64,000 nt of DNA from a virus. A program made the position numbers and the translations under genes. This document shows, piece by piece, positions 1 to 64,000 of the stretch. Each line of letters opens with the position of its first letter. Positions within the stretch are counted from its first letter, which is position 1. The stretch covers positions 1-64,000 of the IMG/VR virus record IMGVR_UViG_3300025141_012985; one strand, written 5' to 3'. The notes below the pieces were generated by a model. The model did no database searches and had not been told where the DNA came from. It worked only from the letters and a program-made list of their open reading frames with translations.

Positions 1-429
1 CTGAAGAAGGGAGACAGCGGATGTGTTGTACTTCTTGATGAGGATGCTGCGACAACGATAACAATGCCAAAGGTGACTTCAGATATGCTCGGTTGCACAT
101 ACCTTATCATTGAAACAGTTGCTAGTACTGCTGATAGAACCATTAATACAGCCTATAATAATGACTACTGGGTCGGTGGTGTTGCAAACCTCCCGACTGC
201 TGCTGAGAACGGCGCAAAGGTTTTTGTCGCTGCAGGAAGCACAGATACACAGATCACATTTGATGATAACCTCGCAAACGGTGCTGGTGCTCTCGGTGCA
301 TGGGTTAGACTCACAGCCGTCCTAACTGGTAATACACAGGCTGGTGGTGGCGCAAAGCTGGTCTGGCTTGTTGAGGGAGTTATGGGAACTGCAGATGCCA
401 ACGGTGACGGTACAGCAATCTTTACCTGA
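1..429 (+). CDS. virion structural protein, C-terminal part (5' end outside window)
   Basis: The reading frame is already open at base 1 and stops at TGA 427-429, so the real start lies upstream; the ATG at 64 is internal. The visible 142 residues are rich in Gly, Ala, Thr and Asn with alternating hydrophobic residues. This suggests a beta-sandwich protein like the small decoration or fiber-associated proteins of marine phages. No catalytic motif is seen. It ends in GDGTAIFT and is followed at once by a hairpin terminator, so it closes a transcription unit. Being next to the neck and tail genes supports a virion role. The exact identity is not recognised, and the structural assignment is inference from composition and context. 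Confidence 0.55.
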   Translation: MKKGDSGCVVLLDEDAATTITMPKVTSDMLGCTYLIIETVASTADRTINTAYNNDYWVGGVANLPTAAENGAKVFVAAGSTDTQITFDDNLANGAGALGAWVRLTAVLTGNTQAGGGAKLVWLVEGVMGTADANGDGTAIFT

Positions 430-454
430 TGCCTTAGTCTAGTAATTCAATTAT

Positions 455-487
455 TAAAAGCACCTCTTTTTACAGGGGGTGCTTTTA
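455..487 (+). terminator. intrinsic hairpin terminator
   Basis: A perfect 10-bp stem (TAAAAGCACC at 455-464, GGTGCTTTTA at 478-487) closes a 13-nt loop that contains a T run. The right arm itself ends in TTTTA. It lies 25 bases after the stop of the first gene and before the tubulin-like gene, as expected for the end of a late transcript. Confidence 0.75.
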
Positions 488-514
488 TAGCGTCTATGCC
501 TTTTATGATCTTAT

Positions 515-527
515 GAATATTTAAATA
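515..527 (+). promoter_or_regulatory. candidate late promoter element (GAATATTTAAATA)
   Basis: This A+T element follows the terminator and lies 12 bases before the start codon of the tubulin-like gene. It resembles GAATACTTA elements found before the tail tube and tape-measure genes and the reverse complement of the T4 late promoter TATAAATA. Function is inferred from position and recurrence only. Confidence 0.35.
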
Positions 528-539
528 CAGGGGTAATTC

Positions 540-1772
540 ATGGCATCTGGTGTAAGAAACCTAAGAAAAGATCATAGAGAAAAGCCAATAAAAAAGCGTG
601 AAAAGAAAGAAACATCTTCTAAATTTTACGCCGATGAAGATATGATGGAAAATAACCTAGCTTTAGACGATAATAGCAAACAAGAGCATGACACAGGCTC
701 ACCCAAAAGGGAGATTGAAAGAAATATGACAAATACTAATGATGATTTTGACTTTGTAGCAGATTATGATGATGCTGTAGACAGTGGAGCGGAAACACTT
801 CTTCCTGAAAATTCAGCACCTTCATCTCTTTCTGTAGGTTTCATAGGTGTCGGCGGCGGTGGCGGAAAGATGGCAAAGGCATTTATTGATATGGGATTCA
901 CACAGACACTTGTGGTAAATACTACAGATAAAGATCAGCCAACAGGCCTGGATCCAGACCACTTTCTTTTAATTCCGGGTGCAGACGGTGTGGGAAAGAA
1001 TGTTGAGCTAGGTCGACAAATTCTATCTAACAATAGTGCACTTGTTGAAGATCATCTTCGTTCCAGGGTCGGAAGAGTTGACTGGCTATTTGTTCTTGCA
1101 GGCGGCGGCGGGGGAACAGGAAGCTCATGTCATTCACTAGATTCAGCTCTCCAAAGATATCTTAAGTCAGTTTCTGCATCAGGAAATGTTGTCTATGTCG
1201 TGACCTCTCCTACAGCTCAGGAGCTATTGAATCCCACCATTAAGAAGAACTATGAGGCACTGCTCTCGGATGTCTCTGGATCAGTGCATGTAGTCATAGA
1301 CAATGAACGACAGCTTCAGCTCTTAAGGGGTAAGGTCGGAATGCTAGGTCTCTATCCAACAGCTAACAAGAATTTTGCCAAGCTTATTGCACAAGTTCTG
1401 AAGCTATCGTCTGAGTCATCCCCGATTCAGACATTTGACTCCAAAGATCTCGAGGCATGTCTCTCAACAAGCGGAAGGCTTTTTCTCGGAACTACAGTGG
1501 TTAAAGATCCAAGTGATTCAAATCTAGGGTCTATGATTTATCAAAATTGTATGACAAAGTCTCCCTGTCCATCTCCAAGCGGTAAGATAAAGACGGGTGT
1601 TCTTTTGCTTGTTGTAACAGAAGCTATGGCATCTGATCCATCCATTAGTACACAGCTTGAGGCAGCAATTTCATATGTCGGCGGAAGAACCGACGCACTA
1701 TTCTCAGGTGTCTATGTTAGAGAGGGCCTGCCGGGACTTGTTGCTATTTCAGCATTGGGCGGAATTGAGTAA
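540..1772 (+). CDS. tubulin/FtsZ-like GTPase
   Basis: This is a 410-residue protein of the tubulin/FtsZ superfamily. Residues 98-110 hold the N-terminal glycine-rich nucleotide loop (FIGVGGGGGKMAK, compare FtsZ VIGVGGGGGNA). Residues 188-195 are the signature loop GGGGGTGS that contacts the phosphates. VIDNERQLQLL near 252-262 corresponds to the FtsZ VIPNDRLL segment. FDSKD at 299-303 aligns with the T7 loop that supplies the GTP-hydrolysing aspartates to the next subunit; both Asp are kept, while the usual Asn is Thr. The first ~95 residues are a charged, probably disordered extension absent from bacterial FtsZ. Phage relatives known as PhuZ or TubZ form filaments that position phage DNA or the phage nucleus. 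The gene sits between head and neck genes. AGGGG at 529-533 supports the start. Confidence 0.85.
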   Translation: MASGVRNLRKDHREKPIKKREKKETSSKFYADEDMMENNLALDDNSKQEHDTGSPKREIERNMTNTNDDFDFVADYDDAVDSGAETLLPENSAPSSLSVGFIGVGGGGGKMAKAFIDMGFTQTLVVNTTDKDQPTGLDPDHFLLIPGADGVGKNVELGRQILSNNSALVEDHLRSRVGRVDWLFVLAGGGGGTGSSCHSLDSALQRYLKSVSASGNVVYVVTSPTAQELLNPTIKKNYEALLSDVSGSVHVVIDNERQLQLLRGKVGMLGLYPTANKNFAKLIAQVLKLSSESSPIQTFDSKDLEACLSTSGRLFLGTTVVKDPSDSNLGSMIYQNCMTKSPCPSPSGKIKTGVLLLVVTEAMASDPSISTQLEAAISYVGGRTDALFSGVYVREGLPGLVAISALGGIE

Positions 1773-1911
1773 AAAATAAGAAATCTTTTAGAATCTCTTA
1801 TTCAAATATGCTGAAGACATCCTAGTAGTGAGCTAGATTAGCGTTTTTCATTGTTGATTCTCCTGTTTGAGTCCATACTTATGGATAGTTGAACCGTTAT
1901 CTGGAGTGTCA

Positions 1912-3096
1912 ATGACAACCTTTGCTAATACAACCTCTCCCACACCTTTTGGCTTCTTTGATGCCGATACAGATTTTCAGGCAGAGGCAGATAATGTTGT
2001 CACTTTTGTTAAGAGAAAGATGGGTGATGACATTCTGTCTGTTGAGTTAACAAAAAAGCAGATTTGGGCAAATCTTGAAGAGTCTTGTCTAGAATACGGC
2101 TCTATTCTGAATCAATATCAAGCAAAATCACAATTGATACAATTTTTAGGAATGCCTACAACTGGATCTGATGGACATATGTCCGGATCAGAGGGAAAGT
2201 ATCCCAGAGAAAATCTTGAATATTTGATTAGATTCGCTGAGCCCTATGCGATGGAGGCAGGTGTCGGTGGATCATATGAAATGTTTTCTGGATCAATCCA
2301 GCTAGAAAAAGGAAGGCAGGATTATGACATATATTCAGAGCTCAAAGACTTTAATGACAATGTCATGTTTACATCTTCATCAAATGCAGCGCCAAGGACA
2401 AAGATCAAGATTAGTGAGGTATTTCACTTTGGCCCAGAGGCTGCGTATAGATTCTTTGACACAACAAGCGCAATAAATTATTTGAATAATGAATTTTCAT
2501 TTGAATCATTTACTCCTGAGACAATATTTTATGTCCTTCCAGTCTTTGAAGATATTCTTAGAGCAGGTCAGCTTGATTTATCAAATAGAGTTCGTAGATC
2601 AAATTATTCTTACAAGGTTGTAGGCAAACACATTAGAATATATCCAACACCAACTAGCGCTAATCCTAAAAGCCTATTCCTTAGAGTCATGTATCATCCT
2701 GATCCACTTAATCCAGCATATCATGATGAGACAATCGGGGGTGTTAGTAATCTTTCCAACATTCCATTTGGAAATTTAAACTATAATAAAATTAACAGCA
2801 TCGGAAGGCAGTGGATTAGACAATATTCTCTGGCACTGTCAAGAGAGCAATTGGGGTTGATCAGGTCAAAATTTGGAAATATTCCAGTTCCCGGAGCAGA
2901 TGTAACACTAAATGGAGGTGATTTAGTTACACAGGGAAGGTCAGATAGGGACACTTTAGTTACACAGCTTAAGGAAATGCTTGATACGCTGACTTATGAT
3001 AAAATCATGGAAACTGCTTCTGCACGAGCAGAATCTATTCAAAAGCAACTTAGATTTTCACCCATGCCAAATGGGTGGTCAATTTTTATGGGGTGA
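1912..3096 (+). CDS. neck / head-completion protein (gp13-like)
   Basis: The frame opens at a TTG at 1867, but ATG 1912 is preceded by GGAG (1903-1906) at good spacing, so 1912 is chosen, giving 394 residues. The N-terminal part (about 20-75) is helical, with AEADNVVTFVKRKMGDD and KKQIWANLEESCLEYGSI, as in phage head-tail adaptor and neck proteins. The C-terminal half carries a beta-rich region and the motif YKVVGKHIRIYPTPTS. It lies directly before the gp14-like, gp15-like and sheath genes, which is the order of T4 genes 13, 14, 15 and 18. T4 gp13 is shorter (about 309 residues). The neck assignment comes mainly from this gene order; sequence similarity to gp13 by eye is weak. Confidence 0.5.
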   Translation: MTTFANTTSPTPFGFFDADTDFQAEADNVVTFVKRKMGDDILSVELTKKQIWANLEESCLEYGSILNQYQAKSQLIQFLGMPTTGSDGHMSGSEGKYPRENLEYLIRFAEPYAMEAGVGGSYEMFSGSIQLEKGRQDYDIYSELKDFNDNVMFTSSSNAAPRTKIKISEVFHFGPEAAYRFFDTTSAINYLNNEFSFESFTPETIFYVLPVFEDILRAGQLDLSNRVRRSNYSYKVVGKHIRIYPTPTSANPKSLFLRVMYHPDPLNPAYHDETIGGVSNLSNIPFGNLNYNKINSIGRQWIRQYSLALSREQLGLIRSKFGNIPVPGADVTLNGGDLVTQGRSDRDTLVTQLKEMLDTLTYDKIMETASARAESIQKQLRFSPMPNGWSIFMG

Positions 3097-3099
3097 TTC

Positions 3100-3765
3100 A
3101 TGGCACGACTTTTTATCACACCAAGGGAGATAGACTTTATAAATGACACTGCAAAGGAGCTTGTTAAAGATGTCATTGGTCAAAAAATTTATTACTTCCA
3201 GATATCAGAAATAAAGACAAATGTTCACGATGTCTATGAGGAGGCACCTGAGAAAATTTTTGAAACTCCAATCGCAATAGACGCTTTAGTGAAGTATGAG
3301 CCTCAAGCAATTAAGACAGATAGATTTGGAAGTGAAGAATACTATACTATTGAAGCCTATATTCAAAAAAGAGATCTTATAGAAAAGGGAATAAAAATTC
3401 TCGAAGGTGATTTTTTTAGCTACGGTACAGTATTTTTTGAAGTCGTTACAGCACCGGATTCCAAGGATATTTTCGGAGAAATTGAATACAAGAGCTTTAT
3501 TACTGTTAGGGGAAAACAGTCAAGAGCAGGTCAGTTTGTTACAAGGGTGTTTGGTCCAACTTCAGAGGAATATACAGATTCAGATTCAGTACAGGAGACA
3601 TTTGTTCAGCAGAGAGGATTTAAGGAAAATCGTCTCGGTGAAACAGAAGATAGAAGAAATCTTAGGCAAAAGGGCATTCTAACAGAGCCCATATCAAGAC
3701 CTAGGGAGGTTTCTAGAAGAGGGATTCCTGGAAAGAGTGGGTCTAGTTTTTATGATGATGAATAG
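3100..3765 (+). CDS. neck protein (gp14-like)
   Basis: This 221-residue protein starts four bases after the previous stop (GGGTGATTCATGG). Its N-terminal two thirds follow the gp14-type pattern: an early helix, VGQKIYYFQI, the stretch TDRFGSEEYYTIEAYIQKR, then a strand-rich region with GDFFSYGTVFFEVVTAP. The last 60 residues are charged and probably disordered. T4 gp14 is 256 residues and with gp13 forms the collar that closes the head and joins the tail. The position between the gp13-like and gp15-like genes supports the same role. The gp14 identification is an inference from pattern and order; another head-closure family is possible. Confidence 0.5.
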   Translation: MARLFITPREIDFINDTAKELVKDVIGQKIYYFQISEIKTNVHDVYEEAPEKIFETPIAIDALVKYEPQAIKTDRFGSEEYYTIEAYIQKRDLIEKGIKILEGDFFSYGTVFFEVVTAPDSKDIFGEIEYKSFITVRGKQSRAGQFVTRVFGPTSEEYTDSDSVQETFVQQRGFKENRLGETEDRRNLRQKGILTEPISRPREVSRRGIPGKSGSSFYDDE

Positions 3766-3776
3766 GGGTATGATAT

Positions 3777-4997
3777 ATGTCTGAAGGAATTCCGCCAAAA
3801 TTTGAGGATACAAGTATACCAGAAGATTTTCATATTCCATCATGCGGAATTGAAGATATAGACAGGGCACTTTTTCACTTATTTGATAGAAGGCTTAATT
3901 TTTCAATTGATGTCGACGGAGAGTCTAAAAAAGTTCCCGTTGTCTTTGCAGCAGGTGAGAGATTCGCTTTGACAAGACGATCTGCAAACTTTAGAGATGT
4001 TAATAATGCTCTCATTCTTCCGATAATCTCTATTGAAAGGGGAACAATAGACTATTCTCCGGGACTGGGCACGTATGGGACACCAATAGCAACAAGGGAT
4101 CAGATTTCTTATGTAGTTAAAAGAAGACTGAGTGAGAAAGATAGGGATTATCAAAACATAATAAACAAAAAGAGATTAAAGAATCAATCAAATGTTGCAA
4201 CCAGGGGTCATTTTGGAAATACTACAGAATTTCCTGGACTTTACGCAAAGCCTGGAACGATAGCATCTAGAAGAAACACAACAAATCTTTCATTTTTAGA
4301 TTCACCTCCTGATAGCATGCTTAGGCCATCAATTGGTAATAATATTTTTGAGATAATAACTGTCCCATATCCAGAATTTATTTTAATTGAGTATAACGTG
4401 ACATTCTGGACACAGTATATGCAAAACATGAACAAGCTATTAGAATCCATGCTTATTCAGTTCGATGGACAGGAAAAAGCCTTTCAGATAGTGACAAGGG
4501 AGGGCTACGAGCTAGTTGCATATTTTCAGGGACAATTTTCAGCAGAAACTAACTTTAGTGACTATACAGATAGTGAGAGAGTTATAAAGTATAATTTTAA
4601 TATTAAGGTTCCGGGATTTATCATAGCGCCAGATTCTGATGATGGTCTTCCATCACCATATAAGCGGTATCTGTCTGCACCGCAGATTGAATTTGGTATA
4701 AATCAAGTTAGCACACAGGTCTCATCAATTACTTCAAAGGGGCCAGCTAAAAATAATGTTAATAATTTTATATTAAGTGATACTCAAGAGCTAAATGCGT
4801 CAGGAAGAGAGCCTACTCAAAGAGGAAGAGACAGCGTTAGGCTTCTAGAGACAATAGCTGACCCGTTTACTGGAAAGGAGAAGAAAAGATTTGTCAAGGT
4901 ATTGACAAGAAATCAGAGAGCAGGTGAGACAGTAGCTAGTTCAAGAATAGTAGTTAAACTTGAAACTACAGATGACACAGGTGAAGACGAATGTTGA
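3777..4997 (+). CDS. tail sheath stabiliser / tail terminator (gp15-like)
   Basis: This 406-residue protein follows the T4 gp15 pattern in order. DRALFHLFDRRLNFSIDV then KKVPVVFAAGERFAL (residues ~29-62) matches the gp15 segment containing VPITYASKEHF. LPIISIERGTIDYSPG (~81-96) matches LPRINLHLVDFSYN. VPYPEFILIEYNVTFWTQY (~195-215) matches the gp15 stretch SPIKMIYELSIFTRYED. IKYNFNIKVPGFIIAP matches the C-terminal strand. gp15 caps the finished tail and binds the neck. It is longer than T4 gp15 (272 residues) through a loop at ~105-180 and a C-terminal tail. AGGGG at 3764-3768 supports the start. It lies just before the sheath genes, as in T4. Confidence 0.7.
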   Translation: MSEGIPPKFEDTSIPEDFHIPSCGIEDIDRALFHLFDRRLNFSIDVDGESKKVPVVFAAGERFALTRRSANFRDVNNALILPIISIERGTIDYSPGLGTYGTPIATRDQISYVVKRRLSEKDRDYQNIINKKRLKNQSNVATRGHFGNTTEFPGLYAKPGTIASRRNTTNLSFLDSPPDSMLRPSIGNNIFEIITVPYPEFILIEYNVTFWTQYMQNMNKLLESMLIQFDGQEKAFQIVTREGYELVAYFQGQFSAETNFSDYTDSERVIKYNFNIKVPGFIIAPDSDDGLPSPYKRYLSAPQIEFGINQVSTQVSSITSKGPAKNNVNNFILSDTQELNASGREPTQRGRDSVRLLETIADPFTGKEKKRFVKVLTRNQRAGETVASSRIVVKLETTDDTGEDEC

Positions 4998-5072
4998 TAA
5001 GATCTTTATAAGACATTTGATGTCCAGTTCAATAGTTATATGTGTGTAGACTGATTTATAGGAGAATGATCT

Positions 5073-8000
5073 ATGGCCGAGCAGACCTTCAGATCGCCAG
5101 GATTCTTTGAAAAAGAGATAGACCTATCGGGGAGAGTCCAGGAAGTTGCAGGAACACCTGCAGGTATCATTGGGACATCAGAATTTGGTCCAGCATTTAT
5201 TCCAGTAACAATTGGATCATTTATAGACTTTAAGGAGAAATTTGGTGATTTAGATTCTACTAAGTTTGGACCCTATGCTGTAAATGAATTTCTTAAGAAT
5301 AGAACTGCTGTAACATTTATGAGAGTCCTTGGTGCAGGTGCAAATACAAGCACAACAGACATTCAAAAAACAATAGCCCACGGAACTGTTACAAATGCAG
5401 GATTTAGGGTAATTGGATCTGTATCAACTCAACCCCAGGGTCCCAATGTTGGACATCAGGGTTCTGTTCAATTCTTAACAGCAAAGCATACAATTCAGAC
5501 GAATGAAACTCAAGGCTATCCAGTATTTACTGACAATGATAGCTTTGCCATTGAGACAGGCGGTGATGTTCATCTCGTCAGAGGAATGATCTTTACTTCA
5601 ACAGGAAGTAGGGTACAGGTTCTATCTTATTGGGAGAACTATCCCGTCACAGCATCTGCCAAGGATGTTGCAGGAATGGGATATGATGTCAATAACTCAC
5701 TAGTATACAAAAAGTTTAAGGTAGTAATTTCAAGTTCTGCAGGATCATCATTTGCAAATGATGAAAATAAGGCAGGAATTAGAATTTTAACTGCATCTCT
5801 TAATCCAACAAATGATGATTATATTTCTAAGATTCTAAACACAGATCCTGAGAGATTTCAAGAAGAGCAGCATCTTCTCTATGCCGATTTTTCTGTCGAG
5901 GATGAGGTTGCAACTGCAACAAACTGGGTTGGAATAGTTTCAGGATCAGCTTCAACCTCTGATGGATCGGGAGATACATCTCTGACATACAGAGACATGT
6001 ATGGAAGATTTGATACTAGATATAGCTCATCTAGAACAACATACTTTACATCTCAAAAGTACGGAGAAAACTCTTATAACCTCTTTTACTTTGAAACACT
6101 TGACGATGGTGCAAACACTGCTGATAAGTATAAGGTATCAATTGCAGACCTTAGAAAATCAACAGATCCAAAGTCTGAGTACGGATCTTTTACAGTTCAA
6201 ATTAGAAGGTTTGGTGACTCTGATGTTTCACCTCAAATAGTAGAACAATATCCGCTATGTACACTTGATCCAACAGATGAAAACTTTGTTGCTAGAAAGG
6301 TTGGAGACCTAAGTGTTAAGTACAATTTTGATGCTCTAAGCGAAGATGAAAGAAGGTACATAGTCAAGGGAGACTATCCAAATGTTTCAAGGGCAGTTAG
6401 AATAGTCTTAAGCGATGATATTAAGAATGGAAATGTTCCTGCAAGTGCAATGCCGTTTGGATTTAGGGGACTACCTGTTCTGAAGACAAATAACTGGCTT
6501 GCAGACAGTCTAACAGATGCTGCATTAAGACGACCCATTAAGGATGTCCTAAATGGTGGCTCAAGCGGTGTTAGACTGGCATTCTGTTCAGGAAGTGGAC
6601 CCGGGGTTAAGCATAATGAGCCGACAGCACTTACTGGGTCTATAGTCCCACCTGTCCCACTAAGGTTTAAGGTTACACAGGGAACAACTGCTAAGTCTGG
6701 ATATCCAGGAAAGCCCGGCACAAACGAGAGAGTTAGCACTAAATTTTACTGGGGAATAAGAACGAGCAGAATTCCAAGAACAGGATCAATGGGAGACGCC
6801 ATTCTCAATGCAAATGCTTCAGGTGAAATAAATGAGCTCGTAAGATCGTACACTAGATTTTTAGGAATAAAAAAGCTTGACGCACTTGTAACAGGTTCGG
6901 GAGCTGATATTTTTTGCAATAATGAATTTTCGCTTAACAAGGTTGCGCTAAGCACAACGTTGAATAAGGCGGGATCTGTTAGAAATGTCTATGATACAAT
7001 TCATGCAGACCTTACAGGAACAGCCGGGGAGCACATGCTGGAATCAGCATATATTAGAAATGGTCGACCAGAGCCTGGACTAAGCTATGCCATTAATCAG
7101 CGAGGAGCTACTGTTGATAATAGACTGACTCTTGGCACACTGCTCAACCTAACGTCATCTACGTACTTCAATAGATTTACTCAGTATGCTAAATTTACGA
7201 ACATAATGTACGGAGGGTACGACGGAACAAACATTCTAGATCCAGATATGGGAAGGATGAATGACAGAGCAAGCTCTTCAGATACAAGAGGAAAGGCAAG
7301 TAGGCAATATCCTGCTGCAAATACAGATCTTGATATAGGGCTTGCTGCAACATCTTATGTCGGAGCAGGCAAGCACAATAACACTGTAGCATCCTATAGA
7401 TCTGCAATTGATATTATGACAGATCCGATGGTTACAAGAATTAATATTCTTGCAGTTCCAGGAATAAGAGACAGCTTTGTAACAGATAGAGCAGCTGATA
7501 GAACTAGAGAATATAGTCAGGCTATCTACCTAATGGATATTCCAAGCTATACAGATGGTGATGTTAGAATTTTTGACAGTGATGATCTTAGACCAAATGT
7601 TGGAAAGACAAGAGCTAAGATGGACTCTAGGGCTATAGATAACAACTATTCGGCAACCTACTTCCCAGATATAAGCATGGTAGATGATAGAAACGGAAAT
7701 CCCGTAAAAGTCCCAGCATCAATTGCTGCACTATCTGCTCTTGGATTTAATGATTCTGTTGCCTATCCGTGGTTTGCACCTGCCGGATTTAACAGAGCAG
7801 CTCTTTCAAACGTTGTCAATGTTGCTACACGGCTTAATAGTGAAGATAGGGATAACCTTTATGACTCTAGGATTAATCCAATAGCATCATTTCCCCAGGC
7901 GGGATTTGTTATATTTGGACAGAAGACGCTTCAGCAGGCAAGATCTGCTCTAGATAGAGTGAATGTTAGAAGAATGCTTCTTGAGGTTAAGCGGCTTGTA

Positions 8001-8267
8001 TCAGACGTTGCAAAGAAACTTGTATTTGAGCAAAATACTCCTGGAACTAGAGCTAAGTTTATATCACAGGTTGCCCCGCTATTAGCAACAATACAGAGCC
8101 AGCAAGGAATAGATCAGTTTAGGGTCATTATGGATGATTCAAATAACACTACAGAGGATATTGAGTCTAATAGGCTAAACGGAAGAATAGTGCTGGTTCC
8201 AACTAGAGCGGTTGAGTTTATTGCTATTGATTTCATTATTACTAATTCAGGTGTAAGTTTTGAGTGA
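5073..8267 (+). CDS. tail sheath protein, first copy (gp18-like)
   Basis: This 1064-residue contractile tail sheath subunit is much longer than T4 gp18 (659). The N-terminus (PGFFEKEIDLSGRVQEVAG, GIIGTSEFGPAFIPVTIG, TFMRVLGAG) is the typical sheath start. The C-terminal domain has NVRRMLLEVKRLVSD, KFISQVAPLL, then RIVLVPTRAVEFIAIDF, the part that builds the sheath core and contracts. The extra length lies in the middle (~150-550), probably protruding outer domains. AGGAG at 5060-5064 gives a clear start. The next gene is a diverged paralogue sharing both ends, so the sheath is duplicated. A TGATTTATA element at 5052-5060 may be a late promoter. Confidence 0.93.
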   Translation: MAEQTFRSPGFFEKEIDLSGRVQEVAGTPAGIIGTSEFGPAFIPVTIGSFIDFKEKFGDLDSTKFGPYAVNEFLKNRTAVTFMRVLGAGANTSTTDIQKTIAHGTVTNAGFRVIGSVSTQPQGPNVGHQGSVQFLTAKHTIQTNETQGYPVFTDNDSFAIETGGDVHLVRGMIFTSTGSRVQVLSYWENYPVTASAKDVAGMGYDVNNSLVYKKFKVVISSSAGSSFANDENKAGIRILTASLNPTNDDYISKILNTDPERFQEEQHLLYADFSVEDEVATATNWVGIVSGSASTSDGSGDTSLTYRDMYGRFDTRYSSSRTTYFTSQKYGENSYNLFYFETLDDGANTADKYKVSIADLRKSTDPKSEYGSFTVQIRRFGDSDVSPQIVEQYPLCTLDPTDENFVARKVGDLSVKYNFDALSEDERRYIVKGDYPNVSRAVRIVLSDDIKNGNVPASAMPFGFRGLPVLKTNNWLADSLTDAALRRPIKDVLNGGSSGVRLAFCSGSGPGVKHNEPTALTGSIVPPVPLRFKVTQGTTAKSGYPGKPGTNERVSTKFYWGIRTSRIPRTGSMGDAILNANASGEINELVRSYTRFLGIKKLDALVTGSGADIFCNNEFSLNKVALSTTLNKAGSVRNVYDTIHADLTGTAGEHMLESAYIRNGRPEPGLSYAINQRGATVDNRLTLGTLLNLTSSTYFNRFTQYAKFTNIMYGGYDGTNILDPDMGRMNDRASSSDTRGKASRQYPAANTDLDIGLAATSYVGAGKHNNTVASYRSAIDIMTDPMVTRINILAVPGIRDSFVTDRAADRTREYSQAIYLMDIPSYTDGDVRIFDSDDLRPNVGKTRAKMDSRAIDNNYSATYFPDISMVDDRNGNPVKVPASIAALSALGFNDSVAYPWFAPAGFNRAALSNVVNVATRLNSEDRDNLYDSRINPIASFPQAGFVIFGQKTLQQARSALDRVNVRRMLLEVKRLVSDVAKKLVFEQNTPGTRAKFISQVAPLLATIQSQQGIDQFRVIMDDSNNTTEDIESNRLNGRIVLVPTRAVEFIAIDFIITNSGVSFE

Positions 8268-8305
8268 TCTATATTTAATGACAAGAGATTTTAGAGAGGT
8301 TTGGA

Positions 8306-18500: not shown

Positions 18501-19047
18501 GGGACTATTTGGTGCAGAGCTTCAAGTTTCACATTCAGATATTATTCACAATCCTAATGACACATTCTCTAGATACATGATGCCAGTTCTTAATCCAGGC
18601 GCAGCAATAGAAGCATTTGCAGGAAATCTTATCAATGAAGGTGCAAAGGCACTTGGAGTTGATGCCTCTGGAGTCGGTATAGCTCTTTCTGAGGAGATGA
18701 GATTTCTTAGTGCCGGAAACAATGCAATAGTTAAATCTTTTGAGTCTACGAGAGGTCGCGGCCTTGCAGGGGTTATAAAGGGTCTCAAGTTTGACTGGCT
18801 GACAGAGAATACACCCTGGGAAATAGACTGGGGATCAAGAGCTCCCCAGGTCTGCAAGGTGACAGTTACATTTGCTCCGATTCACGATATTCCGCCGGGA
18901 ATTGATCATGAGGGATTCAACAGAGCACCTATTTACAATGTTGGAAAACTATCGCATGCAATGTCTGGCGATGCATATGATGACGGCGGTCAGTCATCTA
19001 GTGAGACCTATGACTTTGAGCACAGAAAAAACTTTAAGAATGAGTAG
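15523..19047 (+). CDS. large baseplate protein with tail-tube-initiator-like domain (gp48/gp54 position)
   Basis: This 1174-residue protein starts with GTG at 15523 inside the previous gene. The first ~280 residues are low-complexity and polar. Residues ~622-720 hold the recognisable part: FYFHDIRTNEITSFHAFL, then FTANFTETTGYGRLDAVQTY, and DISFSFTVAATSPEDFDEMW followed by LVYPQW. The order of aromatic residue, GR-D, Y, a strand and YPQ matches tube-initiator or baseplate-hub proteins that nucleate the tail tube. A glycine- and alanine-rich region (~785-870) could insert into membrane or tube. T4 places genes 48 and 54 after the tape measure gene, the same location. The domain match is by eye, and the protein is about three times the length of gp48. 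Confidence 0.6.
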   Translation: MARETLRDFLTSIGSGADSVSYVVRDDNGDGSVSRGDDLGIDPNTGKELVDLSSADAGLLGDYLSFIQENSDVVFNVSPGNSQAAPTNRGDSLPPAENQGANRVFVESTGGDQSSMSLSQYSNSGKFDQESVTLAEIVDKTSGEDGHTLLHDVGGKPIDTHGKLHVAVDPSMANIDPLIRSSVNILRENNRFSPAARVEGDAFVERGKESDDFNSEPTLTTQRKFGRYDGTETISLESLEEIGESLLKTSAGIIDSEKYPEKDLTSTVPTNKKDPEDLRARDAEGFPVMNSGDSVRSGRGSFLSGAPTENSTSFGSMTGEGTFSFDPGSKKYLRARAVAAIKTALLAIDTFKNIALESSAKINSKVESPRSPMLSGEHRSYIQYKMSVIMNSVLVPTEGSYQRCVNEGAKFMLGLTKNLSQIESRNQIEGIGKNAQIVKDSPGFSLALARSILLSVDSLNKLMADLAESYDSDSDAQSIVMKLGKTRVIGILNSLAIVGDIKRKIDISNSKAFGLPSGKNPWSVDDLPDGPTTRVSKSRTSDGHNVSALSMRTSATPSSFVLPVGVIRASTRMGMGTTDTNPTRILSSPSGKKVYTGRDIEGGKRIPSAVVHRMEDLLDAEYVPFYFHDIRTNEITSFHAFLETLQDGFTANFTETTGYGRLDAVQTYSSTKRDISFSFTVAATSPEDFDEMWLKINKLTTLVYPQWTMGDLLRGGRVNDGESTFIQPFSQVIGSTPLVRVRIGDLIKGNYSKFNLGRIFGVGESQVSLKSPVSGLGAFGDFLRGGGIGGALSGLMPDMDEIFLKIFFGAFGSPMSAAALAGGDLASGISNVKSAMGSTALGGLQSAGSKLLVNGFAHPILNVILRRYNDPDNDPAESAISAGNILGRVGSKISSFGTSKDGYAAGRVAKNRIFGTRVYVKASQAKSYRVISKDGEDFKAIKKVRFSRPVLCIVTGRTATQIENSNTRKNRDNDKSRTITMYRMKIIDFNVPKGLFGAELQVSHSDIIHNPNDTFSRYMMPVLNPGAAIEAFAGNLINEGAKALGVDASGVGIALSEEMRFLSAGNNAIVKSFESTRGRGLAGVIKGLKFDWLTENTPWEIDWGSRAPQVCKVTVTFAPIHDIPPGIDHEGFNRAPIYNVGKLSHAMSGDAYDDGGQSSSETYDFEHRKNFKNE

Positions 19048-19052
19048 GTAAA

Positions 19053-19346
19053 ATGGCTATAGGAAGATACACAAATAATCCATTGATTAACTCTGGAAGG
19101 GGGTTTGCAACAAGCAGTGTTTCAGCAAACATCAGGAGTGCAGTCTTAACTAATTCAATTGCTTATTCAACTAGAGTCCTATCAGAGGGACAGAGGCTTG
19201 ATACTATAGCCGGACAGATCTACGGAGTTGGAAGTCTTTGGTGGATTATTGCAGCTGCATCTGGAATAGGATGGGGTCTTCAAGTTCCAGCTGGAACACT
19301 CTTAACAATACCTGATAATCCTGGATCAGTGATGAGATTTGTGTAG
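19053..19346 (+). CDS. LysM-domain baseplate protein (gp53 / P2 gpX-like)
   Basis: This 97-residue protein has a C-terminal LysM-like fold: YSTRVLSEGQRLDTIAGQIY, then LWWIIAAASGI and VPAGTLLTIP. LysM modules of this form occur in T4 gp53 and in the P2 tail protein X, where they join wedge or hub parts of the baseplate. The neighbours on both sides are large baseplate proteins. It starts five bases after the previous stop and ends eight bases before the next start, so it is cotranscribed. No lytic residues are expected in LysM. Confidence 0.72.
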   Translation: MAIGRYTNNPLINSGRGFATSSVSANIRSAVLTNSIAYSTRVLSEGQRLDTIAGQIYGVGSLWWIIAAASGIGWGLQVPAGTLLTIPDNPGSVMRFV

Positions 19347-19354
19347 GGTGCGGA

Positions 19355-22300
19355 ATGTCTGAAAAAAAGCTTCCAATCACCTCTTACACGCTCGTAAAAG
19401 AGCTTTCACAGTACATCGCATTTAGACAAAAGTCACCAGACATCTCCCAGTGGAGCTCAGCTCACAGCGAACCAGACACTGAGCTTATTGGAACACAGTT
19501 TCCAACAGCGGCTGCTGCGGAGGCTGCAGGAGCTGCACATAAATTCGGAGGTGCACATCTGGGAACCTCCTCACAAGACTCAGTACAGCTTCTTGAGATA
19601 TTTCTTGACATTTCAAATGGTGCAATGTTTTCGAAAGATCTGAACACGTTTCTCAAGAATTCACAATACACACTGGCACCAATTATTAGAATGTACTTTG
19701 AGGATCTTAGAGATGAAACCTTGATCCAATGGGGTACACAAGCATACACACAGCCCACACTTTCTCAGTATGCAGCCGCATCCGTTCCCCCAGATTTCGA
19801 GGACAAGATGGGTAATTTACTTGCAGCAAGTCGAGCTCAAATTGGAGTTCCGTCAATTAATGACGATGGCATGTCGCAGTTCCACCTTTCTGGAAAATCT
19901 CCCCATACGCTTAGGGGATCTATATCAAGAGCTTTGGGAAATGCAGAGGATGATGGAGATTTTCCAATAAGCATAAGGGATATGATTCAGGCTGATGAGT
20001 ACATGACGTGGCCCGTATTCGATAACAGCTGGTGGCCCACCAGGCTTCTGGATGTTATTGAAGATATTCAGAACCAAACAGGAACAGTAAACGTCCTAGA
20101 CAAGCAGAACGGCGAGCTAGAGATGACTTTCCAAAATCCAGTAGGTGGTGGGGACGATTTTAAACTGAAGCTCGGTGAACGTGATATAAATCCAGTGTTA
20201 AATCCTGCTGTAACAGTAGCTTCTATCATTGAAAATCTAGACAACCAGCTCGGTGACAGTTACACGGACTTCAGTGATTGGCTCTTAGAGCCCACTAATA
20301 GAGATGAATGTATTAGGAACTTTCTCATCACCCTCACGTTCGTGATAGCGAATAATTTTGAATATAATCCAAATACCACCCCGATCCCATCTGGAATGTA
20401 TAGAGACAACTTTAAAGTAAACGGAAGGCCAGATGATCCCAGCCGCCTGTTATATCCGTCGCTAGCTGTGTTTGTTATAAGTAATAGACATTTTAATCCT
20501 GCCTCAAGACATGTCTCTCAGGCTGCTTTATTTTCAGCAGGTGTTCCCACAACTGAGATGTCTCTCTGCTCTCCATTCTTAAGGGTGAATTTTATTATTA
20601 ACAGGCCCACTATGGAAAGATCAGGTACCGGAACTGGCATCGTGACCAGGTCTAATATGATATCATTTTTGACTGATGGATCTGTTCTCCCATGGACTTC
20701 TGATTTTTCACTTGCAAATGCAATAGAACCTGGTTCATCAGTCTTTGAGACGTCTCCATTTGGCATACTCCAGCGAGATCTCACTGGGCTAATGGCTAGT
20801 GTCTCAAACATGGATGTAGCAACTAAAACCAGAACAGGAATGGAGCTATTCACATCACCTCAGACTCTTGTGAATATGGATATAAATCAAGAAAGATCTG
20901 TTAAGGTTCTTGATCCAGCCCAGCCCCTTATGACACTTAATAGTGTATCAATAAAGGAGTATCAGTCTGGATTTGGACTAATTGGATTTAAGCGCGCAAC
21001 TGTAAACATAACACTTCATGATAGAACAAGATTGGGAGAAATTGCATACTTTATCTCACCTGCATCATTTGGCCAGGTCGAATCACTTATAGAATATGGA
21101 TGGTCACACCCCAATTCAGATTTGCTTACTGGAAGTCCGTGGGGTTCATTTTTAAACTCTCTTAGGTGTGTTGGAAAATATAGACTCATTAGGGGAAACT
21201 ATAATATGGACCAAACCGGTCAGATTAAAATTACACTTGAGATGGGATCTATGGGTGGTGAGGAATCAAAGGTTACACATGTCTGTACGGGAGATCATGT
21301 TCATATTTCTCTTTTAAACTCACTGATTAGAGATGTTAATGCGACTCTTCTTAGATTAGAGACTTTAGGGGGAAATATTACAGAAGAGATAAGAAATATT
21401 CAGACAGTTTCTGTATCTGATGCCGGAAATCAACAGATGATTCCGAGAAAAACATATGATGATTTAAGGCATTTATCAGAAAAACTTGATACTGAGACAG
21501 CCACTGAAGACATAATCAGACGAGCAATGCGTGAGATCCTGGACGCTCTTCACGCAACAGCACCAGAGTATCTTGGAGTAGATGGAAATGCATCCACCGT
21601 TCAGTCTATTCTTGGAAATATTATGGGAAATTTAAATCCCACTACTACCGCTACAGACGATCCATTTCTAACAAACGTTATTCCATTTGCAGATCAGAAA
21701 GATATGAGCTTTCTTAGATTTGCAGACATAACTTACGGAATGTGGGGACAGTCGAGAGGTGCAGATCACGATCTAAGCTCCGCAGCAATGTCAGATGCAC
21801 TTCTAGGAACCCTTATCGACACATCTAGGAGAGATGATGAAGAGGAGGAAGAGGAAGAAGAGGAGGAATCTCCTGCACCCCCTATAGAGCCGGATGGTCT
21901 CGGAAACGGTGACTGGGTCTCTTTAGGGAAGCTAGTCACAGTAATGGTCGGTCACCCTCTTGCTGCAACTGGAAGATTTGACGAGGTTCAGGTTTTATTT
22001 TATACTTTTAATGAATGCTCTGGTGCTATGCAATCAAGGCCTGTGTCTGATTTTCCAATTAGATTTTCTGCATTTTTTCAGAGAATAGTAGACGCTGTTG
22101 ATTCAAATTCGAATCTAACAACAAGCAGAATTGAGACAATTCTTGCAAGGTTTGTAAACAACGGGGCTGCACAAGCGTATGGATTCAAAGACATATATTC
22201 AGAACAAAGAGAGGACCAAGAGAGGCTCGATGCTGAAAGAGAGGCAGTGAGAGAAGCTCGTGTTGCAGCAAGAGAAGAGCACGAAGAAGATGAAGCTGCT

Positions 22301-23500
22301 CTTTCAGCTGAGCTCACTAGGCTAGACACTAGGCTAGAAGATATAAACAAAAGTGCATACGACATGAGAACATTCCAGGCTAAAAGGATGCATAAGCTAG
22401 GAATGTGGCGCCCGAGATTTAAAATACCAAGATTGAAATTTTTGTATGAGGCGGTGCCCGCTTTAGTTTATTCGTCAGCAGGGGGTGTTCCATCTGTAAA
22501 TAGAAATAAGACAATATTGAGAATTCATGTTATGGATTCAAATTCATCTTCTCATCCCGGAGAGCAACTTGTCTTAGATACCATCACAGCTGGTGAAGCA
22601 CCCGCAGTATTTTCGATGAGCACAACAGGTGCCGATAATGTTGGCCAGGGAGCAGAAATTTTACGGGGTGTGCTCGATGCCGAACTTATAGAGCCTAGAG
22701 CTCCTGTGCAAGATGACCCAGCAGAAGCCTCTATACAAAGGATGGCAGCAGCTGTGTCTAGAGAGGCAATTCATGACTATCTAAGAAAGACAGTTCCTAC
22801 TGTTCAGTTTGGAACAGCATTTAGTCCGTTTAGCAGTGTAAGCATAAGCGGTATGTCAAGCGGTGCCTTATTTGACGCACTGTTATCAGATACATTCAGA
22901 GATGATGATGATGACCCGCAAGAGCAGGGAACAAACACATCAGGAATAGATGAGGTTACAGTTGTTCCAGTTACTGCAAAGGCTTCAAGCTTGGGAAATC
23001 CAATGTTCCACTACGGTCAGCAATTCTATCTAGATCTAAAGACTGGAACGACTGCAGATAATATCTTTACTGTTAGAGATGTTACACACAACATAAGCCC
23101 GGGAACTTTCACAACTGATCTGAGTTTCTATCCGGCAGGTCAAAATGCAACTGTTGATTCAATTAGGGCAAATCTTGCTTCAACGCTTTCACTTCTTGAT
23201 CAGACTTCTGCGACTGCCGGCAGCGGTGAATCAAGAGAGACAATAAACAATCTTTCATCTGACGCTTCACAGGATTCAACACGTGTCCCTAGAGGTGTGG
23301 CTGCTGATATTGAACAATCTGTTGATGATTCAAGAGGATGGGCAAGTCACTGGAGATCGGTTCCGATTGAGATAGCTGCTGATGCAGAAAGAGAGGACTG
23401 GGCAGCATTACAAGTTGAACTCAAGGAGATCTGGGCAGATCAAAATATGACATTCGACCAAAAGAAAGCCCGCACGGACGAGATTCTTGACTCGCTCTGA
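19355..23500 (+). CDS. very large baseplate / tail structural protein
   Basis: At 1381 residues this is the longest protein in the window. A core at ~517-640 contains SVKVLDPAQPLMTLNSVSIK, the segment GLIGFKRATVNITLHDRTRL, and LIEYGWSHPNSDL. This beta-rich pattern recurs in large virion proteins of marine T4-like phages (sometimes labelled VrlC-like). A run of nine glutamates lies near residue 832, and a strong coiled coil with many E, R and A residues lies at ~947-1005. It follows the LysM gene by eight bases and is the last gene of the tail block. A baseplate hub or wedge role is inferred from position. Confidence 0.6.
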   Translation: MSEKKLPITSYTLVKELSQYIAFRQKSPDISQWSSAHSEPDTELIGTQFPTAAAAEAAGAAHKFGGAHLGTSSQDSVQLLEIFLDISNGAMFSKDLNTFLKNSQYTLAPIIRMYFEDLRDETLIQWGTQAYTQPTLSQYAAASVPPDFEDKMGNLLAASRAQIGVPSINDDGMSQFHLSGKSPHTLRGSISRALGNAEDDGDFPISIRDMIQADEYMTWPVFDNSWWPTRLLDVIEDIQNQTGTVNVLDKQNGELEMTFQNPVGGGDDFKLKLGERDINPVLNPAVTVASIIENLDNQLGDSYTDFSDWLLEPTNRDECIRNFLITLTFVIANNFEYNPNTTPIPSGMYRDNFKVNGRPDDPSRLLYPSLAVFVISNRHFNPASRHVSQAALFSAGVPTTEMSLCSPFLRVNFIINRPTMERSGTGTGIVTRSNMISFLTDGSVLPWTSDFSLANAIEPGSSVFETSPFGILQRDLTGLMASVSNMDVATKTRTGMELFTSPQTLVNMDINQERSVKVLDPAQPLMTLNSVSIKEYQSGFGLIGFKRATVNITLHDRTRLGEIAYFISPASFGQVESLIEYGWSHPNSDLLTGSPWGSFLNSLRCVGKYRLIRGNYNMDQTGQIKITLEMGSMGGEESKVTHVCTGDHVHISLLNSLIRDVNATLLRLETLGGNITEEIRNIQTVSVSDAGNQQMIPRKTYDDLRHLSEKLDTETATEDIIRRAMREILDALHATAPEYLGVDGNASTVQSILGNIMGNLNPTTTATDDPFLTNVIPFADQKDMSFLRFADITYGMWGQSRGADHDLSSAAMSDALLGTLIDTSRRDDEEEEEEEEEESPAPPIEPDGLGNGDWVSLGKLVTVMVGHPLAATGRFDEVQVLFYTFNECSGAMQSRPVSDFPIRFSAFFQRIVDAVDSNSNLTTSRIETILARFVNNGAAQAYGFKDIYSEQREDQERLDAEREAVREARVAAREEHEEDEAALSAELTRLDTRLEDINKSAYDMRTFQAKRMHKLGMWRPRFKIPRLKFLYEAVPALVYSSAGGVPSVNRNKTILRIHVMDSNSSSHPGEQLVLDTITAGEAPAVFSMSTTGADNVGQGAEILRGVLDAELIEPRAPVQDDPAEASIQRMAAAVSREAIHDYLRKTVPTVQFGTAFSPFSSVSISGMSSGALFDALLSDTFRDDDDDPQEQGTNTSGIDEVTVVPVTAKASSLGNPMFHYGQQFYLDLKTGTTADNIFTVRDVTHNISPGTFTTDLSFYPAGQNATVDSIRANLASTLSLLDQTSATAGSGESRETINNLSSDASQDSTRVPRGVAADIEQSVDDSRGWASHWRSVPIEIAADAEREDWAALQVELKEIWADQNMTFDQKKARTDEILDSL

Positions 23501-23521
23501 AGCCCGATGAATTGATGTACA

Positions 23522-23549
23522 TTGCTTGATAGAGTTATTATGATATAAT
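23522..23549 (+). promoter_or_regulatory. candidate sigma70-like promoter (TTGCTT / TATAAT)
   Basis: TTGCTT (23522-23527) and a perfect TATAAT (23544-23549) are separated by 16 bases at the boundary between the tail block and the replication genes. The -10 lies only four bases before the ATG at 23554. The transcript would therefore start at or after that ATG, implying a later start codon or a promoter for a downstream gene. TATAAT is part of TGATATAATCAC (23541-23552), which shares the TGATAT word with other upstream regions. Confidence 0.35.
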
Positions 23550-23553
23550 CACT

Positions 23554-24771
23554 ATGACTGTGTGCATACATAAGTCCCTAATTGGAACAAATCATCATCT
23601 GATAAGTCAAGATGGTGAATTTAGGTGGGATAGTTCAATACCAGAGGAAGCATGGTTATGCGGAAATTCAGATGACCATCCAAGAAGTCTTGACGTCCTT
23701 TCTAAGTCAACGGGAGTGTCTCTGTCTACGTCTCCGTCTGAAGCGTACAGTACAATGTGGTCACTTTTAAGGCCAGACGGGATGAAAAATGTTCCTATGT
23801 CTTGGGCACTTGAATCGGAAAGGTTCCAGACTCATTTAAAGCAGCTTCTAAGACAAATTGATGAACTTCTAAGCTCACACCATGATTCCTATTATGCTAG
23901 AGAGTTCGTGACAATACGTCAGTTCCTGCAGGGTCTGGATAGGTGCAAGATAGACAAGAAGTCTGTTCTTAAAATTCTAAACGATGAGTCAGAAAGAGAT
24001 GGATCTTTGAGATCATTTATTCCTGATGATTCTGGATTTTTGCAAAAGACTGTGTATAGTCAGACATCTTCCTGTAGCGGCCGGCTTACAGTTGTAAAGG
24101 GTCCTTCAATACTGACACTTAGAAAGGATAGAAGAAGTCTTTTAAGATCTTCATCTCAAACAGGGATAATTGTTCAGATTGACTTTGTATCTCTTGAGCC
24201 CAGGGTTGCTCTTTCAATTTCTGACAAAAGTAGCCAGGGTGATATCTATGAATCTATTCGAAATAATGTTCTTGGGGGTGAGGTGAGTAGAGATGTTGCC
24301 AAGATTGCTACAATTAGCTCCCTATATGGAATGTCATCTAGAAAGCTCGGTGAGATGATCGGGGATAGAGATGCTTCTAGGGCTAGAAGAGTTTTGAGAA
24401 AGATCCGCGATCATTTTGAAATCTCAAGTCTTGAGAAAAGCCTACGGGAGTCTTCTAAAAGTGATCTCAAGATTAAAAGCCACTATGGTCGAGTAATGAT
24501 GACAGATGACATGTCAAACCATGTTCTTGTCAATAGGTTTATTCAGTCAACAGCGACTGATGCTGCCCTGCTGGGATTTAGAAATCTTGTTGATGAAATT
24601 CAAAATAAGGGAATCAGGGCTAGGCCAGTATTTGTTATTCACGATGCTCTAATCTTAGATGTTGAGAAAGATGACTATCATAAGCTTAATAGTGTAGTGT
24701 CTGTCCCGCTCGAACTTCCAGATCTAAAGGGAACTTTTCCCGTATCAATAGAGATCATAGCCCAGCACTGA
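23554..24771 (+). CDS. short family A DNA polymerase (no exonuclease domain)
   Basis: This 405-residue protein carries the Pol I motifs in order: SSCSGRL near 172-177 (T-x-x-GRL motif), motif A QIDFVSLEPR with Asp210, and motif B RDVAKIATISSLYGMS with Arg246, Lys250 and Tyr258-Gly259. SHYGRVMM near 309-316 and FIQSTATDAA near 329-338 follow, then motif C VIHDALILDV with His363-Asp364. Motif C has HDA instead of the usual HDE, and the Phe of motif B is Ile. Only about 160 residues precede the palm, so there is neither a 3'-5' nor a 5'-3' nuclease domain. It would extend DNA from a primer, perhaps in repair or lagging-strand work, since a DnaE polymerase is also present. The start codon is uncertain; no clear ribosome site precedes 23554. 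Confidence 0.82.
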   Translation: MTVCIHKSLIGTNHHLISQDGEFRWDSSIPEEAWLCGNSDDHPRSLDVLSKSTGVSLSTSPSEAYSTMWSLLRPDGMKNVPMSWALESERFQTHLKQLLRQIDELLSSHHDSYYAREFVTIRQFLQGLDRCKIDKKSVLKILNDESERDGSLRSFIPDDSGFLQKTVYSQTSSCSGRLTVVKGPSILTLRKDRRSLLRSSSQTGIIVQIDFVSLEPRVALSISDKSSQGDIYESIRNNVLGGEVSRDVAKIATISSLYGMSSRKLGEMIGDRDASRARRVLRKIRDHFEISSLEKSLRESSKSDLKIKSHYGRVMMTDDMSNHVLVNRFIQSTATDAALLGFRNLVDEIQNKGIRARPVFVIHDALILDVEKDDYHKLNSVVSVPLELPDLKGTFPVSIEIIAQH

Positions 24772-24781
24772 AATACTTATA
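24771..24781 (+). promoter_or_regulatory. candidate late promoter element (AAATACTTATA)
   Basis: This element overlaps the last base of the polymerase stop codon and lies 12 bases before the next ATG. It shares ATACTTATA with the element before the tape-measure gene. Function is inferred only from recurrence. Confidence 0.33.
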
Positions 24782-24793
24782 TGAGAGGCTCGT

Positions 24794-25408
24794 ATGAATA
24801 TTTCCACTAAGATGCTTAGGCAGATAATCAATGAAGAGATTAATGTCGCAAGAATAGAGAACAAAGGTCAGTTTGGGTATATTATGCAGATGATAATGGG
24901 AAGTCCAAATGAACCTATCTCAGACGATCTATACGATCCGATTAAGGGAAAGTTGATACTAAGAAAGGGTGAATCATTTAATGATATTTCTCCTAGATCA
25001 TCGCATATTCTTCTCAGGTATTACAACATAGATACGACACCTGATATTTATATTTCCGATTCGCCCGTGAGAAGGCGCAGAAAGCCTGATGATACTTCTT
25101 CTAGGCCTGCTGTAAAAGCAGGGCCAAGCGATGTCCAGACTGTTGCAAGCGCTCTTTCAGGGTATGTAAGGGGAGGTTCTCCCCCGCTTAGAAATGATGT
25201 CATAAAAATTGTCGCTGACTCAAAGAGAGGTGAGATTGCTGTCTATCTTAGAGGGCCAAGTGAGAGAATGGCCTCAGATCAACAGATTGCATGTGCATTA
25301 AGATACTTGCTCGATGAAAAAATTTCGGCATCCGGAAGATATATCGTCAATCCGTGCGGCTTTGGCAATATGCCAAAGAATGATTTAATTGTCATAGTCA
25401 AGCTCTAG
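24794..25408 (+). CDS. hypothetical protein, 204 residues
   Basis: GAGAGG at 24783-24788 supports the ATG. The N-terminus has the amphipathic stretch TKMLRQIINEEI; an LRxxIxEE-like peptide also occurs near the end of the 626-residue protein two genes downstream (LRRIIREEAKKLL), hinting at a shared partner or targeting signal. The middle (~88-112) is a basic, proline-rich linker. The C-terminal half has alternating strands and helices (DVIKIVADSKRGEIAVYLRG, IACALRYLLDEKI). No known family or catalytic motif was recognised. Candidate late element upstream. Confidence 0.6.
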   Translation: MNISTKMLRQIINEEINVARIENKGQFGYIMQMIMGSPNEPISDDLYDPIKGKLILRKGESFNDISPRSSHILLRYYNIDTTPDIYISDSPVRRRRKPDDTSSRPAVKAGPSDVQTVASALSGYVRGGSPPLRNDVIKIVADSKRGEIAVYLRGPSERMASDQQIACALRYLLDEKISASGRYIVNPCGFGNMPKNDLIVIVKL

Positions 25409-25429
25409 CTTGTACAAGAGAGATCAGCG

Positions 25430-25465
25430 TGATATCATTATATAGAGGTTAATATAATGATATCA
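25430..25465 (+). promoter_or_regulatory. perfect 14-bp inverted repeat over the HD-hydrolase ribosome site
   Basis: The arms TGATATCATTATAT (25430-25443) and ATATAATGATATCA (25452-25465) are exact reverse complements around the 8-base loop AGAGGTTA. The loop holds the Shine-Dalgarno GAGG (25445-25448), and the right arm contains the start codon ATG (25457-25459). As RNA, the start codon would be buried and the ribosome site presented in the loop. As DNA, it would be a good binding site for a dimeric repressor. The right arm also contains TATAAT (25453-25458). Confidence 0.75.
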
Positions 25466-26038
25466 ATAGATAAGATTGAGAGTAATTGGGGTGTATTTGA
25501 AAAACTTTGTGGAAGATTATCAGATCACAATCTGACAAATCTAATGTCGGCATTAGGTGAGAGATTTTCTACATGTCCAGCCAGCTCAAGGCTTGATCAT
25601 CACTATGCGTATCCCGGCGGCTTGATTCAACAATCTCTTGATGTAACTTCTACAATGAGGACGATAAATGAGTCACATGACTTTGGACTAAAGACAGCTT
25701 CAATTCTAAAGGTAGGTCTTCTTCATGATATAGGAAAGGTGGGATCAATAGATTGTGACTATTTTATTCCTCAAGATTCTGACTGGCATAGGGAGAAGCT
25801 TGGCCAGATATTTAAATACAATGAAGATCTCAATAAGATGTCAGTCTCACATAGGTCTCTGCATCTTCTTCAACATTTTGGAATTTCACTAACAACAGAA
25901 GAGTGGCTTGCAATCCAGCTAGCAGCTGGATCACACTTTGAAGAAAATAGATTTTATGTAGGACATGAGCCAACTCTTGCTCTTGTATTACAGACAGCCA
26001 AGAGTATTGTAATTCACAAGTTCAAAAATATGCAATAG
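25457..26038 (+). CDS. HD-domain phosphohydrolase
   Basis: This 193-residue protein has the HD metal-site pattern: DHHYAYPGGLIQQSLDV (residues ~47-63, first His), then LLHDIGKVG with His90-Asp91, and later His residues in SHRSLHLLQHF and AAGSHFEENRFY. HD proteins hydrolyse phosphate esters of nucleotides or cyclic nucleotides. In phages, small members are usually dNMP or nucleotide phosphohydrolases, but the substrate cannot be told from sequence. The start codon lies within a perfect inverted repeat, so expression is likely controlled. It lies between a polymerase and an unknown large protein. Confidence 0.75.
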   Translation: MISIDKIESNWGVFEKLCGRLSDHNLTNLMSALGERFSTCPASSRLDHHYAYPGGLIQQSLDVTSTMRTINESHDFGLKTASILKVGLLHDIGKVGSIDCDYFIPQDSDWHREKLGQIFKYNEDLNKMSVSHRSLHLLQHFGISLTTEEWLAIQLAAGSHFEENRFYVGHEPTLALVLQTAKSIVIHKFKNMQ

Positions 26039-26049
26039 CTAATTGATAT

Positions 26050-26060
26050 GAATATTTAGT
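26050..26060 (+). promoter_or_regulatory. candidate late promoter-like element (GAATATTTAGT)
   Basis: The element resembles the one at 515-527 and overlaps TGATATGAAT (26044-26053), a 10-mer found again at 28021-28030 before the SSB gene. It is only four bases from the GTG of the next gene, which is too close for a normal leader. Either the start lies further in or the match is chance. Confidence 0.25.
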
Positions 26061-26063
26061 TAT

Positions 26064-27944
26064 GTGAAAGATAAAGGCGAGAATAAGTCTGGATATTACT
26101 CCAGCCACGGTGCTATGGTTCCAATGGGCCCAGCATTTACCACAGATGGGTCTCAATATCTTGGAAGACCCCGAAGGCCAAACTATCAAGGATCTGCGGG
26201 TCAGCCCTCTATGAGCGCAGATAGCGGCCTCTCTTCTGTGGATGGAATTGCAAGAGTTAATAGGGGGTATGAGGATGAGATACATTCAGAGCCTATGTTT
26301 CCAGATCAAAATCCTGAAGAGGATGAGGATCTCTACTTCTTAAGAACAAGAAAGCTTCCCATATATCCTCGAAGCTCCCGCAAACAATCTGGTGCAAAGC
26401 ACAGAAGTAGATATAAAAAACTAAACCCACTCAAAGAAGGATTTATTCCTGATTTTGTTGCAGATGCTGCAAAAAGTTTGGGACTTTCTGCTCCAGGAAT
26501 TGATGCACTCATCGGAAAAATGATCCTTGATAGGGAGGCTGCTTCTGGAAATCTTGCCATTGAGGAGATGTGTAGGATTGTAGGCTTAGACCCGACCATT
26601 ATTGCAACAGCAATGATAGATGTTGATGATAGCCAAATGATAAATGTCATTCAGAATATTTGCAATCTTGACATGGAGGACAGATTAGCTGCTCGGACTA
26701 AGTTTAGAGAGTTTTTAAAATCTCTTAAAGATGCTGTAGTGACCCTAGTTCAGGCATATGATTCAGTATTTACACTTATTGCAGGTCAGCTAGGACCGCA
26801 AGCAGCCACACCTGAAGAGGTCGCTACTATTCCTGCTGTTAACTTTGTTTCTGGAATTTCTGGATTTTTTATTAGGACTCTTCCTATAGAGAGACTTATA
26901 TTCAATCTATCATCAAAGCTAGCTCAGATGTTTACCGGTGTTATGGAGATATCAGAGCACATAGAATCAGTTTCTCCCAAGTACGGAGAAGCAATGGGAC
27001 GACTTGAGAGCGGATTTGGTCCAGTTTTTTCAGCTGTTAGGCAAAAGCCGGGCCTCTCATTATCGAGACTTGGATCTCTATATGCCGCCCTAGATGGCGA
27101 TACTTCACTTTGCAGGGTTGAAACTCTTCCTCTTACTGATGAGGCAGCAGTAGAAGTAGAGGAAGAACTATCGAGCACTCCAGCTGTTACAACGATAGAT
27201 GATCTAAGCGATCCTGCTGAAGATACTTTTCCAGCAGATGAGCCCGTGATTATGTCAGGCTTAGATGATGAAGAATCTCTATTTCCAGAGGCGGAAAACT
27301 GTGCATGTCCGATCTCAGAGTTGAGGTTTAGAGTTCTTGAGAATAGTTATAATAGAATTATGAGGAATTTAGATATGTCAGAATCTACGTTAAGAATGTT
27401 TATTAAAGAAATGATGCTAGAGTCAAAAGATAAAGAAAAAGAAGATGTAGAAGAAGTCGATATGCCCAGCAGATATGGTGGACCAGGATATCTTGCAGTT
27501 GATATTCCCCCTCTCGCACAAGAGTATATAGATGAAGACCAAGAAGAAAGAGAAGATGTCGCTGACCAGTATGCTGTAACATACAAGGGAGATCTGGGAT
27601 ACGCTGGGTATAGTGCTAGACCCGAAAGAACGCTCCCAGGCGGGCTTGCTGAGCAGGCTCTAAGAAGAATTATCAGAGAGGAGGCAAAAAAGCTTCTTTC
27701 TGGAGAAGATGATTCAAAAAAAAAAGATGAAGAAGAGCAGGAAGAGGCAGTAACAGTTGCTGGAATGGGATCGGGAATGGGCCCTGTTACACCCCTTGGT
27801 ACAGGTCCAGATGGTGGAAAAAAAACATCAATGACACCATCTGACGACGGCGCGAGAGAAAGATCAATTTACGCTAATGAGAGAGGCTACGGTGGCGGTC
27901 AACGGTCAAGTTCATGGCTAGCTTATCCCAAAATGGGATATTAG
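26064..27944 (+). CDS. large hypothetical protein, possibly virion-associated
   Basis: The open frame begins at GTG 26064 without a clear ribosome site; a later Met (for example near 26115) could be the true start. The 626 residues fall into three parts. A basic Gly/Pro/Ser-rich N-terminus (~1-125) is followed by a helical domain (~125-300, PDFVADAAKSLGLSAPGIDA, FISGISGFFIRTL-like hydrophobic helices). The third part is acidic, with a helical peptide (EQALRRIIREEAKKLL near 540) and a glycine-rich tail ending in LAYPKMGY. Low-complexity ends and a helical core resemble internal head or scaffold-type proteins, but no family was recognised. It sits between HD hydrolase and SSB genes. Confidence 0.55.
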   Translation: MKDKGENKSGYYSSHGAMVPMGPAFTTDGSQYLGRPRRPNYQGSAGQPSMSADSGLSSVDGIARVNRGYEDEIHSEPMFPDQNPEEDEDLYFLRTRKLPIYPRSSRKQSGAKHRSRYKKLNPLKEGFIPDFVADAAKSLGLSAPGIDALIGKMILDREAASGNLAIEEMCRIVGLDPTIIATAMIDVDDSQMINVIQNICNLDMEDRLAARTKFREFLKSLKDAVVTLVQAYDSVFTLIAGQLGPQAATPEEVATIPAVNFVSGISGFFIRTLPIERLIFNLSSKLAQMFTGVMEISEHIESVSPKYGEAMGRLESGFGPVFSAVRQKPGLSLSRLGSLYAALDGDTSLCRVETLPLTDEAAVEVEEELSSTPAVTTIDDLSDPAEDTFPADEPVIMSGLDDEESLFPEAENCACPISELRFRVLENSYNRIMRNLDMSESTLRMFIKEMMLESKDKEKEDVEEVDMPSRYGGPGYLAVDIPPLAQEYIDEDQEEREDVADQYAVTYKGDLGYAGYSARPERTLPGGLAEQALRRIIREEAKKLLSGEDDSKKKDEEEQEEAVTVAGMGSGMGPVTPLGTGPDGGKKTSMTPSDDGARERSIYANERGYGGGQRSSSWLAYPKMGY

Positions 27945-28000
27945 TTACCATCTAAGATCATTTAAAAAAATCTTCTCTAATTTCTGAACATATTTTGCAA

Positions 28001-28029
28001 TTGACTGTATTATTATACTGTGATATGAA
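28001..28029 (+). promoter_or_regulatory. candidate promoter upstream of SSB gene (TTGACT / TATGAA)
   Basis: TTGACT (28001-28006) and TATGAA (28024-28029) are separated by 17 bases, the ideal bacterial sigma70 spacing. The -10 region is covered by a perfect palindrome (28019-28039), as expected for a repressible early promoter. A leader of about 50 bases with a strong AGGAGG (28075-28080) leads to the ATG at 28086. Confidence 0.5.
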
Positions 28030-28039
28030 TTATATCACA
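28019..28039 (+). promoter_or_regulatory. palindromic operator candidate upstream of SSB gene
   Basis: TGTGATAT (28019-28026) and ATATCACA (28032-28039) are exact reverse complements around GAATT. The 21-base site overlaps the proposed -10. It shares TGATAT with upstream regions at 23541, 25430, 26044 and 49870. Confidence 0.55.
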
Positions 28040-28085
28040 CAGCTAATATTGCCAATTTACCAGTTTAAAAATTTAGGAGGTTAAC

Positions 28086-28865
28086 ATGGCATTTGACAGA
28101 GAGGCATTACAGCGAAGGCTTGATGCACTAAGCGGAAATCGAAGAAAGAAGTCTGCAACTTGGAGACCCACAGAGGGAGAAGACGCTACTATTAGGCTTA
28201 TCTCTTTTCCAGATAATGACGGCCAGCCGTTTAAGGAGCTTTATTTCTATTACAATATTGGAAATAATCCGGGACTTCTTGCCCCTTATCAGTTTGGAGA
28301 CCCAGACCCTATTCAGGAGTTGATTACAAAGCTTCGAGGCGATGATGCTCGTGAATCGTATGAGCTAGCTAAAAAGCTCTATCCCAAGATGAGAGTGTAT
28401 GCTCCAATCATTGTTCGAGGAGAAGAAGACAAGGGTGTCCAGATCTGGGGATTTGGAAAGATGGTGTATCAAGCACTCCTTAACATTATGCTTGATGAGG
28501 ACTATGGAGATATCACTGACCCACTTGAGGGAAGAGATGTCAAGGTTACCTGTACCCGAGAGGCGGGAAGAAAGTGGGCAACGACAACTGTTCGACCAAG
28601 AGGAAAGGAGACAGATCTCTCTACAGACAAGGCGCAAGCTACTGGATGGATGTCAGAAATTCCTGATCCAACAGCGATGTATGAGTGCAAGTCTTATGAT
28701 GAGCTCACTAAGATCATTAATGACTGGCTGAATTCTGATTCAGAGGATGATTCCATGGGAACTACCATGGGAGGATCTTCCACAAAGACAGACAAGACGC
28801 AAAAGTCCTCAGAAAATTCTGGGTATAAGTCTCTTGATGATGCTTTTGCAGATCTTATGGAGTAA
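28086..28865 (+). CDS. gp32-like single-stranded DNA-binding protein
   Basis: This 259-residue protein shows the T4 gp32 pattern. A basic N-terminal self-association helix (FDREALQRRLDALSGNRRKK) is followed by an OB-fold core (ATIRLISFPDNDGQPFKELYF, MRVYAPIIVRGEEDKGVQIW, WGFGKMVYQALLNIM). A Ser/Asp-rich linker leads to the acidic tail SLDDAFADLME that binds replication partners. The zinc site of T4 gp32 (one His and three Cys) is not seen; the protein has only two cysteines, in the second half. It would coat single strands and work with UvsX, helicase and polymerase. Strong AGGAGG and an operator-like palindrome upstream point to high, regulated expression. A terminator follows. Confidence 0.9.
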   Translation: MAFDREALQRRLDALSGNRRKKSATWRPTEGEDATIRLISFPDNDGQPFKELYFYYNIGNNPGLLAPYQFGDPDPIQELITKLRGDDARESYELAKKLYPKMRVYAPIIVRGEEDKGVQIWGFGKMVYQALLNIMLDEDYGDITDPLEGRDVKVTCTREAGRKWATTTVRPRGKETDLSTDKAQATGWMSEIPDPTAMYECKSYDELTKIINDWLNSDSEDDSMGTTMGGSSTKTDKTQKSSENSGYKSLDDAFADLME

Positions 28866-28874
28866 TTAGAGACT

Positions 28875-28894
28875 TGGGGGGGATTTTCCCCCCA
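28875..28894 (+). terminator. G/C hairpin terminator after SSB gene
   Basis: TGGGGGG (28875-28881) pairs with CCCCCCA (28888-28894) around a T-rich loop. It begins 10 bases after the SSB stop codon. The following tract CATTTCTTACT is weakly T-rich. It separates the highly expressed SSB from the recombinase gene. Confidence 0.7.
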
Positions 28895-28937
28895 CATTTC
28901 TTACTCTATTTAGAAATTGATACATGGAGAGTGTACT

Positions 28938-30080
28938 TTGGCAAAAACTAATGATTTTACTAGTGAATTAATTAAGTCTCTTAACAAGGAGCATGGAAGT
29001 CGAGTTGCTTACAATCTAAGCCAAGATGAATCTCCTACACATGTTAATAGGTGGATTAGCACTGGGTCAAAACTTCTTGACTACATTTGTTCAAATAGGC
29101 GCAATGGCGGATTACCTGAAGGGAGAATTATAGAGATCTTTGGGCCGCCATCAATCGGTAAGTCTCACATTGCAACACAGATTGCAAGAACCACTCAGAA
29201 AATGGGAGGAATTGTAGTATACATTGACACTGAGAATGCAACTTCTGTAGAAAATTTAAAGATGCTAGGGGTGGATGTCGCTAGACGTTTTGTATATGTT
29301 GACACCCACTGCACCGAAGAGGTTCTATCAATTGCAGAAGCAACGATAATGAAAGCAAAAGCAATGGATAAAGATCTTCCTGTTACAATTGTATGGGATT
29401 CTGTTGCAGCATCTTCTCCAAAGGCAGAGCTTCTTGGTGACTATGACAAGGAATCGATCGGCTTACAAGCCCGTGCAATCTCGAAAGGTATGAGAAAAAT
29501 TACCGGTGTCATTGCTAATCAAAATGTACTATTCGTAATTCTCAATCAGATAAGAACTAAGATCGGCGTGATGTATGGAGACCCAGACACAACACCCGGA
29601 GGGAAGGCAATTCCATTTCATGCCTCAACTAGAATTAAGCTAGGAGCAGGACAGCAGATTAAAGACGGAGATGATGTAATTGGTATTCATGTCTCTGCTA
29701 AGACTATTAAGAACAAGGTTGCCCCTCCGTTTAGAAAGATTGACTTTGAGATTCACTTTGGTGTTGGGATTAAAGAACATGAGCAGGTCTTCGATCTATT
29801 GAGAAAAAACGGTGCTGAGACAATTGGTAAAAATTATGTAGGTGTTTCTGGAACAGGATCCTGGAAAACGTTCTCTGTGATAGATTGTGATACAGGTGAA
29901 TCCATTATTGAGAAGAAATTTCATAAAGCAAATTTTAATGACATAATGACGAATCCAGAATATTCTAGCTATATTGACGACTTGCTTGAAAAAGCAATGG
30001 TGAAAAAATTTAATCAAGATCCTGATATTGATATTGAATCTTATGAAGAAGTAAGGGCAGTTTCACTTGAAATTGAGTGA
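28938..30080 (+). CDS. uvsX: RecA/UvsX-type recombinase
   Basis: The open frame starts at TTG 28917, but TTG 28938 has GGAGAG (28926-28931) at proper spacing, so it is chosen and gives MAKTNDFTSELIK and 380 residues. Walker A is GPPSIGKS (residues ~69-76), Walker B is VTIVWDSVAA, and NQIRTKIGVMYGDPDTTPGG spans the L2-side segment that follows the conserved NQ. The C-terminal domain extends to ~380. The protein forms filaments on single strands and catalyses strand exchange in recombination-dependent replication. It lies just after SSB and before exonuclease and helicase genes. By sequence it is nearer to RecA proper than T4 UvsX is, so the symbol is a functional label. Confidence 0.88.
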   Translation: MAKTNDFTSELIKSLNKEHGSRVAYNLSQDESPTHVNRWISTGSKLLDYICSNRRNGGLPEGRIIEIFGPPSIGKSHIATQIARTTQKMGGIVVYIDTENATSVENLKMLGVDVARRFVYVDTHCTEEVLSIAEATIMKAKAMDKDLPVTIVWDSVAASSPKAELLGDYDKESIGLQARAISKGMRKITGVIANQNVLFVILNQIRTKIGVMYGDPDTTPGGKAIPFHASTRIKLGAGQQIKDGDDVIGIHVSAKTIKNKVAPPFRKIDFEIHFGVGIKEHEQVFDLLRKNGAETIGKNYVGVSGTGSWKTFSVIDCDTGESIIEKKFHKANFNDIMTNPEYSSYIDDLLEKAMVKKFNQDPDIDIESYEEVRAVSLEIE

Positions 30081-30088
30081 GGTGTGAC

Positions 30089-31066
30089 TTGAGTAAGATA
30101 GAGCCCGTTGTCTTAGTAGACGCATTTAACCTTTTTATGAGGCACTATGTCGCTCATCCTGCCATGAGTGATCAAGGGAATCATGTTGGCGGTATAGTTG
30201 GGTTTTTAAATGCGATAAAGAAGATATGCCTTGAAATGTCACCCACAGACGTTGTAGTGGTCTGGGAGGGAGGCGGCTCTAAGAAGAGAAGGGATATACT
30301 TCCCACCTATAAGATGAGCAGAAGACCTCAAAAGCTAAATCGATTTTATGAAAACGATGATATTCCCAATACAATTGAGAATAGAAATGATCAGATTTCA
30401 TTTTTAATATCGTCGCTAAAGCGTCTACCAGTAATTCAGGTCTACGTTGATAGCTGTGAAGCAGACGATGTCATAGGATATCTCTCAAGATATAAGTTCA
30501 GACATCATAAAAAAGTTATTGTCTCTTCTGATCGAGACTACTACCAGCTTCTAGACAACAAGACAGTCATTTATTCTCCGACGTGGAAGAAATTTGTTAA
30601 TAAAAAGGAAGTTATAGAAAAATTTAGAATAAGTCCGACTAACTTCTGTCTTGCAAAGGCTATATGTGGAGACCCTTCTGACAATATCAAGGGTGTAAAG
30701 GGAGCAGGATTTAAGACAATATCAAAAAGATTTCCTGCACTATCTACAGATGATGACTGCACCATATTAGACATAATTTCAGAAGCCAAACAAAGGGCTC
30801 AAGAGAAGAGATCTCCTAAGATTTTTAAAGAAATAGCTGTGAGTGAGAACATAATTAGAATGAACTGGAAATTAACTTATCTAGACACTTCAAACATCTC
30901 TCACGCACAAATTAAAAAGATTGAAAGTTCAATTGATACTTTTAGCCCTTCACCAAATAAAATATCACTAATCAGGATGATGATAAAGAATGGAATTCAA
31001 AATCTTGATGTTGATCACCTTTTTCTATCAATGAGGAACATTGGAAAACGTAGTAATGATAAATGA
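30089..31066 (+). CDS. 5'-3' exonuclease / flap nuclease (RNase H-like, PIN/FEN family)
   Basis: TTG 30089 is preceded by GAGG (30079-30082) and is preferred to GTG 30077, giving 325 residues. Acidic metal-site motifs appear in order: VVLVDAFNLFMRH (first Asp), VVVVWEGGGSKKRR, CEADDVIGYLS, VSSDRDYYQLL and GDPSDNIKGVKGAG, the last being the helix-3-turn-helix DNA-binding element. It is the size of T4 RNase H (305). It would remove RNA primers and 5' flaps. It overlaps the recombinase upstream only in its leader and the helicase downstream by 11 bases, so the three genes are translationally coupled. Confidence 0.85.
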   Translation: MSKIEPVVLVDAFNLFMRHYVAHPAMSDQGNHVGGIVGFLNAIKKICLEMSPTDVVVVWEGGGSKKRRDILPTYKMSRRPQKLNRFYENDDIPNTIENRNDQISFLISSLKRLPVIQVYVDSCEADDVIGYLSRYKFRHHKKVIVSSDRDYYQLLDNKTVIYSPTWKKFVNKKEVIEKFRISPTNFCLAKAICGDPSDNIKGVKGAGFKTISKRFPALSTDDDCTILDIISEAKQRAQEKRSPKIFKEIAVSENIIRMNWKLTYLDTSNISHAQIKKIESSIDTFSPSPNKISLIRMMIKNGIQNLDVDHLFLSMRNIGKRSNDK

Positions 31067-32450
31067 GTTTGCTTCTAAGGGACCTGCACACTTTAAACAG
31101 TATGGCAAGTCTTTTCAGGAGAAGATCTTTCAGTGTTTAATCACTGACAAGAACTGGTCTACACAAATGTCGGAGGTTATGACGCCGACATATTTTGACT
31201 TAAAGTACCTGAGGTATTTATCAGATAAGTACTTCACCTATTATTTCAAATATAAAGACTTTCCCACTCTACCCCTTTTAATCACAATAGTTCGTGATGA
31301 TCTTAGAGAGGGAAAGGATGTAATTCTTAGAGATCAAATAGTTGAGTTCTTACATAGGATCAGAATGAATCCTGATATAGGAGATCTTAAGTTTGTCAAA
31401 GAAAAGACACTTGATTTCTGCAAGCAGCAGGCAATGAAAGAGGCTTTAGAAGAAGCTGTTGAAAGAATTTCAGATGGAAAGCTTGAGTCAGTGATGGATC
31501 TCATGAGACATGCTCTATCTGTGGGAATGCCTGCATCAATCGGTCATGATTTTATGGAGGATGCAGAGGCAAGGTTTGTTCACATCAGTAGATGTGCGTG
31601 TCCTACAGGGATTCCGCAGCTTGACAAGAAAGATATTTTAAATGGCGGACTGGGACGAGGCGAAATTGGAGTAATTACTGCAAATACGGGTGTCGGAAAG
31701 AGTCACTTTCTTGTTAGCGTGGGTGCGGAAGCGCTTAGACGTGGAAAGAATGTCATTCATTATACATTTGAGCTTTCAGAGACTGCAGTCGGCTTAAGAT
31801 ACGACTCTAATTTTTGTGACATTCCAAGCAATGAAGTTATTGATAGAAAGGAAGAGGTTCTTAAAAAATATGAAAAGATGGATCTTGGCAGGTTAATCAT
31901 TAAAGAATACCCGACCGGATCAGCTACAGTAATGATGATTAGAAATCATCTAGAAAAATTATCGCTGAAAGCGTTTGTCCCAAGTTTGATCATAATTGAT
32001 TATGCAGATATTATGAGATCTTCTAGGAAGTATGATTCGCTTAGACATGAGCTTAAGTTGATTTATGAAGAATTAAGAAATCTAGCCATGGATATGAACA
32101 TTCCTATCTGGACTGCTTCTCAGGCCAATAGAGATTCTGCAAATTCAGACATAGTCGGACTTGAAAATATGTCAGAAGCGTATGGAAAGGCGATGGTCGC
32201 GGATGTTGTTGTTTCAATTTCTAGAAAGCCAACAGAAAAGTCGAGCGGTCTCGGTAGAATATTTATTGCAAAAAATAGAGCAGGAAGAGACGGTATTTTA
32301 TTTCCAATGAGAATGGATACTGCTAGGTCAAAAATCCTTGTTGTCGATAGCGATGATGAGATGACTCTAAGCGAGGCCTTACGGTCAGACAATAATGATA
32401 TGAAAACCATATTGAAGAATAAGTGGAAGGAGATTAACAGTACTAGTTAG
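31056..32450 (+). CDS. DnaB-type replicative helicase (gp41-like)
   Basis: Two in-frame starts are possible, TTG 31041 and ATG 31056; the ATG is preferred. The protein is about 464 residues. The N-terminal ~150 residues are helical, as in DnaB/gp41. The C-terminal RecA-like domain has Walker A ANTGVGKSHF (~208), GKNVIHYTFELSE (H1a-type ELS motif), Walker B LIIIDYADIM (~310) and IWTASQANRDS (H3 motif). IAKNRAGRDG near the end holds the arginine-finger region. It would unwind DNA as a hexamer ahead of the polymerase. No separate primase gene was recognised here. It lies between the exonuclease and ribonucleotide reductase genes. Confidence 0.85.
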   Translation: MINEFASKGPAHFKQYGKSFQEKIFQCLITDKNWSTQMSEVMTPTYFDLKYLRYLSDKYFTYYFKYKDFPTLPLLITIVRDDLREGKDVILRDQIVEFLHRIRMNPDIGDLKFVKEKTLDFCKQQAMKEALEEAVERISDGKLESVMDLMRHALSVGMPASIGHDFMEDAEARFVHISRCACPTGIPQLDKKDILNGGLGRGEIGVITANTGVGKSHFLVSVGAEALRRGKNVIHYTFELSETAVGLRYDSNFCDIPSNEVIDRKEEVLKKYEKMDLGRLIIKEYPTGSATVMMIRNHLEKLSLKAFVPSLIIIDYADIMRSSRKYDSLRHELKLIYEELRNLAMDMNIPIWTASQANRDSANSDIVGLENMSEAYGKAMVADVVVSISRKPTEKSSGLGRIFIAKNRAGRDGILFPMRMDTARSKILVVDSDDEMTLSEALRSDNNDMKTILKNKWKEINSTS

Positions 32451-32485
32451 TCTGCTGTAATTTAAAAATATTGGAGAGATTAAGA

Positions 32486-34948
32486 ATGCACAAGATTGAA
32501 GATGTAATTGGTTCTTCGACAGAGTATTTTGACGGTGACGATCTTGCAGCATCTGTATTTGCTACAAAGTATGCGCTGTGTGACAAGGGAGGAAACTATC
32601 AAGAAAAGACTCCTGATGATATGCATAGAAGACTTGCAAGGGAATTTTTTAGGATTGAATCAAAATATCCCAACCCGCTATCAGAGAGTGAAATCTATGA
32701 GCTTTTTAGAGAGTTTAAGTATGTAGTACCACAAGGGTCTCCGATGTCTGGAATTGGAAATAATAATCAGATTCAGTCTATTTCTAATTGCTTTGTAATT
32801 GAATCACCTAGAGATTCATACGGAGGAATATTAAAGTCAGATCAAGAGCTGGTTCAAATTGCCAAGCGTCGCGGTGGCGTGGGATTCGATATATCTACAC
32901 TTCGTCCAAAAGGCCTACCGACAGGAAATGCTGCAAGAACAACAGACGGAATAGAAGTTTTTATGGAGAGATTTTCAAATTCTACTCGAGAAGTTGCTCA
33001 GGGAGGACGAAGAGGGGCACTAATGATTACAATATCTGTTCATCATCCTCAGATTAGAGACTATATTAATATTAAAAGAGATCGAAAGAAGGTAACAGGC
33101 GCAAATATTTCAATTAGGCTCTCTGATGAATTTTTGACAGCAGTCAAGAATGATGAAGATGTTCACTTGAGATTTCCTGTTGAAAAAGATGTAGATCATA
33201 TCACTGAAGAGTGGGCTAGGGCAAGAGATATTTGGGATGAAATTATAGATGCTGCGCATGACTCTGCTGAGCCTGGGCTGATTTTTTGGGATTCAGTGAT
33301 TAGAAACTCACCAGCAGACGTATATATTGATGAAGGATACAGCACGACTTCAACAAATCCGTGCTCAGAGCTCCCGCTTGCACCCTACGACTCTTGTAGG
33401 TTGATGCTTGTCAATCTTATATCTTTTGTTGATGACCCGTTTACAGAATCTGCATCTTTTGATTTTGAAAAGTTTGGAGAATGTGCAATCAAAGCTCAAA
33501 GACTTATGGATGACATGATAGACATCGAGATTGAGCAAATAGATAAAATTTTAAGAAAAATTAAAAAAGATCCCGAAGCTAAGAACGTTAAAAAGATTGA
33601 AAAAGATCTTTGGCAAACGATAAAAGAAAAGGCATTAAATGGAAGAAGAACGGGATTGGGAGTAACTGCTGTAGGTGATACACTTGCATCTCTTGGAATA
33701 AGGTATGGAAGCGAAAAATCAATTAGTGTAGTTGAAGAAATATACAAAACTCTCGCCGTTTCAGCGTATAAATCTTCTTGTGTGATGGCATCAGAGAGAG
33801 GATCGTTCCCAATTCATGATCATAGTAGAGAGGTTGGTCATCCATTTTTAGAAAGGATTTGGTCTTCATGCAGAGAAACACTTGAAATGAGTAAAACTTC
33901 TGGAAGAAGAAATATTTCAATTTTAACTACTGCACCAGCTGGATCTGTTTCAACTCTAACACAGACAACTAGCGGAATTGAACCAGTATTTATGCTAAAG
34001 TATACAAGAAGAAGAAAGATAAGTCAGACAACTGAGGGAGTTGAGGCTGACTTTATAGATGATCTGGGTGATTCTTGGAAAGAGTATAGTGTGTATCATC
34101 ATGGATTTAAGCGGTGGATGAATAAGACTGGTCTTTCTGAAATTGAAGATTCACCGTATCATATGGCAACAGCAAATGAGATTGACTGGGAGTCAAGGGT
34201 TAAGCTTCAGGCTGCTGCACAAAGATGGATTGATCATGGAATATCTTCTACAATTAACCTTCCCAATAATGCCACTGTCGATGAAGTAAAGAAGATTTAT
34301 GAATCAGGCTGGGAGCTGGGATGCAAGGGGCTGACTGTATACAGAGATGGATGTAGGACAGGAGTCTTAATTGGAGAGGAAAGCGAAGAAGATCAGTCGT
34401 TTAAGACGCACGAAGCACCATTCAGACCATCAGAGCTCGAATGTTCAATACACCATGCAACAATCAAGGGTGAAGCGTGGACTATTCTTGTTGGGTTAAT
34501 GGGTGGAAGGCCATATGAGGTTATGGGAGGTCTCCAGAAGTACATAGAGATTCCTAAAAAGTATAGAAAGGGTATAATCATCAAGCATCCGTATAAGACA
34601 AAGAACTCTAGATATGATCTAAGGATAGGTGGAAATGGTGACGAGATTCTCATAAAAGATATAGTCGACGTATTTGACAATCCAAATCACGCAGGATTCA
34701 CAAGAACTATCTCGCTAGCACTAAGACATGGTGCACAGATTAATTATGTCGTTGAACAGCTTCAAAAAGACAGAGAGATGGATATGTTTTCATTCTCTAG
34801 AGTGATTGCAAGAGTTCTAAAGACGTATATCCAGGACGGAACATCTCCGGGAAAAAATACTTGTGAAAGCTGTGATGCAACAGACTCTCTAAGATATCAG
34901 GAGGGCTGTGTAACATGCATGTCCTGCGGATATTCAAAATGCTCTTAA
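32486..34948 (+). CDS. nrdJ: class II (B12-dependent) ribonucleotide reductase
   Basis: ATG 32486 with GGAGAG at 32473-32478 is preferred over TTG 32471, giving 820 residues. RNR landmarks are SISNCFVIESP (first redox Cys), AKRRGGVGFDISTLRPKG, NPCSELPLAPYDSCRLMLVN (active-site Cys region) and TTAPAGSVSTLTQTTSGIEP (phosphate loop). The end (TCESCDATDSLRYQEGC-type, then CVTCMSCGYSKC) is the cysteine-rich zinc tail typical of NrdJ. No NrdB partner gene is in the window, consistent with a class II enzyme that uses adenosylcobalamin instead of a radical subunit. It would make deoxynucleotides for replication and implies cobalamin availability in the host. Confidence 0.82.
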   Translation: MHKIEDVIGSSTEYFDGDDLAASVFATKYALCDKGGNYQEKTPDDMHRRLAREFFRIESKYPNPLSESEIYELFREFKYVVPQGSPMSGIGNNNQIQSISNCFVIESPRDSYGGILKSDQELVQIAKRRGGVGFDISTLRPKGLPTGNAARTTDGIEVFMERFSNSTREVAQGGRRGALMITISVHHPQIRDYINIKRDRKKVTGANISIRLSDEFLTAVKNDEDVHLRFPVEKDVDHITEEWARARDIWDEIIDAAHDSAEPGLIFWDSVIRNSPADVYIDEGYSTTSTNPCSELPLAPYDSCRLMLVNLISFVDDPFTESASFDFEKFGECAIKAQRLMDDMIDIEIEQIDKILRKIKKDPEAKNVKKIEKDLWQTIKEKALNGRRTGLGVTAVGDTLASLGIRYGSEKSISVVEEIYKTLAVSAYKSSCVMASERGSFPIHDHSREVGHPFLERIWSSCRETLEMSKTSGRRNISILTTAPAGSVSTLTQTTSGIEPVFMLKYTRRRKISQTTEGVEADFIDDLGDSWKEYSVYHHGFKRWMNKTGLSEIEDSPYHMATANEIDWESRVKLQAAAQRWIDHGISSTINLPNNATVDEVKKIYESGWELGCKGLTVYRDGCRTGVLIGEESEEDQSFKTHEAPFRPSELECSIHHATIKGEAWTILVGLMGGRPYEVMGGLQKYIEIPKKYRKGIIIKHPYKTKNSRYDLRIGGNGDEILIKDIVDVFDNPNHAGFTRTISLALRHGAQINYVVEQLQKDREMDMFSFSRVIARVLKTYIQDGTSPGKNTCESCDATDSLRYQEGCVTCMSCGYSKCS

Positions 34949-34965
34949 AGGAATAATATTTTACA

Positions 34966-35568
34966 ATGAAGTGGACGACAAAAATATCTCCCCTCGTTAA
35001 AGAGGTGGAGCTGAGAAAGAATCCAGTAATTATTACTGTTAATAAGTTTGATGAAAAATCAGCAAAAGAGTTTCAGCAACAAGTAGCACAAGCACACAAT
35101 ACAGGTCAAAAAGTGATCCCAGTAGTTATTGACTCGTACGGAGGCCAGGTCTATAGCCTTATGTCAATGATAAGTGCAATTTCTCATTCAGAGCTACCTG
35201 TTGCAACTATTGTTGAGGGAAAGGCAATGTCATGTGGTGCCATCCTCTTCTCTTTTGGTGAGCAGGGAATGAGGTTTATGGATCCTGACGCTACAGTCAT
35301 GATTCATGATGTGTCTAGCATGGCATGGGGAAAAGTTGAAGAAGTGAAAGTCAGTGCTGATGAAACAGAAAGGCTAAATCAAAAAGTCTATACAATGATG
35401 GCGAGAAATTGTCGAAAGAAGGATGATTACTTTCTAAAGATTGTACATAGAAAAGGACATGCAGACTGGTTCTTGGACGCTGCTGAGGCTAAAAAGCATG
35501 GAATGGCAAATCAACTAAGAGTTCCTAAGGTTAATATCAATGTTTCTGTTGACATAGACTTTGAGTGA
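34966..35568 (+). CDS. ClpP-like serine protease
   Basis: This 200-residue protein has the ClpP/crotonase fold pattern: VIPVVIDSYGGQVYSLMSMI (oxyanion Gly-Gly), then EGKAMSCGAILFSFG with nucleophile Ser89, and ATVMIHDVS with His114. The acid residue probably lies near DWFLDAAEAKKHGMA. ClpP works as a barrel-shaped protease fed by an AAA+ partner. Phage copies may process capsid proteins or redirect host ClpX/ClpA. No capsid or portal genes adjoin, so a role in host protein turnover is at least as likely as prohead maturation. It follows NrdJ by 17 bases. Confidence 0.8.
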   Translation: MKWTTKISPLVKEVELRKNPVIITVNKFDEKSAKEFQQQVAQAHNTGQKVIPVVIDSYGGQVYSLMSMISAISHSELPVATIVEGKAMSCGAILFSFGEQGMRFMDPDATVMIHDVSSMAWGKVEEVKVSADETERLNQKVYTMMARNCRKKDDYFLKIVHRKGHADWFLDAAEAKKHGMANQLRVPKVNINVSVDIDFE

Positions 35569-35571
35569 AAG

Positions 35572-36492
35572 ATGGATAAAGTATTTTATAACAAGTCATC
35601 TGCATCAAATCTAGGCTGGGACCCTAGTTGGTTCGGATGTGAATATTTTGATGACACTCTAACATCAGCTGTCAGAAAGTGGCAAAAAGAAAATAGACTA
35701 ACAGCTGACGGCCTGGTGGGTCCGACTACATACAGAAGGATCTGGACTGAGAGAGAGTCAGAGATATCTACATTTAAGCCATCAAGTAGAAATTTTGATT
35801 CCAATAGGTGGATAGTTCACAATGGAAGGTTTATCCCAATTGAATGGAAAAAGGTTGTTCTTTGGGATGAGAACGGAGGTCTCGATACAAAGAAGGGTAA
35901 TTATTATGACTACTCTGGAAAGGCAGAAAGAAAGCCTACATTCTTTGTTAATCACTGGGATGTCTGTCTATCTTCAGAGTCTTGTGCCGGAGTTCTAAAA
36001 AGAAGAGGTGCGTCCGTTCACTTTTGCATCGATAACGATGGAACAATTTATCAGCTTTTAGATACACAGCATGCAGCTTGGCATGCCGGAGGTCAAAAAT
36101 GGAATCAAAAATCTATTGGTGTGGAGATATCAAATGCATATTATACAAAGTATCAGAGCTGGTATGAAAAAAATGGTCTGGGACCTAGACCAGTTCTGGA
36201 GGATTCATGGACCCATGGGAACAAGCATAAACCTCATCTCGGATTTTATCCAGTACAGATTGAGGCAGCACGAGCACTATGGAAGGCAGTCCACATCGGA
36301 TTCGGAATCCCACTAGAATGTCCGCTAAGGGATGGCCAGATGATGACGGGTGTGTCTTCAGAAGCTGCTAAGGGAAAATTTGAAGGATTTATTCATCATT
36401 ATCATCTCACAAGAAGGAAGATAGATTGCGGAGGATTTGACTTAGAATCCAACCTCCAAATTGTAAGACAGTCACCTATGTATTGTTTATAG
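35572..36492 (+). CDS. endolysin: peptidoglycan-binding domain plus N-acetylmuramoyl-L-alanine amidase
   Basis: This is a 306-residue two-domain lysis enzyme. Residues ~25-57 form a PG_binding_1 module (DDTLTSAVRKWQKENRLTAD then GLVGPTTYRRI). The amidase_2 domain follows: FFVNHWDVC (first zinc His), SVHFCIDNDGTIYQLLD, HAAWHAG, IGVEISNAYY, and HHYHLTRRKIDC, where the His and Cys are eight apart, as in the T7 lysozyme zinc site. It cuts the amide bond between muramic acid and the peptide. No signal peptide is seen, so a holin is needed for export; the small membrane proteins at 47.6 and 48.6 kb are possible but unsupported candidates. Confidence 0.88.
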   Translation: MDKVFYNKSSASNLGWDPSWFGCEYFDDTLTSAVRKWQKENRLTADGLVGPTTYRRIWTERESEISTFKPSSRNFDSNRWIVHNGRFIPIEWKKVVLWDENGGLDTKKGNYYDYSGKAERKPTFFVNHWDVCLSSESCAGVLKRRGASVHFCIDNDGTIYQLLDTQHAAWHAGGQKWNQKSIGVEISNAYYTKYQSWYEKNGLGPRPVLEDSWTHGNKHKPHLGFYPVQIEAARALWKAVHIGFGIPLECPLRDGQMMTGVSSEAAKGKFEGFIHHYHLTRRKIDCGGFDLESNLQIVRQSPMYCL

Positions 36493-36496
36493 TTTT

Positions 36497-36913
36497 GTGA
36501 GAAATAAATTGGAACTTGTATCGACACATGTTTGTAAGACACAAAATCTCGGTATGCACGGTAATCTCTTCGGCGGAGTAATGCTTTCTTGGCTAGATGA
36601 AGCTGGAGCAGCATTCACATCACAGGTGTGTGGAACACCCAGAATGGTGACTAAGTCAATTTCTGAAGTAGTCTTTCAGAAACCAGTTAGAGCTGGACAG
36701 ATCATTAAGATATATGCTGATGTTGTAAGAATTGGAGAATCATCAATTACAATTAGGCTGGAAGCTAGAAGACATAGTGTGTATAACGGATCACAGAGGA
36801 ATGTTGTCTCTGTTGATATGGTTTTTGTCAGAATAGACGGCGATGGTGAGCCTGTTCCAATTAAGACGATTAGGTCTGACTATCAGAATAGAAGATCTGA
36901 AAAGGAACAGTAA
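36497..36913 (+). CDS. hotdog-fold acyl-CoA thioesterase
   Basis: This 138-residue protein matches the YciA/ACOT hotdog family: NLGMHGNLFGGVMLSWLDEA (central helix with the Asn, Gly-Gly and Asp catalytic set), then FQKPVRAGQIIKIYADVV and ITIRLEARR strands. It hydrolyses acyl-CoA to fatty acid and CoA. Such an enzyme is not part of the core phage repertoire and would be an auxiliary metabolic gene, perhaps altering membrane lipid supply or freeing CoA. It follows the endolysin gene by four bases. Start GTG 36497 has a weak ribosome site; TTG 36509 is an alternative. Confidence 0.8.
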   Translation: MRNKLELVSTHVCKTQNLGMHGNLFGGVMLSWLDEAGAAFTSQVCGTPRMVTKSISEVVFQKPVRAGQIIKIYADVVRIGESSITIRLEARRHSVYNGSQRNVVSVDMVFVRIDGDGEPVPIKTIRSDYQNRRSEKEQ

Positions 36914-36993
36914 GCTTTTTTAACAACAGAGGATAAAGATGGTACTTTTATGAAACATCTGTGATCTTTTTTGTTATCATCTCGGGGTAAAAA

Positions 36994-39900
36994 ATGACAG
37001 CCGTTAGAGTTACCGAATCCTCAGGGTCTGTTGGGTCTATTCAAATTGCTGACGGCTATGGCGGATTTCTATCTGGGACCCTGAAAGCTGGAGATAATAT
37101 CACAATAGCAGACATGGGTTCTGGATCTTTTGCAATATCAGCATCGATATCAGCAGGGTCCACAATCGGTACTGCAGAAGATAGTGACTATTCTGATGGG
37201 CTGTTTTCCAGTTTTACCTCTTCGACAGAAATAGGTACAGCAATTGATAAATTTAATGAAGTTCTAAAGGCTCTGGCTCCTGATCCCGGTCCAGACTTAG
37301 ATGACATAAGCTCTAAAGATACAGGAACTACTGGAATTCTTTCCTTTGGATCGAGTAATAATCAATCTTCTGGTTCTCCTGCATATATTAGTGTATCAAC
37401 TTCCGCTGGACTTTCTGCTGTTGATGTAAATGGATCTTACGCAGTAACGACTAGCAGCAACAATATACGACTTGGTGTTTTTGACGGTGATACACATGTG
37501 AGCGGTGTTTTAAATGCAGATGTAGGATCAAACAGTCAGGGAAATAGCGTACAAAATTATCCTGAATTCTCTTTTGGAAATGGTGAAACAGGAGTTCTCC
37601 GTCTTGAGGTTAACGGATCTACAATTAAGGAGATTGATCTAACTACTGCAACCATTGGAAGCGGCACATCAGGATTGGGAACAGGATCATACCTTGATTC
37701 GAACGGCTCGGGCTTTAATTTTTTCTCTACTGAGTCTACAGGAACACTTTCAAATGGAAACTCTTTTGCATCCTTTAAGCACAGAACTGGTCAATTTGTT
37801 GTAGCGTCCGGAAGCCAAAGACGTGGATGGAACTATGCTAGAGTTTCACATGTTATGACCGGAACAACGTCAAATACAAACTATGTTGAGTGGGTTAATG
37901 ATGATAACGCTGATTCACTGGCTGCAGCAGGAAATGAATTATCTTTCGTAGGCTCTGGCAGCATTCATCTATCTGGAATTGAATACTTTCAAAGCGGCAC
38001 AGCGACATATGCTGCTAGAGTTACGAACGCATACAAGTATGTTTATGATAATACTGATATAACTTTTACAACTTCAAATAGCGCCGCAGCAAGTTCAAGC
38101 CCATCATTCTCAATAAGTGCACAGTCAAAGCCCACGATAGGCGGAGGCGAAACACACGCAAAGGTTCTTCACATAACTGGATCTGGAGCTGTAACTTCAA
38201 ATTACTTTATAAGCGGAGCATTAACAACTGGGATCAACGTTACACATCCACTTAAGTCTAATCTTTCAAATAGTGGTCAGGCATCCACCACCGGAATATT
38301 GATGTATAATCTATCTAATACATCAACAGCCCAATCAGAAACTCTTAGAAGAGAAGACTATAGAATCGTTAGCGGTGCATATAGCACTCAGGCATCTCTA
38401 ACTAATTCTGCAAATAAATGGGATTCAGAGAAGCACATAACAGGATCCAACGGTGGTCATAGCAATGGATTACAATTCTACAATTCTAGGCTTTATTCTC
38501 CAACTAGCACATTAAGATCGGGTGATTTTAGAGATTCCTCAGAGAGCGGAAAGCTAGATAACTCTCCGCCTGGAAATCCAAATTATTCTGGAGAGTCTGG
38601 ACAGAGAACATTTTATAGATGGTTTAAAAATGAAACTGGATCGACAAAGTACGATCTGACGATTGCAATTAACGGATCCGGAACGACAATTGTTACAGCT
38701 GCGACAGCACTTAATAGTGGGAGAATTAGAGTTTTTGTTAAATTCCCGTCAGATGGAACTAGGGAGACTGGCTGGCTTGATTTAGCAACTGAGTTTGTCC
38801 TTGATGACTATGATGACAATGATGGTGCACATACAGCAAACGGCGCGTTAAGTTTTGACAGCAGCCTAAATGCTACAAACTATGTTACGCTTGGCACAGT
38901 TGGGATCGGAGATGATGAGTATATTGGACTAAGAATTGAAGCAGATACAGGATGGACCGGCTACATAAGTCAAATTACTGTAACATTCGGTGCTGGAACA
39001 GGCACAATATCAGCGGTTCCAGATTTAGATGACATTGACTGTAATGACGATGGAACAGATTGCAATCTTTCTTTTGGATCTTCAAAGTCAATATCTGGAT
39101 ATACAGATGTAGGAACAGCTGCCGGATTTTCTGCTACAGACGTTAATGGGAAATACCAGACCGCCGCTTCTTCAAATAATTTAAGAAGATCTGTCTTTGC
39201 GCTTGATACAATCGTTGAAGGTGATTTAAATGAGGATGTTTCTGCAACCTCTCCTGACTATGTTGCAAATTCATTCTCTGATGCAAATAGCGGTTCATTA
39301 GTCTTAGAGATAAATGGTTCTGATGTTCATACAGTTAGTTTAGCAGGTGCATATAATAACGTCGGTGCCGGAGAACCAGGCTCAGGAACAGGCACATCGT
39401 TTACCAGTAATAGCGGATTTTTTGACTTAAGTGTCTGGAGGCCTGCAGAGTGGGATAATGAAGTTCCCTATTATCCTGAGACACATAGGACAGGAAAATA
39501 TAGAGTACATACAGGACATCAGCGAAATGGATGGAATTATGCAAGAGTAAAGCACGTTGGCACCTGGGGAACAAGAACAACAAATTATGTTGAATGGGTA
39601 AATGACAGTGATTCAAATGCACTAAGCGCGGATGGGTTGACTCTACAGCCCTTTGGAGATGATAATTTGTTTTACCTAAGCGGTGTAAAGTATTTTATTG
39701 AACCGAGCGGGAGTATCGAAGTCAGGGTTTCAAATCTATATAAAAATGTTTACTCAGATAGCAATTCAGCAATATCATTTACAAACCTGACAAATGCGAC
39801 AGGTGTAAGGATTATTCAGGCAGGAACCGGTCTATCATCGACAAAGTCAACTAACTCTTCTACAGATAGTCTTCAAACACTAAGCACCACAGCAAATTCT

Positions 39901-40776
39901 CAAAATGCTGACGCTCACGCTACCGGATCAATTCAATTTTCACGATCATCGTCTCTTAGTGGATCTTTTTCAACTTCATACAGCGCTTCAGGCTCTTTGG
40001 TTTTTGATCATCCGCTTAAGACAAACTTAACAACGTCAGTTGTGACATCGTCAATTCTTCACGTCTATTCTGCAAGCGATAATTCAAATGCAAATACTAC
40101 TGAGTATTTTAACGGAGAAGCGTTCAGAATTCAGAGTGGAAGCTTTTCTACACAGGCAAATGTTACCTCTATTTCTTATAACTGGTCATCTACGGGATCA
40201 ATAAACGATAATAGTAATTTTTCTGGGTACTACACAGGTCTCATGCTCTATGATGGAAAGTTAATAAGCCCACTAAAGGGCGGAAACAGCGGAGATTTTA
40301 GAAGATATAGTGAGGGAGGAGTTCTTGACGGTCCACCAAGTAATGTAAACTATAGCTCACTTGGTGTTTCAACTAGAGAATATTACAGAGGATTTTTAAA
40401 TAATACTACAAATGACAGGCCAAGTGTGACAGTTACAATATACGGAGATGCCACAATTGTAGGAAAGACAGGAGCAAACGCTGCTTCACTAGGCACTAAT
40501 AAGAATATTTTTGTTGAAGTCAATATTCCCGCAAAGACAGCATTTTTAGACTTAGGAAAGCCATCAGCAGGCGCAGGAAATACTAGTGCAGGAGATGGAT
40601 GCCTAAGTGGCGATCTTGATTCAACTGTTGATGGAGGAGGTGCAGGAAATACATGCACATTTAATGGGTCTACTGTAGATGGAACTGTCTCTGGTGCAGA
40701 ATATCTTGTGATAAAGATATCTGCTCATAAGAGCTGGACTGGGTACGTTTCACAGGTAAGCGTGAGCTGGAGCTAG
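36994..40776 (+). CDS. large repetitive fiber-like virion protein
   Basis: This 1260-residue protein is rich in Ser, Gly, Thr and Asn with almost no cysteine. After a ~98-residue head (KAGDNITIADMGSGSFAISA) come two long homologous units of about 570-585 residues. Both open with PDLDDI and share SFGSS, the pattern SAxDVNG-Y, SSNN-R, GWNYARV, NYVEWVND and a closing WTGY-SQ. Such duplicated, beta-rich proteins form tail fibers or other adhesins that contact the host surface. It is the first of three such genes. GGGG just upstream helps place the ATG. The exact virion location is unknown. Confidence 0.7.
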   Translation: MTAVRVTESSGSVGSIQIADGYGGFLSGTLKAGDNITIADMGSGSFAISASISAGSTIGTAEDSDYSDGLFSSFTSSTEIGTAIDKFNEVLKALAPDPGPDLDDISSKDTGTTGILSFGSSNNQSSGSPAYISVSTSAGLSAVDVNGSYAVTTSSNNIRLGVFDGDTHVSGVLNADVGSNSQGNSVQNYPEFSFGNGETGVLRLEVNGSTIKEIDLTTATIGSGTSGLGTGSYLDSNGSGFNFFSTESTGTLSNGNSFASFKHRTGQFVVASGSQRRGWNYARVSHVMTGTTSNTNYVEWVNDDNADSLAAAGNELSFVGSGSIHLSGIEYFQSGTATYAARVTNAYKYVYDNTDITFTTSNSAAASSSPSFSISAQSKPTIGGGETHAKVLHITGSGAVTSNYFISGALTTGINVTHPLKSNLSNSGQASTTGILMYNLSNTSTAQSETLRREDYRIVSGAYSTQASLTNSANKWDSEKHITGSNGGHSNGLQFYNSRLYSPTSTLRSGDFRDSSESGKLDNSPPGNPNYSGESGQRTFYRWFKNETGSTKYDLTIAINGSGTTIVTAATALNSGRIRVFVKFPSDGTRETGWLDLATEFVLDDYDDNDGAHTANGALSFDSSLNATNYVTLGTVGIGDDEYIGLRIEADTGWTGYISQITVTFGAGTGTISAVPDLDDIDCNDDGTDCNLSFGSSKSISGYTDVGTAAGFSATDVNGKYQTAASSNNLRRSVFALDTIVEGDLNEDVSATSPDYVANSFSDANSGSLVLEINGSDVHTVSLAGAYNNVGAGEPGSGTGTSFTSNSGFFDLSVWRPAEWDNEVPYYPETHRTGKYRVHTGHQRNGWNYARVKHVGTWGTRTTNYVEWVNDSDSNALSADGLTLQPFGDDNLFYLSGVKYFIEPSGSIEVRVSNLYKNVYSDSNSAISFTNLTNATGVRIIQAGTGLSSTKSTNSSTDSLQTLSTTANSQNADAHATGSIQFSRSSSLSGSFSTSYSASGSLVFDHPLKTNLTTSVVTSSILHVYSASDNSNANTTEYFNGEAFRIQSGSFSTQANVTSISYNWSSTGSINDNSNFSGYYTGLMLYDGKLISPLKGGNSGDFRRYSEGGVLDGPPSNVNYSSLGVSTREYYRGFLNNTTNDRPSVTVTIYGDATIVGKTGANAASLGTNKNIFVEVNIPAKTAFLDLGKPSAGAGNTSAGDGCLSGDLDSTVDGGGAGNTCTFNGSTVDGTVSGAEYLVIKISAHKSWTGYVSQVSVSWS
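37291..38999 (+). repeat. internal repeat unit 1 of fiber-like protein
   Basis: This is the coding region for the first ~570-residue unit, starting at PDLDDISS and ending near WTGYISQITVTFG. It aligns along its length with the unit at 39018-40776, showing an old internal duplication. Confidence 0.65.
39018..40776 (+). repeat. internal repeat unit 2 of fiber-like protein
   Basis: This is the second unit, starting at PDLDDIDC and ending WTGYVSQVSVSWS. It keeps landmarks such as GWNYARVKH, TNYVEWVND and EYYRGFLNNTT, but the wording has diverged strongly from unit 1. Confidence 0.65.
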
Positions 40777-40777
40777 A

Positions 40778-42031
40778 ATGGCAGGAAAAAGTAATACCTC
40801 AGCAACATTTTTTGCACAGAAGAAGCTTCTTGGAAAAGCTCACACATCAAATCTTAAAGTCGATGGTGAGGAAGTCATTGGATCAAATATCCAGGCTGCA
40901 TCAACGCTTATATTTGGAGAGGATATACCGACAGGACCAAGTCAGACGCTTTGGCTTCTTCAAAGTGCTTCAAACGGCGGACCTCCAACTGTTGAGTATA
41001 TTCAATTTATTCTCACAGCCCTGACAGGAACTACATACGACGCCGACTCTTCTGGCGGCGGTGCCGGGTCAGATTCAGGTGAATCTTCTCAGTCGTCTGG
41101 TCCTCACTGTTATAAGTTTGTAATGCCTTCCGACTATACATCCAACTCTAGCAATTCTAGGGAGGGAAATGGAACATTTAATAATAGCAAGATTGTTCAC
41201 GAAACTCTTGGTGCACTTCAGCTAATTCCCCCATTCTTTTCACAGGATTCACCCAATCCGTATATAGTGAAAATTTTTGAAGATGACAGCGGCGATGTCG
41301 GTGATGAGATTCCTCTTTTGGATAATATTGACTGGAACGTAGACTACTACAACGGAGTTTTATTCTTACAAGATTACGACTCAGGTAAGATACCTGCGCA
41401 TGCAAAAGCTTTTGCCTATGTCGGAAAAATGCTTAATGAAGTTGTTTCTAGTGGAAGCAGTGGAGGAGGAGACGGAGATCCAAATGCCACATATCTTGTT
41501 AAAACAGCAACAGGCTCACTAAGTGCAGAGAGGGCTTTAGTTGCAGGAACTGGATTAAGCTCAGCAGATGCTGGTGCAAATGGTAATTTCACGCTGTCTG
41601 TAAATAACTCTATTATTGCAACTCTTACAGGTTCAGTATTTTCTGGTCCTGTAAAGTCTTCTCAGATAACCGGGTCCATTACAAAGATATTTGACGGAAC
41701 AAGCTACATTAGGTCTGCAGGTGCCGCCTCTGTTTCTTCTGGATCTGGGGGTGCAATTACAATATCATCCCCGAGCTATGTATTTAGTGAGTACCTTGGC
41801 ATGAGTAATGGATCAAATACAAAATTTACATTCAATTATCAACCTGACAATGTGAAAAATGTCTCTGTTTTCGTTAACGGTATTTTCCAAGCACCAGCAA
41901 CGTCGATTACTAGTGCAGGATATCAAGATTATTCTGTGACAGGATCAAATATGTACTTTACTACTGGGTCACTGCCTGAATCTGGTAGTGTAATTTTTGC
42001 AAATTATTCAACAAATAGCAGCATATCATAG
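40778..42031 (+). CDS. fiber-associated structural protein
   Basis: The ATG begins one base after the previous stop, with GGAG at 40767-40770. The 417 residues divide into an N-terminal attachment-like part (KKLLGKAHTSNLKVDGEEVI), a Ser/Gly linker (~88-108), a beta domain with NIDWNVDYYNGVLFLQDYDS, and a C-terminal region with VFVNGIFQAP near 365-375, a motif common in phage tail fiber tips. No enzymatic motif was seen. Operon position between two fiber-like genes supports a fiber or adaptor role. Confidence 0.65.
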   Translation: MAGKSNTSATFFAQKKLLGKAHTSNLKVDGEEVIGSNIQAASTLIFGEDIPTGPSQTLWLLQSASNGGPPTVEYIQFILTALTGTTYDADSSGGGAGSDSGESSQSSGPHCYKFVMPSDYTSNSSNSREGNGTFNNSKIVHETLGALQLIPPFFSQDSPNPYIVKIFEDDSGDVGDEIPLLDNIDWNVDYYNGVLFLQDYDSGKIPAHAKAFAYVGKMLNEVVSSGSSGGGDGDPNATYLVKTATGSLSAERALVAGTGLSSADAGANGNFTLSVNNSIIATLTGSVFSGPVKSSQITGSITKIFDGTSYIRSAGAASVSSGSGGAITISSPSYVFSEYLGMSNGSNTKFTFNYQPDNVKNVSVFVNGIFQAPATSITSAGYQDYSVTGSNMYFTTGSLPESGSVIFANYSTNSSIS

Positions 42032-42096
42032 ATCTGTGAACAAAGTTCAGGAAGTGTGAAAACATTTCTTTCATTTCCGAACTTATCATGCTAATT

Positions 42097-42106
42097 GATA
42101 CTTATC
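42097..42106 (+). promoter_or_regulatory. candidate late promoter element (GATACTTATC)
   Basis: This element resembles the ATACTTATA elements at 13101 and 24771 and precedes a short gene. If it acts as a promoter, the ATG at 42112 is too close and ATG 42142 is the better start. Confidence 0.3.
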
Positions 42107-42141
42107 CTTAGATGCCATGTGGCTTCAAATCTAAGTTAAAA

Positions 42142-42363
42142 ATGAAAGAATATTCGACTCCAGACCTATCCACTGCTGCCTTTTTATTGATGAGAGGAAT
42201 CAGGCTTATACATGCCAGTAAGCTCCCGTCAGGAAAATTTATTTTTACATTCAGCGATCCGGATCAGAAGTGTCAAAGTCTCTCATTAGAGTTTCTTAAT
42301 TCAGAGTTTTCTGACTATGATAATCATGTCAGGAATCTAAAGAGGATGATATATAGTAGTTGA
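42142..42363 (+). CDS. small DUF5659-like protein
   Basis: This is a 73-residue protein from ATG 42142 (an in-frame ATG at 42112 would add ten residues). The pattern YSTPDLSTAAFLLMRG, then GKFIFTFSDPD, then a C-terminal helix with YDNHVRNLKRMIY resembles the small DUF5659 proteins found in phages and mobile elements, whose function is unknown. It lies alone between two fiber-like genes. Start choice is uncertain because neither ATG has a strong ribosome site. Confidence 0.6.
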   Translation: MKEYSTPDLSTAAFLLMRGIRLIHASKLPSGKFIFTFSDPDQKCQSLSLEFLNSEFSDYDNHVRNLKRMIYSS

Positions 42364-42448
42364 GACCCAGTGTGCGGTCTAAGGTTAAGTTAGTTTTCCG
42401 TTAATGTTATAGATTAGTTTCGTTAAAGACACGTTAGGTTATATGTCA

Positions 42449-42467
42449 AATTTGCGTGTTGCAAATT
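42449..42467 (+). promoter_or_regulatory. short inverted repeat before fiber gene
   Basis: AATTTGC (42449-42455) and GCAAATT (42461-42467) are exact reverse complements around GTGTT. The site lies in the 140-base gap 42364-42503, which otherwise contains several GTTA-type short repeats and no gene. It could be an operator or RNA hairpin in the leader of the next gene. Confidence 0.35.
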
Positions 42468-42503
42468 GACAAGCCAATAATCTATAAGAAAAGGAAAATT
42501 ATA

Positions 42504-45500
42504 ATGGCGATGAAAACAAAGGTAAGGTTGTCCCAGGTCTCAGGATCTATCCCAACCGACTCCGAATCAGCAGCAGCTTCTACAAGTCTTGCACTTGATA
42601 ATGCTCGTGAGATTCTAAATCACATGGCTTCTTCTATTAAGAGAATCCACGGTGCAGCAACTTGGTCAGCAGCTGCTTCAGGTTCATTCTCAACAAACAT
42701 CTACCCAGCTTCAGATGACGGAGCTGCTCTAGGTTTCACTGATAAGAACTGGTCAGATCTCTATCTTGCTGATGGAGCTGTCATCAATCTTGGAGACGAT
42801 CAGGATGTTACACTAACTCACGTTGTCGACACAGGCGTTCTTCTCAGTTCAACTGATCAGTTTCAGTTTGGTGATTCAGGCACATACATTCACCAGGCAG
42901 CTGATGGCGAGCTTGATATTGTCTCTGACGGCAACATTGATCTTGCTGTTGGTGCAGCCGGTGTTATTGTTCGAGGAACAACTCCAAAAGTAACAATCGG
43001 TGATGCAGGTGCAGAAGACACCTTCCTGGTATTCGACGGAAACTCACAGGACTATCGTATCGGTCTCGATGACGGAACTGATAAGCTTGAGATTGGTGTC
43101 GGAGCTACTCACGGTACAACAACTGCTATAACAGTCGACGCTTCTCAGCAAGTTGTCGTTGTTGCAGCTACCGAGGCAACTAGTGCAACAGATGGTGCAC
43201 TTGTTTCAACAGGTGGTCTTTCTGTTGCTAAGAGTGTGGTTATCGGTGATGATCTTGATCTTCTATCTGATGGCGCAATCATGAATATCGGCTCTACTTC
43301 AAAGTTCACTATTACTGCTGCTGATGCTAACAATGCTGTAGTTGCTTCTGCTAACCATAGACTTGCATTTGGTAATGCCGGTGAGTATATTTACGGTGAC
43401 GGAACTGATATGAAGGTCATATCAAGCGGTGACGTTGATATAACAGCTACTCTGGTTGATGTAACTGGTGCCGGTACATTTAGCGGCATTCTTAAAACTG
43501 ATGATACTACTGAAGCAACTTCAGCAACTGATGGTTCACTTCAAACTGACGGCGGCTTGAGTGTTGCAAAGAGTGCAGTTATTGGTGATGATTTGGATCT
43601 TCTATCTGATGGCGCAATCATGAACATTGGAAGCACATCTAAGTTCACTTTGACAGCTGCAGATGCCAACAACGCCGTAGTTGTTACAGCAAACCACCGT
43701 CTCGCACTTGGTGATGCTGGTGAGTATATTTACGGTGACGGAACCGATATGAAGATTATATCAAGCGGTGATGTTGACGTAACAGCTACATTGTTTGATG
43801 TAACTGGTGGAGGTGCTTTCAGTGGAAACCTTACTGTTGCTGGAAATCTTGATGTTAATGGAACAACGACTACGCTTGACACAGAAAACATGACTGTTCA
43901 AGACTCAATCATTGCTCTCGGTGTTTCAGGGTCTGTTTCAGGGTCTTCCGGATCATTCTCTAACGTTGGTGATAGAGCTATCATCTTCGCAAGAGGGTCA
44001 GCAGTTCACTCGTTTATGCCGGCTCTCAATTACGCAAGTGATAGTGTTTTTGAAATGGCAACGTTCTCTGCTTCTGCTGCGTCAGGTACAATGGGAACCG
44101 CGAAGGCAGGTATAGACGTTAGGGCAGGAAGTGTTCAGCCAATTGCTTCTGACGGAGCAGCACTTGGTTCTACATCACTCAAGTGGTCAGATCTATTCCT
44201 CGCTTCAGGTGCTGTTGTTAACTTTGATAGCGGCAATGCCACACTTACACATGCAGCAGGGCTCTTGACGTCAAACGTTGAGACTAGAGTTGCTAAGCTG
44301 TCTATTGATAGCGCAAACGACTATATCGATGTTGACACTGATCTTAAGATCATTGCCGCTGCAGATGTCGTTATTGATCCTGGTGGTGGAGAGCTAAAGG
44401 TTGACGGTAACGTTATTCCTAACAGTGATTCCGCTGACTCACTCGGTGCTTCTGGTACTGCTTGGTTGAAGCTATGGGTTGATGACATTGATCTAAACGG
44501 TCAGGGCTCAATCAGCATGGGTGGATCAGGTCGTATTGATCTTGATGGAGATGATGATACTTCAATCCGCGCTTCAGCAGACGATGTTATTACGTTTGAA
44601 GCTGGTGGAAGCGATGTAATGTCCATGGATGCTTCATCACTCTATCCTGCGGGAGACGATGGTGCGGCACTCGGATCTGCAAACCAGAACTGGTCTGATC
44701 TCTATCTAGCAGATGCTGCTGTAGTTAACTTGGGTGATGATCAAGATGTTACACTGACGCATGTTCATGACCAGGGTCTTCTTCTTGGGGGAACTGCTAC
44801 TACTAGAGCACTAATGTTCGGAGACAGTGGTACCTACATCCATCAGCCAGCTGATGGTGAGCTTGATATTATCTCTGATGGTAATATTGATCTTAGTGTC
44901 GGTGCAGCTGGTGTTATTGTTCGAGGAACTGCACCTAAGGTAACCATCGGTGATGCTGGTGAGGAAGATACCATGCTGGTCTTTGACGGACACGCTCAAG
45001 ACTTCCGTATCGGTCTAGATGACGGAACAGACGTCCTAGAGATGGGTGTTGGATCTGCTCATGGTACCACAACTTCTCTGAAGCTTGATGCATCTTTGAA
45101 CGTTGATGTTGCTGGTCATAACGGAACTCTCGGGCTTAAGCTTGGTGGAACTACTGTTACTTCAACTGCTGCAGAGATCAATCTTCTAGATGGGGGAACT
45201 TCAGTCGGTGCTGGAATCACACTTGTCGATGGCGATGGTATCTTTGTCAATGATGGTGGAGCATCCAAGCTTCAGCCAGTATCAGATCTTGCCTCATATA
45301 TCATTGGAAAGAGACAGAAGTCAATTGTTTCTGGATCTGCTGTTAACGCTGATACAAACGTTGCAACCGGTCTTGACGACTGGTCCGACGCAAATGTCAA
45401 TGCCAAGGAGGTTTACGTCAACGGTCAGCTTATGACACCAGGAAATGACTCTGCCTCTAATGGTGACTGGTACCCTGGGAGCGCCGATAACGTTAAGTTT

Positions 45501-45551
45501 GAATTCGCTATTCAATCTGACGACATCATTCAGTTTGTTGTCTGGTACTAA
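42504..45551 (+). CDS. large modular repeat fiber-like protein
   Basis: ATG 42504 has AAGGA at 42491-42495, so it is preferred over the upstream TTG at 42456; the product is 1015 residues. The start MAMKTKVRLSQVSGSIPT and helix LALDNAREILNHMASSIKRI are followed by repeated beta modules. Module A (ATSATDG, VAKS-VIGDDLDLLSDGAIMN) occurs twice. Module B (DDGAALG, NWSDLYLADGAVINLGDDQD) occurs twice in full and once in part. The C-terminus (EVYVNGQLMTPG, then IIQFVVWY) is a typical fiber end cap. Codon use looks richer in G and C than neighbouring genes. Likely a trimeric, repeat-built fiber or whisker. A strong terminator follows. Confidence 0.72.
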   Translation: MAMKTKVRLSQVSGSIPTDSESAAASTSLALDNAREILNHMASSIKRIHGAATWSAAASGSFSTNIYPASDDGAALGFTDKNWSDLYLADGAVINLGDDQDVTLTHVVDTGVLLSSTDQFQFGDSGTYIHQAADGELDIVSDGNIDLAVGAAGVIVRGTTPKVTIGDAGAEDTFLVFDGNSQDYRIGLDDGTDKLEIGVGATHGTTTAITVDASQQVVVVAATEATSATDGALVSTGGLSVAKSVVIGDDLDLLSDGAIMNIGSTSKFTITAADANNAVVASANHRLAFGNAGEYIYGDGTDMKVISSGDVDITATLVDVTGAGTFSGILKTDDTTEATSATDGSLQTDGGLSVAKSAVIGDDLDLLSDGAIMNIGSTSKFTLTAADANNAVVVTANHRLALGDAGEYIYGDGTDMKIISSGDVDVTATLFDVTGGGAFSGNLTVAGNLDVNGTTTTLDTENMTVQDSIIALGVSGSVSGSSGSFSNVGDRAIIFARGSAVHSFMPALNYASDSVFEMATFSASAASGTMGTAKAGIDVRAGSVQPIASDGAALGSTSLKWSDLFLASGAVVNFDSGNATLTHAAGLLTSNVETRVAKLSIDSANDYIDVDTDLKIIAAADVVIDPGGGELKVDGNVIPNSDSADSLGASGTAWLKLWVDDIDLNGQGSISMGGSGRIDLDGDDDTSIRASADDVITFEAGGSDVMSMDASSLYPAGDDGAALGSANQNWSDLYLADAAVVNLGDDQDVTLTHVHDQGLLLGGTATTRALMFGDSGTYIHQPADGELDIISDGNIDLSVGAAGVIVRGTAPKVTIGDAGEEDTMLVFDGHAQDFRIGLDDGTDVLEMGVGSAHGTTTSLKLDASLNVDVAGHNGTLGLKLGGTTVTSTAAEINLLDGGTSVGAGITLVDGDGIFVNDGGASKLQPVSDLASYIIGKRQKSIVSGSAVNADTNVATGLDDWSDANVNAKEVYVNGQLMTPGNDSASNGDWYPGSADNVKFEFAIQSDDIIQFVVWY
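42700..43110 (+). repeat. fiber repeat module B, copy 1
   Basis: This unit encodes DDGAALGFTDKNWSDLYLAD through GVGATHGTTT. It matches 44641-45080, with partial similarity at 44140-44210 (DGAALGSTSLKWSDLFLASG). Confidence 0.7.
43171..43490 (+). repeat. fiber repeat module A, copy 1
   Basis: This ~320-base unit encodes ATSATDGALVSTGGLSVAKS and onward to DVTGAGTFSG. It is closely similar at DNA level to copy 2 at 43511-43823. Confidence 0.75.
43511..43823 (+). repeat. fiber repeat module A, copy 2
   Basis: Second copy, encoding ATSATDGSLQTDGGLSVAKS through DVTGGGAFSG. Segments such as GGTGATGAT-TGGATCT and TATCTGATGGCGCAATCATG are nearly identical to copy 1, so the duplication is recent or kept alike by recombination. 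Confidence 0.75.
44641..45080 (+). repeat. fiber repeat module B, copy 2
   Basis: This unit encodes DDGAALGSANQNWSDLYLAD through GVGSAHGTTTS, closely parallel to copy 1 in protein and DNA. Confidence 0.7.
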
Positions 45552-45577
45552 TTTAAGCTTTAGATAAAAATACTTTT

Positions 45578-45609
45578 TGGGGGACCTCATTTGGGGTCCC
45601 CCATTTTTA
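45578..45609 (+). terminator. strong intrinsic terminator after fiber genes
   Basis: TGGGGGACC (45578-45586) pairs perfectly with GGTCCCCCA (45595-45603) and is followed directly by TTTTTA. It ends the fiber transcription unit 26 bases after the stop codon. Confidence 0.88.
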
Positions 45610-45687
45610 TGCTTTCTAGGATATAAACGAATGACAAAGTAGTCAGTATTATATTACTTACATTCCAGAAAATTATTGAGGTGTGAT

Positions 45688-46140
45688 GTGGAGTTTGAAA
45701 ACAGGTATCTTGAGAGATTGATTAATGATCTTAGTAGTGCTAGAGATGATAAAAAAGGCTCAGTGGCTGGAAGGGATTCCATTTTTGGTCTAGAAATAGC
45801 TTTTGAAAAGATTAAGGAAAAATGTGTTGAAGAAGTCATAAGAGTTAAAGAGACAAATGAAGAGTTGGCAAAATATGTTGAAATATTTTCAAATTCAATA
45901 CTAACAACGATGATAGATCTAAAGACTAGTGAAGGCGGGCTTGTTGAAAGGGTCGAAAATCAGGTTGAGATTCTTGATGAGATGATTTCAGATGCAGCAG
46001 CCAAAAGAGAGGCCCTCCTTCTTGAGATAAAGAGTGAAATGGAAAAGGCTAAGGAGGAAAATATTTCTCCAACAGCTAGAATGGCCAGGGCTGCTCTTCC
46101 ACAAAAGAGCTCAAAAAAAAAGAAAAGTCAAGAAAAATAA
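45688..46140 (+). CDS. coiled-coil hypothetical protein
   Basis: The frame opens at TTG 45676, but GTG 45688 has GAGG (45678-45681) at six-base spacing and is chosen, giving 150 residues. The protein is almost wholly helical, with heptad-like repeats (FEKIKEKCVEEVIRVKETNE, VENQVEILDEMISDAAAKRE) and a lysine-rich end (PQKSSKKKKSQEK). No catalytic motif. It could be a structural, scaffolding or chaperone coiled coil; function unknown. It follows a strong terminator, so a promoter is expected in the A+T-rich gap 45610-45687. Confidence 0.65.
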   Translation: MEFENRYLERLINDLSSARDDKKGSVAGRDSIFGLEIAFEKIKEKCVEEVIRVKETNEELAKYVEIFSNSILTTMIDLKTSEGGLVERVENQVEILDEMISDAAAKREALLLEIKSEMEKAKEENISPTARMARAALPQKSSKKKKSQEK

Positions 46141-46256
46141 GAAAGATAGGTGAGAAACCTGAAAGACTGAAGACAATAAGAAACTTTCAAAATAAAAATA
46201 TTGAAATAGACGCTCAATAGAGAGCTATTTATCTTTAAAGGTGGTAAATTTAAAAA

Positions 46257-46688
46257 ATGCCCATTACACTAGTTAAAAGCGTCAATTTTGGATCTGGCCT
46301 GACAGGTCTCACAACTGTGGGATATAGGCTATTCAGTTCGACGGGTGCCTTAAGTGGGTCAAGAGTGACCAGCGGTGTAGGAGAAATCCTTGGAGGAACA
46401 GGTATTTACAGTGCCAGCGTTTATTTTTCTTCAGACTTCAAGGGGTCAATTTTATGGGACACAGGGGGATCTTCTCCTGCATATGCAACTGAGGATTACA
46501 ATCCCCAACCTGAGCAGATAGACTTTATTAAGAATATTGAGGGAGGAAAGTGGAAATTAAACAAGACTACAAAAATCATGACCTTCTATGCAGATGACAA
46601 TCAAACAGTAGTTGCCAAATTTGGAATGTCAGGAAGCGACGGATCACCTTCTGTTGAGAATGTCTTTGAAAGAAATAGACTGGACTAG
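46257..46688 (+). CDS. small beta-rich structural protein
   Basis: This 143-residue protein starts ITLVKSVNFGSGLTGLTTVG with Gly/Ser/Thr-rich strands (GGTGIYSASVYFSSDF). It ends with a short helix and a GGKWKLNKTTKIMTFYADDN segment of the kind seen in phage virion proteins. AAAGGTGG precedes the ATG at a long spacing (12 bases). A CTATTTATCT element at 46225-46234 may be a promoter. It shares its cluster with two further small proteins that start within a few bases of each other. Confidence 0.6.
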   Translation: MPITLVKSVNFGSGLTGLTTVGYRLFSSTGALSGSRVTSGVGEILGGTGIYSASVYFSSDFKGSILWDTGGSSPAYATEDYNPQPEQIDFIKNIEGGKWKLNKTTKIMTFYADDNQTVVAKFGMSGSDGSPSVENVFERNRLD

Positions 46689-46693
46689 ATTAA

Positions 46694-47050
46694 ATGTCTA
46701 TTCTCACCCGTGGTTTCGGTGAAGGCGGAGGCTTAATAACTAGGGGTCATGGTGTAATCATCCAGGCTGTTGAAGTTCTTACTGCTTATACTTCACAAGT
46801 AGCAAGAAAATATTCTGATGATATTTTTAAATTAACTGATGAAGTAATTGACCTATACAAGATCACTGTATCACTAATTTCAATCAATGGAGAATATTTA
46901 CCCTTTCCAGAGTCAAAAATAGCTCAAGGATCAATAAATAGAAGTAAAGACATTGCCGTTTCAGTTAATAACTTTGCTGTTTCTAATGTCTATAAGCCTG
47001 CCTATAAGATAGTTATAGATGTGCTAGGCGTTAAGAAAGGGATTAAATAG
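46694..47050 (+). CDS. small structural-type protein
   Basis: This 118-residue protein starts MSILTRGFGEGGGLITRGHG, a glycine-rich opening seen in small proteins of phage virion clusters. The rest is a mixed helix-strand domain (SDDIFKLTDEVIDLYKITVS) ending in a basic tail. It begins five bases after the previous stop and is followed two bases later by the next gene. Function not recognised. Confidence 0.55.
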   Translation: MSILTRGFGEGGGLITRGHGVIIQAVEVLTAYTSQVARKYSDDIFKLTDEVIDLYKITVSLISINGEYLPFPESKIAQGSINRSKDIAVSVNNFAVSNVYKPAYKIVIDVLGVKKGIK

Positions 47051-47052
47051 AC

Positions 47053-47616
47053 ATGAGTACTATAGATCTTACATTAGATAATAATAATGAGCTTACTTTC
47101 CAGGTAAATATTGAAGGAAGCTCTCCTGCAAAGCCCTCTTGCAGATTTTTAATAGAGGGTGAGGAAATGTCATTTGCCTTTCCCGGAGAGATGGCAAATG
47201 ATGGAATAGTTCATGTTAACATTCCACCTCTAGAAAAGGTTTTAAATGAGGGATCCTATAATTCCGGATTAGAAGTTATTGTTGACGATCGTGTATTTGT
47301 TCCGCTAACACTGACAGCAAATTTTGAAAAATCTGTTAAGGTTACTGCTGAAGCTGTCAATAGAAGGAGGAGACCCTCTACGTCTGCAACAGCACAGCTA
47401 ATAGGGACATCTGTAAAAAATAGGGGATCACGAGGTCAAACACTAATAGGTGAATCACTAAGTACACCTTCAGTAAAAGTTGTCAATAAAGAATCTAAAA
47501 ACAGACAAAGAATAAAAGATCAACCCAGAGATACTAATAAAGAAACTAATATGAATAATCTATCTGAAAATCAGATAAGGAATTTAATTAGAAACATGAT
47601 AGACAGCAAGCAATAA
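47053..47616 (+). CDS. hypothetical protein with beta domain and basic tail
   Basis: This is a 187-residue protein. Residues 1-110 form a compact strand-rich domain (TIDLTLDNNNELTFQVNIEG, CRFLIEGEEMSFAFPGE, LEVIVDDRVFVPLTLTANF). Residues ~120-187 are basic and polar, ending in a predicted helix (SENQIRNLIRNMIDSK). A rigid domain plus disordered tail is reminiscent of scaffold or core proteins, but the family is not recognised. Confidence 0.55.
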   Translation: MSTIDLTLDNNNELTFQVNIEGSSPAKPSCRFLIEGEEMSFAFPGEMANDGIVHVNIPPLEKVLNEGSYNSGLEVIVDDRVFVPLTLTANFEKSVKVTAEAVNRRRRPSTSATAQLIGTSVKNRGSRGQTLIGESLSTPSVKVVNKESKNRQRIKDQPRDTNKETNMNNLSENQIRNLIRNMIDSKQ

Positions 47617-47632
47617 AACAAAGGAGTGAAAC

Positions 47633-47872
47633 ATGATGGATTTTATTTTTATATCTTACACATTACTTGGTATTTTATATTTTATACTTTTTATTAGAAA
47701 TCTCTGTGACTGTAATAGCATTCTTGAGTCATCTAAATCTAGAGAAATGAAGAATTTAGCAAAAAGTGAAATAACCAGAACAAGAAACGATATTGTACTA
47801 TGTCTCGTATGGCCGTATTTACTATATAGAGATATCTCTCTTGCAAGAAGGGCATTGCAATCTTTAAAATAA
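47633..47872 (+). CDS. small membrane protein 1
   Basis: AAGGAG (47621-47626) supports ATG 47633. The 79-residue protein has an N-terminal membrane helix (FIFISYTLLGILYFILFI, residues ~4-21), a charged cytoplasmic loop and a second weaker hydrophobic stretch (IVLCLVWPYLLY). It lies directly upstream of a J-domain-like protein that is flanked on the other side by another small membrane protein. A holin or inner membrane anchor is possible; no motif distinguishes these. Confidence 0.6.
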   Translation: MMDFIFISYTLLGILYFILFIRNLCDCNSILESSKSREMKNLAKSEITRTRNDIVLCLVWPYLLYRDISLARRALQSLK

Positions 47873-47876
47873 TAAG

Positions 47877-48593
47877 ATGCAAAAAATAAAAAAGCTGTTA
47901 TTTAAAATGAGATATCTTGAAGAACATCTTGATGAATGTCAGTCTATTTTTGAAAATGCTAAAATAGAGTTTAATAATGCAATTAGGCAATTGCACTACA
48001 ATTTAAATGTATTTGATAGTGCACTTGATCCCAGCCCTAGCACCAAAGAGACAGATAGCTCTAAAAATGTAGATGTTGAAGCTGATATATGTCAAAAAGA
48101 AAAATCTAAACACCCAAAATGGGCAAAGAAAATCTTTAGGGACATAGTAAAGGAGACACATCCTGACCACTTTCCAAAAGGTCTAAGGGACTCTAGAAAG
48201 AAAAACTTGACAGAAATTTATGAGAAAACAATTAAGTCCTATAGTGAGAAATCATATGCAGAATTAATTGAATCTGCTTTTCGGCTAGGGATCGATGTAG
48301 ATTGTGAAGCCAGGAATCAGACAGCTACAATAAAGAAAAAGATCGACTTTATTCAAAATGAAATCGCTACCATTAAAAAAAGCCTATATTGGCAGTGGGC
48401 ACACTCTAATGATGACATGAAACAGTCAATTCTAAAAAAGCTTGTTGATGTTCGAGGATGGACATCAACAGATTCTGGAAGAAAGAAGTCTAGAAAAGGT
48501 TCAGGAAATCATCCTGGAAAGTCAATATCTTGGGCCAGAAAGAAATTTAAAAACGTGTCAGACATACCTAGTGATGATGAATGTGAAGAGTAG
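47877..48593 (+). CDS. J-domain-like protein
   Basis: This 238-residue protein has a coiled N-terminus (~1-45), a polar linker, and then KWAKKIFRDIVKETHPDHF (residues ~81-99), the helix II plus HPD motif that J proteins use to stimulate Hsp70 ATPase. Following helices (NLTEIYEKTIKSYSEKSYAE) fit helices III-IV. The usual helix I (YYxxLG) is not evident. The C-terminus is helical then very basic (SGRKKSRKGSGNHPGK). It starts four bases after membrane protein 1 and ends two bases before membrane protein 2, so the three are translated together. A separate complete DnaJ lies at 53.3 kb. Confidence 0.65.
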   Translation: MQKIKKLLFKMRYLEEHLDECQSIFENAKIEFNNAIRQLHYNLNVFDSALDPSPSTKETDSSKNVDVEADICQKEKSKHPKWAKKIFRDIVKETHPDHFPKGLRDSRKKNLTEIYEKTIKSYSEKSYAELIESAFRLGIDVDCEARNQTATIKKKIDFIQNEIATIKKSLYWQWAHSNDDMKQSILKKLVDVRGWTSTDSGRKKSRKGSGNHPGKSISWARKKFKNVSDIPSDDECEE

Positions 48594-48595
48594 AA

Positions 48596-48835
48596 ATGAA
48601 AGACATTGAATCTATTATTATCATAATCGTGTTTATGATATCACTATCTTTTGTCTTAAACTTTATTGGAAGCACACTTATTGACATTATGCACTCTATT
48701 TTTCACAAGCAAGGTCAAAGAAAGCATCGATTGAACAATATCAAAAATCCTCAGTATGATATTTCTGAGGATGATAATGACCTGGATACCTCCGAAATCC
48801 CCGTACAATCTAATTCAAGAGCATCTTTGGAATGA
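48596..48835 (+). CDS. small membrane protein 2
   Basis: This 79-residue protein has one strong N-terminal membrane helix (IIIIIVFMISLSFVLNFIG, residues ~6-25), then a basic segment (HKQGQRKHRLNN) and an acidic tail. The last 59 bases overlap the following glycosylase gene in another frame. It could be a holin-like or anchor protein linked with the J-domain-like neighbour. Confidence 0.55.
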   Translation: MKDIESIIIIIVFMISLSFVLNFIGSTLIDIMHSIFHKQGQRKHRLNNIKNPQYDISEDDNDLDTSEIPVQSNSRASLE

Positions 48836-49202
48836 TCCATGGAAAATATTTGTAGCTTGCATTTTTTGCAATCTTACAAAAAGGGTTGAATCTGAGCCCT
48901 ATATGTGGAAATTTTTTAAGCTATATCCGACACCAGAAAAAGCATCTAAGGCAAATCCTGATAAACTACAAAAGATGATTCAGCCGCTAGGATTGTCTAA
49001 GAGACGTTCTAGGGCACTTATCAAAATGTCCAATGATTACCTAATGAAAGACTGGAGAGATAAGCCAGAATCTCTCTACGGAATAGGGAAGTATGCCTCA
49101 GATGCGTATAGAATATTCTGCATGGGTGACTGGAGAAATGTTGATCCAAAAGACGGTGCTCTTGTCAGCTATCATGATTTTTTAAAATCTACCGTTCCTT
49201 AG
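48777..49202 (+). CDS. MBD4-like HhH-GPD DNA glycosylase
   Basis: ATG 48777 has TGAGG (48766-48770) at six-base spacing and is preferred over ATG 48756, giving 141 residues. The whole protein parallels the catalytic domain of vertebrate MBD4. NLIQEHLWNDPWKIFVACIF corresponds to its FxLIQELLFHDPWRLLIATIF segment, MWKFFKLYPTPEKASKAN to WKFLEKYPSAEVA, and LYGIGKYASDAYRIFC is the helix-hairpin-helix with GIGKY. VDPKDGALVSYHDFL carries the catalytic Asp (residue 126). MBD4 removes T or U from G mismatches. There is no methyl-CpG-binding domain. It overlaps the upstream membrane protein gene and, by 14 bases, the convergent phosphoesterase. Confidence 0.82.
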   Translation: MTWIPPKSPYNLIQEHLWNDPWKIFVACIFCNLTKRVESEPYMWKFFKLYPTPEKASKANPDKLQKMIQPLGLSKRRSRALIKMSNDYLMKDWRDKPESLYGIGKYASDAYRIFCMGDWRNVDPKDGALVSYHDFLKSTVP

Positions 49203-49857
49203 GTTCAAACTTTCTCAACCTTGAAACACCGTCGTCTATTGTAACATACGTCTGGTGTGTAACCCAGTCACCAGCATTGATGTATGTTTTGATGTTTTGA
49301 TCTTCATCAATCCATATGACTGCTTCTGGTATATGTGTATGTCCCATTATAAAGACGTCAATGTCTGGGTGATGCCTGAGAATGTGAATTATACTTCTTA
49401 GCTTGTGCTTTTTAATTTGAATTTCTGTCCACCATGTAGTAAAGTCAAAATTAAAAGTAAATTCAAGAATATTTTGAATAACAGACAAGATCTTAATGAA
49501 CATTCTATTCGCGAAGACTCCCCTATCGTACATGTCACCGTGCTCTATTCTAAATCTCCGCTTTCCTTCTTGAAATTCATACTTTTTGACAAACTTAATA
49601 TTAAAAAACTTTTTACCGACGACACCGACAAGACTTTCGTCATGATTTCCTACAACATATATGATTTCTTTATTTCTGTTAATTGAGCTTAATATTTCCA
49701 TACATTTTTCAGTAAACGTTGGTATCTTAATAAAGTCTATAATATCTCCAGCTAAGATGAGCTGATCAAAATTTTCATTCTCTAGAAACTCTAAAAGCTC
49801 TTCTGATTTATAGAACCTGCTGCCGATGTGTGTATCAGAAATGATAACTCTTTTCAT
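49189..49857 (-). CDS. calcineurin-like metallophosphoesterase (LpxH-like)
   Basis: This 222-residue protein is the only convincing minus-strand gene in the window. The metal-site motifs are complete and in order: IISDTHIGS, LAGDIIDF, VVGNHDES, RIEHGDMYD and FIMGHTHIPE. The arrangement and WWTEIQ-type insertion resemble UDP-2,3-diacylglucosamine hydrolases and related phosphoesterases. Substrate could be a lipid A precursor, a nucleotide or DNA; this is not decidable. AAAGG lies eight bases upstream of the ATG on the minus strand. Its 3' end overlaps the glycosylase gene end to end. A divergent intergenic region (49858-49957) probably holds its promoter. Confidence 0.82.
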   Translation of the reverse strand: MKRVIISDTHIGSRFYKSEELLEFLENENFDQLILAGDIIDFIKIPTFTEKCMEILSSINRNKEIIYVVGNHDESLVGVVGKKFFNIKFVKKYEFQEGKRRFRIEHGDMYDRGVFANRMFIKILSVIQNILEFTFNFDFTTWWTEIQIKKHKLRSIIHILRHHPDIDVFIMGHTHIPEAVIWIDEDQNIKTYINAGDWVTHQTYVTIDDGVSRLRKFEPKER

Positions 49858-49957
49858 TGAACAAGCCTTTGATATAAATTATACTATTAATTATGGCTGG
49901 TGGATACAGTCAATGATTTTTAGTTTATAATCAAATTGAACATTAAGGAGAATAAAA
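49858..49957. promoter_or_regulatory. divergent promoter region
   Basis: This is the only divergent gap in the window. On the + strand TATAAT lies at 49926-49931, 26 bases before the next ATG, with a strong AAGGAG between. On the minus strand TATAAT lies at 49878-49883 before the phosphoesterase. The -35 regions are weak for both. TGATATAAATTATA (49870-49883) overlaps the minus-strand -10 and shares the TGATAT word with other upstream regions. Confidence 0.45.
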
Positions 49958-50182
49958 ATGAACTATAGCCTTTCAAATGAAGTTATTGCACATCTTGCCA
50001 AAGTTTTGCAAATGGCAATCTTAAGCGGGACTGATGTTATCGACCATCTAAGAATGATTAATGTTACACCGTCTGAAGAGACTGATGGGGAGCTAGTTCT
50101 TACTAGTGAGTATCGTGAAATATCAGATAGTCAAGTTCAAAAAATGCTTGAAAATGTAAGTGCATTGTCAATTGAAGACTGA
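49958..50182 (+). CDS. small conserved phage protein of unknown function
   Basis: This 74-residue protein begins with a helical pattern, LSNEVIAHLAKVLQMAILSG then TDVIDHLRMINV, a style common in small proteins beside nucleotide genes in large phages, followed by a short strand (GELVLTSEY) and a helix. AAGGAG precedes the ATG. It leads the dUTPase-like and MazG-HAD genes. No function can be assigned. Confidence 0.6.
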   Translation: MNYSLSNEVIAHLAKVLQMAILSGTDVIDHLRMINVTPSEETDGELVLTSEYREISDSQVQKMLENVSALSIED

Positions 50183-50190
50183 AATTTAAG

Positions 50191-50559
50191 ATGGATAGAC
50201 TTGATGAAATGTTTGATCGAAGACATGAATTTATGGACGTCTTAAACCAAAAGATCCCAGGAGCTTCTCCACTAGACCTAGATCTAAGTAAAAAAGAAGA
50301 TCAGCAAATTTGTCGAGATGTTGCTCTTCGAGGTGTCGAAGAAATGTTCGAAGCTCTTCAGCATCTTAAAAACTGGAAGCCCCATAGAGTTACAGATATT
50401 TCTGGATTTGATAGAGAGAAATTTCTTGAAGAAATGGTAGATGCTTTCAATTATTTTTTCTCTCTACTCATTATGACTGGATTTGACGCTGAAGATCTGT
50501 TTAGAGAATACTGTAGAAAAGATAGTGTAATTCATAAAAGACTAGAGGAGGGATATTAG
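50191..50559 (+). CDS. dUTPase/MazG-like all-alpha NTP pyrophosphatase
   Basis: This 122-residue protein has the paired acidic motifs of the dimeric dUTPase/MazG superfamily: RGVEEMFEALQHLKNWK (E-E-x-x-E metal site) and FLEEMVDAFNYFFSLLIMTG (E-x-x-D second helix), ending YCRKDSVIHKR, the typical K-x-x-x-N/H-xx-R closing. These enzymes hydrolyse dUTP or related triphosphates to monophosphate and pyrophosphate. With ThyX and dCMP deaminase nearby, dUTP removal and dUMP supply is the likely job. The Shine-Dalgarno is weak; translation may be coupled to the upstream gene nine bases away. Confidence 0.72.
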   Translation: MDRLDEMFDRRHEFMDVLNQKIPGASPLDLDLSKKEDQQICRDVALRGVEEMFEALQHLKNWKPHRVTDISGFDREKFLEEMVDAFNYFFSLLIMTGFDAEDLFREYCRKDSVIHKRLEEGY

Positions 50560-50563
50560 CGTC

Positions 50564-50597
50564 TTTCATGTACTTTAGTATATACCTGAATTATAAT
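50564..50597 (+). promoter_or_regulatory. candidate promoter (TTTCATGTA ... TATAAT)
   Basis: TATAAT at 50592-50597 lies 16 bases before the next ATG, with AGGAGGT between. TTTCATGTA (50564-50572) lies 19 bases upstream of it. The same nine bases occur at 54378-54386, 18 bases before TAAAAT, upstream of the DnaE gene. The repeated word may be a phage-specific -35 element or activator site. Confidence 0.35.
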
Positions 50598-50613
50598 AGA
50601 TTTAGGAGGTATT

Positions 50614-51567
50614 ATGAGAGATTTAGGATATTTTTTTAATCGTCAGAATAAATTTTCTGATCTTTTCTTTAAAAGTGAAGACATGACTGAAGCAGAGAGA
50701 GAGGAGATGACAAAATCTCTTGCACTTGCTCTTCACGCTGAAGTTTCTGAACTGATAAGCGCAGTTAATTTTAAGGACCATAGGCAGCTTAAGAATGCTG
50801 CTGATCCTTCAAAGATTCTATATGAATCAGTTGATGTTTTTAGGTACTTATTGGCAATTTTAAATCTTTGGAATATTGACCCTGGATCAGTCATAGATGC
50901 TTTTGATGATAAAGACATGTTTCTTCACATGAGACATCAAATAGAATCTCAATTTTGGGATGGACAACCCGTCCTTGTGTTTGATATTGATGACGTAATT
51001 GCACACTTTAGATCTAACTTTATCGACTGGCTTGAGTCTGAGAAGGGAATAGTTGTCGACAGTAAATCTACAGAGTACTACACGACTATAGAAGTTAAAG
51101 AAGCTGGGCTGAATCCAGAAGAAGTGTTTGATGACTTTATAGCTGATCGAAATTTAAGACACCTTACATCCGACAGCGGGGTAGTTGATGTTATAAACTA
51201 TTTTTATGACAAGGGTTGTTGGATTCAGCTTCTTACTGCAAGACCAGGAGATGTTCTTCAGTGCAAGTATGATACGTATAGATGGCTTAGTACACTGGGT
51301 ATGAAATTTCATAGAGTTGATTTTAGTGCTGAGAAGTACAGGTGGCTAACAAAATCCGAATATTTTGATTCCGGCCAGATTGTTTGTGCAATTGATGATT
51401 CAGCTAAGCACTCTGCTGAATATGCAAAGCATGGAGTCATAACACTTTCTCCAGTTACTTCATACAATAGAGAGCTGGAAGATGTTGAAGGTGTCATGAT
51501 GTATTATGGCCCAAGTCAGCTAAAGACCCTTATTGACGCACTTCTAGTAAAGGGAAAATTTATATGA
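50614..51567 (+). CDS. MazG-like pyrophosphatase fused to HAD nucleotidase
   Basis: This 317-residue fusion has two halves. Residues ~1-112 form an all-alpha NTP pyrophosphatase: ALHAEVSELISAVNFKDHR (E-x-x-E) and LYESVDVFRYLLAILNLWNI (E-x-x-D). Residues ~118-317 form a HAD phosphatase: VLVFDIDDVIAHFR (nucleophile Asp124 and Asp126), QLLTARPG (motif II) and IVCAIDDSAKH (motif III DD), resembling 5'(3')-deoxyribonucleotidases. Together the halves could take a dNTP to the monophosphate and then the nucleoside, or cleanse unwanted nucleotides. A strong AGGAGGT and TATAAT precede it. The two domains are usually separate proteins. Confidence 0.75.
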   Translation: MRDLGYFFNRQNKFSDLFFKSEDMTEAEREEMTKSLALALHAEVSELISAVNFKDHRQLKNAADPSKILYESVDVFRYLLAILNLWNIDPGSVIDAFDDKDMFLHMRHQIESQFWDGQPVLVFDIDDVIAHFRSNFIDWLESEKGIVVDSKSTEYYTTIEVKEAGLNPEEVFDDFIADRNLRHLTSDSGVVDVINYFYDKGCWIQLLTARPGDVLQCKYDTYRWLSTLGMKFHRVDFSAEKYRWLTKSEYFDSGQIVCAIDDSAKHSAEYAKHGVITLSPVTSYNRELEDVEGVMMYYGPSQLKTLIDALLVKGKFI

Positions 51568-51625
51568 AAAAGAGGTGAACAAAGGACCATTTTCGTGTAA
51601 CAATCAATTATAAAAGGAGATATAA

Positions 51626-52627
51626 ATGCCCCAGAATCGTGATTTAGACCCAATTGAGCTTCCAATGAAGCTAAAGTTTGGTCAAGATCCTTCAACTGAA
51701 TTTTTTAACAATCTTTCAGCTCTAACAGTTGAATTAGTTGACCACCCAACGAGAGAGCAAGCTCGAAATGTTGCATGGCAGTATGTCAAAGCAACATGGG
51801 CTGATCATGCTGATGATACATCACCCTATGTCGACGAGCTTCGACCCACTAGCCAGGATCTTTCAGAAAATCTTGAAGATGTTCTTTGTTTCAGGGCGCT
51901 TCCAACACCCATGGAGTGCTTTGGGTTTACATTTAAGCTTAGCGGGCTTTCTTTTCAGGAGGTCACTCATATTATTAGACATCGTGCAGGATCTTTTGCA
52001 GCACAGTGCACAGGTGATAGAGACCTAAGAGACGATCCTGCTGTCATACCAGAGGCAGTAGAAAATTCACCAGAATTTTTGAGAAGGTGGAAGCAGATTG
52101 TGCTAGACTCTAAGCAGCTCTATTCAGATATGACTGACTCAAAGGCGGTTTCAATGATGGATGCTAGAATGATTCTTCCAAAGTGTATGACATCTTTTTA
52201 CTTAATGAGACTTAATCTCAAAGATCTGCTTGGGTTCATTAAGCAAAGACAAGATATTCAGATTCAACCCGCTGCAGATAATCTTCTTGCTGCAATGATG
52301 GCAAAAGAACTCATTAAGGTTCTCCCCGAAGCTTCTGTGAGAATTGATTTTAACTCTCCAGACATGCACTACATAAAGACATTTCGAATAAAGCAGGGAG
52401 ATAGGTGGATTAGTCGAGGAACAAATTTGTACTGGCCTGAGCCCAAGAATGATAGATTTGAATATCATCCAAGTGACACAATCTACCAGTCTCGTAGAGA
52501 AAAGATTAATGGAACAAATAGACCTAGCGGTCCAACTAAATTTGAGAAGATATGGAATGATATTATGGATGAAATTTCTACAATGAAGATTTCATATAAA
52601 AATTACATGAATGGAGAATGTACATGA
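51626..52627 (+). CDS. thyX: ThyX-type flavin-dependent thymidylate synthase, variant motif
   Basis: AAGGAGAT precedes the ATG. The 333-residue protein has a ThyX-like core: FTFKLSGLSFQEVTHIIRHR then AGSFAAQCTGDRD. The canonical ThyX motif is RHR, seven residues, then Ser. Here the RHR (118-120) is followed after seven residues by Cys128 instead of Ser. The later helix MRLNLKDLLGFIKQRQDIQI corresponds to the flavin and dUMP contact region. ThyX methylates dUMP to dTMP with methylene-folate and FAD. It is longer than cellular ThyX (about 220-250). It sits between the MazG-HAD fusion and a deoxyribosyltransferase. The altered motif leaves some doubt about activity. Confidence 0.65.
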   Translation: MPQNRDLDPIELPMKLKFGQDPSTEFFNNLSALTVELVDHPTREQARNVAWQYVKATWADHADDTSPYVDELRPTSQDLSENLEDVLCFRALPTPMECFGFTFKLSGLSFQEVTHIIRHRAGSFAAQCTGDRDLRDDPAVIPEAVENSPEFLRRWKQIVLDSKQLYSDMTDSKAVSMMDARMILPKCMTSFYLMRLNLKDLLGFIKQRQDIQIQPAADNLLAAMMAKELIKVLPEASVRIDFNSPDMHYIKTFRIKQGDRWISRGTNLYWPEPKNDRFEYHPSDTIYQSRREKINGTNRPSGPTKFEKIWNDIMDEISTMKISYKNYMNGECT

Positions 52628-53064
52628 AAGCGTATATTGCAAGCTCTTGGTTCACACCGGCTGCATTTGAAGAAGTTGAAACAATTAAGTCACTTTTAAC
52701 AAAACACAGGTTTGATTATTTTTCACCTAAGGATTTTTTTATATGTCCCCCAACAGCTGATCTTAAGACACAAAGGGAAACATTTGAAGGAAATGTTGAG
52801 CATATTCTTGGAAATGATTTTGTAATTTGTAATACACGAGACAAGGATATGGGAAGTATATTTGAAGCTGGTGTTGCATTTCAATCTGATACTCCAATAG
52901 TTTATTTTTGTGCAGGACTTCCAGAGGGAGCAACATTTAATCTAATGTTAGCACAGTCAGGCGTGAAGGTTTGTACTTCTTTTGATGACCTGGATGACTA
53001 TCTCTCTAGATGTGCTGATTTAGAAATGCTTATTATTGAGCCGTATTATGGAAGTATCGAATAA
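52624..53064 (+). CDS. nucleoside 2-deoxyribosyltransferase-like protein
   Basis: ATG 52624 overlaps the ThyX stop (ATGA) and has GGAG (52613-52616) at good spacing, better than ATG 52618. The 146-residue protein starts MKAYIASSWFTP and has CNTRDKDMGSIFEAGVAF, the D-x-G-x-x-x-E-x-G signature with the catalytic Glu, and FNLMLAQSG near the end. These enzymes exchange bases on deoxyribose or hydrolyse deoxynucleoside monophosphates. It fits nucleotide salvage with the surrounding genes. Confidence 0.75.
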   Translation: MKAYIASSWFTPAAFEEVETIKSLLTKHRFDYFSPKDFFICPPTADLKTQRETFEGNVEHILGNDFVICNTRDKDMGSIFEAGVAFQSDTPIVYFCAGLPEGATFNLMLAQSGVKVCTSFDDLDDYLSRCADLEMLIIEPYYGSIE

Positions 53065-53305
53065 AGTATTTGCTCTCATACGATATGAGGGATCTTTTAA
53101 AAGTTTAGTTGGAATATTTTCTACATGCGAGTGTGCAAAAGAAGAAGTAGAAAAAGAAGATAGGCGTGATGTTCTATTTTCCATTCAAGAGAGGGTGATA
53201 AATTCTACCAATGAACCAGAATATGAAATAGAAGTCAAATATGCACTGGATGGTCAAAAATCTGAGATGATAGTAACAAGAAACTCTGTTGAGAATAATA
53301 GTTGA
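53048..53305 (+). CDS. small hypothetical protein
   Basis: ATG 53048 is chosen over TTG 53036; the gene overlaps the previous end by 17 bases and the next start by 4. The 85-residue protein has a strand-helix pattern ([20 protein letters not shown], then [15 protein letters not shown]) and an acidic middle. No family recognised; overlap on both sides shows it is part of the operon. Confidence 0.55.
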
Positions 53306-54372
53306 AAAAAGATTATTATGACTTACTGGGTGTCAAGAGAGATTCATCTCAGAGCGAGATCAAGAAAGCGTATAGACAGCTAGCTTTAAAGCATCATCCC
53401 GATAAAAATCCAGATAATCCGAGTGCAGAATTAAAATTTAAAGAAGCTGCAGAGGCGTATTCTGTTCTTTCTGATAGTGAAAAAAGAAAGAATTATGACA
53501 TGTACGGTCACGACGGCGTTGAACACAGCTTTTCTGGATTTGACCCTAGAGATATCTTTGGTCATTTTGAGAATATGTTTGGAGGATTTGATCATTTCTC
53601 CGATAGACAGAGAAGATGGCGAAATGTTAGACAAAGAGGTTCTGATACTAGATTTAAGGTAAAGATAGATCTTGAAGAAGTTTTGTCTGGATGTAGTAGA
53701 AAAGTTCTCATTAAAAAAATAGTCAGCTGTCAGATCTGCAAGGGCCAAGGGTTCAAAGATAAATCAGACACTACTAGATGTGCACAGTGTAAGGGATCAG
53801 GAAGAATTCAGCAAGCTGTTAGAGGATTTATGACAATTGCATCTCCCTGTCACTCTTGTGCCGGACATGGATTTGTCGTTACCAAGACATGCAAGTGCTG
53901 TCACGGATCTGGAGCAATAAAAGAAAGAAAGGATATCAACGTCACAATACCACCAGGTGTTCATACAGGAAATATTCTTAAGCTTTCTGGAATGGGAAAT
54001 AAAGAGTCAACAGCAGAAATAGCAGGAGACGCACTCATAGAAATTGAAGTCAATGAGCATTCAAAGTTCCATCGAAAAGGTGTCGACATTCACAGCCACA
54101 CCTCTATCTCATATAGCGAAGCAGTCCTCGGAACAAGGATAAGTGTCGGGTGTCTCGATGGAAAGTCTGCAATAACGATCCCGCCGGGAATACAGCCGGG
54201 AGAGATAGTCGAGATAAGCGGGGAAGGCCTACCTGTAAAGTTAAACTCTTCAGACAGGGGAGTACATCATGTTCATATTTCAGTAAGTGTTCCTAAAGAA
54301 ATATCACAAGAAGAAAGAGAATTGATTGAAAATCTAGAGTCTCTAAGGCTTAGAAAAAGATTTATTGATTGA
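53302..54372 (+). CDS. dnaJ: DnaJ chaperone (full type I Hsp40)
   Basis: This 356-residue protein starts with TTG at 53302, overlapping the previous stop. All DnaJ parts are present. The J domain ([20 protein letters not shown] through [14 protein letters not shown] at ~33-35) comes first, then a Gly/Phe region ([13 protein letters not shown]). Four zinc-binding CxxCxGxG repeats follow ([36 protein letters not shown]), then the C-terminal substrate domains with [15 protein letters not shown] and [19 protein letters not shown]. It would load substrates on the host DnaK. Complete DnaJ genes are unusual in phages. No DnaK or GrpE gene is in the window. It lies before the DnaE polymerase gene. 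Confidence 0.93.
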
Positions 54373-54377
54373 CCCTA

Positions 54378-54410
54378 TTTCATGTAAATTTCTTCAATTT
54401 GGTTTAAAAT
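54378..54410 (+). promoter_or_regulatory. candidate promoter (TTTCATGTA ... TAAAAT)
   Basis: TTTCATGTA (54378-54386) is identical to the word at 50564-50572. TAAAAT (54405-54410) lies 18 bases further on, followed by AGGAGGT and the DnaE start. Spacing is almost the same at both sites. Confidence 0.33.
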
Positions 54411-54431
54411 TATCATAGGAGGTAGTTGATA

Positions 54432-57400
54432 GTGTTTAATAAGTTTTCTGTGCCCAAGAGATTCGTAGGTCTTCATGCACATGATGGTAGTTCTGTATAC
54501 GATGGTCTTGGATATCCCAATGAACATATCGATTTTGTTCTTGAAAACGGGATGGATGCTTTTGCATTAACAAATCACGGACATATGAATTCTTCTGCTC
54601 ATGCTCACAATTATGCTAAGAAGCTAAAGAATAAGGGCATGGGATATAGGCATATCTACGGATGTGAATGCTATTTCGTAGATGACCTAGATGAATGGAG
54701 AAGCGACTATAATGAGTATCGAGAAAAAGTTAGACAGGAAAAGGTGCTTCAAAAGAAATCAAAGAGTGAGATATCTGAGGGTGATGAGAGTGAAGGTCTA
54801 GTCATTGAGAATGAAGATGAATCAAAGGCAGATCGTGGAACGTACCCATCGTGGAAGAAGCGGTACCATCTTGTAGTTCTTGCTAAGAACTATAAAGGGC
54901 TGCAGAATCTCTTTAGATTGGTCAAGAGATCATACAAGGAAGGGTTCTATAGGTTTCCTCGTATTGATTACAAGATGCTCAAAGAGCACTCTGAGGGACT
55001 TATAGTCTCAACAGCTTGTGTTGGGGGTCGGCCGTCTGGCCATATATTCCAACACTTTGAAGGAAAGAGCTTTAATGAACTAACTCCTGATCTCGTAGAT
55101 GACCCAGTCGTTCTCAATCAAATTATGAGAAAGCTTGAGAATATGACAGATAGATTTGTTGATGCTGTAGGCGAGGAAAATTTCTTTCTTGAAATTCAAT
55201 TCAATGACCTTGTTGCTCAAAATCTTGCCAATAGGTGCATCATTAATCTTTCTGAAAAGACAGGGATCCCACTTCTTGCAACAGCTGATTCCCACTACTG
55301 TAACCCAGATATGTGGGAAGCAAGAGAGATGTATAGGCTGCTTGGAAGAATGGGGTCTCGTGGAGATGAAATGCCCAAGATTCCTAAAAAGGAAGATTTA
55401 AAGTGTGAGCTCTATCCTAAAAATGCACAGCAGATGTGGGATGAATTTGGAAAGAGTTACGATAAATATGACTTCTACAAGGGTAGCGAAGAAGCTGTTC
55501 GCGGAGCAATTGAGAAATCTTACGGAATTGCATGGGATATGTGTGAAGAAGTCTGGTTTGACGGATCAGCAAAACTTCCAAACTTTGGAACGCCTGAGAA
55601 ATCTGCGTTTGCCCAGCTAGTTGAACAGGTAAAAGAGGGAATGGTTAAAGATGGTCTTCATGAAAAACCTGAGTACGTCGAACGAGTAAGGGAGGAAATG
55701 TCTGTCATCAAGAAGCTAGGGTTTGAGAATTACTTTTTAACACTAACTAAGGTATTTGAAAAGTCACAACATAGAACTCTACTCGGGCCAGGTCGAGGAT
55801 CCGGAGGCGGAAGCCTGGTCAATTATGTCCTTGGGATTACACATATTGATCCAATTCAGTATGGCCTTCTATTTGAGAGGTTTCTAGGTATTCACAAAGC
55901 ATCATGGCCTGATATTGACTCTGATGTAGGTGATAGAGATGTTCTTATTGACGTTTCTCGTGAGCTTTTTGGTGAAGACTCTGTCATACCTGTTTCTAAT
56001 TTTAATACTTTGAAGTTAAAATCCCTTATCAAGGATGTCTCTAAGTTCTATGGAATTCCGTTTGATAAGATAAATGCTCTAACTGGACCACTTGAGAGAG
56101 AGGTTATGCCACGAGCCATGGGTGATCATGAAGAAAGGTCTACGTATGTCTTAACACACGAAGACTGTATGAAGTATAGTGATCCCTATAAAGAGTTCAT
56201 GGATGAATATCCAAAGATTGCAGAGCATATTAAGTCCTTATTTATGGAGCCAAGGTCGATCGGTCGACATGCAGGAGGTGTTCTAGTATGTCCAGATCTT
56301 GAGAGCAGCATGCCAGTCATTAAGGTCAGGGGCGAACTTCAAACACCCTGGTCTGAGGGAATGAACTGGAGGCATCTTGAAGAGAATGGATTTCTCAAGT
56401 TTGACTTTCTAGGACTTGCAACGCTTAAGATGGTAGAAGATTCCATCAGACTTATCCTAAGAAATCAGGGAGTAGAAAATCCTACATTTGATGATATCAA
56501 TAAATTCTTTGATGAAAATATAAACAGTAGATTTCATAAGATGGATGATCAAAAAGTCTGGGAATATGTTTACCATGATGGAAGGTTTGTCCAGGTTTTT
56601 CAATTCACAAATACAGGCGCTAGAAACTTCTGTGTTGCAGCAAAGCCCAGGTCAATTGAAGATCTTGCTACAATCACTGCAATCTATCGTCCAGGGCCCC
56701 TTGCTGCAAACGTTCACAGGAAGTATGTAAGAGCAGGCAAGGATATTGAAAATATCACATATGACCACCCTGTCCTTGAAGAACTTTTAAGTGAAAGTCG
56801 AGGATTTGTCGTCTTCCAGGAGCAGTTTATGCTTATTGCTCAAAATCTTTGCGGATTCGACAAGGGAGCATCAGATAAGATGAGAAAGACTCTTGTCAAG
56901 AAGTCTCTCGATATGAATGAAAAGAAGGCAAAAGAAAGGGCTGACCTAAGAAAGAAATTCATTACAGGCGCTGTTGATCTATCTGGAATGGAAGAGGATA
57001 AAGCGACTAAGCTTTATGAAACAATCGAGGCATTCTCTGCTTACGGATTCAATAAATCACATGCTGTTGCATACGCCGTTGATTCGTACTATTCCGCATG
57101 GCTTCACACATACTATGAGAAGGAGTGGCTTGCCACATGTCTTCAGACATGGAATGGATCTCCAAAGTTTGCAAAGATCATAGCTGAGATTAAGTCGCTA
57201 GGGTATAAGATTCTTCAACCAGACATTAACGCCTCTTCAGACGTATGGGTATATAGTGATGAAAGAGAGGGATTTGTTCCACCGCTTACTGCAATTAAGG
57301 GTGTTGGTGACTCTGCTGTTGCTGAGATTATGCAAAATAGACCCTATGATTCTCTTGATGATATTCTGTTTACAGAGGATGGAAAGTGGAAGTCTTCCAA

Positions 57401-58016
57401 GCTGAACAAGACAGCATTTGACTCTCTTTGCAAGGTCGAGGCTTTTGGCAGTGTGTCAGAAATGTCTAGCGGAGAGATTCAAAATCATAGACAGCTTCAT
57501 GATATTATTGTTGGAAACTATGATCAGCTGAAGAAAGGCAGATACGGGATGACAAAAACAGCGCATAAGAAACTGCTTAAGACACAAGGCTCTGTTGAAG
57601 AGTTTGTTCCTAAGTTGATCATTGATAACTACGGATCTTCAGACTGGTCTAGAACGCTTAAGATAGGGTTTAGTGTTGAGCTAATGTCAGGTGCAGATGA
57701 GTCTCTTGTCTTTCCTCCTAAAATAATGGAAAAGATTAAGAAGTCTGAACTTAAGCCGATTACTGCACTCTCTGGAAAGACAAAGGATGTAGTCTGGTTC
57801 TGCATTCAGGAAATTATTGAGAAGAAGACCAAAAATGGAAAGATATTCTACAGAATGAGAGTCTGTGATAATAATTCTGAAAGCTGCTGGCTCAGAGTGT
57901 GGACAAAGTTTAAAGAGGTTCCAGACCCATATACGATATGGATTGCAGAAGTTGCATCAACTGAGTCATGGGGGTGTAGTACATCTTCCTATAAGATGTG
58001 GAAGATTAATGTGTGA
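54432..58016 (+). CDS. dnaE: DNA polymerase III alpha subunit (DnaE-type, family C)
   Basis: GTG 54432 lies nine bases after AGGAGG (54417-54422) and is preferred to TTG 54426, giving 1194 residues, close to bacterial DnaE (1160). The N-terminal PHP domain has FVGLHAHDGSSVYDG and ALTNHGHM. The palm has LLGPGRGSGGGSLVNYVLGI, LLFERFL and the catalytic PDIDSD. The fingers and helix-hairpin-helix part (TAIYRPGPL, KSHAVAYAVDSYYSAWL, LTAIKGVGDSAV) and an OB-fold end (KIFYRMRVCDNNSESCWLRV) follow. An acidic insertion lies at ~95-135. The enzyme is the likely main replicase, which is unusual since T4-like phages use a family B polymerase. It follows DnaJ. Confidence 0.93.
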   Translation: MFNKFSVPKRFVGLHAHDGSSVYDGLGYPNEHIDFVLENGMDAFALTNHGHMNSSAHAHNYAKKLKNKGMGYRHIYGCECYFVDDLDEWRSDYNEYREKVRQEKVLQKKSKSEISEGDESEGLVIENEDESKADRGTYPSWKKRYHLVVLAKNYKGLQNLFRLVKRSYKEGFYRFPRIDYKMLKEHSEGLIVSTACVGGRPSGHIFQHFEGKSFNELTPDLVDDPVVLNQIMRKLENMTDRFVDAVGEENFFLEIQFNDLVAQNLANRCIINLSEKTGIPLLATADSHYCNPDMWEAREMYRLLGRMGSRGDEMPKIPKKEDLKCELYPKNAQQMWDEFGKSYDKYDFYKGSEEAVRGAIEKSYGIAWDMCEEVWFDGSAKLPNFGTPEKSAFAQLVEQVKEGMVKDGLHEKPEYVERVREEMSVIKKLGFENYFLTLTKVFEKSQHRTLLGPGRGSGGGSLVNYVLGITHIDPIQYGLLFERFLGIHKASWPDIDSDVGDRDVLIDVSRELFGEDSVIPVSNFNTLKLKSLIKDVSKFYGIPFDKINALTGPLEREVMPRAMGDHEERSTYVLTHEDCMKYSDPYKEFMDEYPKIAEHIKSLFMEPRSIGRHAGGVLVCPDLESSMPVIKVRGELQTPWSEGMNWRHLEENGFLKFDFLGLATLKMVEDSIRLILRNQGVENPTFDDINKFFDENINSRFHKMDDQKVWEYVYHDGRFVQVFQFTNTGARNFCVAAKPRSIEDLATITAIYRPGPLAANVHRKYVRAGKDIENITYDHPVLEELLSESRGFVVFQEQFMLIAQNLCGFDKGASDKMRKTLVKKSLDMNEKKAKERADLRKKFITGAVDLSGMEEDKATKLYETIEAFSAYGFNKSHAVAYAVDSYYSAWLHTYYEKEWLATCLQTWNGSPKFAKIIAEIKSLGYKILQPDINASSDVWVYSDEREGFVPPLTAIKGVGDSAVAEIMQNRPYDSLDDILFTEDGKWKSSKLNKTAFDSLCKVEAFGSVSEMSSGEIQNHRQLHDIIVGNYDQLKKGRYGMTKTAHKKLLKTQGSVEEFVPKLIIDNYGSSDWSRTLKIGFSVELMSGADESLVFPPKIMEKIKKSELKPITALSGKTKDVVWFCIQEIIEKKTKNGKIFYRMRVCDNNSESCWLRVWTKFKEVPDPYTIWIAEVASTESWGCSTSSYKMWKINV

Positions 58017-58025
58017 GGTATTAAA

Positions 58026-58934
58026 ATGCTAACGTTTCCAATTAACATGATTTCAATAGAGGGGCCAGACCTTTCTGGAAAGACAACCCTAATCAATGAC
58101 ATTCACAAGAAGACGAATTATCGGTGGCATCTAATGGATAGGTCAAAGCTTTCTAGAATGGTGTTTGCCAAGATGTATGATAGAGACGTTGAACAAACTA
58201 CAAGAGAGTTCTACGAAGAAGTTAGTAATCTAAACAATAGATGTGTCTTTTTAATGCCCACATTCGAAGTTCTGGAGGAGAGATACAAAACTCGTGGTGA
58301 TGAAATTCATACAATTGATACGCTAAGAGAGTCATACAATTTATTTTTTAAAGAATTTACTAGACTCCCATCTTTATCAAACGTCTATGGAATTATGAAT
58401 GGTTCGTCTGGAAGATTAAGTAATATGGTTATTGACTATCACAATTGCATTGAAAAGTATCTAACACTCAAAGAGGTCTATGGTCAAGTACAAAATTTTG
58501 TCAAGCACTTTCCGAACAACGAATGCAATCAGCTAACATTCACGCTTCACGACAGCGGTGAGTTTAAAGAGTCAAACATAGCCTCTATGAGTGAAAAATC
58601 AGAAAAAGAATACTATCATAGAATTTATGACTCTTTAATGAATAAAATTGATGATGAACAGTCTGGAAAGAATCCATACTCAAGAAAAGAAGGTTTAGAT
58701 TCAAGAAGGTATGTCTTTACAGAAGACACATGCATCTCAATGATTCATATTTTGAATAGGGATTCTGTTCTAGATGTGCGATTTGTTTGTAGATCTACTG
58801 ATATTAATAATAAGTTTGAACATGATTTAAATTTCTTATACTTTATAGCTTCAGAGTGCTGGAATTTGCTTGGTGGTGGATGTAATTTTTGCAAAATGCA
58901 TTTCACCTTAAACTCTGCACACATTCTTGAGTAA
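58026..58934 (+). CDS. thymidylate-kinase-like P-loop protein with thymidylate-synthase-like C-terminal domain
   Basis: This 302-residue protein has residues 9-22 (ISIEGPDLSGKTTL), the P-loop of thymidylate-kinase-type proteins. ERYKTRGDE near 80-88 fits the LID side. After ~150 residues comes a second domain: SMIHILNRDSVLDVRFVCRS, then DINNKFEHDLNFLYFIASEC and a final FTLNSAHILE. This series (RS-x-D, D-x-x-FL, SxHxxE) resembles the end of ThyA-fold enzymes and dCMP hydroxymethylase-like proteins, but the catalytic Cys loop is not evident. The kinase part would make dTDP or modify nucleotides. GAGGT precedes the ATG. The fusion and its meaning are inference. Confidence 0.6.
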   Translation: MLTFPINMISIEGPDLSGKTTLINDIHKKTNYRWHLMDRSKLSRMVFAKMYDRDVEQTTREFYEEVSNLNNRCVFLMPTFEVLEERYKTRGDEIHTIDTLRESYNLFFKEFTRLPSLSNVYGIMNGSSGRLSNMVIDYHNCIEKYLTLKEVYGQVQNFVKHFPNNECNQLTFTLHDSGEFKESNIASMSEKSEKEYYHRIYDSLMNKIDDEQSGKNPYSRKEGLDSRRYVFTEDTCISMIHILNRDSVLDVRFVCRSTDINNKFEHDLNFLYFIASECWNLLGGGCNFCKMHFTLNSAHILE

Positions 58935-58953
58935 AATATAGTGAGGTAGAAAT

Positions 58954-64000: not shown

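Follow-up and report, generated by a model that had tools for sequence, protein, structure and literature searches.

A tubulin/FtsZ-superfamily GTPase family encoded by uncultured marine T4-like phages

The gene found at positions 540-1772 of the window (the whole stretch of 64,000 nucleotides analysed here, taken from the start of an IMG/VR virus record of 84 kb) codes for a GTPase of the tubulin/FtsZ superfamily that is neither FtsZ nor PhuZ. It belongs to a large family carried by more than 350 virus contigs and absent from ~50,000 sequenced named phages, a weak match to gp138 of Bacillus phage G apart. The reading that we favour, to which we give an even chance, is a cytomotive filament of the late lytic phase: a GTP-hydrolysing head-to-tail polymer whose N-terminal tail would bind a partner and which would position or move capsids or replicated DNA.

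Identification and predicted structure of the gene product

An open reading frame check confirmed an ATG-initiated ORF whose product of 410 aa begins with MASG.

540-1772, + strand: tubulin/FtsZ-superfamily GTPase gene, long form, 410 aa (ORF; Pfam, NCBIfam and PDB matches; AlphaFold2 core pLDDT 92.9)

The sequence-only reading had assigned the protein to the tubulin superfamily from its GTP loops T1 and T4 and its T7 Asp pair. These are present, and the assignment is borne out by matches to NCBIfam ftsZ (E 3e-9), to solved FtsZ chains among PDB sequences (E 3e-7) and to Pfam Tubulin (PF00091; E 1.4e-6, 29 bits, narrowly missing the gathering score of 33 bits), as well as by the predicted fold. 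The TIGR00065 equivalog test gave ~36 bits (36.5) against a cut-off of 295.2, a result that excludes FtsZ itself.

The core (residues 63-410) was modelled by AlphaFold2 with pLDDT 92.9 and pTM 0.89 when 84 relatives were present in the alignment; with 10 close sequences only, pLDDT was 53. Comparison of the core model by Foldseek and VIA-align matched CetZ, TubZ and FtsZ at Z values of 27-32 over ~270-309 residues, covering the whole two-domain fold. The best values are 32.3 for CetZ2 (4b45), 32.2 for TubZ and 29.5 for FtsZ, with ~290-309 residues superposed. The comparison with PhuZ, TubZ, CetZ and FtsZ that had been proposed as a check yields a tubulin-like fold, with PhuZ far weaker than the other three: in the viral structure library PhuZ of phage Noxifer reaches a TM of only ~0.5, and the best viral match is A0A6J5RW92 (TMq 0.80). 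The last strand of the fold occupies residues 338-347 of the 348 in the model and the chain stops there; no FtsZ-type C-terminal linker and conserved peptide were found in the core model.

Conservation of the GTP-binding loops and of the catalytic residues

Six loops were delimited in the gene:

846-869, + strand: T1 loop GVGGGGGK, residues 103-110 (alignment of 84 relatives)
978-1001, + strand: T3 loop GADGVGKN, residues 147-154, with Lys153 invariant (alignments)
1098-1124, + strand: T4 loop, tubulin signature AGGGGGTGS, residues 187-195 (alignment of 84 relatives)
1206-1223, + strand: T5 loop SPTAQE, residues 223-228 (alignments)
1299-1313, + strand: T6 base contact DNERQ, residues 254-258 (alignments)
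1431-1454, + strand: T7 synergy loop TFDSKDLE, residues 298-305, with predicted catalytic D300 and D303 (alignments)

Nearly all residues of these loops are identical or nearly so among 84 non-redundant relatives, and K110, T193, G194, N255, E256, D300 and D303 are found in 84/84. D300 and D303 align with D207 and D210 of FtsZ. The Gly-rich GTP loops T1 and T4, whose presence defines the superfamily, are essentially invariant, and the invariant K110 (T1) and K153 (T3) correspond to Asn and Ala, respectively, in E. coli FtsZ. Loss of key GTP-contact residues had been named beforehand as an observation that would speak against a tubulin; the GTP-contact and hydrolysis residues are intact throughout the alignment of 84. 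A degenerate, non-functional relic carried by chance might be suspected from the score lying narrowly below the Pfam gathering threshold. It is refuted by conservation, namely the invariant catalytic residues, a core dN/dS of ~0.01-0.04 (close relatives; ratio from dN and dS) and the ~357 loci, and deserves practically no credence.

Across the superfamily, T7 acts on the nucleotide of the neighbouring subunit. This longitudinal interface has the nucleotide pocket on one side and T7 on the other, and the residues of both sides show no variation across 84 sequences whose identity is otherwise ~54-77%. Because T7 serves the nucleotide of the next subunit and both faces are strictly conserved, this pattern argues for head-to-tail polymers that would hydrolyse GTP at the T7 contact.

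Family size and distribution

Relatives are encoded at 324 IMG/VR loci when searched with the family profile and at ~357 with a broader profile. The family carriers are marine T4-like contigs of up to 293 kb, pairwise identity in the non-redundant family set is ~54-77%, and each of 18 longer records (46-293 kb) has a single copy of the gene. A search of 50,697 phage records gave gp138 of Bacillus phage G as sole match (E 0.04). PF00091 was not matched in Microcystis phage Mel-JY01 or Flavobacterium phage immuto, which are the closest cultured relatives when judged by tail sheath. In GTDB genomes a relative is carried by four contigs assigned to MAG bins, one bin holding two; ordinary FtsZ genes are found elsewhere in the same bins. 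The hosts that these bins would indicate (three Flavobacteriales, one Halobacteriovorax) were set aside, and we claim no host, because binning error is likely.

Phage tubulins are given in reviews as TubZ and PhuZ (PMC7950403, PMC10299810, PMC13282480), the former serving plasmid-like partition of a prophage and the latter found in nucleus-forming jumbo phages (PMC7950403). For marine jumbo phages, one study speaks of tubulin in phiKZ-like members only (PMC9123017), and PhuZ homologues were reported in the huge-phage paper (PMC7162821). No description of the present family was found in the literature searched, a search that lay outside subscription papers and preprints.

Other features of the tubulin-carrying phages were recorded. 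The window has two tandem, very long tail sheath genes (5073-8267, 1064 aa, and 8306-11368, 1020 aa), and the same pair is found in relatives. Positions 54426-58016 encode a DNA polymerase III alpha of bacterial type (C family) in this T4-like phage, whose genome also codes DnaJ, Thy1, RNR, ClpP, RecA and DnaB. At 33 loci other than the window, in several gene contexts, a one-piece phage tmRNA with tags such as ANDNVEFDYALAA lies within ~1.5 kb upstream of the tubulin gene on the same strand (L029, L040, L052, L058, L067, L079, L082, L085, L087, L034-L038 and others). A tmRNA above the Rfam cut-off was detected in 12 of 16 longer tubulin-carrying records versus none of 10 shorter tubulin-less relatives.

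N-terminal extension and translation starts

The charged extension of ~95 residues noticed in the sequence-only reading is real: residues 1-97 have 39% D/E/K/R versus 17% in the core. It is made of two parts, a variable basic/acidic stretch (residues 1-62) and a conserved acidic one (residues 63-97) with 9 acidic and no basic residues.

540-725, + strand: variable charged extension, residues 1-62, in part of the family only (dN/dS ~0.2-0.6)
741-827, + strand: conserved acidic-aromatic tail DDFDFVxxYDD...LLPENxAxS, residues 68-96 (alignments)
529-534, + strand: Shine-Dalgarno-like AGGGGT ahead of the long start, -6.7 kcal/mol
709-713, + strand: Shine-Dalgarno-like GGGAG ahead of the internal start, duplex -7.7 kcal/mol, with long spacing
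726-1772, + strand: probable short form from an internal ATG, 348 aa, MTNTNDDFDF... (start comparison; residues 63-410 fold)

L88 and N91 of the tail are present in 84/84 sequences. A DFDF-type acidic aromatic motif occurs twice in the tail of six members (L131, L133, L141, L158, L160 and L165). Cleavage by a T4-type prohead protease at the conserved LLPEN was considered and rejected, the P1 Glu not being kept (LPD, LDD, LAPN in relatives).

Residues 1-62 are found only in some members, often beginning MAS or MPS. Their dN/dS of ~0.2-0.6 among close relatives, compared to ~0.01-0.04 in the core (ratios from dN and dS), indicates a stretch that is translated and loosely constrained. Nearly all relatives have a start at the place matching the internal ATG, accompanied by a sequence of ribosome-binding type. 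Members without residues 1-62 begin near this place with a Shine-Dalgarno-like sequence, and those with them usually keep both starts, which makes a long and a short form likely. Two in-frame starts thus probably give both forms in many members, including the 410-aa protein of the window.

Expression signals

Two signals were identified upstream of the gene:

456-485, + strand: intrinsic-terminator-like hairpin with a T-rich tail, between the upstream gene and the tubulin gene (read from sequence)
517-524, + strand: late-promoter-type element ATATTTAA, pattern ATA[CT]TTA[TAG], 23 nt upstream of the long start (motif searches)

The core stem of the hairpin spans 463-478, and similar hairpins lie upstream of the gene in relatives; a terminator-like structure at this place suggests that the tubulin gene is a separate transcription unit. 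The late-type upstream element described earlier exists, with one correction: its sequence is ATATTTAA at position 517 and not the T4 late promoter TATAAATA, which was tried as the upstream element and has zero occurrences on the + strand of the window. In the window, candidate elements of the ATA[CT]TTA[TAG] pattern lie no more than 40 nt from the start of the following gene at 517, 1875, 8271, 11386, 13103, 24773, 26052 and 42098, and many of these genes are structural. Across 14 relatives that had no part in deriving the motif, 60 sites were counted, of which 29 precede late (structural) genes, versus 1.85 expected. Of 82 family members, 23 have the related pattern [ACG]TATTTA[TC] ahead of the tubulin start (1.8 expected), at a median of 36 nt and in several gene contexts. 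The probabilities attached to these enrichments are overstated as the sequences are related, but the signal is consistent. The proposal of late expression gains support from the element 23 nt upstream, shared with structural genes, and synthesis would take place late in the lytic cycle.

This timing, together with the tail, bears on a reading in which the protein is a decoy that joins or poisons the Z-ring, blocks division and lets the cell enlarge before lysis. Such a decoy would exploit the FtsZ superfamily fold and the conserved T7/T1 interface, and its acidic-aromatic tail might act as a mimic of the C-terminal peptide with which FtsZ binds FtsA/ZipA. However, the phage protein is only ~20-22% identical to FtsZ from E. 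coli and from the contig-carrying MAGs, which makes co-polymerisation unlikely; a decoy has no need of an intact hydrolysis site; and takeover genes are usually early, at variance with the late-type element. We consider interference with host division unlikely.

Genomic context

The gene was described from sequence as lying among head and neck genes, and this location holds. In the window it is followed by a neck gene (phrog_211, 4.8e-9) and then by the two tail sheath genes; in the close relative L008 it is downstream of the major capsid gene (phrog_138, 2.6e-71). The order in the window lineage is scaffold-like gene, major capsid, small head protein, tubulin, neck and two sheath genes. A sulfotransferase-like gene (phrog_3347, 1.3e-5; L008:6406-7296) lies between the major capsid and tubulin genes in close relatives of the window. 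Other lineages have the tubulin gene flanked by TerL/portal on one side and the prohead protease on the other, next to PhoH or SbcC, or alone amid genes of the opposite strand. At least seven neighbourhoods (PhoH, SbcC, tmRNA, TerL/portal/protease and others) occur in relatives; over the family tree, 23 context changes are counted with eight context labels, and no gene was seen to accompany it in every context. Twelve related records with the same neck gene lack the tubulin gene, which suggests that it is dispensable in some relatives, with the reservation that these records are fragments. In several relatives of this kind, the tubulin gene is missing at the head-neck location and from the rest of the record too; a 115-kb record is one of the tubulin-less relatives.

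The structural-gene location had been taken to suggest, among other roles, a virion-associated one. As a virion or head-assembly component, the protein would be carried inside or on the prohead or would aid portal/neck assembly. The capsid-neck location on separate branches of the family tree, the portal-prohead protease location in another part and the late-type element would fit such a component. As the neighbourhood varies, position is weak evidence for it and does not support the argument. Against such a component, most family contexts are non-structural (PhoH, SbcC, tmRNA), same-neck relatives without the gene exist, and the LPE site that would suit a T4-type prohead protease is not kept. 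A virion or head-assembly component appears distinctly improbable.

Proposed role

In the filament reading, the phage tubulin would form an intracellular polymer that moves or positions phage cargo. Capsid treadmilling and DNA centring are performed by PhuZ filaments (PMC13282480), and by analogy capsids or DNA would be natural candidates for the cargo. The partner-binding tail would be N-terminal (acidic DFDFV...LPEN, often after a variable charged linker), in contrast to the C-terminal tails of FtsZ, TubZ and PhuZ, and may be presented in long and short forms in many members. No match to the chimallin gene was obtained in 15 long records, with phiKZ as positive control, a search that misses divergent shells and covers records that may be fragments. 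The filament reading therefore needs no phage nucleus, and the cargo that explains PhuZ is absent from these 15 records or unrecognised in them.

A wider reading, which we put forward tentatively and with less confidence than the filament itself, is that the family represents a third phage tubulin lineage, distinct from TubZ and PhuZ and common among uncultured marine phages (T4-like and jumbo) in which no nucleus is recognisable. Its late dynamic filaments would use the N-terminal tail as an adaptor to carry capsids or DNA, with isoforms from dual starts. The family combines presence on ~357 viral contigs from T4-like phages with all catalytic residues, a tail at the N terminus and no recognised nucleus. 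A marine family of more than 350 contigs that is absent from named phages implies that a self-made cytoskeleton, assembled late in infection, may be a feature of many ocean phages. If the third-lineage reading is true, cytoskeletons of phages would be commonplace in the ocean, with no obligatory link to a phage nucleus. Should the family protein polymerise, transport by phage-made filaments inside cells would be far commoner than thought, and whether phage cytoskeletons need a phage nucleus would become testable.

Comparison with known tubulins

The closest protein in profile comparisons is the TubZ-like WP_014417886 of the Bacillus velezensis plasmid plaBV1 (29% identity over 291 columns, E 5e-16), followed by phage G gp138 (1.7e-11) and E. 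coli FtsZ (2.8e-9). WP_014417886 is annotated as FtsZ; we infer that it is a TubZ. It has in common with the phage protein T3 GVGK, T7 [FL]DxKDL and the DN[EQ] base contact. In PDB sequences, FtsZ chains outscore TubZ chains (4ei7, E 9e-5), and the protein was consequently not filed as TubZ. In the phylogeny that had been called for, the phage family forms one group, while the deep joins to FtsZ, TubZ and PhuZ are affected by long branches and are not trusted. The Z value of CetZ2 is tied with that of TubZ, and the superfamily tree contained no CetZ sequences.

Resemblance to TubZ raises DNA partition as an alternative role, in which a TubZRC-type system would segregate phage genomes in pseudolysogeny or a plasmid-like state. 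It draws on the plasmid protein ranking ahead of E. coli FtsZ, on the shared T3 and T7 motifs and on the structural proximity to solved TubZ (4ei7, 2xka; Z ~32). TubZ systems differ by having TubR and centromere repeats: around the phage gene (430-2100) no centromere-like iterons were found, the adjoining genes are head and neck genes with no TubR recognised, and no constant small neighbour gene is kept across contexts. TubZ also has a C-terminal tail, replaced here by the N-terminal acidic one, and the late-type element and lytic T4-like gene set do not suit partition, which we judge quite unlikely.

PhuZ of phiKZ and other nucleus-forming jumbo phages is likewise a phage-encoded GTPase of the tubulin superfamily but proved a poor comparison. 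The best PHROGs match of the 410-aa protein is a weak PhuZ similarity over a short stretch (phrog_4733, E 0.08), and phiKZ PhuZ showed no kinship to the family profile (hhalign prob 0.2, E 0.27). The C-terminal domain PF22334 of phiKZ PhuZ is not listed for the 410-aa protein at E up to 10. With no profile match, without this domain and with no nuclear-shell (chimallin) gene detected in the 15 long records, the protein is not PhuZ.

The FtsZ-like gp138 of Bacillus phage G resembles the phage protein in T7 (FDxxDL); it differs by its ~24% identity, its phage type and its beginning at the first strand of the fold, with no N-terminal tail. A0A6J5RW92 ("FtsZ Cell division GTPase" of an uncultured Caudovirales phage) is only 21% identical. 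CetZ (Haloferax volcanii CetZ2, 4b45) and bacterial FtsZ have the same fold, and T1, T4 and T7 of FtsZ are conserved in the phage protein. Their identity to it is ~20-24%, and FtsZ has a C-terminal linker and peptide where the phage chain ends.
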